Below, piece by piece: positions 1-41,869 of a stretch of 41,869 nucleotides of DNA. The notes beneath the pieces were generated by a model that was given only the letters and a program-made list of their open reading frames with translations, made no database searches and was not told the DNA's origin. Source of the stretch: Ramlibacter sp. GTDB taxonomy: Bacteria > Pseudomonadota > Gammaproteobacteria > Burkholderiales > Burkholderiaceae_C. Within the stretch, counting starts at the first letter, position 1. Each line of letters starts with the position of its first letter. The stretch is from positions 1 through 41,869 of the forward strand of contig NZ_JAQGLS010000068.1 in assembly GCF_028292805.1 (NCBI RefSeq). Reading direction: 5' to 3'. The translations under genes and the position numbers were made by a program.

Positions 1-4
1 CCTT

Positions 5-142
5 CGCTGCGCACCATGTGCCCGGGATAGCGCGCATCGACCCGCCGGCAACCCTGTAGGGTGTGCAGCTCCGCTGCGCACCATGTGCCCGGGATGGCGC
101 GCAGCGATCCGGCGGCAGCCCGTAGGGTGTGCGGCTTGGCCC
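5..142. repeat. Hairpin-forming tandem repeat, about 67 bp period
   Basis: Two near-identical units start at about 5 and 72 (shared core CTGCGCACCATGTGCCCGGG) and a third begins at about 122 but breaks off. The junction at 60-82 can fold into a 10-bp stem (GGTGTGCAGC pairing with GCTGCGCACC, one G-U pair) with a 3-nt loop. It lies just beyond the 3' end of the minus-strand receptor gene. This resembles REP-type intergenic repeats; it could also act as a transcript end. The left edge is cut by the window. Confidence 0.6.
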
Positions 143-155
143 GCGGCGAAGCCGT

Positions 156-1139
156 TTACTGCGGCTCGAGCCCGACCTTCTTCACCAGCGCGGCGTACTT
201 CGCGAGCTCGCTGCGGAAGGCCTGCTGGGCCTGCTCGGTGCTGCTGATGGTGATCGTGTTGCCCTGCTTGGCCATCGCTTCCTTCACCGCCGGATCGGCG
301 AAGGCGGCGACCACCGCGTCATGGGCCTTCCTGACGCTGGCGGCGCTCATGCCCTTGGGGCCGATCACGGCGAACCAGGCGTCGACGACGAAATTCGGCA
401 AGCCCTGCTCGGCGAAGGTCGGGATGTCCGGCGCAGCCGCCGTGCGCTGTGCCGTCAGCATGCCGATCGGACGCAGCGCGCCGCTCTTGATGTGCGCCTG
501 CACGCTGGGCAGCGCCGCGGTGCCGAAGTCGACCTGGCCGCCGATCAGGTCGGTGACCATCGGCCCGACGCCCTTGTAGGGGATGTGGCGCGCCGTGGTT
601 CCCGAAGCGTCCAGGAACAGTTCGGTGGCCAGGTGCAGGATGGTGCCGTTGCCACCCGAGGCGAAGTTCAGCGCGCCCGGCTTGCTCTTGAGCAGCGCGA
701 TGAAGTCGCGGCTGTTGGTCGCCGGCACCTTGGCCGGATTCACCACCAGCACCATTGGCGTGGCGCCGACCACTGCGATGGGGGTGAAGTCGCCGGGCAT
801 GTCGAAGGGCAGCGACTTCAGCACACTGGGAAAGATCACCACGTTGTTCGACACCACCGCCAGCGTATTGCCGTCGGGAGCCGAGCGCGCCAGCGCCTGC
901 AGGCCGACGATGCCGCCGGCGCCCGGCTGGTTGTCGACCACGACGGAGGCATTCAGTGCCTTGCCCAGCGCCGGCGCGGCGGCCCGCGTGATCGCGTCGA
1001 CACCGGAACCGGTGGCATTGGGAAGGATGAAGCGGACAGTGCCGGCGGGCTGCGCGAAGCTCGCGAGCGGCGTGGCGGCCAGTGCGGCTGCCATGGCGGC
1101 GAGGCAATGGCGGCGGGTGGGTTGGTGGGTTCGGGTCAT
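156..1139 (-). CDS. Bug/TctC-family periplasmic solute-binding receptor
   Basis: The 327-residue product is an extracytoplasmic receptor of the Bug (tripartite tricarboxylate receptor) family. A Tat-like or Sec signal peptide opens it (two arginines at about residues 9-10, then an Ala-rich stretch ending near Phe-Ala-Gln at about 29). Family hallmarks are visible: an early VRFILPN strand, a DNQPGAGG turn at about residue 70, the PDGNTL motif and an IPYKGVGP segment in the middle. Such proteins bind carboxylates or aromatic acids. No TctA or TctB membrane partners are in the window, which is usual for the large orphan Bug expansions of Burkholderiales. It lies 34 bp downstream of the CoA-transferase gene on the same strand, so it is probably the last gene of that operon. 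The ligand cannot be read from sequence; a substrate of the neighbouring CoA-transferase/lyase pathway is a reasonable guess. Confidence 0.9.
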   Translation of the reverse strand: MTRTHQPTRRHCLAAMAAALAATPLASFAQPAGTVRFILPNATGSGVDAITRAAAPALGKALNASVVVDNQPGAGGIVGLQALARSAPDGNTLAVVSNNVVIFPSVLKSLPFDMPGDFTPIAVVGATPMVLVVNPAKVPATNSRDFIALLKSKPGALNFASGGNGTILHLATELFLDASGTTARHIPYKGVGPMVTDLIGGQVDFGTAALPSVQAHIKSGALRPIGMLTAQRTAAAPDIPTFAEQGLPNFVVDAWFAVIGPKGMSAASVRKAHDAVVAAFADPAVKEAMAKQGNTITISSTEQAQQAFRSELAKYAALVKKVGLEPQ

Positions 1140-1173
1140 GCCAAGTCTCCTGGGATGTTGTCGCCGACGCGGG

Positions 1174-2376
1174 TCAGCTGATCACTGCGCGGGCTCGCAG
1201 ATCGTCGATCTCCCCCGAACTGTACCCGGCCGCGGAGAGCAGCTCGCGGCTGTGCTCGCCCAGCCGCGGCGGCTGCAGCCGCACGCCGAGCCGGCAGCCC
1301 TGCATGGTGATGGGAAAGAGCGTGGTCTTGACCGACTGGCCCGCCTTGGGGCCGTCGGGCAGCGTCACGTCGGCGAGACCGCCGGTGGCCAGCAGGTGTT
1401 CGTCGTCCATCAGGTCCTCGGGACGCCGGATGGGCGCGAAAGGCAGGCCGGCTTTTTCCATGGCGGCGGACAACTCGGCCGCGGTGTGCGGAGCCAGCCG
1501 CTCGCGCAGTGTGGCCAGCAACCTGGGCCGCTGCTGCACGCGCTGGTTGTTGGTGGCCAGGGCCGGCTCCGCCTTCAGGTCGGCGAAGCCGAAGATGTCG
1601 CAGAACTTCTGCCACTGGACGTCGCTCACGGCAGCCAGGAAGATCTGCTCGCCGTCCTTGACGGTGAACACGTCGTAGACCGCCCAGGGGTTGTCGCGGG
1701 CGGGCAGCGGCGCCGCCGGCTTGCCGGTCATCGCGTACTGCAGCATGTGCTGCCCCATCAGGAACACGTTGTTTTCGTAGAGCGCGGACTGCACTTCCAT
1801 GCCCTTGCCGGTGATGCCGCGCTGGATCAGCGCGCCGAGCGCGCCGATGGCGCCGAACAGGCCGCCCATGATGTCGTTGACGCTGGTGCCGGCGCGCACG
1901 GGGTCACCGGGCCGGCCGGTCATGTACGCCAGCCCACCCATCATCTGCACCACTTCGTCGAGCGCCGTGCGGTGCTCGTAAGGCCCCGGCAGGAAGCCTT
2001 TGTGGCTGACGTAGATGACGCGCGGATTGACGGCGCTCAGCGCCGCGTAGTCGAGCCCGTACTTGGCCATGGTACCGGGCTTGAAGTTCTCCGCCACCAC
2101 GTCGGCCGTGGCGCACAGCTGGCGCGCCATCTCGGCGCCTTCGGGCTGGTGCAGATCGATGCAGATGCTCTTCTTGTTGCGGTTGAACATGGGGAAGAAG
2201 CCGGCGCCGGCGCCGAGCAGGCGGCGCGTGTGCTCGCCGCCGATCGGCTCGAGCTTGATCACTTCCGCGCCCATGTCGGCCAGCAGCATGCCGCAGGTCG
2301 GGCCCATCACCATGTGGGTGAATTCGACCACGCGCAGGCCCTTCAGGGGCTGCGGTCCGTTGGCGGCGTCATGCAT
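1174..2376 (-). CDS. CaiB/BaiF family (class III) CoA transferase
   Basis: The 400-residue product matches the usual length of class III CoA transferases, which move CoA between carboxylic acids through an aspartyl-CoA thioester. The N-terminal LRVVEFTHMVMGP strand, the MGAEVIKLEP segment (about 35-44), the NRNKKSICIDL segment (about 65-75) and the VNDIMGG motif with the expected nucleophile Asp168 are all present. The start codon overlaps the end of the lyase gene by 8 bp, so the two are translationally coupled. With an HMG-CoA-lyase-like partner and a nearby hydratase, a role as a succinyl-CoA-dependent transferase for a hydroxy-dicarboxylate (for example citramalate) is plausible but inferred. 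Formyl-CoA/oxalate or other acids cannot be excluded. Confidence 0.9.
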   Translation of the reverse strand: MHDAANGPQPLKGLRVVEFTHMVMGPTCGMLLADMGAEVIKLEPIGGEHTRRLLGAGAGFFPMFNRNKKSICIDLHQPEGAEMARQLCATADVVAENFKPGTMAKYGLDYAALSAVNPRVIYVSHKGFLPGPYEHRTALDEVVQMMGGLAYMTGRPGDPVRAGTSVNDIMGGLFGAIGALGALIQRGITGKGMEVQSALYENNVFLMGQHMLQYAMTGKPAAPLPARDNPWAVYDVFTVKDGEQIFLAAVSDVQWQKFCDIFGFADLKAEPALATNNQRVQQRPRLLATLRERLAPHTAAELSAAMEKAGLPFAPIRRPEDLMDDEHLLATGGLADVTLPDGPKAGQSVKTTLFPITMQGCRLGVRLQPPRLGEHSRELLSAAGYSSGEIDDLRARAVIS

Positions 2377-3331
2377 GGGAAGTCTCCTGGATTTTCATGG
2401 TCCTGGGCAGGCCGGAGCGCCAGACCGAGCCGTGCGTGGCCTCGCCTTGCAGCCAGCCCGCCACCTTGGCGCGCAGTGCCAGCAGGCGGTCGAAGTCCAG
2501 GCCGGTCTCTATGCCCATGCTGGCGAGCATATAGGCCAGGTCTTCGGTGCAGACGTTGCCGCTGGCGCCGGGCGCGTGCGGGCAGCCGCCGATGCCGGCG
2601 GTGCAGGCGTCAAAGCGCGTCATGCCCAGTTGCAGCGCGGCGTAGACGTTGGCCAGCGCCAGCCCGCGGGTGTCGTGAAAGTGGCCGCAGGTCAGGCGAT
2701 CGCCCGCCACCCGCAGCACCTGCTCGAACAGCCGCGAGACCATCGCCGGGTCTGCATAGCCGACGGTGTCGGCCAGGCTGACGCTGTCGACACCGGCATC
2801 CAGCACGGCCCGCACCAGCCGCACCACTTCGGCCGGCTCGACGCGGCCCTGGATGGTGCAGCCGAAGGCGGTGCTGATGCCGACCTCGATCAGCGTGCGG
2901 GCGCCCGAGGCGTCGCGCTCTTCGCGCATGCGCACGATGTCGGCCACCACCTCGTCGGGCGTCTTGCGCAGGTTGGCCAGGCTGTGGGCGTGGCTGGCCG
3001 ACAGCGGCACCAGCATCAGTTCGGCGCTGGCTTCGAGGGCGCGCTGCGCGCCCTTGAGGTTGGGCACCAGCACCGAGGCGCGCAGGCCGGGCAAGGTCTG
3101 GGCAAAGGCCAGCACCTCGCCGGTATCGGCCAGCTGCGGCAGCAAGCGAGGTGGCACGAACGAGCCGACTTCGATCTCGCGCTCGCCGGCGGCATAGGCG
3201 TCGCGGATCCATTCGATCTTGGCGGCGGTGGGCACGATGGTGGCGACGCTTTGCAGGCCGTCGCGCAGGCCCATTTCACGGATCGTCACCTGGCGCGGCA
3301 GCGCCGGCTGAAAAATTGGGGTGGATGGCAT
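2369..3331 (-). CDS. HMG-CoA lyase-like acyl-CoA lyase
   Basis: The 320-residue product belongs to the HMGL-like TIM-barrel family, which cleaves 3-hydroxyacyl-CoA-type substrates by a retro-aldol or Claisen reaction with a divalent metal. The N-terminal REMGLRDGLQ motif supplies the catalytic Arg-Asp pair, GHFHDTRG supplies the two metal histidines, and GIGGCPHAPGASGNV carries the catalytic-loop cysteine of the HMG-CoA lyase signature. Length is typical. It is the first gene of a minus-strand unit with the CoA transferase, and is divergent from a LysR gene with a 73-bp gap. In Chloroflexus the (R)-citramalyl-CoA lyase is a member of this family and is paired with a CaiB-type transferase; that precedent supports citramalyl-CoA as a candidate substrate. 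True HMG-CoA cleavage is the alternative. Confidence 0.9.
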   Translation of the reverse strand: MPSTPIFQPALPRQVTIREMGLRDGLQSVATIVPTAAKIEWIRDAYAAGEREIEVGSFVPPRLLPQLADTGEVLAFAQTLPGLRASVLVPNLKGAQRALEASAELMLVPLSASHAHSLANLRKTPDEVVADIVRMREERDASGARTLIEVGISTAFGCTIQGRVEPAEVVRLVRAVLDAGVDSVSLADTVGYADPAMVSRLFEQVLRVAGDRLTCGHFHDTRGLALANVYAALQLGMTRFDACTAGIGGCPHAPGASGNVCTEDLAYMLASMGIETGLDFDRLLALRAKVAGWLQGEATHGSVWRSGLPRTMKIQETSHA

Positions 3332-3404
3332 ACCCCGAGTTTAGAATTTCCGGGAAACCCTCCTGACGCAATTACGGAACCTTGAAGTTCCGATCCGGAA
3401 TACC
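3332..3404. promoter_or_regulatory. Divergent control region with two dyads
   Basis: The 73-bp gap between the lyase gene and the LysR gene holds two dyads: TTTCC-G-GGAAA at 3347-3357 and GGAAC-N6-GTTCC at 3376-3391. Their placement between divergent genes, one a LysR regulator, makes them candidate operators for that regulator. No clear sigma-70 promoter was identified. Confidence 0.4.
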
Positions 3405-4307
3405 TTGCGCGACTTCGACCTGACCACCTTGCGCCTGTTCGTCTCCGTCTGCGAGACCGGGAACATCGCGCGCGCCGGTGAGCGCGCAAGCATCGTCGGC
3501 TCGGCCATCAGCAAGCGGCTGGCCCAGCTGGAAAGCCAGGTCGGCACGCCGCTGCTGGTGCGCAAGCGCCATGGCGTGCTGCCCACGGCCGCCGGCCAGA
3601 CGCTGCTGGAACATGCCCGCGTGATGCTCGATGGCGCCACCCGCATCGCGCAGGACATGGAGCGCTACGTGGCGGGCGGCAGCGGCCAGGTGCGCATCCT
3701 CGCCTCGGTTTCCGCCATGACCGAGTCGCTGGCCGACGACGTGGCAGCCTTCCTCAAGCAGCCGGCGCACCGCACCATTCAGGTCGACATGGAAGAGCGC
3801 GTCAGCCCGGACATCGTGCGCGGCGTGCGCGAAGGCCGGGCCTCGCTGGGCGTCTGCTGGGACGCGGCCGACGTCAGCGGGCTGCAGTCGCGGCCCTACC
3901 GCGGCGACCGCCTGTGCGTGGTGGTGCCACGAGGCCATCCGCTGGCGGGCCGCCGCAGCCTGCGCTTTGCCGACACGCTGGAGTTCGAGCAGGTCAGCCT
4001 GCCGGTCAACAGCGCCGTCCAGGTGATGCTGCAGCGGCATGCCGCCGACCTGCGGCGCAGCATCATCCACCGCGTGATCGTCACCAACTTCGAAGCCGCG
4101 CTGCGGGTGGTGCGCGCCGGGCTCGCCATCAGCCTGGTGCCGCGCGAGGTGGTGCCGCCGCACGCCAGCGCCGACGGCCTGCGCTGCGTGCCGCTGGACG
4201 AGCCGTGGGCAGCGCGCCGCTTCGTGCTTTGCTACCGCGACGCCCCGACACTCTCGCCGGCCGCGCGGATGCTGCTGGACCACCTTGCCACTCTCGCTTC
4301 ACCATGA
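3405..4307 (+). CDS. LysR-family transcriptional regulator
   Basis: The 300-residue product has an N-terminal winged helix-turn-helix (LRLFVSVCETGNIARAGERASI, followed by the LAQLESQVGTPLLVR segment at about residues 40-55) and a C-terminal effector-binding fold, the standard LysR layout and length. The best start is a TTG at 3405; no ATG or GTG is better placed before the helix-turn-helix. It reads away from the lyase/CoA-transferase unit and overlaps the next gene by an ATGA (4304-4307), so it is co-translated with the hydratase. It probably controls both directions in response to the pathway acid. Confidence 0.9.
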   Translation: MRDFDLTTLRLFVSVCETGNIARAGERASIVGSAISKRLAQLESQVGTPLLVRKRHGVLPTAAGQTLLEHARVMLDGATRIAQDMERYVAGGSGQVRILASVSAMTESLADDVAAFLKQPAHRTIQVDMEERVSPDIVRGVREGRASLGVCWDAADVSGLQSRPYRGDRLCVVVPRGHPLAGRRSLRFADTLEFEQVSLPVNSAVQVMLQRHAADLRRSIIHRVIVTNFEAALRVVRAGLAISLVPREVVPPHASADGLRCVPLDEPWAARRFVLCYRDAPTLSPAARMLLDHLATLASP

Positions 4308-6304
4308 CCGCCACCTTGCAGCTCGGGCCGACCCCGCGCATCCTGTTCCTGTCCAGTGAGCCGCAAGCCATGCAGGCGCAATTGCAGGGGCGGCAGTTGT
4401 CGCGCGTCCAGGCCGGGGCCTTGCGCGACGACGTCTCCACCGACGAGATCACGCCGGTGCGCATCATGTCGCACTACGACGACCGGCTGGCGCGCTTTCC
4501 TTACACCGGCTACACCACGGCCGACGGCGCCCGCCCGATCGCGCCCGGCGCGGTGCAGGCCGGCGGCTTCCGAGTGACGGTGGCCGGGCGCCGCTACGGC
4601 AAGGGCTCGTCGCGCGAGCACAGCCCCGCCGCCGAAAAGCTGGCCGGCGTGCGGCTGGTGATCGCCGACAGCTTCGAGCGCATCTACCGCCAGAACGCCG
4701 ACAACATCGGCCTGTTCACCTCCACCGACCTGGCGCTGGTCGAGCGCATCCGGCGCGGCGAAGCGATCACCGTCGACGAACTGGTGGCCGGGCGCGACGC
4801 CCTGGCTGCCGCGATCCTGCGCAGTGGCGGCCTGCTGCGCTTCGGGCAGCAACACCTGCTTGGCGCGCCTGTCATTGCCGGCTCGGCGCGCGATCCATCC
4901 CCCGACCGTGCCTTGACCCTGTTCGAGAAAATCGTCCAGCGCCACCTCCTCACCACCCCCGTCACCAGCGCCGCCCCCCAGCCCGGCGAAGGCTGCTTCG
5001 TCCACGCCGACTGGCGCTTCATCCACGAGTACTACACCGGCATGGCGGCGCACATGCTGCACGCCACCCTGGGCAAGCCCCTGCGGCTGCACGCGCCCGC
5101 ATCCATCCTGGTGTTCGAGGACCACACTTCGTACACCGAGGAAAGCCCGGCCCACCTGGCCGCCGGCCTGGTGCCCAACATGCAGGCCATGTGCCAGGCC
5201 CAGCGCGACTTCGCCGGCTGCTACGGCCTGCGCGAGTACCGCACGCCGACCGAAGCCGAAGCCCCCGCCGCCAGCGCGAGCGGCCAGCAGGCCGGCATCT
5301 CGCACGCGATGATGGCCGAGCACCACGCATTGCCGGGGCAACTGCTGGCCGGCACCGACTCGCACACGCCGCACAGCGGCGCGCTCGGCTGCGTGGCCTT
5401 CGGTGTCGGCACCACCGACATGGCCAATGCCTTTGTCACCGGCGCCGTGCGGCTGACGATGCAGCCGGTGCTGCGGGTGGAACTGGAAGGCGCCCTGCCC
5501 GCCGGCCTGGCGGCCAAGGACGTGGTGCTGCACCTGCTGCAGCTGCCGGCCATCCAGGCCGGCGGCGGCGTGGGCAAGGTGTTCGAGTTCGGTGGCGCCG
5601 TGGTCCGCGCGCTGTCCACGGACGAACGTGCCACGCTGACCAACATGACGGCCGAGCTCGGCGGCTTGACCGGCATCGTCGAGCCCGATGCAGAGACCGT
5701 GCGCTTCCTCAAGGAGCGGCGCGGCGTCGATTGCGTGATCGCGCCGTGGATGCGCAGCGACCCCGGCGCGGCGTACAGCGAAGTGCTGCGGGTGGATTGC
5801 TCGAAGCTGCAGACGATGGTGGCCGCGCCGGGCGACCCCGGTCACGGGATTGCAATCGAGAACCTGCCGACGCCCGTGCGAATCGACATTGCCTACGGCG
5901 GCTCCTGCACGGCCGGCAAGCGGCAAGACTTCGACCAGTACCACGCGGTGCTGGAGTGGGGGCTGGCGAACGGCTGGCGGGTGCCGGCGCATGTGCAGCT
6001 GTTCCTGCAGTACGGGACGACCGCAGTGCGCGACTATTGCGTCGACCGCGGCTACGACCGCGTGTTCGCGCAGGCGGGGGCGCGGATGCTGCAGCCGTCG
6101 TGCGGAGCCTGCGCGAACTGCGGGCCGGGCTCCTCGGTGCAGGCCCGCCAGGTGACCGTCAGCGCGGTCAACCGGAACTTCCCCGGACGTTCTGGACCCG
6201 GGCAGGTGTGGCTCGCAAGCCCGGCGACGGTGGTGGCGAGCGCGCTGGCCGGGGAGCTGGTTTCGTTCGAGGGACTGCGGCGCCGCACGGCGAATGAGCA
6301 CTAA
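4304..6304 (+). CDS. Single-chain aconitase-superfamily hydratase (LeuD-LeuC order)
   Basis: Starting at the ATG that overlaps the LysR stop, the product is 666 residues. The N-terminal part (about 1-200) is a swivel domain with DDVSTDEITP and the phosphate/carboxylate-binding GSSREHSP motif, as in isopropylmalate isomerase small subunits. The rest is the catalytic aconitase domain with GTDSHTPHSGALG, YGGSCTAGK and PSCGACANCGPG; these supply the three cysteines expected for the 4Fe-4S cluster. Swivel-first order recalls AcnB but without its N-terminal HEAT-like domain. Proteins of this fold hydrate or dehydrate C4-C7 dicarboxylates. Next to a CaiB transferase and an HMGL-type lyase, citraconate/mesaconate-type hydration is plausible (inference). 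Housekeeping aconitase or leucine synthesis is less likely given the context. Confidence 0.85.
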   Translation: MTATLQLGPTPRILFLSSEPQAMQAQLQGRQLSRVQAGALRDDVSTDEITPVRIMSHYDDRLARFPYTGYTTADGARPIAPGAVQAGGFRVTVAGRRYGKGSSREHSPAAEKLAGVRLVIADSFERIYRQNADNIGLFTSTDLALVERIRRGEAITVDELVAGRDALAAAILRSGGLLRFGQQHLLGAPVIAGSARDPSPDRALTLFEKIVQRHLLTTPVTSAAPQPGEGCFVHADWRFIHEYYTGMAAHMLHATLGKPLRLHAPASILVFEDHTSYTEESPAHLAAGLVPNMQAMCQAQRDFAGCYGLREYRTPTEAEAPAASASGQQAGISHAMMAEHHALPGQLLAGTDSHTPHSGALGCVAFGVGTTDMANAFVTGAVRLTMQPVLRVELEGALPAGLAAKDVVLHLLQLPAIQAGGGVGKVFEFGGAVVRALSTDERATLTNMTAELGGLTGIVEPDAETVRFLKERRGVDCVIAPWMRSDPGAAYSEVLRVDCSKLQTMVAAPGDPGHGIAIENLPTPVRIDIAYGGSCTAGKRQDFDQYHAVLEWGLANGWRVPAHVQLFLQYGTTAVRDYCVDRGYDRVFAQAGARMLQPSCGACANCGPGSSVQARQVTVSAVNRNFPGRSGPGQVWLASPATVVASALAGELVSFEGLRRRTANEH

Positions 6305-6366
6305 TGGGTACCTCCTTCGAAATCCTGACTCATAGGCATATTGCTTAGGTAAAACACACTAAGGTC

Positions 6367-6384
6367 GCGCTTTCAGGAAAGCGC
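6367..6384 (+). promoter_or_regulatory. Hairpin that contains the ribosome-binding site
   Basis: GCGCTTTC (6367-6374) pairs perfectly with GAAAGCGC (6377-6384), which ends one base before the ATG at 6385. The only good Shine-Dalgarno match, AGGAA at 6375-6379, lies in the loop and 3' arm. In mRNA this stem would hide the ribosome-binding site, so translation may depend on its opening. Confidence 0.45.
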
Positions 6385-6714
6385 ATGCAGCACCAGGAAA
6401 TCAGGCAATGGAGCGTCGCCGGCGACGACCGTGTCGTCGGCCTCGTCTACAACCGTCCAGGCCACGCCGACGGCCAGACGATCGTCACCTCGCGCGTGGT
6501 CCAGGTCCGGCTGATGGGCCCGGCCGGCACGCCGGTGGCGTTCACCGAATCTGGCAGCGCCTACTGGCTGGGCGATCCCGCCCGGCGCTTCGGGCTGGAC
6601 AATGCCGAGACTTTCGTCTGGCGCCTGTCGCGCAACGAGCCGCCGCCGCGCGACGGCCACCGCGAGCGCCACACCGAAACCACGGTCCTGCACGCCCTGG
6701 TTCCCGTCGAATGA
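6385..6714 (+). CDS. Hypothetical protein, 109 residues
   Basis: The 109-residue product is not recognised. It has no signal peptide or membrane segment and looks like a small soluble beta-rich protein (WSVAGDDRVVGLVYNRPG near the N-terminus, AYWLGDPARRFGLDNAETFVWRLSRNE in the middle). It is supported by an AGGAA ribosome-binding site and an ATGA overlap with the following gene, so the two form a pair. It follows the hydratase gene by 80 bp on the same strand but probably has its own control, given the hairpin at its start. Confidence 0.6.
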   Translation: MQHQEIRQWSVAGDDRVVGLVYNRPGHADGQTIVTSRVVQVRLMGPAGTPVAFTESGSAYWLGDPARRFGLDNAETFVWRLSRNEPPPRDGHRERHTETTVLHALVPVE

Positions 6715-7064
6715 TCCTGGAGCATGACGGCGAGCGCATTGCCGCACTGGAACAGAAGTGGATCACCGAGCTGAAGGTGGTCAGCGACATCTTCGGCTGC
6801 AACACCGACGCCCGCCGCGAGTGGGCGGTCGGCAACCTCGATCCCGCCGACCACGTCGAGCATTACCTGTCCGGATGGCGGCAGAGCAAGCGCGCAGCCT
6901 GGACGCGGCTGCGCTCACTGGCCGATGAACTGCGCGACGCCACCGGCGACACGCCGCAGCAATGGCAGGCGCGGCTGACGCGGCTCGAAGCCATCGCGGG
7001 GCAGCAAGCCAAGGAGCCGCCGCCCACCGCTTCGGCCGAACTCACGCGCAGCGACCACCCGTAG
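6711..7064 (+). CDS. Hypothetical protein, 117 residues
   Basis: This 117-residue product is predicted to be mostly helical and soluble, with a charged N-terminal helix (EHDGERIAALEQKWITELK), a tryptophan-containing middle (YLSGWRQSKRAAWTRLRSLADELRD) and a low-complexity Pro/Ala tail. The start is chosen for its ATGA overlap with the gene before it, which implies coupled translation. No family was recognised. Confidence 0.55.
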   Translation: MILEHDGERIAALEQKWITELKVVSDIFGCNTDARREWAVGNLDPADHVEHYLSGWRQSKRAAWTRLRSLADELRDATGDTPQQWQARLTRLEAIAGQQAKEPPPTASAELTRSDHP

Positions 7065-7314
7065 CATTCCGCATCCCGAGCGCGGCCAGCCAGCCAGGGG
7101 CGACCATCAGCCGTTTGCGGGGGATGCAGCGCATGACAGCCACCGCCGACCTCCAGGCCAGCGACCGTCGCTGGAGCAGCGCCGCCTCGATCCTGCCGTT
7201 CCTGGCCATGAGCGGGTGGTTCGATCCGCCCGGGGCCGGCGCCACCTGGACCAACGCCCTTGGCCAGGCGAGCTGGCCCTCGCCTTCCTCGGGTGGATCG
7301 CCACCAACCTGGCG
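7065..7314. other. Intergenic gap between convergent genes
   Basis: This 250-bp stretch lies between two genes that point at each other. Short open frames exist on both strands, but none has a good ribosome-binding site or recognisable product. I see no clear terminator hairpin with a T run. Confidence 0.4.
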
Positions 7315-7755
7315 TCAGCGATGGTACGGGTTGTGCGGCGCGCGGTCGTGGCGGTTCGGCACCCCATCGCGGTCGGCGTCGCGCCAGCCGCCGCGGCGGC
7401 CGTCGAAGTGGCGGCCGTCGAAATGGCGGTCGTCGAAATAGCGGTCGTGGATGTTCGGCACGCCGTCGCGGTCGGCGTCACCCCAGGCGCCGCGGCGATC
7501 GTGCGAGCGCCCGCCGCGGCCGTGGTAGCTGGTCGGGTAGTAGTACACCGGCGCCGGTTGCACGTACACGGGTGCCGGCTGCACGTAGACCGGACGCGGC
7601 TGGTAATAGATCGGCGCGGGCTGCACATAGCCGCCGAACGGGACGCCGATGGACAGGTGCACGTCGGTGCGGGCATGGGCGGCGGAGGCTGCGCCCAGGG
7701 CGCAGCAGGCGACGAGGGCGGCGAACAGGAATTTGGTGGACGAGAGGCGTTGCAT
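7315..7755 (-). CDS. Small secreted protein with Ca-binding-like DADRDGVPN repeats
   Basis: The 146-residue product begins with a clear Sec signal peptide (about residues 1-29, cleavage near Ala-His-Ala). A Pro/Tyr/Val-Gln repeat region follows (three PVYVQPAP-like units, about 45-72), then a Gly/Arg/His-rich part with two copies of a DADRDGVPN motif. That motif resembles thrombospondin type-3 calcium loops. A short Asp-Arg-His-Phe-Asp-Gly tandem lies between the two. It is probably a periplasmic or cell-surface protein of unknown role; similar short proteins occur in Comamonadaceae. The biased composition makes function assignment unsafe. Confidence 0.75.
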   Translation of the reverse strand: MQRLSSTKFLFAALVACCALGAASAAHARTDVHLSIGVPFGGYVQPAPIYYQPRPVYVQPAPVYVQPAPVYYYPTSYHGRGGRSHDRRGAWGDADRDGVPNIHDRYFDDRHFDGRHFDGRRGGWRDADRDGVPNRHDRAPHNPYHR

Positions 7756-7848
7756 GATGGCTCCCCGGTTGAGAGGACTCCATGGTGCCGCCGGTCGGCT
7801 GAACCAAAGCTGAACGGAATGCAGATCGTGCAGGGCCAGGCACCTCGC

Positions 7849-7869
7849 GCTCCGGTCTGCAACCGGAGC
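7849..7869 (-). terminator. Possible transcript end after the DUF2927-like gene
   Basis: GCTCCGGT (7849-7856) and ACCGGAGC (7862-7869) form a perfect 8-bp stem with a 5-nt loop, 3 bp beyond the stop of the minus-strand gene. No T run follows, so it may be a weak or Rho-assisted end. Confidence 0.4.
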
Positions 7870-7872
7870 GGG

Positions 7873-8808
7873 TCAGCTGTTGCCGGCCACCTTGCCGGCG
7901 CCGAGCCGGGCCTGGGCGCTGCGGCTGCCCAGGTCGGCGGCGCGCTGCAGCCAGCGCACGGCCTTGGTTTGGTCGCGCCGCACCGCCAGGCCTTGCTGGT
8001 AGGCGACACCCAGGAAGTAGCTCATCTCCATGCGGCCGAAACGCACGCCCAGCTCCGACGACTTGCCGCTGCGCTTGACGATCACCGGCACGTCGCCCCG
8101 GCCGTCCACGAATGCCTCCATCTCGCCAATGGTGCGGGCCAGGAAGCGGTCGCGCGCCAGCGTCGCCAGCTGCCGGCTCGGCATGCTGGCCACCAGCTGG
8201 TCGGCCAGCACCGGCAGCAGCTCGAACGGCGTCATGCCGGCACGGGCGGCCGGCGCGTACCAGGCACGCAGCATGGCCTTGTCCAGCGGCGTCAGGCCGT
8301 CCACGTGCGCCGCGAAGTAGCTCAGTACCGTGTCGCCCTCGGGATGGCCGCGCACGCCCATGATGTGCATGGCCTCGTGGTAAGCGCAGCGGTAAGCGTC
8401 GCTGCCCCGCATCTGGGTGGCAGCGCCGTCGAGCGTCGTCTCGCTGCGAAAATCCAGGCGCGTCTCGCACGGCTGGGCCGCGCTCAGCGCGTGGTCGGCG
8501 CTGATCTCGATGCTGACGTTGGCCTGCTGCGCGGCGTCCGGCCGGTCACTCACGTCCTCCACCTTCACGCCCGCCTCGGCCGCGACATCGCGCAATGCCT
8601 TCAAGGTGTGGAGCCGGTGCGGTGCCGCATTGGCGCCGATCACGCGGACCTTGATGTCCTGCTCCCAACGCACGAGCCGCGTGGCGGTGCCGCTCTGGTG
8701 CCACAGCACCTCCCACATCGTGCTCATGCCTTCCTCGAATGCATCGGCTTGTGCCACGCAGGGGCTGAGGACGGCGGTGATGAAGGCAACGACTGTGGAT
8801 TTGCGCAT
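7873..8808 (-). CDS. Secreted DUF2927-like putative metalloprotease with a Sel1 repeat
   Basis: The start at 8808 is preferred over an in-frame one 39 bp upstream because it opens a good signal peptide (MRKSTVVAFITAVLSPCVAQA, about residues 1-21), giving 311 residues. The middle has the DUF2927-like strand ANVSIEIS and then YHEAMHIMG with an HExxH motif (His144, Glu145, His148) and a further His155. This suggests a zinc peptidase. The C-terminal 60 residues hold one Sel1-type repeat (SYFLGVAYQQGLAVRRDQTKAVRWLQRAADLG), a protein-interaction helix pair. The His spacing after HExxH is one residue longer than in metzincins. Activity and target are unknown. Confidence 0.7.
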   Translation of the reverse strand: MRKSTVVAFITAVLSPCVAQADAFEEGMSTMWEVLWHQSGTATRLVRWEQDIKVRVIGANAAPHRLHTLKALRDVAAEAGVKVEDVSDRPDAAQQANVSIEISADHALSAAQPCETRLDFRSETTLDGAATQMRGSDAYRCAYHEAMHIMGVRGHPEGDTVLSYFAAHVDGLTPLDKAMLRAWYAPAARAGMTPFELLPVLADQLVASMPSRQLATLARDRFLARTIGEMEAFVDGRGDVPVIVKRSGKSSELGVRFGRMEMSYFLGVAYQQGLAVRRDQTKAVRWLQRAADLGSRSAQARLGAGKVAGNS

Positions 8809-8949
8809 GTGAGCTGGTTCCCTCCGGGCAAGAAGGCGGTAGGACACGGCCTACGCGCAGGAGTTCAACGCACCTACGTGCAGATGTGTGACAGGTGGAA
8901 AGTTCCACGCCGGCAAGCTCGGCCACGATGGCGTGCGCCGCCTCCCCTT

Positions 8950-9240
8950 CGCGTCGACCGAGCTGGATGCGATCCTGGCCGATGCCCGGGCGGAGAACAG
9001 CAGGAACGGCATCACCGGCGACTCTTCTCCAACGACGGCAACATCTTGCAGTGCTTGAAGGGCCGCACGAGGCGGTTGCCAGCACGTACCAGCGTGCGTG
9101 TCCGTGCCAGTCGCCGGCACAAGAACATCGCCGAACTGATGAACCGCCCAGTCGGACCAGCGTTGTTGCAAAATTGGGACATGGCGCTGCTGCAGCCAAT
9201 GCGCCCGGAGCTGCTGGCGCTGTCGCCGCGCGCTGGAAAG
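8950..9240 (+). pseudogene. Relic of a BLUF blue-light sensor domain
   Basis: BLUF-domain sequence can be read here only by changing frame several times. From about 8960 one frame gives ELDAILADARAENSRNGITG, the conserved BLUF helix and Asn-Gly-Ile-Thr-Gly. The next frame gives LFSNDGNILQCL with the flavin glutamine, a third gives LEGPHEAVASTYQR, and a fourth stretch gives RHKNIAELMNRPV and NWDMALLQPM with the Trp-x-Met near the flavin. At least three frameshifts separate these. The N-terminal strand with the flavin tyrosine is not clear. It is a dead gene, with no intact start seen. Confidence 0.65.
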
Positions 9241-9339
9241 CGCCCGCCGGCGAGCCCGCGCCGGCGGGCGACGATGACGGGAAGCTGCCAGGCGTCCTGG
9301 CGGGCCTCGCGCGGAAGTCGGTCTAGCGGCGTCGTAGTT

Positions 9340-9503
9340 GCTTCAATCCAAGCCCGTCATCGCTGACGAGCGAAGCCCCTGCAGCGAGTCGCCGCGATTG
9401 GTCTCGACGAACCGGTTTCAATCCACGCCCGTCATCGCTGACGGGCGAAGCCACTCGCGCCAGTGCACCCACCGCTTGGGGCAGTGGTTTCAATCCGCGC
9501 CCG
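9340..9503 (-). CRISPR. Decayed CRISPR-like array, two repeats and a partial third
   Basis: A 37-nt unit lies at 9415-9451 (GTTTCAATCC then a perfect dyad CGCCCGTCA/TGACGGGCG around TCGC, ending GAAGC). A copy with three mismatches is at 9340-9376 and a 17-nt truncated copy at 9487-9503. The intervals are 38 and 35 nt and unrelated to each other. Read on the minus strand the unit ends in ATTGAAAC, the common CRISPR repeat end. The truncated copy stops one base before the ligC stop codon, so no leader remains, and no cas genes are in the window. Confidence 0.6.
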
Positions 9504-9504
9504 A

Positions 9505-11713
<2,209 letters not shown>

Positions 11714-11725
11714 GATGGCCTCCTC

Positions 11726-13411
11726 TCATTGGGTGCAGGTGAAGCTGGCCGCCGCGTTGACGTCGCCACCGCGGTAGCGCGGCCAGGTCGGCCATTCGCA
11801 CAGCGGCCGCGCGCGGGTAACGCTGAACGGGGCCTTGGTCTCCTGTTCGACCAGTTCCAGGCCGGCAGGTTCGCGGCCCTGCTCGACCCAGGCGACCAGC
11901 GCCGGGAACAGTTCCGCGTTGGCCGGCGCGCCGGAGCCGACATGGTCGACGCCGGGAGCGGTGTAGAGCTTGACGAAGCGCTTGACGGTGTCGGCGCCCA
12001 GGCGCTGCACCACGGCTTGGTGGTACTCGATTCCAGCATACGGGCTCTGTGCGTAGTCGCCCATGTTCTCCAGCAGGATCAGCTTGCCGCCGCGGGCATG
12101 GAAGGCCGACAGGTCGGGATGGGTCGAGTCCATCAAGGCCGAGACTTCGCGCGCGCGCGGCAGGTGGTCCTGGATCCGGTAGCTGAGCACGTCGGCCTGC
12201 GGATTGCGGGCATAGAAATACTGGATGGCGCCGGCGCCATAGAACCAGGCGATGCCGTTGGCCGGCACCGGCGGAAAGGCCGGCGGGGCCGTGCCCGTCC
12301 ACCAGGCTTGCCAGCCACCGGTGGGGCCCGCGGACGCCGTGTTCTCGCCGCTGGGGCCGCGCGCCGGGTAGTGGCGCACGCCGTTGGCCAGCTCCACGCC
12401 CAGGTCCAGCGGCGAGTGCAGCGTGCGCACGGCCTTGACCTGCGCGTCGGTCAGGCAGTTGTCGGCAGCTGCGCCGCGGCAGCGCAGCAGCTCCACGTTG
12501 AAGCGCGTGCGGCAGCCGACGGGATCGGACACCACGCTGTCGGTCAGGCCGTCGGCGCCGTCGCACGAAGCCAGCACGGCGTCGTGCACCAGCTTGGCGT
12601 GGGCGGGCTTCATCCAGCCGTCGCCCACCAGCGCCAGGCCGTCACGCAGGCCGGCGTGCTGCAGGCCCGTCCAGTTGATCACGGGCACGCGGGCCAGGAT
12701 GCCGTCGAAATCGGCCGGATAGCGCTGGGCCATGGTCAGGCCTTCGCGGCCGCCTTCGGAGCTGCCGACGAAATAGAGCTTCTCGGGCGCCTTGCCGTAC
12801 GCCTGCTTCATCACCGCAACGGCGACGTCGCGCACCTTCTTGTACGAGGCGTGGGCGAAGTTGACCAGCGCCTCGTCGTTCATGGCGAAGGTTTGCGGCG
12901 GCTCGCCCGGCTTGTTCTGGTGGCCGGAGTCGGTGCCGTAGGTGACGTAGCCGCGCGCCAGTGGCACCGGCGCATCGAAGCGGGCGGCTGGCACCAACGT
13001 GGTGGCGGTGACCAGCACGCCGTTGAAGCCGCCGCCGCCGTACTGCACCGAGCGGCCGTTCCACTGCGCCGGCAGGTTGACCTGGAAGTGGATGAAGGGC
13101 GCACGCGCGTCCATCCCGGCGATGCGGCCCAGCACCTTGCAGTGCTGCGGCAGGGCCGGCTCGATCTTGCCCGCGGGTGTCGGGGCGCGCTCGTTGATGG
13201 TGGCGGCGCTCGCCGCCACCATCACGGCGGAGTCGATGATGGCCGCGCCACTGGGGATGCCGACGCGGCTGGCGTCGATGCGCTGGCCAGTCAGGCCCGT
13301 GCACTGCGCCGGCGCGAGCGCGGCCGTGGTCACGGCGGCCCGGGTGGCGCAGCCGGCCAGCAGGGTCAGAAGCCCACCGGCCAGCAGCAGTCCCGTGGTG
13401 CTTTTCTTCAT
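11726..13411 (-). CDS. Tannase/feruloyl-esterase family lipoprotein
   Basis: The product is 561 residues when started at the ATG overlapping ligI (ATGA). The N-terminus is a lipoprotein signal with the lipobox LLAGC (Cys21), so it is probably anchored in the periplasm or outer membrane. The alpha/beta-hydrolase nucleophile elbow is GSSEGGRE, with QYGGGGFNG and YGTDSGHQ upstream and the late PGVDHVGSG histidine segment, all typical of the tannase/feruloyl esterase family. In canonical members the serine and histidine are each next to a cysteine that forms a disulfide; here both neighbours are replaced (Ser and Val). Its place in the lig operon suggests that it frees protocatechuate-, gallate- or ferulate-type acids from esters. 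Confidence 0.88.
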   Translation of the reverse strand: MKKSTTGLLLAGGLLTLLAGCATRAAVTTAALAPAQCTGLTGQRIDASRVGIPSGAAIIDSAVMVAASAATINERAPTPAGKIEPALPQHCKVLGRIAGMDARAPFIHFQVNLPAQWNGRSVQYGGGGFNGVLVTATTLVPAARFDAPVPLARGYVTYGTDSGHQNKPGEPPQTFAMNDEALVNFAHASYKKVRDVAVAVMKQAYGKAPEKLYFVGSSEGGREGLTMAQRYPADFDGILARVPVINWTGLQHAGLRDGLALVGDGWMKPAHAKLVHDAVLASCDGADGLTDSVVSDPVGCRTRFNVELLRCRGAAADNCLTDAQVKAVRTLHSPLDLGVELANGVRHYPARGPSGENTASAGPTGGWQAWWTGTAPPAFPPVPANGIAWFYGAGAIQYFYARNPQADVLSYRIQDHLPRAREVSALMDSTHPDLSAFHARGGKLILLENMGDYAQSPYAGIEYHQAVVQRLGADTVKRFVKLYTAPGVDHVGSGAPANAELFPALVAWVEQGREPAGLELVEQETKAPFSVTRARPLCEWPTWPRYRGGDVNAAASFTCTQ

Positions 13412-14328
13412 TTGCCTGTCTCCTCGGGCCAGTACAGGCGGTTCGGGTTGTCGACCAGCAGCTTGCGCTGCAGTTCCCTGGTGACCGCGATGTGCGGGAT
13501 GAAGTCCACCAGCAGGCCGTCGTCGGGCATGTGGTCCTTCAGGTTGGGGTGCGGCCAGTCGGTGCCCCACAGCACGCGGTCCGGGAACTCCTCGACCACG
13601 GCGCGGGCGAACGGCACCACGTCTGGGTAGGCATTGCGTTCGCCGTTCAAAGCCGGCGGGCCGGCAACCGACAGCCGCTCGGGGCAGCTGACCTTGCTCC
13701 AGACGTTGGGGTGCTCGCGCATGAACTTCAGGAACAGCTGGAACTCGGGCCCATCGATGGGCTTGGAGACATCGGGCCGGCCCATGTGATCAACCACCAC
13801 CGTGGTGGGCAGCCTGGTGAAGAAGTCCCACAGCTCGGGCAGATCGACCGCCTCGAAGTAGATCACCACGTGCCAGCCCAGCGGGGCGATGCGGGCAGCG
13901 ATCTCCATCAGTTCGTCCTTGGGCGTGAAGTCCACCAGCCGCTTGACGAAGTTGAAGCGCACGCCGCGCACGCCGGCGGCGTTCATCTCCTGCAGTTGCT
14001 GGTCGGTCACGCTGCGCCTGACGGTGGCGACGCCGCGCGCCTTGCCGTTCGAATGCTGCAGGGCATCGACCATGGCGCTGTTGTCGGCGCCGTGGCAGGT
14101 GGCCTGCACGATGACGTTCTTTGCGAAACCCAGGTGGTCGCGCAAGGCGAACAGCTGCTGCTTGCTGGCGTCACAAGGCGTGTACTTGCGCTCGGGCGCG
14201 AACGGGAACTCGGCACCGGGGCCGAACACGTGGCAGTGGGCGTCGACGGCGTTGGGCGGCAGCTGGAACTGCGGCTTGGCGGGGCCGGCATACCAGTCGA
14301 GCCAGCCGGGGGTCTTGGTGAATTCCAT
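13408..14328 (-). CDS. ligI: 2-pyrone-4,6-dicarboxylate lactonase
   Basis: The 306-residue product is a metal-independent amidohydrolase-fold lactonase that opens 2-pyrone-4,6-dicarboxylate to 4-oxalomesaconate. The strand-1 HxH motif is present (His31, His33 in DAHCHVFGPG), as are YFEAVDLPE and the C-terminal WGTDWPHPN segment with the catalytic Asp. These match LigI. Length is typical. It sits 5 bp after ligK and overlaps the tannase-family gene by four bases. Confidence 0.93.
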   Translation of the reverse strand: MEFTKTPGWLDWYAGPAKPQFQLPPNAVDAHCHVFGPGAEFPFAPERKYTPCDASKQQLFALRDHLGFAKNVIVQATCHGADNSAMVDALQHSNGKARGVATVRRSVTDQQLQEMNAAGVRGVRFNFVKRLVDFTPKDELMEIAARIAPLGWHVVIYFEAVDLPELWDFFTRLPTTVVVDHMGRPDVSKPIDGPEFQLFLKFMREHPNVWSKVSCPERLSVAGPPALNGERNAYPDVVPFARAVVEEFPDRVLWGTDWPHPNLKDHMPDDGLLVDFIPHIAVTRELQRKLLVDNPNRLYWPEETGK

Positions 14329-14333
14329 GGTGT

Positions 14334-15017
14334 TCAGTCGATATAACGCAGTCCCGCCTTCTCCAGCGGTTCGCGCATCTTGTACATATCCAGCCCCAGC
14401 ACGCCCGACGCCAGCCTGGCGCGCTTCTCGCCTTCGTTGGCTTCGCGCGCGGTGGCGGCGTCCAGAGTCTTCTTCGCCATGGCAGCGGGCACGCAGACCA
14501 CGCCGTCGTCGTCGGCCACGATCACGTCGCCCGGCGTCACCAGCGCGCCGGCGCAGACCACGGGAATGTTGACAGAACCCAGCGTGGCCTTGATCGTGCC
14601 CTTGGAGCTGATGGCCTTGCTCCAGACCGGGAAGCCCATCTCGGTCAGCGTCCTGACGTCGCGCACGCCGGCGTCGATCACCAGCGCACGGGCGCCGCGC
14701 GCCTGGAAGGAGGTGGCCAGCAGGTCGCCAAAGAAGCCGTCGGTGTTCTCCGAGCTGCAGGCGGCGATCACGATGTCGCCGGGCTGGATCTGCTCGGCGA
14801 CCACGTGCATCATCCAGTTGTCGCCGGGGTGCACCAGCACCGTGACTGCCGTGCCCGACACCTGCGCCCCCGCATAGATCGGCCGCATGTACGGCTTCAT
14901 CAGGCCGACCCGGCCCATGGCCTCGTGCACCGTGGCCGAGCCGAATTTCGCCAATGCGTCGGCGACTTCGCGGTCGGTGCGTTTGATGTTGCGGTAGACA
15001 ACGCCCAGTTCGTACAT
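14334..15017 (-). CDS. ligK: 4-carboxy-4-hydroxy-2-oxoadipate aldolase
   Basis: The 227-residue product is a class II pyruvate aldolase of the RraA-like fold. It cleaves 4-carboxy-4-hydroxy-2-oxoadipate to pyruvate and oxaloacetate, the last step of the 4,5-cleavage route. The [24 protein letters not shown] region has the active-site Arg119-Asp120 pair, and [15 protein letters not shown] is the conserved late segment. It starts 2 bp after ligJ and runs into ligI. Related proteins also decarboxylate oxaloacetate. Confidence 0.93.
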
Positions 15018-15019
15018 GG

Positions 15020-16054
15020 TCAGCGTCCTTGTTGTTTCAGCAGTGCGTCCAGGCGCGGGAACACGCGGCGCGTGTTGGCTTCGAAGATCTGGTGCTTGTC
15101 GTCGGCGCTCAGGATCGTCGAGGCGTCGATGTACTTCTTCGTGTCGTCGTAGTAGTTGCCGGTGGTCGGGTCGATGCCGCGCACGGCGCCGATCATCTCC
15201 GAGGCGAACAGCACGTTCTTGACCGGGATCACCGTGTTGAGCAGGTCGATGCCCGGCTGGTGGTAGACGCAGGTGTCAAAGAAGATGTTGTTCATCACGT
15301 GCGTGTCCAGCAGCGGCTTCTTGATCTCCTGCGCCAGCCCGCGAAAGCGCCCCCAGTGGTAAGGCACGGCGCCGCCGCCGTGCGGAATCAGAAAGCGCAG
15401 CTGCGGAAAGTCCTTGAACAGGTCGCCCTGCACGCACTGCATGAAGGCCGTGGTGTCGGCGTTCAGGTAGTGCGCGCCGGTGGTGTGGAAGGCCGGGTTG
15501 CAGCTGGTCGACACATGGATCATGGCCGGGATGTCGTACTCGATCATCTTCTCGTAGATCGGGTACCAGGCGCGGTCGGTCAGCGGCGGGCTCTTCCAGT
15601 GGCCGCCGGACGGGTCGGGGTTCAGGTTGATGCCGACGCAGCCGTACTCCTCGACGCACCTGACCAGCTCCGGAATGCAGGTCGCGGGGTCGACGCCGGG
15701 CGACTGCGGCAGCATCGCCACCGGCACGAAGTTCTCCGGGAACAGCTGGCTGACGCGAAAGCACAGCTCGTTGCAGATCGCCGCCCAGGTGCTGGAGACC
15801 TCGAAGTCGCCGATATGGTGGGCCATGAAGCTGGCGCGCGGCGAGAACAGCGTCAGGTCGTTGCCGCGTTCCTGCATCAGGCGCAGCTGGTTGGCCACGA
15901 TGGTCTCGCGGATGTCGTCGTCGCTGATCGTCAGCTCGGACGGCTTGGGGCTGGCGGACGGGTCCGCGATGCCGGCGATCTGCCGGTTGCGCCACACTTC
16001 CAGCTGCCTGGGCGCCGTCGTGTAGTGGCCGTGGCAATCGATGATCAGGCTCAT
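15020..16054 (-). CDS. ligJ: 4-oxalomesaconate hydratase, amidohydrolase type
   Basis: The 344-residue product belongs to the amidohydrolase-like family that includes LigJ of Sphingobium. It adds water to the oxalomesaconate intermediate to give 4-carboxy-4-hydroxy-2-oxoadipate. The N-terminus carries the metal-site [10 protein letters not shown], with QIAGIADP soon after. [15 protein letters not shown] (middle) and the late [12 protein letters not shown] segment are also family features. No signal peptide is present. It is 40 bp after the ModA-like gene and 2 bp before ligK. The matching tautomerase (LigU/GalD) was not found in the window. Confidence 0.92.
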
Positions 16055-16094
16055 GTCTCTTCCTTGTCGTTGCGCCCGCGGGGGCGGTGGGGTG

Positions 16095-16784
16095 TCAGGC
16101 GGCGTCCATGCCGTTGCGGCGCTTGGCGGCCGTGGTTTCGGGTGAGGCCATGAAGGCGAGCAGCGCGCGCGCCGCTTCGGCCTGCGTCGCTGCCGCGCAG
16201 ATCGCGCCCGAGAAGATGGTGTCGATGCGCACGGCGTCGGGCATGCCGCCGAGCACCGTGATGCCTGGCAGGTTGACCAGCTCGCTCAATTGCTGGAAGC
16301 CCAGCGCGACGTCGCCGCTGGCGACCTGGGCGCCAACCGGCACGCCCGGGCGCGCCTGCACCAGCCGCTCGCGCACCTGCGCGGTGATGCCCCAGCGCTC
16401 GAACAGCTGCAGCAACGCGGTGCCGCTCGGGCCGGTGGAATAGCCGATGGTGGGCGCCGCCAGCACTGCCGCGCGCAGCGCCTGCTCGCTGCCCACGTCC
16501 GGACGCGGTGCGCCTTCGCGGACCGCGATCGCAACGCCGGACTGCACGATGTCGACGCGGCTGCCGGCCACGGCATGGCCGGCGGCAACCAGCTTGTCGA
16601 TCGCCTCGGAGGCCAGCACCACGAAGTCGAAGGCTTCGCCGGCGGCCACCCGCCTGGCGGCGTCGACGCCACCCACCGACTCGATGGTCACCGAACAGCC
16701 AGCAGGCGGCTGCCAGGCGGCGGCCAGTTCGTTCAGCAGCTGGCGCGTGGCCATCGAGGAGATTCCACGGAGCGGGAGGGTCAT
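16095..16784 (-). CDS. ModA-like substrate-binding protein without a signal peptide
   Basis: The 229-residue product (start at 16784; an upstream start at 16820 is possible) has the type 2 periplasmic binding fold of the molybdate-binding ModA group: FDFVVLASEAIDKLVAAG near the N-terminus, IGYSTGPSGTALLQLFERWG in the middle and a late GDVALGFQQLSELVNLPGI segment. Neither start gives a signal peptide, so it may stay in the cytoplasm as a sensor or be a non-transport derivative. It is the first gene of the lig operon, divergent from a LysR gene. Binding of a pathway aromatic or pyrone is a guess. Confidence 0.75.
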   Translation of the reverse strand: MTLPLRGISSMATRQLLNELAAAWQPPAGCSVTIESVGGVDAARRVAAGEAFDFVVLASEAIDKLVAAGHAVAGSRVDIVQSGVAIAVREGAPRPDVGSEQALRAAVLAAPTIGYSTGPSGTALLQLFERWGITAQVRERLVQARPGVPVGAQVASGDVALGFQQLSELVNLPGITVLGGMPDAVRIDTIFSGAICAAATQAEAARALLAFMASPETTAAKRRNGMDAA

Positions 16785-16841
16785 GCCGCGATTGTGGTCG
16801 CCCCAGACCGGATGAACCAAGGCCAGGGAACGACTAGCAGC

Positions 16842-16858
16842 TATAGCGATTCAGCATA
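16842..16858. promoter_or_regulatory. LysR-type TAT-N11-ATA site
   Basis: Between the divergent lig operon and its LysR gene lies TAT-N11-ATA (16842-16858), matching the T-N11-A core with dyad ends that LysR proteins bind. It is 27 bp before the LysR start codon. No second activation half-site was confidently placed. Confidence 0.45.
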
Positions 16859-16884
16859 ATGAAGACCAAGGTATCGCCGAACAC

Positions 16885-17796
16885 ATGGATCTCAAACAAC
16901 TGGAGTACTTCGTTCGCGTGGCCGAGCTCGGCAGCTTCACGCGCGCCGGGATCGAGCTGGAGGTGGCGCAGCCGGCGCTGAGCCGGCAGGTGCGCATGCT
17001 GGAAGTGGAACTGCGCCAGACCCTGCTGGTGCGCAACGGTCGCGGCGCCGTGCCGACCGAAGCCGGCAAACTGCTGCTGGACCACGGCCGCGGCATCCTG
17101 CACCAGGTGGAGCGGGCCCGCGAAGACATGGGACGGCTGCGCGGCGGCCTGTCGGGCCGGGTGGCGGTGGGCCTGCCCAGCAGCGTGGCACGGGTGCTGA
17201 CCGTGCCCTTGTCCCGGGCCTTCCGCGAGGCGCTGCCCGAGGCGAGGCTGTCGATCAGCGAAGGCTTGTCCGGGGGCTTGCAGCGAAGCCTCATCGGCGG
17301 GCGGCTGGACATCGTCGTGCTGTACAACGCCCAGCCCACCCGCGAGATGGACGTGACGCCCCTGCTCGAAGAAGACTTGCTGCTGGTGCGGGCCCGCCCG
17401 CCCGGCCTGCATGAAGACCCGCCGCCAGGCCCGGTTCAGCTCGCCGAGGTGGCTGGCTTGCCGCTGGTGATCCCGACGCGGCCGAACGCGATCCGCATGC
17501 ACGTCGAGGCGCAGATGGCGGACATCGGTTGCCGACCCAGCGTGGCGCTGGAGATCGACGGGGTCTCCGCCATCCTGGAACTGGTGCTCGACGGCGCTGG
17601 CTGCGCCATCCTCTCGCGCAACGCCTTGCTCAACTCGCCGCGGCCCTCGGCCTACACCGCGCAGCAGATCGGCCAGCCGCCGCTGCGCATCCGCCTGTCG
17701 CTGGCCACCAGCCTGCAGCGGCCCGCGACGCCGGTGCAGAAGGCGGCGCTCGATCTGATCCGCAAGACGGCGCCCAGCGTGGTGGCGCACGTTTGA
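16885..17796 (+). CDS. LysR-family regulator of the lig operon
   Basis: The 303-residue product has the N-terminal LysR helix-turn-helix (MDLKQLEYFVRVAELGSFTRAG, then AQPALSRQVRMLEVELRQTLLVR) and an effector domain of normal length. It is transcribed away from the lig operon over a gap of about 100 bp, the classic layout for a LysR activator. By position it is a PmdR-like regulator of the protocatechuate 4,5-cleavage genes, with 2-pyrone-4,6-dicarboxylate or protocatechuate the possible inducer (inference). Confidence 0.9.
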   Translation: MDLKQLEYFVRVAELGSFTRAGIELEVAQPALSRQVRMLEVELRQTLLVRNGRGAVPTEAGKLLLDHGRGILHQVERAREDMGRLRGGLSGRVAVGLPSSVARVLTVPLSRAFREALPEARLSISEGLSGGLQRSLIGGRLDIVVLYNAQPTREMDVTPLLEEDLLLVRARPPGLHEDPPPGPVQLAEVAGLPLVIPTRPNAIRMHVEAQMADIGCRPSVALEIDGVSAILELVLDGAGCAILSRNALLNSPRPSAYTAQQIGQPPLRIRLSLATSLQRPATPVQKAALDLIRKTAPSVVAHV

Positions 17797-17830
17797 CCAT
17801 GGGGATGGAGCTTGCGCACCATCCCGCGCC

Positions 17831-18793
17831 CTAGACCCCCCGCTGCACCACCCACAACACCGCCGTCAGCGTGAAGAACGAAGCCAAGGTCGCGGTCAGC
17901 TGGGCCGCCGCGGCCATCGTCTCGTGGCCGTGCTTTTGCGCCAGGATCGGGTAGATCCCCAGCATCGGCACCGCCGCCATCACCACCGCCGCCACCTGCA
18001 ACTCGCGCGCCATGGGCGGCAGCAGCAGCACGAACAGCAGCACCGCCAGCGGGTGCAGCAGCAGCTTGCCTGCAGCGATCACGCCGGCGTCGCGCGCCAG
18101 CGCCTGCGCCCGCACGCCCACCAGCGAGCCGCCGATGACGAACAGCGCCAGCGCGGCGCAGGCGGCGGCCAGCAGGTCGACGCTGCGCCCCACCGGCGCC
18201 GGCAGCCGCCACCCCGTCAGCGAAAACAGGAATCCGAGCGCGATGCCCCAGAGCATCGGGTTGCGCGCCACCGAGCGCGTCGATTGCGCGAAGGCCAGGC
18301 GCAGGCGCTGGCCGCAGCCCTGGCCCCCGCCGCCTTCGCCGATGTCGCTTTCGGCCAGCGCCAGCGCCAGCGGCAGGGTCAGGAAGTTCTCCACCACCAT
18401 CGCCAGCGCCAGCGCGATGCCGGCGTTGACCGGGCCGAACAGCTGGGCGATGAGCGGAAAGCCGATGAAGCCGCTGTTGGGGCAGGACATGCCCATGCCG
18501 GCGATGGCGGCCGCCGACAGCGGCTTGCCGGCGATGCGGCGGGCCCAGCAGACGCCGGCGGCCATGGCGACCAGCGAGCCGAGCGCATAGGCTGCGACGA
18601 AGACCGGGTTGAGCACCTGGGCCACGCTGCGCTGCGACAGCGCGGTGAACAGCAAGGCAGGCAGCGCGACGTTGACGACGAACTTGCCCAGTACCCGCAT
18701 GTCGGCGCGGGCGAACAGGCCGCCGCGGGTGAGCAGCCAGCCGAGCGCCACCACCAGATAGATCGGCCCGGTGACGGCCAGGACGGCGAGCAC
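17831..18793 (-). CDS. AEC-family (auxin efflux carrier-like) transporter
   Basis: The 320-residue product is a membrane protein with about ten hydrophobic helices in two halves and a hydrophilic loop near residue 155. The FVVNVALPALLFTAL segment and CPNSGFIGFPLIAQLFGP (about 104-121) are typical of the AEC family, which includes carriers of malonate, malate and related acids. It starts with GTG at 18793, sharing one base with the stop of the short relic upstream, so translation is probably coupled. It is the last gene of the livKHMGF-bug unit; a carboxylate or aromatic acid substrate is an inference. Confidence 0.88.
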   Translation of the reverse strand: MLAVLAVTGPIYLVVALGWLLTRGGLFARADMRVLGKFVVNVALPALLFTALSQRSVAQVLNPVFVAAYALGSLVAMAAGVCWARRIAGKPLSAAAIAGMGMSCPNSGFIGFPLIAQLFGPVNAGIALALAMVVENFLTLPLALALAESDIGEGGGGQGCGQRLRLAFAQSTRSVARNPMLWGIALGFLFSLTGWRLPAPVGRSVDLLAAACAALALFVIGGSLVGVRAQALARDAGVIAAGKLLLHPLAVLLFVLLLPPMARELQVAAVVMAAVPMLGIYPILAQKHGHETMAAAAQLTATLASFFTLTAVLWVVQRGV

Positions 18794-18870
18794 TAGCCGG
18801 GCTGGACGCCTGGGCCGAAGATCCTGCCCACTTCGCCGTAGCCGACCAGGCCGATGCGCCGGATGTCCAT
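18793..18870 (-). pseudogene. 25-codon N-terminal relic of an NAD-binding oxidoreductase
   Basis: Starting at 18870 the frame reads MDIRRIGLVGYGEVGRIFG and then stops after 25 codons. The text is the first Rossmann strand and glycine loop of a 6-phosphogluconate/3-hydroxyisobutyrate dehydrogenase-like protein (the DUF1932-type oxidoreductases often found in aromatic clusters). Nothing that follows continues the protein: the next gene is the AEC carrier, joined by TAGTG. It looks like a gene lost by internal deletion, leaving a leader that may still couple translation. Confidence 0.5.
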
Positions 18871-18872
18871 GG

Positions 18873-19859
18873 TCACTGGCGCGCGATCCTGGCCCGCTCG
18901 ATCACCTGGCTCCAGCGGCGGATCTCGCTGCCCAGCAAGCTGCCCAGTTGCTCGGGCGTGCTGGAACGCGCTTCCACGCTCAAGTCGGCCAGCCGCTGCT
19001 TCAACTCTGGCGTCGCCAACGCGGCCGCCACCTCGCGTTGCAGCCGCTCGACCACCGGCCGCGGCGTGCCGGCGGGTGCGGCCAGCGCGTTCCACGAGGC
19101 CACGTCGAAACCGGCCAGCGGGCCGCCGCTTTCGGCCGCCGTCGGCACCACTTCGCCCAGGCCGACCGGGCGCTTGTCACCCAGCACGGCCAGCGCGCGC
19201 AAGGCCTTGGAAGTGATCTGCGTCCTGACCGGCCCCAGGATTTCGACGCCGGCATCGACTTCGCCACTGCGCAACGCGGTGATTACCGCCGGCGTGCCGT
19301 TGAACGGCACCACCTGCGCCTCGATGCCGGCAGTGGTCTTGAACAGTTCGGCCGCCAGGTTCTGGGTGCTGCCGACGGCCACGGTGGCGATGTTCAGCTT
19401 GCCGGGATTCGCCTTCGCGTACGCCAGCAGCTCGGCCAGGGTCTTGAAGCGCGAGTTCTGCGCCACCAGCACCGCGATGTCGAAGGTGCCGATCAGCGAA
19501 ACCGGCGCGAAGTCTTTTTGCGCGTCGAACGGCAGCTTGCGAAACAGCCCGGCGCTGACGGCCGTGCCATTGCTCATGAGCAGCAAGGTGTGGCCATCCG
19601 GCTCGGCCCGCGCCACCAGCTCGCCCGCGCTGACGCCGCCGGCGCCGGGCCGGTTGTCGATGATCACGCTCTGCTTGAGGCGCTCGCCCAGCTCCTTGCC
19701 GACCGCCCGCGCCGTCAGGTCGGCGATGCCGCCGGCACCGAACGGCACGACGATGCGGATCGGCCGGGAGGGAAAGGCGGCCTGCGCCACGGCCCACGGT
19801 GCGGCCAGTGCGGCGGTCGCCGCCACAGCCGCCAGGGCTTGCCTGCGATCGATGTTCAT
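18873..19859 (-). CDS. Bug/TctC-family periplasmic solute-binding receptor
   Basis: The 328-residue product is the second Bug receptor in the window. It begins MNIDRRQALAAVAATAALA, a twin-arginine-like signal peptide with cleavage near residue 27. IRIVVPFGAGGIADLTARA, IIDNRPGAGG and EPDGHTLLLMSN are family motifs. The start at 19859 is preferred to one six codons upstream because it opens the signal peptide and is 4 bp after livF. It may feed a carrier not encoded nearby, since there is no TctAB. Being within the liv unit is unusual. Confidence 0.88.
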   Translation of the reverse strand: MNIDRRQALAAVAATAALAAPWAVAQAAFPSRPIRIVVPFGAGGIADLTARAVGKELGERLKQSVIIDNRPGAGGVSAGELVARAEPDGHTLLLMSNGTAVSAGLFRKLPFDAQKDFAPVSLIGTFDIAVLVAQNSRFKTLAELLAYAKANPGKLNIATVAVGSTQNLAAELFKTTAGIEAQVVPFNGTPAVITALRSGEVDAGVEILGPVRTQITSKALRALAVLGDKRPVGLGEVVPTAAESGGPLAGFDVASWNALAAPAGTPRPVVERLQREVAAALATPELKQRLADLSVEARSSTPEQLGSLLGSEIRRWSQVIERARIARQ

Positions 19860-19863
19860 GGTC

Positions 19864-20568
19864 TTATCGTGCCACACCGAGCAGCCGCTCCAGCAGTTCC
19901 GGCGCCTGGCGCAGCGACTGCGCGGTGTCGGAGTGCACGACCGTGCCGCGATCGAGCACCACGGCCCGGTGCGAGATCGCCAGGATGGCCTGCGGATGCT
20001 GCTCCACGATGATGGCCGACAGGCCTTCGTCGCGCGTGAGGCGGGCGATCGCCTTGAGCAGCTCGCTCACGATGATCGGGGCCAGCCCTTCCAGCGGCTC
20101 GTCCAGCAGCAGCAGGCGCGGGTTGACCACCAGCGCGCGGCCGACGGCCAGCATCTGCTGCTCGCCGCCGGACAGCTGGGTGCCCAGGTTGGTCTTGCGC
20201 TCGGCCAGCCGCGGAAACATCTCGTAGACGCGGCCCGGCGTGAAGCGGCCGGGCCGCTGCACCGCCGTCAGGTTTTCGTGCACCGTCAGTGATTTGAAGA
20301 TGTTGCGCTCCTGCGGCACCCAGCCGATGCCGGCGGCGGCCCGCTCGTGCGAAGGCAGCTTGTGCAGCGCCTTGCCGGCCAGCGTGATGCTGCCGCCATG
20401 CTGGCGCGTGGCGCCGGCCAGCGTGTTGATCAACGTGGTCTTGCCGGTGCCGTTGCGCCCCAGCAACGCCAGCGTCCGGCCTTCGTCCAGCGAGAACGAG
20501 ACGCCGTTCAGCACCACCGCTTCGCCATAGCCGGCACTCAGGTTCTCGACCTTCAGAAGTTCAGCCAT
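19864..20568 (-). CDS. livF: Branched-chain-type ABC importer ATPase LivF
   Basis: The 234-residue product is an ABC ATPase with Walker A GRNGTGKTT (about residue 37), signature LSGGEQQML and Walker B LLLLDEPLEGLAP, the last being typical of LivF. The start at 20568 was chosen because it begins the protein at the usual MAELLKVENL and overlaps livG by 8 bp. It acts with LivG to drive uptake by LivHM. Confidence 0.93.
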   Translation of the reverse strand: MAELLKVENLSAGYGEAVVLNGVSFSLDEGRTLALLGRNGTGKTTLINTLAGATRQHGGSITLAGKALHKLPSHERAAAGIGWVPQERNIFKSLTVHENLTAVQRPGRFTPGRVYEMFPRLAERKTNLGTQLSGGEQQMLAVGRALVVNPRLLLLDEPLEGLAPIIVSELLKAIARLTRDEGLSAIIVEQHPQAILAISHRAVVLDRGTVVHSDTAQSLRQAPELLERLLGVAR

Positions 20569-21406
20569 GGATGTTTGTCCCCGAGTTTGCGGGCACGCCC
20601 GCTGCACTGCCCCCCGACGCGGCGCTGGCGCCCTGGGGCGGCCCGGCGGCCACTTCCTCGCCATGTCCCAGGTACACGGCCTTCACTTCGGGGTTGTTGG
20701 CGATTTCATCGGGCGTGCCTTCGGTCAGCACCGCGCCGTTGACCAGCACCGTCATCCGGTCGGCGAAGCTGAACACCAGGTCCATGTCGTGCTCGATCAG
20801 CAGCACCGAGACGTCGGCCGGCAAGGCGGCCACGGTCTGCAGCAGTTCCTCGCGCTCGCCGGCCGGCACGCCGGCCACCGGCTCGTCCAGCAGCAGCACG
20901 CGCGGCTCGCAGGCCAGCGCGATGGCGATCTCCAGCAGCCGGCGCTTGCCATAGGCCAGGTGTTCGGTGCGCTGGTTCATCACCTCCGTGAGGTGGAATT
21001 GCGCCAGCAGCTGCTCGCAGCGTCGCGCCACTTCCTTGCTGGTGCCCAGCGGCTTCCAGAAGCCGCCGCCCAGGCCCTTGTGCTGGGACACGACCAGGGC
21101 CAGCGTCTCCAGCGGCGTCAGCGGGTTGAACAGCTGGTTGATCTGGAAGGTGCGGACCATGCCGCGCCGCACCCGCCTGTGTGGCGCCAGGTTGGTGATG
21201 TCTTCGCCTTCCAGCACGATGCGGCCCTCGGTGGGCGGCAGCACGCCGGTCAGCAGGTTGATCAGCGTGGTCTTGCCGGCGCCGTTCGGGCCGATCAGCG
21301 CGTGGCGGGCGCCGCGGCGCACGTCCAGGTCGACGTTCTGCGTGGCGGTGATGCCGCCAAAGCGCTTGACCAGGCCCCTGGCCGACAGCACGATGTCGTC
21401 GCTCAT
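20561..21406 (-). CDS. livG: Branched-chain-type ABC importer ATPase LivG
   Basis: The 281-residue product has Walker A GPNGAGKTT (about residue 39), the LivG insert with RTFQINQLFNPLTPLE, the degenerate signature AYGKRRLLE and Walker B LLLDEPVAGV. The C-terminus carries a Gly/Ala/Ser-rich tail of about 30 residues beyond the usual end. The start overlaps the livM stop by ATGA. It is one of the two ATPases of the importer. Confidence 0.93.
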   Translation of the reverse strand: MSDDIVLSARGLVKRFGGITATQNVDLDVRRGARHALIGPNGAGKTTLINLLTGVLPPTEGRIVLEGEDITNLAPHRRVRRGMVRTFQINQLFNPLTPLETLALVVSQHKGLGGGFWKPLGTSKEVARRCEQLLAQFHLTEVMNQRTEHLAYGKRRLLEIAIALACEPRVLLLDEPVAGVPAGEREELLQTVAALPADVSVLLIEHDMDLVFSFADRMTVLVNGAVLTEGTPDEIANNPEVKAVYLGHGEEVAAGPPQGASAASGGSAAGVPANSGTNIHG

Positions 21407-22386
21407 TGCCCGCGTCCCCGCTTGAACCACGACTGCGGTTTGAGCAACCGATCCCGGCCGACCAGCACCAGCACCACCAGGAACAGGCCCAGCCAGAAGG
21501 TCCAGTACTGCGGCGTGATGGCCGACAGCGCATCCTGCATCAGCTTGAACACGATGGCGCCGGCGACACCGCCATACAGCCAGCCGGTGCCGCCGACCAC
21601 CAGGATCAGCATCACGTCGGCCGAGCGGTGGAACTCGAACAGGTCGAGCGAGGCGAAGCCGGTGGTTTGCGTCAGCAGCGCGCCGGCGGCGCCCGCCATC
21701 GCGCCGGCGATGGTGTAGACCACCACCAGCCGCGCATTGACCGGGATGCCGATGGCCATGGCGCGCAGCCGGTTGTCGCGGATCGCCTGCAGCGTGAAGC
21801 CCAGCGGCGAACGGGCGATGCGGCGGGCCACCAGGAACAGCAGGAACAGCACCGTCAGCGAGTAGTAGGCGGCGGTGCGGCCGGCCAGGTCGAACGCGAA
21901 GGTGCCCAGCAGCGGACCCATCACCACGCCCTGCAGGCCGTCGGCGCCGCCGGTCAGCCAGTCGAGCTTGTTGGCCAGCTCCAGCATGATCAGGCCCACG
22001 CCCAGCGTCACCATCAGTCGCGTCAGGTCGGTGCCCCGCAGGATGGTGACGCTGGCCGCCGCCGCCAGCACGGTGCCGGCGACGATGCCCACGGCCAGCC
22101 CGAGCAGCGGGTCCGGCATCAGGTGCTTGGCGAACAGCGCCGCCGCATAGCCGCCGAAACCGAAGAAGGCGGCGTGCCCGAGCGAGACGATGCCGGTGTA
22201 GCCCAGCACCAGGTCCAGCGAGATTGCGAACAGCGCGACGATCGCCACTTCGTTGACGATGGCCGCGTGCTGCGGCAGCACCACCGGCGCCAGGAAGGCC
22301 AGGATCCAGAGCACGGGTTCCCAGGGCCGGATGCGGCTGTTGCGCAGCAGCGAGGCGCGCGCGTCGAGTCCGGCGGGCGCGCTCAT
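21403..22386 (-). CDS. livM: Branched-chain-type ABC importer permease LivM
   Basis: The 327-residue product is a hydrophobic permease with about eight to ten membrane helices. The conserved LDLVLGYTGIVSLGHAAFFGFGGYAAAL region (about 57-85) and the EAA-like loop AIRDNRLRAMAIGIPV identify LivM. A longer frame to 22893 exists, but the ATG at 22386 overlaps livH by ATGA and gives the normal length. Confidence 0.93.
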   Translation of the reverse strand: MSAPAGLDARASLLRNSRIRPWEPVLWILAFLAPVVLPQHAAIVNEVAIVALFAISLDLVLGYTGIVSLGHAAFFGFGGYAAALFAKHLMPDPLLGLAVGIVAGTVLAAAASVTILRGTDLTRLMVTLGVGLIMLELANKLDWLTGGADGLQGVVMGPLLGTFAFDLAGRTAAYYSLTVLFLLFLVARRIARSPLGFTLQAIRDNRLRAMAIGIPVNARLVVVYTIAGAMAGAAGALLTQTTGFASLDLFEFHRSADVMLILVVGGTGWLYGGVAGAIVFKLMQDALSAITPQYWTFWLGLFLVVLVLVGRDRLLKPQSWFKRGRGQ

Positions 22387-23258
22387 GCCTTGCCACCGGT
22401 GCGGGTGAACAGGCCTTGCGGCCGCCACAAGAGGATGGCGATCATGAGGCAGTAGACGATGAAGGCGCCCATCTTGGGGATGTAGTACTTGCCGGCCACG
22501 TCGGCGATGCCCAGCAGCAGCGCGGCGACCAGCGGGCCGGTGATGGATGACGTGCCGCCCAGCGCCACCACGATCAGGAAATAGATCATGAACTTGAGCG
22601 GGAACTGCGGGTCGAGCCCCAGCACTTCCGCGCCGAGCGCGCCGCCTAGGCCGGCCAGGCCGGAGCCGAAGGCGAAGGTCGACAGGAACACGATGTTGAC
22701 GTTGATGCCCAGGCCGGCCGCCACGCGCTGGTCGTCGACCGAGGCGCGCAGGCGGCTGCCGAAGCGGGTCTTGGCCAGCACGTACTGCAGCACGAAGGTC
22801 AGCGCCGCGCAGACCGCGATGATGAACAGCCGGTAGTGGCCCATGCCCAGCGTCCAGGGATCGCTGCCCAGCTCGGTACGGCCCTTGAGCCATTCGGGCA
22901 GCTGCACGATCTGCTGGGTGGAGCCGACGAAGAAGTCGAAGGCGGCGACCGCCATGAACACCAGGCCGATCGAAAACAGCACCTGGTCCAGGTGAGGCCG
23001 CTTGTACAGCGGGCGGTAGAGCGTGCGCTCCAGCACCGCGCCCAGCAGCGCCGCGCCGGCGAAGGCCAGCGGCAGGCAGACCAGGAACGGCACGTCGTAG
23101 CGCTGCATCAGCAGCACCAGGATGTAGCCGCCCACCATCGCGAATGCGCCGTGGGCCAGGTTGATGAAGTTCATCAAGCCCATCGTCACTGCCAGGCCGA
23201 CGGCCAGGATGAACAGCAGCATGCCGTAGGCGATGCCGTCGAAGAGGATGGTGAGCAT
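22383..23258 (-). CDS. livH: Branched-chain-type ABC importer permease LivH
   Basis: The 291-residue product is the second permease, with the family start LFDGIAYGMLLFILAVGLAVTMGLMNFINLAHGAF and the late ALGGTSSITGPLVAALLLGI segment. It lies 109 bp downstream of livK and overlaps livM by four bases. The 109-bp gap with short direct repeats may set a different level for the binding protein. Confidence 0.93.
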   Translation of the reverse strand: MLTILFDGIAYGMLLFILAVGLAVTMGLMNFINLAHGAFAMVGGYILVLLMQRYDVPFLVCLPLAFAGAALLGAVLERTLYRPLYKRPHLDQVLFSIGLVFMAVAAFDFFVGSTQQIVQLPEWLKGRTELGSDPWTLGMGHYRLFIIAVCAALTFVLQYVLAKTRFGSRLRASVDDQRVAAGLGINVNIVFLSTFAFGSGLAGLGGALGAEVLGLDPQFPLKFMIYFLIVVALGGTSSITGPLVAALLLGIADVAGKYYIPKMGAFIVYCLMIAILLWRPQGLFTRTGGKA

Positions 23259-23308
23259 TTTTGAGCGGGGCTAGAGGCTGGGGCCTAGGGGGCTGGCTGT
23301 TTCCCTAG

Positions 23309-23329
23309 CCCTGGTCCCTGGTCCCTGGT
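23309..23329. repeat. Three tandem CCCTGGT units between livK and livH
   Basis: Three exact 7-bp units lie end to end at 23309-23329 in the 109-bp gap after livK. Related CCTAG-rich words lie just to the left. This could be a slippage-prone tract or part of a transcript-processing site; no terminator T run is present. Confidence 0.5.
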
Positions 23330-23367
23330 CCCCAACCCTGTGCGAGGCGAGCGGATGCGCGCCGAAG

Positions 23368-24543
23368 TCACTTCGTCTTGCCCGGGTCCTTGACGTCCTT
23401 GATCACGTCGAACTCGACATTCCACAGCTGGCCGTCCTTGTTGCGTTCGACCTTGCGCAGGTAGATGTTGTGCACCACGTCGCGGGTCTGCGCGTCGATG
23501 AACATGGGGCCGCGCGGACTCTCGAACAGCTGGCCCTTCATGGCTTCGAGCAGCGCCGTGCCATCGCCCTTGCCGCCGGTCTTCCTGGCCGCTTCGTAGA
23601 TCACGCGCATGCCGTCGTAGCCGCCCACGGCCATGAAGTTCGGGCGCAGACCCTTGTTGGCCTTGCCGAATGCGTCGACGAACTTCTTGTTCGCTGCCGA
23701 CGGGTGCGCCGCCGAGTAGTGGTGCGAAGTCACCACGTTCAGGGCGACGTCGCCCATGTCGTTGAGCTGGTCGTCGTCGGTCACGTCGCCGGTGCCGATC
23801 AGCTTGATGCCGGCCTTGTCCATGCCGCGCTCGCCGAATTGCTTCATCACCGCGGCGCCCGCGCCCGACGGCACGAACACGAACAACGCATCGGGCTTGA
23901 GGTCGCGCACCTTTTGCAGGAATGGCGCGAAGTCGGGGCTGCGCAGCGGCACCCGCAGCGCCTCGACGACCTGGCCGCCGTTGAACTGCAGGCGCTCCTT
24001 GAAGAACTTCTCGGCATCGATGCCCGGGCCGTAGTCGGACACCAGGGTCACGACCTTCTTGATGCCGTTCCTGGGCGCCCAGTCGGCCAGCGCCACCGAT
24101 GCCTGCGGCAGCGTGAAGCTGGTGCGCACGATGTACGGCGAAGCCTGGGTGATGCTGGAAGTGGCGGCGGCCATCACCACCAGCGGCGTCTTCGACTGGG
24201 TCGCCAACGGGGCGACGGCCAGCGCGGACGGCGTGATGCCCATGCCGGCGATGACGTTCACCTTGTCGTTGACGATCAGTTCCTGGGCCAGGCGGCGCGT
24301 CATGTCGGGCAGGCTGGTGTCGTCCTTGACGATCAGCTTTACCTTCTTGCCGGCGACGGTGTCGCCGTTCTGCTGCATGTACAGGCGGGCGGCGGCCTCG
24401 ATCTGACGGCCGGTGGTGGCCTGCGGGCCGGTCATCGGCAGGATCAGGCCGATCTTGAAGACGTTGTCTTGTGCCACGGCGAGGCCGCTGGCGCCGATCA
24501 GGCCGAGGGCCAGGGCGGTCTGGAGGACGGTTCTCTTGTGCAT
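23368..24543 (-). CDS. livK: Branched-chain-type ABC importer binding protein
   Basis: The 391-residue product is a type 1 periplasmic binding protein with a Sec signal peptide (MHKRTVLQTALALGLIGASGLAVAQ start, cleavage near residue 25). The mature start VFKIGLILPMTGPQATTGRQ and the VNVIAGMGITPSALAVAP segment are typical of Liv-type receptors. The start at 24543 is preferred to an in-frame one ten codons upstream. It leads the livKHMGF unit. Beside vanillate and protocatechuate genes, an aromatic acid is a likelier ligand than leucine, but the sequence does not decide this. Confidence 0.92.
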   Translation of the reverse strand: MHKRTVLQTALALGLIGASGLAVAQDNVFKIGLILPMTGPQATTGRQIEAAARLYMQQNGDTVAGKKVKLIVKDDTSLPDMTRRLAQELIVNDKVNVIAGMGITPSALAVAPLATQSKTPLVVMAAATSSITQASPYIVRTSFTLPQASVALADWAPRNGIKKVVTLVSDYGPGIDAEKFFKERLQFNGGQVVEALRVPLRSPDFAPFLQKVRDLKPDALFVFVPSGAGAAVMKQFGERGMDKAGIKLIGTGDVTDDDQLNDMGDVALNVVTSHHYSAAHPSAANKKFVDAFGKANKGLRPNFMAVGGYDGMRVIYEAARKTGGKGDGTALLEAMKGQLFESPRGPMFIDAQTRDVVHNIYLRKVERNKDGQLWNVEFDVIKDVKDPGKTK

Positions 24544-24724
24544 GGCGGTCTCCTGGTTGTGGACAGGCGGCACTGCACGGCGCTGCCTGCGAAAGCTTCG
24601 GTGCGCATTCTGGACGCATGGGCCCCGGGCGCAAAGCCCCGCAGGCCCTCTACCAGTTATGCGGCACCACGATAACGTGCAGCCGGTGACGGACAGCAGG
24701 TCAGGCCCACCATTCTAGGGTGAC

Positions 24725-25465
24725 TCATCGGTGACGAATCAGCCGCACCCCGGGCAGCTGGTGCAGGTGCGGGCTTTGCACCGCCTCCCGCAGGTTGCGC
24801 TGGGCGATGCGCGAGTGCTCGCGCATGATGGCTTCGGCCCGCCCGCCTTCGCGCCGCTCGATGGCGTCGAGCACCTGGCGGTGCTGGTCCTGCGCCACGA
24901 TCAGCATGTCGCGCGCCTGCGGCGAATTGGACTGCATCACCACGAAGCCCGAGGGAGAGGCGAACGGCAGGCTCACCACCCGCTCCAGCTCGCGCGAGAT
25001 CAAGCCGCTGCCGGCCATCTCGCTGAGCAGCAGGTGGAAGCGCCGGTTCAGCGTGACGTAACGCAGGAACGCCTCGTCGTCCAGCGCCGGCTCCCGCAGC
25101 ACCGCATCGACTTGCGCCAGGCATTCGCGCGCCTCGGCCAGAACCACCGCCGCCACGCCACGCTCGGCCGCCAACCGCGCCGCCAGCCCTTCGACGGTGC
25201 CGCGCAGCTCGATGGCGTCGGAGACGTCGCGCTCGGAGAACGTGCGCACCGCATAGCCGCCGCTGGGCAAGCCCTCCAGCAGGCCTTCCTGCTCCAGCCG
25301 CATCAGGGCGGCGCGGATCGGCGTGCGCGACACCTTTAGGCGCTCGACGATCGCGAGTTCGGCGATGCGGGCACCGGCCGGCAACTCGCCGGCCAGGATC
25401 ATCTCGCGCAGTCGCAGTTGCGCCTTGACGGCCTGCGAGCCGCCGATTTCGGGATCGGTGTTCAT
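24725..25465 (-). CDS. vanR: GntR-family (FadR/FCD type) repressor, VanR-like
   Basis: The 246-residue product has an N-terminal GntR winged helix (LRLREMILAGELPAGARIAELAIVE, then VSRTPIRAALMRLEQEGLLE) and a C-terminal FCD helical ligand domain with the metal/acid-binding histidines and arginine region (EAFLRYVTLNRRFHLLLSEMAGS). It is divergent from vanAB over 164 bp that contain two copies of a TGTATACA palindrome. That layout fits VanR, which represses vanillate demethylase until vanillate binds. The name is by context and family; the ligand is inferred. Confidence 0.82.
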   Translation of the reverse strand: MNTDPEIGGSQAVKAQLRLREMILAGELPAGARIAELAIVERLKVSRTPIRAALMRLEQEGLLEGLPSGGYAVRTFSERDVSDAIELRGTVEGLAARLAAERGVAAVVLAEARECLAQVDAVLREPALDDEAFLRYVTLNRRFHLLLSEMAGSGLISRELERVVSLPFASPSGFVVMQSNSPQARDMLIVAQDQHRQVLDAIERREGGRAEAIMREHSRIAQRNLREAVQSPHLHQLPGVRLIRHR

Positions 25466-25475
25466 TCAGCTCTTC

Positions 25476-25485
25476 CTGTATACAG
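25476..25485. promoter_or_regulatory. Palindromic operator CTGTATACAG near vanR
   Basis: This perfect 10-bp palindrome starts 11 bp upstream of the vanR start codon. Its TGTATACA core recurs exactly at 25566-25573. GntR-family proteins bind such short dyads, so it is a candidate autoregulatory site. Confidence 0.6.
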
Positions 25486-25564
25486 TCCAGTCGTCTTGCT
25501 TTGCGGCATCCGCCTTGCCTCTCCACTGCGGAGCAGTGTTGACGCGCGAAGCACAGCAGGGCAA

Positions 25565-25574
25565 TTGTATACAG
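25565..25574. promoter_or_regulatory. Second TGTATACA operator, over the vanA promoter
   Basis: The core TGTATACA (25566-25573) matches the vanR-proximal operator. It overlaps a possible -35 box of vanA, so a bound repressor would block RNA polymerase. Centre-to-centre distance from the first copy is 89 bp. Confidence 0.6.
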
Positions 25575-25596
25575 AGCGTATTTCATAAAGCATAAT
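25568..25596 (+). promoter_or_regulatory. Possible vanA promoter
   Basis: TATACA at 25568-25573 and CATAAT at 25591-25596 are 17 bp apart, each four or five matches to the sigma-70 boxes. The start codon of vanA is 34 bp further on. The operator core covers the -35 box. Confidence 0.45.
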
Positions 25597-25629
25597 TCGT
25601 GCATTCTCTCCCCACTTTGCTGAACCACC

Positions 25630-26673
25630 ATGTTTCCCAAGAACGCCTGGTACGTCGCCTGCATGCCCGACGAGATCGACGAAAAGCCGCTCGGCCGCAC
25701 GATCTGCAACGAGAAGATCGCCTTTTACCGGGGTGACGGCGGCCAGGTCGCCGCAGTGGAGGACTTCTGCCCGCACCGCGGCGCGGCGCTGTCGCTGGGC
25801 TCGGTCTGCGAAGGCAAGCTGGTGTGCGGCTACCACGGCCTGGTGATGGGCTGCGACGGCAAGACGGTGGCCATGCCGGGCCAGCGGGTCGGCGGCTTTC
25901 CCAAGATCCGCGCCTATCCGGTGGCCGAGAAGTACGGCTTCGTCTGGGTCTGGCCAGGCGACGCTGGCCTGGCCGACGTGGCCAGGCTGCCCAAGCTGGA
26001 TTGGGCCGAGAGCCCCGACTGGGCTTACGGCGGCGGGCTGTACCACATCCAGTGCGACTACCGGCTGATGGTCGACAACCTGATGGACCTGACGCACGAG
26101 ACTTACGTGCACACCACCAGCATCGGCCAAAAGGAAATCGACGAGACGCCGGTCACCACCAGGACCGAAGGCGACCACGTGATCACCAGCCGCTTCATGG
26201 ACAACGTGATGCCGCCGCCGTTCTGGAAGGCCAACCTGCGCGGCAACAACCTGGCCGACGACGTGCCGGTGGACCGCTGGCAGGTCTGCCACTTCGAGCC
26301 GCCCAGCCACGTCATGATCGAGGTGGGCGTGGCGCACGCCGGCAAAGGCGGCTACGACGCCGACCCAAAAGACAAGGTTTCCAGCATCGTGGTCGACTTC
26401 CTCACGCCCGAATCGGAGACCAGCATGTGGTACTTCTGGGGCATGGCGCGCAACTTCAACCCGCGCGACAAGGCGCTCACCGCGCAGATCCGCGACGGCC
26501 AGGCGAAAGTGTTCGCCGAGGACATGGAGGTGCTCGAGGCGCAGCAGCGCAACCTGCTGCGCTACCCCGAGCGGCGCCTGCTGATGCTGAACATCGACGC
26601 CGGCGGGGTCCAGTCGCGCCGTATCATCGACGGCCTGATCGCGGCCGAGCGGCCGCAGCAACTCGCAGCCTGA
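25630..26673 (+). CDS. vanA: Vanillate O-demethylase oxygenase subunit
   Basis: The 347-residue product is a Rieske non-haem iron oxygenase. The Rieske cluster ligands are Cys47 and His49 (FCPHRGAALSLG) and Cys66 and His69 (CGYHGLVM). The mononuclear iron motif is DNLMDLTHETYVH with His156 and His161. Length and the start MFPKNAWYVACMPDEI are typical of VanA. It removes the methyl group of vanillate to give protocatechuate and formaldehyde, using electrons from VanB. Close relatives act on syringate, isovanillate or 3-O-methylgallate, so the exact methoxy-aromatic is inferred from the lig operon nearby. Confidence 0.92.
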   Translation: MFPKNAWYVACMPDEIDEKPLGRTICNEKIAFYRGDGGQVAAVEDFCPHRGAALSLGSVCEGKLVCGYHGLVMGCDGKTVAMPGQRVGGFPKIRAYPVAEKYGFVWVWPGDAGLADVARLPKLDWAESPDWAYGGGLYHIQCDYRLMVDNLMDLTHETYVHTTSIGQKEIDETPVTTRTEGDHVITSRFMDNVMPPPFWKANLRGNNLADDVPVDRWQVCHFEPPSHVMIEVGVAHAGKGGYDADPKDKVSSIVVDFLTPESETSMWYFWGMARNFNPRDKALTAQIRDGQAKVFAEDMEVLEAQQRNLLRYPERRLLMLNIDAGGVQSRRIIDGLIAAERPQQLAA

Positions 26674-26682
26674 GAGAACAAA

Positions 26683-27633
26683 ATGATTGAAGTGAAAGTC
26701 CTGCGCAAGCAGCAGGAAGCCGCCGGCATCGCCAGCTTCGAACTCGCCCGCGCCGACGGCGCCGCCCTGCCCGGCTTCAGCGCCGGCTCGCACATCGACG
26801 TGCAGGTGCCGGGCGGGCTGACCCGCCAGTACTCGCTGTGCAACGACGCCGGCGAGCAGCACCGCTACCGCATCGCCGTGCTGCGCGACCCCGCCTCGCG
26901 CGGCGGCTCGGTCGCCATGCACGACGCGATCAAGGAAGGCGACACCCTCCAGATCAGCGAGCCGCGCAATCACTTTCCGCTGGTGCACGCCAAGCGCACG
27001 CTGCTGTTTGCCGGCGGCATCGGGGTGACGCCGCTGCTGTGCATGGCGCAGCGGCTGGCCGCCATCGGCGCCGACTTCACCATGCACTACTCGTCCCGCT
27101 CGGAAGACCGCACCGCCTTCCGCCAGGAGATCGCCGCCTCGGCCTTCGCCCAGCGGGTGCAGTTCCACCACGACGATGGCGACGCTGGTCAGAAGCTCGA
27201 CCTGCGCGCGGCGATCGGCCAGCCCGACCCCGGCACCCACCTGTACGTGTGCGGCCCCACCGGCTACATCGACTTCGTCGTCAAGACCGCCAAGGACCTC
27301 GGCTGGGCCGGCGAGAACGTCCACCTCGAATACTTCGGTGCCGCGGCGCAGGACACCGGCGGCGACCGCGCGTTCCGGGTCAAGGTGGCCAGCAGCGGCC
27401 AGCTGGTCGAAGTCGGGGCCAAGGAGACGGTGGTGCAGGCGCTGGAAAAGCACGGCGTGACCATCCTCGTGTCCTGCGAACAAGGCGTCTGCGGCACCTG
27501 CATCACGCGCGTGCTGGACGGCGAGTGCGACCACCGCGACCTGTACTTCACCGACGACGAAAAGGCCAAGAACGACCAGTTCACGCCTTGCTGCTCGCGC
27601 GCCAGGAGCGACGTGCTGGTGCTGGACCTCTGA
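26683..27633 (+). CDS. vanB: Vanillate O-demethylase reductase subunit
   Basis: The 316-residue product is a phthalate-dioxygenase-reductase-type protein with an FMN-binding front (RQYSL at about 48-52), an NAD domain (FAGGIGVTPLLCMAQ and VCGPTGYIDFV) and a C-terminal plant-type 2Fe-2S ferredoxin domain (Cys265, Cys270, Cys273 and Cys303). It passes electrons from NADH to VanA. It starts 9 bp after vanA, so they form an operon. Confidence 0.93.
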   Translation: MIEVKVLRKQQEAAGIASFELARADGAALPGFSAGSHIDVQVPGGLTRQYSLCNDAGEQHRYRIAVLRDPASRGGSVAMHDAIKEGDTLQISEPRNHFPLVHAKRTLLFAGGIGVTPLLCMAQRLAAIGADFTMHYSSRSEDRTAFRQEIAASAFAQRVQFHHDDGDAGQKLDLRAAIGQPDPGTHLYVCGPTGYIDFVVKTAKDLGWAGENVHLEYFGAAAQDTGGDRAFRVKVASSGQLVEVGAKETVVQALEKHGVTILVSCEQGVCGTCITRVLDGECDHRDLYFTDDEKAKNDQFTPCCSRARSDVLVLDL

Positions 27634-27642
27634 GACCGACCT

Positions 27643-27722
27643 TGTCATTGCGGGCTCGAGCCGCAATCCAGTCCGGCGCCCGATCGAGCGCCGCCTGGAT
27701 CCCGGGTCAAGCCCGGGATCAC
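27643..27722. repeat. Dispersed palindromic repeat, copy 1
   Basis: About 80 bp after vanB begins TGTCATTGCGG and contains TTGC...GCAA and a perfect 9-bp stem GATCCCGGG/CCCGGGATC with a 5-nt loop. A related copy lies at 39188-39267 in the same order of blocks. It may double as the vanB transcript end. Confidence 0.65.
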
Positions 27723-27778
27723 AGCCATGCGGCCACGCATAAACTATTCCCTTCCCGCCAGACCCGAGGACCAACAAC

Positions 27779-28891
27779 ATGATGCAACTCCCCGCCCGCT
27801 ACGACCACGTCGGCAGCTTCCTGCGCCCCCAATCCCTGCTGCAGGCGCGTGCCCAGAAGGCGCGCGGCGAGATCACGCCCGAGCAGCTGCGCACGGTGGA
27901 AGACCAGGCGATCACCGAGATCGTGAAGTTCCAGCAGGACGTCGGCCTCAAGAGCATCACCGACGGCGAGTTCCGCCGCACCTACTTCCACATCGACTTC
28001 CTCGAGCAGCTCGGCGGCGTCAAGACCGACATCCCGGTCACCATCCGCAAGCCTGACGGCACCGAGGAACTGGCGCCTCCGGTGATCCGCGTGATCGACA
28101 AGGTGACCCACGCCAAGGACATCCAGAAAGCCGATTTCGAGCACCTCAAGTCGCAGGTGGCAGCCGGCTTCACGCCCAAGGTCACGATCCCGTCGCCGAC
28201 CATGCTGCACTTTCGCGGCGGTCGCGCCGGCATCAGCAAGGACGCCTACCCGGAGCTGGACCCGGCCTTCTACGACGACGTGGCCAAGGCCTATGGTGAC
28301 GAGCTGCGCTCCCTGTTCGAAGCTGGTTGCCGCTACGTCCAGATGGACGACACCAACCTGGCCTACCTGTGCGACGAGAAGATGCGCGAAGCGGCCCGCC
28401 AGCGCGGCGACGACCCCAACGAGCTGCCGCACCGCTACGCCACCTTCATCAACAAGGTGGTGGCGCAAAAGCCCGCCGGCATGCTGCTGGGCATGCACCT
28501 GTGCCGCGGCAACTTCAAGAGCACCCACGCCGCGGCCGGCAACTACGAGCCTGTGGCCGAGGCGCTGCTCAAGGAAATGGACATCGACGCCTACTTCATG
28601 GAGTACGACGATGCCCGCTCCGGCGACTTCCGCCCGCTGCGCTTCCTGCCCAAGGGCAAGACCGTGGTGCTGGGCCTGGTGACCACCAAGTTCGGCCAGC
28701 TGGAAGACAAGGACGCGCTGAAGCGCCGCATCGACGAGGCTGCCAGGTTCGCGCCGATGGAGCAGCTGGCCTTGTCGCCGCAGTGCGGCTTTTCCAGCAC
28801 CGTGCACGGCAACAACATCGCCGTCGAAGACCAGCGCAGCAAGCTGCGGCTGGTGATCGAAACCGCCCAGGAAGTCTGGGGCGACAAGTAA
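27779..28891 (+). CDS. MetE-like cobalamin-independent methyltransferase (C-terminal domain type)
   Basis: The 370-residue product matches the catalytic half of cobalamin-independent methionine synthase (MetE/YxjG-like). It lacks the N-terminal half of full MetE (about 750 residues). YDHVGSFLRP at the start, ITDGEFRR (about 60-67), the MHLCRGN zinc segment (His and Cys) and the late LSPQCGFSS cysteine are all present, so the zinc site is probably intact. Related proteins transfer methyl groups to a thiol such as homocysteine. It follows vanAB by 145 bp on the same strand with a palindromic repeat between. A link to one-carbon units from demethylation is possible but unproven. Confidence 0.85.
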   Translation: MMQLPARYDHVGSFLRPQSLLQARAQKARGEITPEQLRTVEDQAITEIVKFQQDVGLKSITDGEFRRTYFHIDFLEQLGGVKTDIPVTIRKPDGTEELAPPVIRVIDKVTHAKDIQKADFEHLKSQVAAGFTPKVTIPSPTMLHFRGGRAGISKDAYPELDPAFYDDVAKAYGDELRSLFEAGCRYVQMDDTNLAYLCDEKMREAARQRGDDPNELPHRYATFINKVVAQKPAGMLLGMHLCRGNFKSTHAAAGNYEPVAEALLKEMDIDAYFMEYDDARSGDFRPLRFLPKGKTVVLGLVTTKFGQLEDKDALKRRIDEAARFAPMEQLALSPQCGFSSTVHGNNIAVEDQRSKLRLVIETAQEVWGDK

Positions 28892-28966
28892 CGGCAGCGG
28901 CGGGAAGGGACTCAACGGGGCAGGCCAGTCGCGCCGCCCAGGTGCGAACCTTTGTCGTATGCACCA

Positions 28967-30368
<1,402 letters not shown>

Positions 30369-30375
30369 GTTTTTG

Positions 30376-30399
30376 GCTCAGGCAAAACCTGAGCTTTTT
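30376..30399 (+). terminator. First of two tandem terminators after gdhA
   Basis: GCTCAGG (30376-30382) and CCTGAGC (30388-30394) make a perfect 7-bp stem with a CAAAA loop, then TTTTT (30395-30399). It begins 8 bp after the gdhA stop codon. Confidence 0.8.
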
Positions 30400-30400
30400 G

Positions 30401-30425
30401 GCTCAGGGCAAAACCTGAGCTTTTT
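30401..30425 (+). terminator. Second tandem terminator after gdhA
   Basis: A copy of the first: GCTCAGG (30401-30407), GCAAAA loop, CCTGAGC (30414-30420), then TTTTT. The CCTGAG word also occurs at 30364, so the element seems to have grown by duplication of a unit of about 25 bp. Confidence 0.8.
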
Positions 30426-30481
30426 CGCGGCGAACTGAGAGCGCCCGGGAATCGCGGCCGTTTCCAAGTGAATAATGCGGC

Positions 30482-31537
30482 ATGGCAGCAGTGTTGTTGA
30501 TCGAGGATGACGACGCCCAGCGGTTCGTCGCAAGTTTCGCCCTGAAAAAGGCGGGCCACGCCGTGGAGGAAGCCTCCGACGGGCCGCAAGGTGTGGCCAA
30601 GGCCCGCGCGAGCCGGCCGGAGGTGATCGTCTGCGACGTGATGATGCCCGGCATGACGGGCTACGAAGTCGTGGCCACGCTGCGCGCCGACCCGCACCTG
30701 GCGACGGTGCCGATGATCCTGCTGACGGCGATGTCCGACCGCAAGCACATGCGCCAGGGCATGTCGGCCGGCGCCGACGACTACCTGACCAAGCCCTACC
30801 GACCTGACGAGCTGTGCGAGTCCATCACCTCGGTGCTGGCGCGCCGCCAGGTGCAGCAGGAGGCCTTCATGAACTCGATGTCGAACGTGGTCGAGGACGC
30901 GCTCGAGCAGCAAAAGGAAAGCCTGGGCAAGCAGTACGAAAGCCGGCTGATCACGGAGATCAACGCCCGCTGGACCCGGCGTGCCAACCAGGACGGCGAC
31001 GTCGTCTACGGCTCGGCCATCGTGCTGATGGCCGACCTGATCGGCTCGCTGCAGGCCGAGCCCAGCGCCGACGTGCCGCAGCTGGTGCGCCAGGTGCAGC
31101 AGTCGGCACGCGACACGCTCTACCTGTTCGGCGCCGCCCACGTCATCCCGTTCGGCACCGAGCTGATGGCCGTGTTCGCCGGCGACGAAGGCACGCTCAC
31201 CACGCCGCCCGAGCTGCGCGCGCTGCGCGCCGCCTTCGCCCTGACCAAGGCCGCGCCCAAGGAGCGCCAGCCGGTGGTGGCGCTGCACGCCGGCCCGGTC
31301 ACCCTGGTGGCCGTGCACGACGAACTGCATGGCGACCAGGGCCACACGCTGGCCCCGGGCGAGTCGATCACCTGCGTCTCGGCCCTGCGCGAGCTGGCCG
31401 GCAGCAGCGGCTGGCGCGTCGGCGCCTCGCAGGCGCTGGCCGATTCGCTCGACAAGCTGATGACGACCGGACGCAAGAGCGTCACGCGGCGCGGCGACCC
31501 CGCCGTCGAGGTGCTGCCGGCGACGGCGCTGGCATGA
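30482..31537 (+). CDS. Response regulator with degenerate nucleotide-cyclase-like output domain
   Basis: The 351-residue product begins with a complete receiver domain: acidic Asp9-Asp10, phospho-acceptor Asp52 (CDVMMPGMTGYEV), Thr82 and Lys104 (LTKPY). A helical linker at about 120-170 (QQQEAF to ESRLITEINARW) is probably a coiled coil. The C-terminal part (about 175-325) has the outline of a class III adenylate/guanylate cyclase: VLMADLIGS with a metal-type Asp185, FGTELMAVF, and VVALHAGPVTLV. The second metal aspartate of active cyclases (normally in a GD-x-F motif) is replaced by Thr-Glu, so it may be inactive or a binding domain. No sensor kinase is nearby. Confidence 0.75.
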   Translation: MAAVLLIEDDDAQRFVASFALKKAGHAVEEASDGPQGVAKARASRPEVIVCDVMMPGMTGYEVVATLRADPHLATVPMILLTAMSDRKHMRQGMSAGADDYLTKPYRPDELCESITSVLARRQVQQEAFMNSMSNVVEDALEQQKESLGKQYESRLITEINARWTRRANQDGDVVYGSAIVLMADLIGSLQAEPSADVPQLVRQVQQSARDTLYLFGAAHVIPFGTELMAVFAGDEGTLTTPPELRALRAAFALTKAAPKERQPVVALHAGPVTLVAVHDELHGDQGHTLAPGESITCVSALRELAGSSGWRVGASQALADSLDKLMTTGRKSVTRRGDPAVEVLPATALA

Positions 31538-31541
31538 GCCC

Positions 31542-32018
31542 TCAGGACCGCCGGCCGCGGTCCTTCGCGTTCTGCGCCTCGCTGTTGGCGCGCGCGGCCT
31601 GCCATTCGGAATCGCTCCAGCTGCGCGGCCCGTAGAAGTTGCCGCCTCGGCCAGCGCCTTGCCGCCGCCCGTCATGATGCTCTGCGCGGTGAGCCTGTCG
31701 CACCGCCCCGGCGCCAGCGCCTCGACCATGTCCTGCACCGCCTGGGCCACCCGGATGTCGACTTCGAAGGTGGCGATCGTGCGGTCCGGAAAGCGGTCGC
31801 GCCATTCGGCCGCGCTTTCGTCGCAGACCGCCCGTGCACCGGCCGCGGCTGGAGACGTCGGCGCCCAGCGCCAGGAAACGCTCGGCCATGGCCCTGCCCA
31901 GGCCGCTGCCGCCGGTGCCGGTGCCGGTGTCCGTGCCGGTGCCGGTGCCGGTGCCTGTGCCTGTGCCTGTGCCGGTGCCGGTGCCGGTGCCGGTGCCCAG
32001 GATGCGCTGGCCTCGCAT
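31542..32018 (-). pseudogene. Decayed short-chain dehydrogenase with (Gly-Thr)n expansion
   Basis: From the ATG at 32018 the frame reads MRGQRIL, then about 14 Gly-Thr pairs, then GGSGLGRAMAERFLALGADV. That is the first Rossmann strand and helix of an SDR, with the TGGGSG loop swollen by the microsatellite. The same frame ends in NFYGPRSWSDSEWQAARANSEAQ, which looks like the SDR C-terminus of dienoyl-CoA-reductase-like members. The middle is only readable after frame changes (AQAVQDMVEAL in another frame) and is far too short for a 270-residue enzyme; the active-site Tyr-x3-Lys is gone. So there is internal deletion plus frameshift. Confidence 0.6.
31914..31997. repeat. Hexanucleotide microsatellite, 14 units of GGTGCC
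   Basis: Fourteen 6-bp units run from 31914 to 31997. Nine are exact GGTGCC; the others are GGTGTC, CGTGCC and three TGTGCC. On the minus strand every unit codes Gly-Thr (one Asp-Thr), so the tract stays in frame with the SDR start. Such a tract is prone to slippage in steps of six bases. Confidence 0.85.
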
Positions 32019-32128
32019 CAGGTTGGATCGGTGTCTCCTTCTTGCATCCAGGCCGCGCCGCGGCCCCCGCGGGATGCAGGGCTGGCATAGCATTGAGTGC
32101 CAATTCATCAGGAAGCCCGAAAAACACC

Positions 32129-33433
32129 ATGCAGCGAGCCACGCTCAAGATCTGCGCGCGCGCCGCGATCGCCCTCGCCGCCGCCGCTGCCTTCACCGGC
32201 GCCAATGCCCAGCAGGTGCGGCTGCGGCTGGCGGCCAGCCTGTGCAGCAGCATGACGGGCCAGGTGCTCACCAGCCAGCAGGTGCCGCCGCTGTCGTCCA
32301 GCGCGCCGGCCGGCAGCTCGGTCAACGCGGCGCTGGCCGACCGCATGGAGCAGCAGCGTGACAGCTACTTCGCCCGGCTCGATGCGGTGGTACCGTTCAA
32401 GGGCTTGTATGCCACTGGGATGACGGACCAGTCGTTCGCCCCCAACGAGGGCGGCCGCTACAGCTTCGGGCTGGAATGGGAGCTGTACGACCAGGGCCGC
32501 GGCGAGGCACGCCGCACGCTGGAGCGCCTGAAGCTGGAGAGCAAAACCCACTACGTGCAGCTGCTGCGCGACATGGAGCAGCGCCAGCTGCAGGAAAACC
32601 TGCTGGCGGTGGAGCAGATGCGCAACAAGCTGCTGGCGTTGCTGTACCAGCGCGAGGCCGGCGCGATCCGCCCGGTGCTGGAGCGCCGCAAGCAGGAGCT
32701 GGCCGCCGGCCGCGCCACCCGGGGCGACGTCGCCGAAGTCGAATACAAGGCCGAACGGGCCGCGCTGCGGGCCCAGCACTACACCGGGCTGGGCGACGTG
32801 CTGGTCTATCCGCAGGCGCAGGAGCTGATCAACCAGATCGAGGACGTGCAACTGCAGCCGGACGCCGAACTGCTGGAGCGCGCCGTGGCCCGCTCGGCCG
32901 ACTTTCGGCTGCAGCAGCTGCTGGCCGAGCGCAACCGCTTCCTGCCCTCGGTCAAGGACAACACCTCGGTGCGTCTCTACGTCGAACGCTCCAAGGATTT
33001 CGAACGCGGCCCGTACACCGTGGCCGGCGTGCGGCTGCGGGTGCCGATCGGCAACGACGAGGTGCGCGACGCCGTCGCCGCCGCCAGCCAGGGGATGTTC
33101 CAGGACCAGCAGGATTCGATCCGCGCGGCGCTGGCGCAAAAGCTGGCGCTGCTGTCGGAGCGGCTGCGCCTGAAGCAAAACGACATGCGGCTGCTGCAGG
33201 CGGAGAACCGCATGGTGCGGCAAAAGGCGGAGCTGGCCTGCTACCGTCTGGACCACCCGATCTCCAGCCTGCCCGACTCCGACCGCGACGTCGAGGAGCT
33301 GACCTTGCGGCTGCACGAGCTGCAGCGCGAGATCCTGACGGCGCGGCTGGAGGTGCTGGACGTGCTGACGCAGGTCAGCGCGCTGGTGAAGCCGCGCCAG
33401 CCGCAGGAGCTGTATTCGCTGCGCGCCCATTGA
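32129..33433 (+). CDS. TolC-like outer-membrane efflux/export protein
   Basis: The 434-residue product has a signal peptide (start MQRATLKICARAAIALAAAA, cleavage near Asn-Ala-Gln at about 27) and a largely helical body rich in Gln, Arg and Leu with heptad-like stretches. The DAVVPFKGLYATGMTDQSF and YSFGLEWELYDQGRGEARRTLERLKLES segments are like the strand-then-long-helix pattern of TolC-family proteins, and the GPYTVAGVRLRVPIG strand recurs in the second half. The start at 32129 is chosen over an in-frame one 87 bp upstream for the signal peptide. It is the likely outer-membrane outlet of the neighbouring polysaccharide synthase. Its 3' end overlaps the convergent glycosyltransferase gene by 59 bp. 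Confidence 0.7.
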   Translation: MQRATLKICARAAIALAAAAAFTGANAQQVRLRLAASLCSSMTGQVLTSQQVPPLSSSAPAGSSVNAALADRMEQQRDSYFARLDAVVPFKGLYATGMTDQSFAPNEGGRYSFGLEWELYDQGRGEARRTLERLKLESKTHYVQLLRDMEQRQLQENLLAVEQMRNKLLALLYQREAGAIRPVLERRKQELAAGRATRGDVAEVEYKAERAALRAQHYTGLGDVLVYPQAQELINQIEDVQLQPDAELLERAVARSADFRLQQLLAERNRFLPSVKDNTSVRLYVERSKDFERGPYTVAGVRLRVPIGNDEVRDAVAAASQGMFQDQQDSIRAALAQKLALLSERLRLKQNDMRLLQAENRMVRQKAELACYRLDHPISSLPDSDRDVEELTLRLHELQREILTARLEVLDVLTQVSALVKPRQPQELYSLRAH

Positions 33434-36089
33434 CCAGGTTGCCGGGCCCGTCCGGCGGCGCCCAGCGCGCGTTGCGCGGCGTGATGTAGACCTGCGGCCA
33501 GGGGTGCTGCGGCGGCAGCGCGAAGCGCACCTCGTCCACCCGGTTGTGGTGGGCGTAGCCGCCGTGGAAGTTGATGTCCACCGCGCTGTCGATGTTGCGC
33601 AGCTGGTTGTGCGAGGCGCTCCACTGCAGCGCGATGTGGCGGATGCCGCGCACCGTGCAGCCTTCCACCATGCCGCGGTGGCTGCGCGCGATGCGCAGGT
33701 AGCCGCTGCCGCCCTCGCCCTTGTTCCAGGCGCCGTCGATCAGGCAATTGCGCACCAGGAAACCGTGGCTTTGCTCGATGTTCAGCGGGTGCCGGCCGGC
33801 CGCTCGGATCGCCACGCCGTCCACCACCGCGTCTTGCGTCCACATCAGCGAGATCGCGTCCACCGCGAAGTCCGGCTCCAGGTTTTCGTAGCGGTGCGCC
33901 ACCGAGCCGATGGCGCGCTCGCCGGCGCGCTGCTCGATGCTGAAATCGGCCAGGCGCACGCCGCGCACCGGCCGCACCTGCATCACCTGCGTGGTGCCGG
34001 TGTCCAAGGCGGTGCCGACGGGTTCGGCCAGCCTGACGACGTCGCCGGCGGCGCCTGCCACGCGCACCAGCGCTTGCCGCAGGTACGGATACTCGCGCCG
34101 CCACTGCTCGCTGCCCAGGGCCCGGAACAGCTTCTCGTCGTTCGGCTGGCGCAGCCACAGCAAATCACCGGCCGCCGGCTGCTGGCCGCCTGACAACTGC
34201 AATTGCGCCTCCTGCTCGCCGGCCGGGCGCGCCAGCGAGCCCAGCCGCGGGCCGGGCGCGCCTTCGATGCGGAACACGGCCGGTTCCGGCTTGCGCAGCC
34301 ACGAGACGATGCGCGTGCGGTCGGCGCCGGCGCCGGTGATGCTGACGTCGTCGCGGCGGATCACCAGTGGCCGGTGAAAGTCCAGCTGGCCGGCCGGCAG
34401 CCGCAGGCGGACGGGGCCCGGCGGCGCCGATTCGATCAATGCCTGCAACGCGGCTGCGTCGTCGCGGCCGTCGTCGGCACGCACGTCGGCCAACGCCGCG
34501 AGCGGCGCCGGCGCGGCATTTGCAGCGGCCAGCATGGCGGCGGCCGCTGCATGCGCGTGGCGCTGCGCCGCGAACAACTCGGTGCCGGGCAGCCGCAGCG
34601 CACTGTGCCCGAGCAGGATCACCAGCGCGAAGGCGACGTACGCCACCAGCATGCGGCCGGTGGGCACCAGCCGGCGTGGCCAGCCGCCGCTCGCCGCGAC
34701 GCGCTGGTTGGCCTTGCCCTTGCTCCAGTTCTGGTCGGCCAGGTGGTGCCAGGCGCGGATCTTGACCAGCGAACCGACCCACTGCGTGTACAGCATGATG
34801 GGAATGGTCCGCAGCGTCACCGGGTGCCCATGCCAGGCGATCACCACCAGCTGCACGCTGCGCACCGCCACCGCCCAGGCCACGTAGAGCGGGAGGTACA
34901 GCGCGGACTTGGTGATGGCCAGCACGCTGGCGCCGGCGATGCCGACCAGCGAGGTCCACATCGACAGCCGCTGGTCGAGCAGCACCAGCCAGATGAACCA
35001 GCCGGTGTGGCCCGGCCCGAGCGCCAGCGCGCGCGGGTTGTTGCGCAGGGTGTTGCCGAACCAGCGGTAAGGCAGCGAGATGCTCGCCTGCAGGAAGGAG
35101 GCCTGGCGGCTTTCCAGCGAGACGCAGGTGACGTCCGGCAGGTACAGCATGCTCCAGCCGCTCTTGAGCACGTGGAACCAGGAGCTTTTGTCGTCGCCCA
35201 TCAGGAAGCGAAAGCGCCCGTGCAGCCAGTGCTCGATGGTGTCGTTCTCGATCAGAGCGAGGAAGTCTTCGGCCACCACGATCGAGGTGCGGAACACCGA
35301 GAAACGCCCGGTCAGCGTCAGCACCCTGTGCGACAGGCTGTGCGACTGGAACAGCACCTGCCGCAGCCCGAACTTGAGCCGGAACCAGTCGCGGTACCAG
35401 GCGCCGCCGGCGGGCAGGTAGACCTCTTCGTTGGTCGTCACCGCGCCCAGGTCGCGGTAGGCCATGAAGAACGGCAGCACCCGCCGCAGCGCGCCCGGCT
35501 CCAGCCACGAGTCGCCGTCCATGAACACGGTGACGCTGTCGGCTTCGTGGTCGTAGCGGCGCGCCACCGCGCGCAGGGCGTGGCCCAGGGCAATGCGCTT
35601 GCCCTGGCTTTGCCGCTGGCACACCACCTCCACCTGGCCCAACGCGGCGTGGCCGCGGCAGGCCGCGCCAACCACGGCCTCGTCCTGGTCGCTGCCCAGC
35701 GCCACCACCACGGTCGCCTTGCAAGGCAGCTCGGCCAGGTTGGCCAGCAGCGCCTGCATCGCGGAGGCGCTGACCCACGCCTCTTCCAGGTACGAAGGCA
35801 CGACCACGAAGATGCGGCTCGGCCAGGCGCGGCCGGCGGCGGCCTGTTCGGCGGCGGCGCGCAGCCGTGGGTAATGCCAGCCGGCATACCAGGCGGCGCG
35901 CAGGTAGTGCGTCAGCTGCCAGCCGTAGCGCCAGAGCGCGAACAGGCTGAAGGCGAGGATCACCTGCGCGTGCATGCCGTGCAGCACCCCGCGGCCCCAC
36001 AGCAGGAAAGCCAGGGCCGCGCCGCCGAACAGCAGCAGCGGCGGAATGGCGCTCAGGAGCGCGTGCGCCCTGCCCGTGCCATGGCTCAT
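33375..36089 (-). CDS. Alg8-like glycosyltransferase fused to a beta-helix polysaccharide lyase/epimerase-like domain
   Basis: The 904-residue product starts at 36089, overlapping the upstream gene by ATGA. Two membrane helices (about 13-32, 41-58) precede a family 2 glycosyltransferase domain (about 90-350). It has the DGD metal motif at 191-193, MGDDKSSWF at 298-305 and YRWFGNTLRNNPRAL at 341-355, all close to the mannuronan synthase Alg8. Further membrane helices lie at about 376-393, 397-418 and 480-498. After the last one, residues about 535-885 form a pectate-lyase-3-type right-handed beta-helix (VRADDGRDDAAALQALIE start, then repeated short strands such as NCLIDGAWNKGEGGSGYLRI and DINFHGGYAHHNRVDEV). 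The topology would put this domain in the periplasm. AlgG's DPHD motif is absent, so epimerase, lyase or binding are all possible. Polymer type is unknown. Confidence 0.85.
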   Translation of the reverse strand: MSHGTGRAHALLSAIPPLLLFGGAALAFLLWGRGVLHGMHAQVILAFSLFALWRYGWQLTHYLRAAWYAGWHYPRLRAAAEQAAAGRAWPSRIFVVVPSYLEEAWVSASAMQALLANLAELPCKATVVVALGSDQDEAVVGAACRGHAALGQVEVVCQRQSQGKRIALGHALRAVARRYDHEADSVTVFMDGDSWLEPGALRRVLPFFMAYRDLGAVTTNEEVYLPAGGAWYRDWFRLKFGLRQVLFQSHSLSHRVLTLTGRFSVFRTSIVVAEDFLALIENDTIEHWLHGRFRFLMGDDKSSWFHVLKSGWSMLYLPDVTCVSLESRQASFLQASISLPYRWFGNTLRNNPRALALGPGHTGWFIWLVLLDQRLSMWTSLVGIAGASVLAITKSALYLPLYVAWAVAVRSVQLVVIAWHGHPVTLRTIPIMLYTQWVGSLVKIRAWHHLADQNWSKGKANQRVAASGGWPRRLVPTGRMLVAYVAFALVILLGHSALRLPGTELFAAQRHAHAAAAAMLAAANAAPAPLAALADVRADDGRDDAAALQALIESAPPGPVRLRLPAGQLDFHRPLVIRRDDVSITGAGADRTRIVSWLRKPEPAVFRIEGAPGPRLGSLARPAGEQEAQLQLSGGQQPAAGDLLWLRQPNDEKLFRALGSEQWRREYPYLRQALVRVAGAAGDVVRLAEPVGTALDTGTTQVMQVRPVRGVRLADFSIEQRAGERAIGSVAHRYENLEPDFAVDAISLMWTQDAVVDGVAIRAAGRHPLNIEQSHGFLVRNCLIDGAWNKGEGGSGYLRIARSHRGMVEGCTVRGIRHIALQWSASHNQLRNIDSAVDINFHGGYAHHNRVDEVRFALPPQHPWPQVYITPRNARWAPPDGPGNLVNGRAANTAPAAGAASPAR

Positions 36090-37483
36090 GACCACGGCAA
36101 GGCGGGGTTGCGGATCCAGACGTTGACACGGGCGTTGGCCGGCAGCCGCACCTTCGGGTCGTCGAACTCCAGCTTGACCAGCGTCTCGTCGGCGCCCACT
36201 TCCTGCGTCACCACCGCCGCGGCGCTGGCCGCGGCCAGGCCGACCGCCGCCACCGTGGCCGGGTACTGGCGGTCTTCGAACGGCACGTAGATGCTGGCCG
36301 GCATGCCCAGTCGCAGCTTGAGCGCCGAGTCGTTCGGCACGCGCAGCAGCACGCTGGGCGTGACGTCGGCCTCCAGCAGCACCACCGGGTCCTGGGCCGA
36401 GACGAACTCGCCCGCCTGCTTGTCGACGTGGTAGACCTTGCCGCGCACCGGCGCCCGCACCACCAGCTGGGCCTCCTGCCGTGCCAGCAGCACCTTCTTG
36501 GCCGCCAGGTCCAGCCGCAGGCGGCTGACGACGTCGCTGTTTTCCAGGCTCTGGGTGCGGCCCGCGCCCTCGGCCACCTGGCGCAGGTAATTCACCTTGG
36601 AGTCCTGCACCTGGTTGGACACCATCAGCATGTCGCGCTGGGTGATGGCGCCGGACTCCAGCAGGCGCTGGGCGTTGGCCAGTTCGCGCTCGTGCTCGCC
36701 GATGTCGCGCCGCAGGGAATGGAGCAGACCGGCCTCGGCCGAGCGGCGGGCCCCGGCCAGCCGCGCCTGCTCGGCGCCGAGATGGGCCACGTGCTGCTCC
36801 AGCGCCTCGATCTCGTTGCGCAGATTCGGGCTCTCCACGGCGAACAGGGGCGTGTTGGCCTCGACGCGCGCGCCGGGCTGCACCAGCAGGTGGCCCACCC
36901 GCCCGTCGTGGTTGGCCGTGACGCGGGCGATGCTGCCGCTGACGAAGCCGGTGCCTTCGAGCTGGTAGGTCAGGTTGTAGTACAGGATGCCGCCAGCGAC
37001 CGCCAGCACCGCCAGCCCGGCCAGCGCGCTGCCCAGCAGCCGCGCCGCGCGTGGGCCGGCGGCGGTCACCGGACCGGGCCGCAGCGACAGCGGCGCCACC
37101 GGCTGGCTCGCCGCCGGCGCCAAGGCCGCCACGGCGACGATGTCGTCGACGTCGCCCAGCTTGCCGTCCAGGGACAGCTCGATGTAGTGCCGCAGCAGCC
37201 GCCGCGTGCGGTCGGACAGGTCGTGGAACTCGAAGCCGTGCACGCTGCCATGGGTGCTGCGGTAGATCAGCTCCACCGGGATCAGCAGCGTCGACTCGAG
37301 CAACGGGAAACTCAGGCGCGCCGGGACCACGTCGCCCTGGTTCGGCGCGAAGGCCAGTTCGCCCAGGCCGACGCCGGTGGTCGACCAGTCGCTGGCCGCG
37401 TAATTCCTGCCATCGATCTCGACGAACAACGGAATGGCCACGCGCATTGCCTTACGCGGCAGGTTCGCTTCACGCGACATCAT
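36086..37483 (-). CDS. PilZ-HlyD membrane protein, Alg44-like c-di-GMP receptor
   Basis: The 465-residue product begins with a PilZ domain (about 1-115) whose c-di-GMP motifs are intact: RxxxR at Arg10-Arg14 and DxSxxG at Asp32-Ser34-Gly37. One membrane helix follows (about 148-168), then a periplasmic membrane-fusion (HlyD) part: a lipoyl-like half (GRVGHLLVQPGARVEANTPL), a coiled coil (about 218-335) and the second half (VRAPVRGKVYHVDKQAGEFV). This is the layout of Alg44, which switches on alginate synthesis by Alg8. A strong ribosome-binding site (AGGAGG, 7 nt upstream) supports the start. The stop overlaps the glycosyltransferase start, so the pair is made together. Confidence 0.9.
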   Translation of the reverse strand: MMSREANLPRKAMRVAIPLFVEIDGRNYAASDWSTTGVGLGELAFAPNQGDVVPARLSFPLLESTLLIPVELIYRSTHGSVHGFEFHDLSDRTRRLLRHYIELSLDGKLGDVDDIVAVAALAPAASQPVAPLSLRPGPVTAAGPRAARLLGSALAGLAVLAVAGGILYYNLTYQLEGTGFVSGSIARVTANHDGRVGHLLVQPGARVEANTPLFAVESPNLRNEIEALEQHVAHLGAEQARLAGARRSAEAGLLHSLRRDIGEHERELANAQRLLESGAITQRDMLMVSNQVQDSKVNYLRQVAEGAGRTQSLENSDVVSRLRLDLAAKKVLLARQEAQLVVRAPVRGKVYHVDKQAGEFVSAQDPVVLLEADVTPSVLLRVPNDSALKLRLGMPASIYVPFEDRQYPATVAAVGLAAASAAAVVTQEVGADETLVKLEFDDPKVRLPANARVNVWIRNPALPWS

Positions 37484-37495
37484 GGCTGATCCTCC

Positions 37496-37521
37496 TTTGT
37501 GACAGAGCCCATGGTCACAAA
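37496..37521. promoter_or_regulatory. Inverted repeat TTTGTGAC-N10-GTCACAAA
   Basis: Two perfect 8-bp arms with a 10-nt spacer lie directly upstream of the ribosome-binding site of the PilZ-HlyD gene, in the divergent region shared with the UDP-glucose dehydrogenase gene. The half-site is CRP-like but the spacing is too wide for CRP (N6). It could be an operator or a 5' leader hairpin. Confidence 0.5.
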
Positions 37522-37560
37522 TGCAACGAGATGAACGGCACCGCCATTCGCCTGACCACT

Positions 37561-37578
37561 CGTAGGAACAGTCCTACG
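37561..37578. promoter_or_regulatory. Inverted repeat CGTAGGA-N4-TCCTACG
   Basis: A perfect 7-bp dyad with a 4-nt spacer in the middle of the divergent region, 85 bp before the UDP-glucose dehydrogenase start. This is a candidate site for a LuxR/NarL-type regulator of polysaccharide genes; no regulator of that kind is encoded nearby. Confidence 0.5.
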
Positions 37579-37663
37579 CGGCTACAAGCAGTGTCGGCAA
37601 GACGGTGCCGGGGAGCCCCCCCTACTCTCATGGCTATTCGCATGCGCAAAGGGAGAGGATGCA

Positions 37664-39166
37664 ATGAACGTCACGATCGTCGGGACCGGCTACGTGGGGC
37701 TGGTCACCGGTGCCTGCCTGGCCGAACTGGGAAACAACGTCTTCTGCCTGGACCTCGACCAGACCAAGATCCGGCTGCTGAACGCGGGCGGGATCCCGAT
37801 CCACGAGCCGGGACTGGAGGAGATCATTCAGCGCAACGTCGAGGAAGGACGGCTGCAGTTCTCTTGCGACGTGGCGGCCAGCGTCGCCTTCGCCCAGGTG
37901 CAGTTCATCGCCGTCGGCACGCCGCCGGACGAGGACGGCAGCGCGGACCTCAAGTACGTGCTGGCGGCGGCCCGCAACATCGGCCGCCACATGGACGGCT
38001 TCAAGCTGATCGTCGACAAGTCGACCGTGCCGGTGGGCACCGCGCAGAAAGTGACGGCCGCGGTGCACGAGGAACTGGCGGCGCGCGGCCTGGGTGATGC
38101 GCAATTCTCGGTCGCCAGCAACCCGGAGTTCCTCAAGGAAGGCGCGGCCATCGACGACTTCATGCGGCCCGACCGCATCGTCCTCGGCGTGGAGGACAAC
38201 GCCGGCGGCAGGCGCGCGCTCGCCCTGCTGCGCGAGCTGTACGGCCCGTTCAACCGAAACCACGAGCGCACGCGCGTGATGGACGTGCGCAGCGCCGAAT
38301 TCACCAAGTACGCGGCCAATGCCATGCTGGCCACGCGCATCAGCTTCATGAACGAGCTGGCCAACCTGGCCGACCGCGTGGGCGCCGACATCGAGCTGGT
38401 GCGCCAGGGCATCGGCTCGGACCCGCGCATCGGCTACAGCTTCCTGTACGCCGGCACCGGTTACGGCGGCTCGTGCTTTCCAAAGGACGTCGACGCCCTG
38501 TGCCGAACGGCGCTGGAACACGGACAACCGCTGCAGGTGCTGGACGCGGTGCAGCGCGTGAACCACTCGCAAAAGCGCGTGCTGCTGGACAAGATCTTCG
38601 CCCGCTTCGGCCGCAGCCTGGCGGGCCGCACCTTCGCCGTGTGGGGCCTGGCCTTCAAGCCGGGCACCGACGACATGCGCGATGCGCCCAGCCGCTCGAT
38701 CATCGCGGCATTGCTGCGCGCCGGCGCGCAGGTGCGCGCCCACGACCCGGTCGCGCAGGAGCAGGCCGCCCGCGCGCTTGCGAGCGACCTGCAGGACGAC
38801 CGGGAACTGCTGCGCAACATCACCTTCGTGGCCACGCCGCTGGATGCGGCGCAGGGCGCCGATGCGCTGATCGTTCTGACCGAGTGGAAGAACTACAAAA
38901 GCCCGAACCTGCGGGCCTTGAAGAACGCGCTGCGCTCGCCACTTGTGCTCGACGGCCGCAACCTGTACGAGCCGCACGCGATGGCCGCGGCGGGCCTGAC
39001 ATACGTCGGTATCGGCAGGAACAACCTGGCGCTGCTGGCGCAGGCGGACCGGCTGCCGACACTGGAACACGCCAGCGAGGCCTCGGCGGCAATGGCGCAG
39101 GCTGCGACCGAGGCCGTGCTGGCGGGAGTGGCAGCGCAGGCGGGGCGGTCGCAAGGGGCGGCTTAG
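37664..39166 (+). CDS. ugd: UDP-glucose 6-dehydrogenase
   Basis: The 500-residue product oxidises UDP-glucose to UDP-glucuronate in two NAD steps. The N-terminal Rossmann motif is [19 protein letters not shown], followed by [13 protein letters not shown] and [10 protein letters not shown]. The catalytic cysteine is Cys271 in YGGSCFPKD, and the C-terminal domain has [18 protein letters not shown]. It has an Ala-rich tail of roughly 45 residues beyond the usual end. GDP-mannose dehydrogenase (AlgD) is a close relative; the VGTPPDEDG motif favours the UDP-glucose type. A GGGAGAGG ribosome-binding site precedes it. It is divergent from the PilZ-HlyD/glycosyltransferase pair and probably supplies its uronic acid donor. 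Confidence 0.88.
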
Positions 39167-39187
39167 GCCAGGCGGTGGAGCACCCCC

Positions 39188-39267
39188 TGTCATTGCGGCC
39201 TGCAGCCGCAATCCAGATGGCGCTAGCGCAACGGCCGCCTGGATTCCTGGGTCGAAGCCGGCAGGAC
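39188..39267. repeat. Dispersed palindromic repeat, copy 2
   Basis: This repeats the block order of 27643-27722: TGTCATTGCGG, a stem TTGCGGC/GCCGCAA with loop CTGCA, then CGCCTGGATTCCTGGGTC. The following 39270-39320 has a further GGATCCCCGCCTTCGCAGG word seen in many bacterial intergenic repeats. It fills the gap between two convergent genes. Confidence 0.65.
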
Positions 39268-39325
39268 ACCCGATCAACGCCTGCCCTGCCGCTGGATCCC
39301 CGCCTTCGCAGGCAGACGGGCCTGT

Positions 39326-40876
39326 TCAGTGCTGGTGCATGGGCGGGGTCACCTCCCAGTGCTGCATCACCCGCTCGTGGGCATCCACGCTTTCGAGCCG
39401 CACCCGAAAGCCCCACAGCCTGGCGACGTGCTTGACCACCTCCTCGGCGCTGTTGTCCAGCGGGCGGTCGTTGTGGCGCACATGCCGTAGCGTCAGCGAG
39501 CGGTCGCCTCGGGCGTTGACGTTCCAGACCTGGATGTTCGGCTCGCGCCAGCCCAGGTCGTGCTGGCGGGCCAGCGACTCGCGCAGGCGCCGGTAGCCGT
39601 GGTCGTCGTGGATGGCCGCCACTTCCAGTTCCGACTGGGCGGCGTCGTCGACCACGGCGAACATCCGCAACTCCCGCATCAGCTTGGGGCTGAGGTACTG
39701 GCCGATGAAGCTCTCGTCCTTGAAGTGGCGCATCGCGTAATCGAGCGTCTTGACCCAGTCGCTGCCGGCGATGTCGGGGAACCAGGCGCGGTCCTCGTCG
39801 GTGGGGTCGGTGCAGATGCGCTTGATGTCCGAGAACATGGAAAAGCCCAGCGCATACGGGTTGATGCCGCTGTAGGCCGGGTGCGTCACCGGCGGCTTGA
39901 ACAACACGTTGGTGTGCGAGCTCAGGATCTCCATCATGTAGCCGTCGGCCAGCTGGCCCTCGTCGTACATGGTGTTGAGCAGCGTGTAGTGCCAGAACGT
40001 GGCCCAGCCTTCGTTCATCACCTGCGTCTGCCGCTGCGGGTAGAAGTACTGCGCCACCTTGCGCACGATGCGCACGATCTCGCGCTGCCAGGGCTCCAGC
40101 AGCGGCGCGTTCTTCTCGATGAAGTACAGGATGTTCTCCTGCGGCTCCTCCGGAAAGCGCCGGGTTTCCTTCTTGGCCTGCTTGCCGGCCTTGGTGGGCA
40201 GCGTGCGCCACAGGTCGTTCACCTGCTGCTGCAGGTACGACTCACGGTCCTTGCGGCGGATCTCTTCCTCCACCATCGAGATCTTCTGCGGCCGCCGATA
40301 GCGGTCGACGCCGTAGTTCATCAAGGCATGGCAGGCGTCCAGCGTCTGCTCGACCGCCTCGATGCCGTGGCGCTCCTCGCATTCGGCGATGTAGGCCTTG
40401 GCGTAGACCAGGTAGTCGACGATCGAGCTGGCATCCGTCCACATGCGGAACAGGTAGTTGCCCTTGAAGAACGAGTTGTGGCCAAAGCACGCATGCGCCA
40501 TCACCAGTGCCTGCATCGGCATGGTGTTCTCTTCCATCAGGTAGGCGATGCAGGGATCGGAATTGATCACGATCTCGTAGGCCAGCCCCATGTGGCCGCG
40601 CCGGTAGTTCTTCTCGCTGGCGATGAAGTGCTTGCCGAACGACCAGTGCCGGTAGTTCACGGGCATGCCGACCGACGCATAGGCGTCGAGCATCTGTTCG
40701 GCGGTGATCAGCTCCAGCTGCGCCGGGTAGGTGTCCAGGCCGAACCGCTCCGCCGTCTTGCGGATGGCGTTGAAGTAGGTCTCGATCAGATCGAAGTCCC
40801 AGTCCGACGGATTGGGCAGCCGATTGGCGGGGACGTCCGCGGCCGTGACGCCGGGTTCGAGGAGCGACTCTTGCAT
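39326..40876 (-). CDS. spoVR: SpoVR/YcgB family protein
   Basis: The 516-residue product is a full-length SpoVR-family protein. The segments WSFGKHFIASEKNYRRGHMGLAYEIVINSDPCIAYLMEENT, AHACFGHNSFFKGNYLF and NEGWATFWHYTLLNTMYDEG are hallmark conserved blocks; the histidines and glutamates look like a metal site. Its biochemical role is unknown; in Escherichia coli ycgB is a stress (RpoS) gene, and in proteobacteria it commonly follows a yeaG-yeaH kinase/VWA pair. Its start shares one base with the stop of the yeaH-like gene, as expected in that operon. Confidence 0.93.
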   Translation of the reverse strand: MQESLLEPGVTAADVPANRLPNPSDWDFDLIETYFNAIRKTAERFGLDTYPAQLELITAEQMLDAYASVGMPVNYRHWSFGKHFIASEKNYRRGHMGLAYEIVINSDPCIAYLMEENTMPMQALVMAHACFGHNSFFKGNYLFRMWTDASSIVDYLVYAKAYIAECEERHGIEAVEQTLDACHALMNYGVDRYRRPQKISMVEEEIRRKDRESYLQQQVNDLWRTLPTKAGKQAKKETRRFPEEPQENILYFIEKNAPLLEPWQREIVRIVRKVAQYFYPQRQTQVMNEGWATFWHYTLLNTMYDEGQLADGYMMEILSSHTNVLFKPPVTHPAYSGINPYALGFSMFSDIKRICTDPTDEDRAWFPDIAGSDWVKTLDYAMRHFKDESFIGQYLSPKLMRELRMFAVVDDAAQSELEVAAIHDDHGYRRLRESLARQHDLGWREPNIQVWNVNARGDRSLTLRHVRHNDRPLDNSAEEVVKHVARLWGFRVRLESVDAHERVMQHWEVTPPMHQH

Positions 40877-41869
40877 CAGGCCACCGCCGGATTCTTCTTG
40901 AACAGCTCGCGAAAGACCGGGAAGATCTGCGAAGGCGTGCAGATCTTCTGCATGGCGAACTGCGGGTTGGCGTCACGCACCCGCGTGTACTCCTCCCACA
41001 GGTTCTGGTCTTCGTCGGCCACTTGCACATACGCGTAGTAGCGCACCAGCGGCAGGATCTTGTGCTCCAGCAATGCGCGGCACTTGGACGAGTCCTGCTG
41101 CCAGTTGTCGCCGTCGGAGGCCTGCGCGCCGTAGATGTTCCACTCGCTTCCCATGTAGCGGGCCCGGATGATGTCGTTCATCATCGTCAGCGCGCTCGAC
41201 ACCACCGTGCCGCCGCTCTCGGTGGCGTGGAAGAATTCCTCTTCCGTGACTTCGGCAGCCTGGGTGTGGTGCCGGATGAACACCACCTCGGTCTTTTCGT
41301 AATGGCGCGAGAGGAACAGGTACAGCAGGATGAAGAAGCGCTTGGCCAGGTCCTTGCGCGATTCGTCCATCGATCCGGACACGTCCATCAGGCAGAACAT
41401 CACCGCCTTGCTGGTGGGCATCGGCTCGCGCACGCGGTTGCGGTAGCGCAGGTCGAACGGGTCGAGGAAGGGAACTCGCTTGAGGCGCTCGCGCAGCTCG
41501 GCCACCTGTTTGCGCAGCACCTCCACCTCGGGCGGCGGGCCTTCGGCGCGGCGCTCCAGGTCGGCCAGCTGCTCCTCGGCGCGCTTGAGCTCACGGCGCG
41601 GGTCGCCGCCCATCGCAATGCGGCGCGCCAGGCCCACGCGCATGGAGCGCACCACGTGCAGGCTGGTCGGGTTGCCCTCGGAGACCACGCCGGCGCGGCG
41701 CACCTTCCACTCGGGCACGTCCGCCAGCAGCTGGGTGCGGATCATGCGGGGCAGCGCCAGGTCGTCGAAGAAGTAGTTCATGAACTCTTCGCGGGTGATG
41801 CGAAAAGTGAAGTCGTCCTCGCCCTGCCCATCCTGTGAAGCGCCTTGCCCGCCCGACCCACTGCCGCCG
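40876..41869 (-). CDS. yeaH: YeaH/YhbH family protein, 5' end beyond the window
   Basis: The frame is open to the right edge of the window, so the gene is cut at its 5' end; about 330 codons are visible. Before the internal methionine at 41781 the frame reads a Gly/Ser/Gln-rich linker and then DDFTFRITREEFMNYFFDDLALP, the conserved YeaH core. A von Willebrand factor A-like domain follows with a MIDAS motif MDVSGSMDE and FIRHHTQAAEVTEEEFFHATESGGT. YeaH partners the serine kinase YeaG in stress and nitrogen-starvation responses. It is immediately upstream of spoVR. The start at 41781 is not real, given the conserved residues before it. Confidence 0.92.
   Translation of the reverse strand, partial: GGSGSGGQGASQDGQGEDDFTFRITREEFMNYFFDDLALPRMIRTQLLADVPEWKVRRAGVVSEGNPTSLHVVRSMRVGLARRIAMGGDPRRELKRAEEQLADLERRAEGPPPEVEVLRKQVAELRERLKRVPFLDPFDLRYRNRVREPMPTSKAVMFCLMDVSGSMDESRKDLAKRFFILLYLFLSRHYEKTEVVFIRHHTQAAEVTEEEFFHATESGGTVVSSALTMMNDIIRARYMGSEWNIYGAQASDGDNWQQDSSKCRALLEHKILPLVRYYAYVQVADEDQNLWEEYTRVRDANPQFAMQKICTPSQIFPVFRELFKKNPAVA

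Follow-up and report, generated by a model that had tools for sequence, protein, structure and literature searches.

To our knowledge, synthase-dependent systems studied so far cut or edit their polymer with enzymes encoded apart from the synthase, and the place and timing of their action are debated. The alginate system of Pseudomonas and Azotobacter (Alg8-Alg44 with AlgL and AlgG) includes a GT2 membrane synthase, a PilZ-HlyD partner and periplasmic enzymes that act on the polymer, of which AlgL, as one report argues, exists free in the periplasm (PMC5099689). The model of cyanobacterial cellulose export known as XcsA-XcsB(HlyD)-TolC consists of a synthase, an HlyD-like adaptor and a TolC-like outer protein; the genes are scattered in T. 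vulcanus, and the source describes the model as unproven (PMC12430437). Glucuronan, a β-1,4-polyglucuronate accompanied by a lyase in the producers Sinorhizobium M5N1CS and Peteryoungia rosettiformans, is a further point of comparison, likened to the present system by the proposed polymer; a 2023 publication described the genes for its biosynthesis as unknown (PMC10180729).

The 41,869-bp stretch of Ramlibacter sp. DNA analyzed here (the window) includes a gene for an Alg8-like synthase next to one for an Alg44-like PilZ-HlyD protein. The locus differs from the alginate system in that the polymer-acting domain, a putative β-helix that resembles neither AlgL nor AlgG in sequence, is located on the synthase chain, and in that neither an AlgD-type dehydrogenase nor the AlgE family was found. 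It shares its three-part layout with the Xcs model, in which, however, PilZ is part of the synthase and the polymer is cellulose (PMC12430437), while here PilZ is carried by the HlyD protein and the β-helix is fused to the synthase. The fusion is a new version of synthase-dependent exopolysaccharide machinery. Searches of the open PMC literature listed no report of an Alg8-β-helix fusion.

The fusion gene

The gene (ATG at 36087-36089, stop at 33375-33377) and the features of the locus are listed in Table 1. The first-pass annotation had described one 904-residue chain and had named a frameshift or an assembly error joining two genes as what would refute it, which proved not to be the case. 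Each of the nine 100-codon blocks has a third-position GC of 0.89-0.97, so there is no sign of a frameshift junction, and an assembly join is excluded by the homologues of full length that other genomes encode; both origins were therefore rejected and the fusion is real. Its start codon overlaps the stop codon of the PilZ-HlyD gene (ATGA), and its 3′ end overlaps the convergent outer-membrane-protein gene by 59 bases. A sequence search of solved structures gave no match with the full fusion protein or with the profiles of the synthase and of the outer protein, nor did PHROGs for the fusion or two homologues, and a scan of viral contigs revealed no relative.

Table 1. Features of the Ramlibacter locus (coordinates of the window; residues of the fusion protein unless indicated).
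Feature	Coordinates	Strand	Evidence
Outer-membrane-factor (OEP/TolC-like) protein, convergent	32129..33433	+	Pfam matches of family members, conserved neighbor
Fusion gene, 904 aa: Alg8-like glycosyltransferase and C-terminal β-helix	33375..36089	-	ORF and motifs
Predicted right-handed β-helix domain, residues 535-886	33432..34487	-	AlphaFold2, Foldseek, alignments
Conserved core, candidate active site, residues 786-864	33498..33734	-	13-row alignment and 18-row invariants
Last predicted transmembrane segment, residues 480-498, leading into the putative periplasmic domain	34596..34652	-	Alignment-averaged hydropathy
Loop, residues 420-479, 9 Lys/Arg versus 1 Asp/Glu, predicted cytoplasmic	34653..34832	-	
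Hydrophobic segments, residues 381-399 and 401-419	34833..34949	-	Hydropathy
GT2 catalytic domain, residues 91-345 (DGD 191, GDDKS 298, RW 342)	35055..35819	-	Pfam PF13641 and motifs
Two N-terminal hydrophobic segments, residues 11-29 and 35-53	35931..36059	-	Alignment-averaged hydropathy
PilZ-HlyD (Alg44-like) protein, 465 aa, c-di-GMP motifs RKAMR and DWSTTG	36086..37483	-	Pfam PilZ, HlyD_3; motifs
UDP-glucose 6-dehydrogenase (TuaD-like), divergent from the PilZ-HlyD gene, putatively linked to the system	37664..39166	+	

Synthase, partner proteins and donor sugar

The Alg8-like glycosyltransferase recognized in the first pass is confirmed by a Pfam match to Glyco_tranf_2_3 (E 6.2e-30) and by the motifs DGD, GDDKSSW (at 298) and YRWFGNTLR (at 341). 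A weak additional hydrophobic segment in three of eight proteins makes the topology less certain, and the AlphaFold2 model of the full-length protein is poor (pLDDT 59.4, pTM 0.45). The predicted topology is consistent with the original proposal that the β-helix is periplasmic and located at the exit of the synthase, and we consider this placement probable.

All nine PilZ-HlyD proteins checked contain the c-di-GMP motifs. The outer protein of the window itself had no Pfam match; OEP (PF02321) was matched by two of the seven OEP-like family members, with a best E of 2.1e-5. The UDP-glucose dehydrogenase gene also occupies this position in G308, which is a Ramlibacter genome lacking the module, and is not adjacent in the loci of the two other families or in the Desulfovibrio-type loci. 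Its link to the module is therefore weak, and the copy in G308 lessens its value as proof of an operon.

The fused synthases constitute a clade (100/100) apart from the AlgD-linked Alg8s. No AlgD-type dehydrogenase was detected in any of the 14 fused genomes searched (best match ≤38%), while 43-44% matches were obtained in three of four comparison genomes, G536 having no such match. The AlgE porin (PF13372) had no match in the genome of the window (95% complete), with the control matched in only one of 14 genomes. As a consequence of these three results the system is probably not alginate, and an assignment to the alginate synthases as a class was rejected; of the components of the Pseudomonas-type alginate system, an Alg8-like synthase and an Alg44-like partner are present. 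A mannuronan or alginate-like polymer made from GDP-mannuronate would require a dehydrogenase that escaped detection, and the same three results leave it barely plausible, although the nearest named relatives of the synthase are of the Alg8 type and its identity to AlgD-linked synthases is 35-38%. In G315 (100% complete) the sole nucleotide-sugar dehydrogenase found is of the UDP-glucose type, which, together with the lack of AlgD-type matches in the fused genomes, supports a polyuronate made from UDP-glucuronate.

Distribution and sister systems

The same fusion was found at full length in two distant bacterial groups: in Ramlibacter and two other families of the same class, and in six genomes of the Pseudodesulfovibrio family, with 18 full-length proteins examined from two phyla. 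The PilZ-HlyD gene precedes the fusion gene in all 16 loci examined. The Desulfovibrio-type loci keep the β-helix and lack a neighboring OEP-like gene.

Lyases recur in sister synthase systems. A PL14 gene is located next to L048, L100 has a separate gene of the alginate-lyase family (PF05426), and in L101 and L102 a PF05426 domain is fused to the PilZ-HlyD partner. In textbook alginate, synthase and lyase are indeed separate proteins, as first noted, but in these last two genomes the lyase domain is part of an Alg44-like protein. This recurrence supports a lyase function for the β-helix.

The β-helix domain

AlphaFold2 modeled residues 505-904 as a right-handed β-helix (mean pLDDT 80.2, pTM 0.83), the fold that had been expected at residues 535-885. 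By this predicted fold and by its N-terminal cap, which is similar to 7chu (E 1.1e-5) and 2pyg (E 2.3e-4), the domain is of the pectate-lyase-3 type. Pfam at E 0.1 revealed no β-helix family in the fusion protein; a free-standing homologue from Vibrio matches PF12708. The domain belongs to an unnamed sequence family in which N-K, Y, R-H and D-x-N-x-H are invariant, and its conserved core includes N789, K790, Y797, R802, R817, H818, Q822, N828, D838, N840, H842, N849 and H862. The best Foldseek matches in the PDB were phage polysaccharide depolymerases (among them several K1-capsule lyase chains), AlgE epimerases and alginate lyases, with TM-scores mostly below 0.5, so that only the fold class is matched.

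The key residues of the K1 lyase (PDB 7W1C/7W1D) include Tyr, His and Arg according to its description (PMC8822698), and this likeness to Y797, H818 and R817, which all 13 aligned homologues have, favors a lyase. Beyond the right-handed β-helix and these residues, the phage depolymerases and β-helix uronate lyases differ from the domain, with 13-15% identity and TM-scores of at most 0.52; the capsule depolymerases are also trimers, and 50,697 phage records gave no match in sequence. Membership in PL6 is not claimed: the K...RH spacing is suggestive by eye, but hhalign against three PL6 (PF14592) members gave a probability of 0.6 with thin profiles, a result that weakens the case for a lyase.

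Lyases and C5-epimerases have proton abstraction at C5 in common, and the main alternative is a periplasmic C5-epimerase that would convert part of the uronates of the leaving polymer, a role like that of AlgG played by a different family. The cap resembles the A-modules of the mannuronan C5-epimerases AlgE4 and AlgE6 (A3 profile, E 2.3e-4 and 6.5e-3), Foldseek matched both as well as an alginate epimerase/lyase, and the RTX repeats of two relatives (seven in L041, three in L060) recall the secreted AlgE enzymes; these relatives and the AlgE matches suit an epimerase equally and to that extent weaken the lyase assignment. However, the similarity to AlgE4 and AlgE6, with which the domain shares cap and fold class, is in sequence confined to the cap, and a motif scan found neither DPH nor the DPHD of AlgG, whose absence had been noted before. 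Comparison with four AlgG-type NosD/Beta_helix proteins of the sister loci gave an hhalign probability of 1.3, again with thin profiles, and in the sister systems it is lyases that take the place of the β-helix. Moreover, the Vibrio homologue resides in a plasmid locus with a KdgM porin, an alginate-lyase-family protein, a glucuronate isomerase, KduD and KdgR, a uronate-degradation setting that supports a lyase acting on uronates. We therefore regard an epimerase as rather unlikely.

A non-catalytic domain that binds carbohydrate and guides the polymer on its way out of the synthase into the HlyD/OEP-like exit would suit its tethering at the synthase exit, the existence of β-helices that only bind glycans and a family without known activity. 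It is quite improbable, since eleven charged or polar positions, besides structural residues, are invariant in 13 diverse homologues that include free-standing ones, as is typical of an active site, and the Desulfovibrio-type loci retain the domain without an adjoining OEP-like gene. Even less probable is a glycoside hydrolase acting on a polymer other than a polyuronate, such as a neutral glucan: the sequence does not reveal the donor specificity and hydrolases are present among the β-helix folds matched by Foldseek, but both the uronate-linked context of the Vibrio homologue and the PL14 and PF05426 lyases of the sister systems argue against it. The suggestion that the chemistry may be new goes further than the data, which are better explained by a sequence family that is new but has the ordinary chemistry of a uronate lyase or C5-epimerase.

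Proposed mechanism

We give an even chance to the fusion combining a processive polyuronate synthase gated by c-di-GMP with a periplasmic polysaccharide lyase on one chain, where donor, polymer and lyase activity are what we infer. The GT2 domain would polymerize a nucleotide-activated uronic acid, most likely UDP-glucuronate supplied by the UDP-glucose dehydrogenase, and the membrane segments of the synthase would thread the growing chain. The PilZ-HlyD partner may act both as cytoplasmic c-di-GMP sensor and as periplasmic adaptor, and in Ramlibacter and its relatives the OEP/TolC-like protein would complete an exit spanning the envelope. Held at this exit by the last transmembrane segment, the β-helix would cleave the chain by β-elimination and so trim it, clear it or set its length, a role comparable to that of the AlgL-type lyases, which act from separate proteins. 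That the polymer is modified or trimmed on leaving the membrane, as originally suggested, is probable, its chemistry being deduced. The polymer is perhaps glucuronan. More specifically, and only tentatively, the protein could be a glucuronan-type (UDP-glucuronate) synthase whose chain includes a founding member of a new polysaccharide-lyase family, a single c-di-GMP-gated protein that polymerizes and trims at the membrane exit.

Fusion to the synthase holds the enzyme in place at the exit, so that a single protein allows both length control and co-synthetic editing to be tested. Should UDP-glucuronate be the donor, the module provides candidates for the glucuronan biosynthesis genes, described as unknown in the 2023 publication (PMC10180729). 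No Pfam model covers the β-helix family, whose free-standing members could be of use as enzymes acting on uronans. The known exopolysaccharide of R. tataouinensis is described as a decasaccharide-repeat heteropolymer (PMC9658432) and is therefore probably the product of another system.

The fusion protein and its beta-helix domain

The GC content at third codon positions is 0.89-0.97 in each of the nine 100-codon blocks of the fusion gene, and together with its unbroken frame this upholds the first-pass annotation, which had taken it as one gene. The Alg8-like motifs named there were found in the protein, and a motif search agreed that DPH(D) is absent. Pfam recognized the GT2 domain only, while NCBIfam gave a weak beta-helix match (E 0.027, residues 550-592). 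An AlphaFold2 model of residues 505-904 based on seven sequences (pLDDT 80.2, pTM 0.83) places the beta-helix domain at residues 535-886. When this model was compared with the PDB using Foldseek, 44 of 659 matches had E ≤0.001; the top ones were phage tailspikes and depolymerases and the K1-capsule lyase (TM-score up to 0.52), followed by AlgE4, AlgE6 and an alginate epimerase/lyase, with a PL6 lyase at 1.1e-3. The TM-scores were mostly below 0.5, and viral structure models reached 0.57-0.65. Within the N-terminal cap, a 10-sequence profile of the domain matched AlgE4 (E 2.3e-4) as well as a phage pectin lyase (E 1.1e-5).

Residues N789, K790, G796, Y797, R817, H818, N828, D838, N840, H842 and N849 are invariant in 13 hand-picked homologues (fused, Thermus, Vibrio, Streptomyces, RTX-bearing and CBM6-bearing proteins). 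Also invariant in 18 fused proteins are R802, Q822, H842 and H862, which probably stack on one face of the beta-helix because their spacing of exactly 20 residues agrees with model strands 798-801, 818-822 and 838-842. The K1 lyase relies on Tyr311, His373 and Arg397, as described in PMC8822698; the invariant residues of the fused domain include the same kinds (Tyr, His, Arg). Free-standing homologues annotated as hypothetical (41-43% identity) are found on Thermus thermophilus plasmids, and in strain AA3-7 the homologue is split into two frames. A distant form of the beta-helix core is carried by RTX-repeat proteins, one of them near an alginate-type gene cluster in Salipiger.

Features of the window and of compared loci
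Feature	Location	Strand	Remarks
Fusion gene	window 36089 to 33375	minus	single unbroken frame, 904 residues
Hexamer GCCGGT, 14.5 repeats	window 31911-31997		in what by inspection is an apparent decayed short-chain-dehydrogenase remnant, between response regulator and outer-membrane genes
25-26 base repeat, three copies	window 30349-30424		at and just past the end of the glutamate dehydrogenase gene
PilZ-HlyD with C-terminal PF05426	L101:9302-12112; L102:9635-12436		about 935 aa, beside AlgD-linked synthase
Synthase, HlyD-type partner and PL14 genes in one row	L048:9120-13459		arylsulfotransferase gene convergent
Free-standing beta-helix homologue	L035:8857-9999		and three more T. thermophilus plasmids
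RTX-repeat proteins	L041:13962-16730; L060:7264-9681		
Frame change in fusion	L005 near 10100		near residue 701

Side of the membrane

Three hydrophobic segments follow the GT domain in four of the eight proteins examined. The window fusion has a further Ala-rich stretch at 516-534 that is absent from the alignment-averaged profile, and loci L019, L027 and L028 show a weak additional segment. The loop ahead of the last segment is rich in Lys/Arg (9 versus 1 Asp/Glu in the window; 5-8 Lys/Arg elsewhere, with 7 of each charge in L009), which favors a cytoplasmic loop and a periplasmic C-terminal domain. Judged from sequence, the beta-helix is an addition at the natural outer end of the synthase, because the unfused sister synthase of L048 terminates just past the same last segment.

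Gene context

The PilZ-HlyD gene lies directly upstream of the fusion on the same strand in all 16 loci examined (window, L002-L006, L008, L045-L047, L094-L098, L103), and in two of them the contig starts within that gene. All 9 PilZ-HlyD proteins checked, that of L048 among them, carry both c-di-GMP motifs. Where the Ramlibacter loci have room (L002-L006), an outer-membrane gene in convergent orientation comes after the fusion; it is also found there in L045-L047 (25-26% identity), and none of the six Desulfovibrio-type loci has it adjoining the fusion. The label TolC-like is tentative, since the window protein had no match in Pfam, NCBIfam or PDB and two of seven family members match OEP (best E 2.1e-5).

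Donor sugar

The AlgD search used a Loktanella query, a putative GDP-mannose dehydrogenase on the basis of its alginate-like gene cluster. Its best AlgD-type matches did not exceed 38% identity and 223 bits in any of the 14 fused genomes, two of them 81% and 63% complete; in comparison genomes with unfused synthases three were at 43-44% and 370-407 bits, and the fourth, G536, at 38%. Wherever the dehydrogenase search covered the same fused genome, the best match was a UDP-glucose dehydrogenase, and G315, listed as 100% complete, yielded a single nucleotide-sugar dehydrogenase in both searches, of the UDP-glucose type. The window dehydrogenase scored 474 bits on the TuaD model versus 248-270 for AlgD-type enzymes, the cut-off being reached by the broad NDP-sugar dehydrogenase model only. 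In the other clade, 10 of the 12 unfused loci have an AlgD-type gene next to the synthase (L037, L038, L040, L041, L050, L052, L053, L100, L101, L102; not L049 and L051), versus 0/16 fused loci. With no AlgD-type gene found in the fused genomes searched and UDP-glucose dehydrogenase present, UDP-glucuronate would therefore be the likeliest donor, and glucuronan would be the natural guess for the polymer.

In the window and five Ramlibacter loci, the UDP-glucose dehydrogenase gene points away from the module in divergent orientation. Taken alone, this adjacency is weak evidence, because G308, a Ramlibacter genome lacking the fusion, keeps the same gene beside the same next two genes (L071). This suggests that the site has either gained or lost the polymer module.

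Lyase or epimerase

The fused beta-helix would act as a lyase, as sister synthase systems bring a lyase by other arrangements. A PL14 gene (E 8.5e-62) lies upstream of the L048 synthase, a PF05426 alginate-lyase gene (E 1.1e-11) lies between the PilZ-HlyD and synthase genes of L100, and in L101 (E 1.4e-17) and L102 (E 2e-18) the PilZ-HlyD protein itself bears a fused PF05426 domain, so that a lyase is tethered there to the Alg44 partner rather than to Alg8. The same reading draws on the Vibrio pelagius homologue, whose neighbors are heparinase II/III, glucuronate isomerase, two sodium:solute symporters, an alginate-lyase-family protein (PF05426 E 1.7e-80), KdgM, KdgR and KduD; by inspection, G939 is a second genome with this kind of locus. 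The domain may instead be an epimerase: L100 and L049 also own an AlgG-like NosD-type beta-helix, and the RTX-bearing relatives resemble AlgE epimerases.

We classed the system as a novel form of synthase-dependent exopolysaccharide machinery rather than under alginate, and assigned the domain to no named lyase or epimerase family. A survey of synthase-dependent operons, in the excerpt of PMC7112194, describes fusions such as BcsZC and BcsAB, and no Alg8 fusion was found among them. The nearest tripartite precedent is the cyanobacterial XcsAB-TolC model, as outlined in part of PMC12430437.

Phylogeny and distribution

In a 23-synthase tree the fused proteins and L048 form a clade (support 100/100) versus the AlgD-linked synthases, and in a 31-synthase tree 18 fused proteins group with the unfused L048 and L099 (100/99). 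Since the fused-only group is weakly supported (83/80 and 80/63, respectively), one gain or a later loss of the domain may account for its history. The main splits recur in the beta-helix tree (six Desulfovibrio-type proteins, three of two other families, nine Ramlibacter).

The genome surveys indicate that the fusion is patchy in distribution but old. Matches were found in 13 of 60 Ramlibacter genomes (nine full length in a single match, three fragmentary, two of these over two contigs each, and one frame-split). The order sample gave one match in 300 genomes, the window's own, and the class sample profile matches in 10 of 369, six to the synthase only and four full length (the window's own and G690, G583 and G467, from two other families). 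Two of 40 genomes matched in the order of G690, one truncated by a contig end, and 8/149 in the family of the Pseudodesulfovibrio genome, six full length. A genome contig scan found nine loci: seven Ramlibacter, one Pseudodesulfovibrio (39% identity across residues 39-895) and one Kitasatospora (C-terminal domain only). In the R. terrae genome G358, which has the same locus as L005, the fusion is broken by a frame change; this genome is listed as 63% complete, and the split may be a sequencing error.
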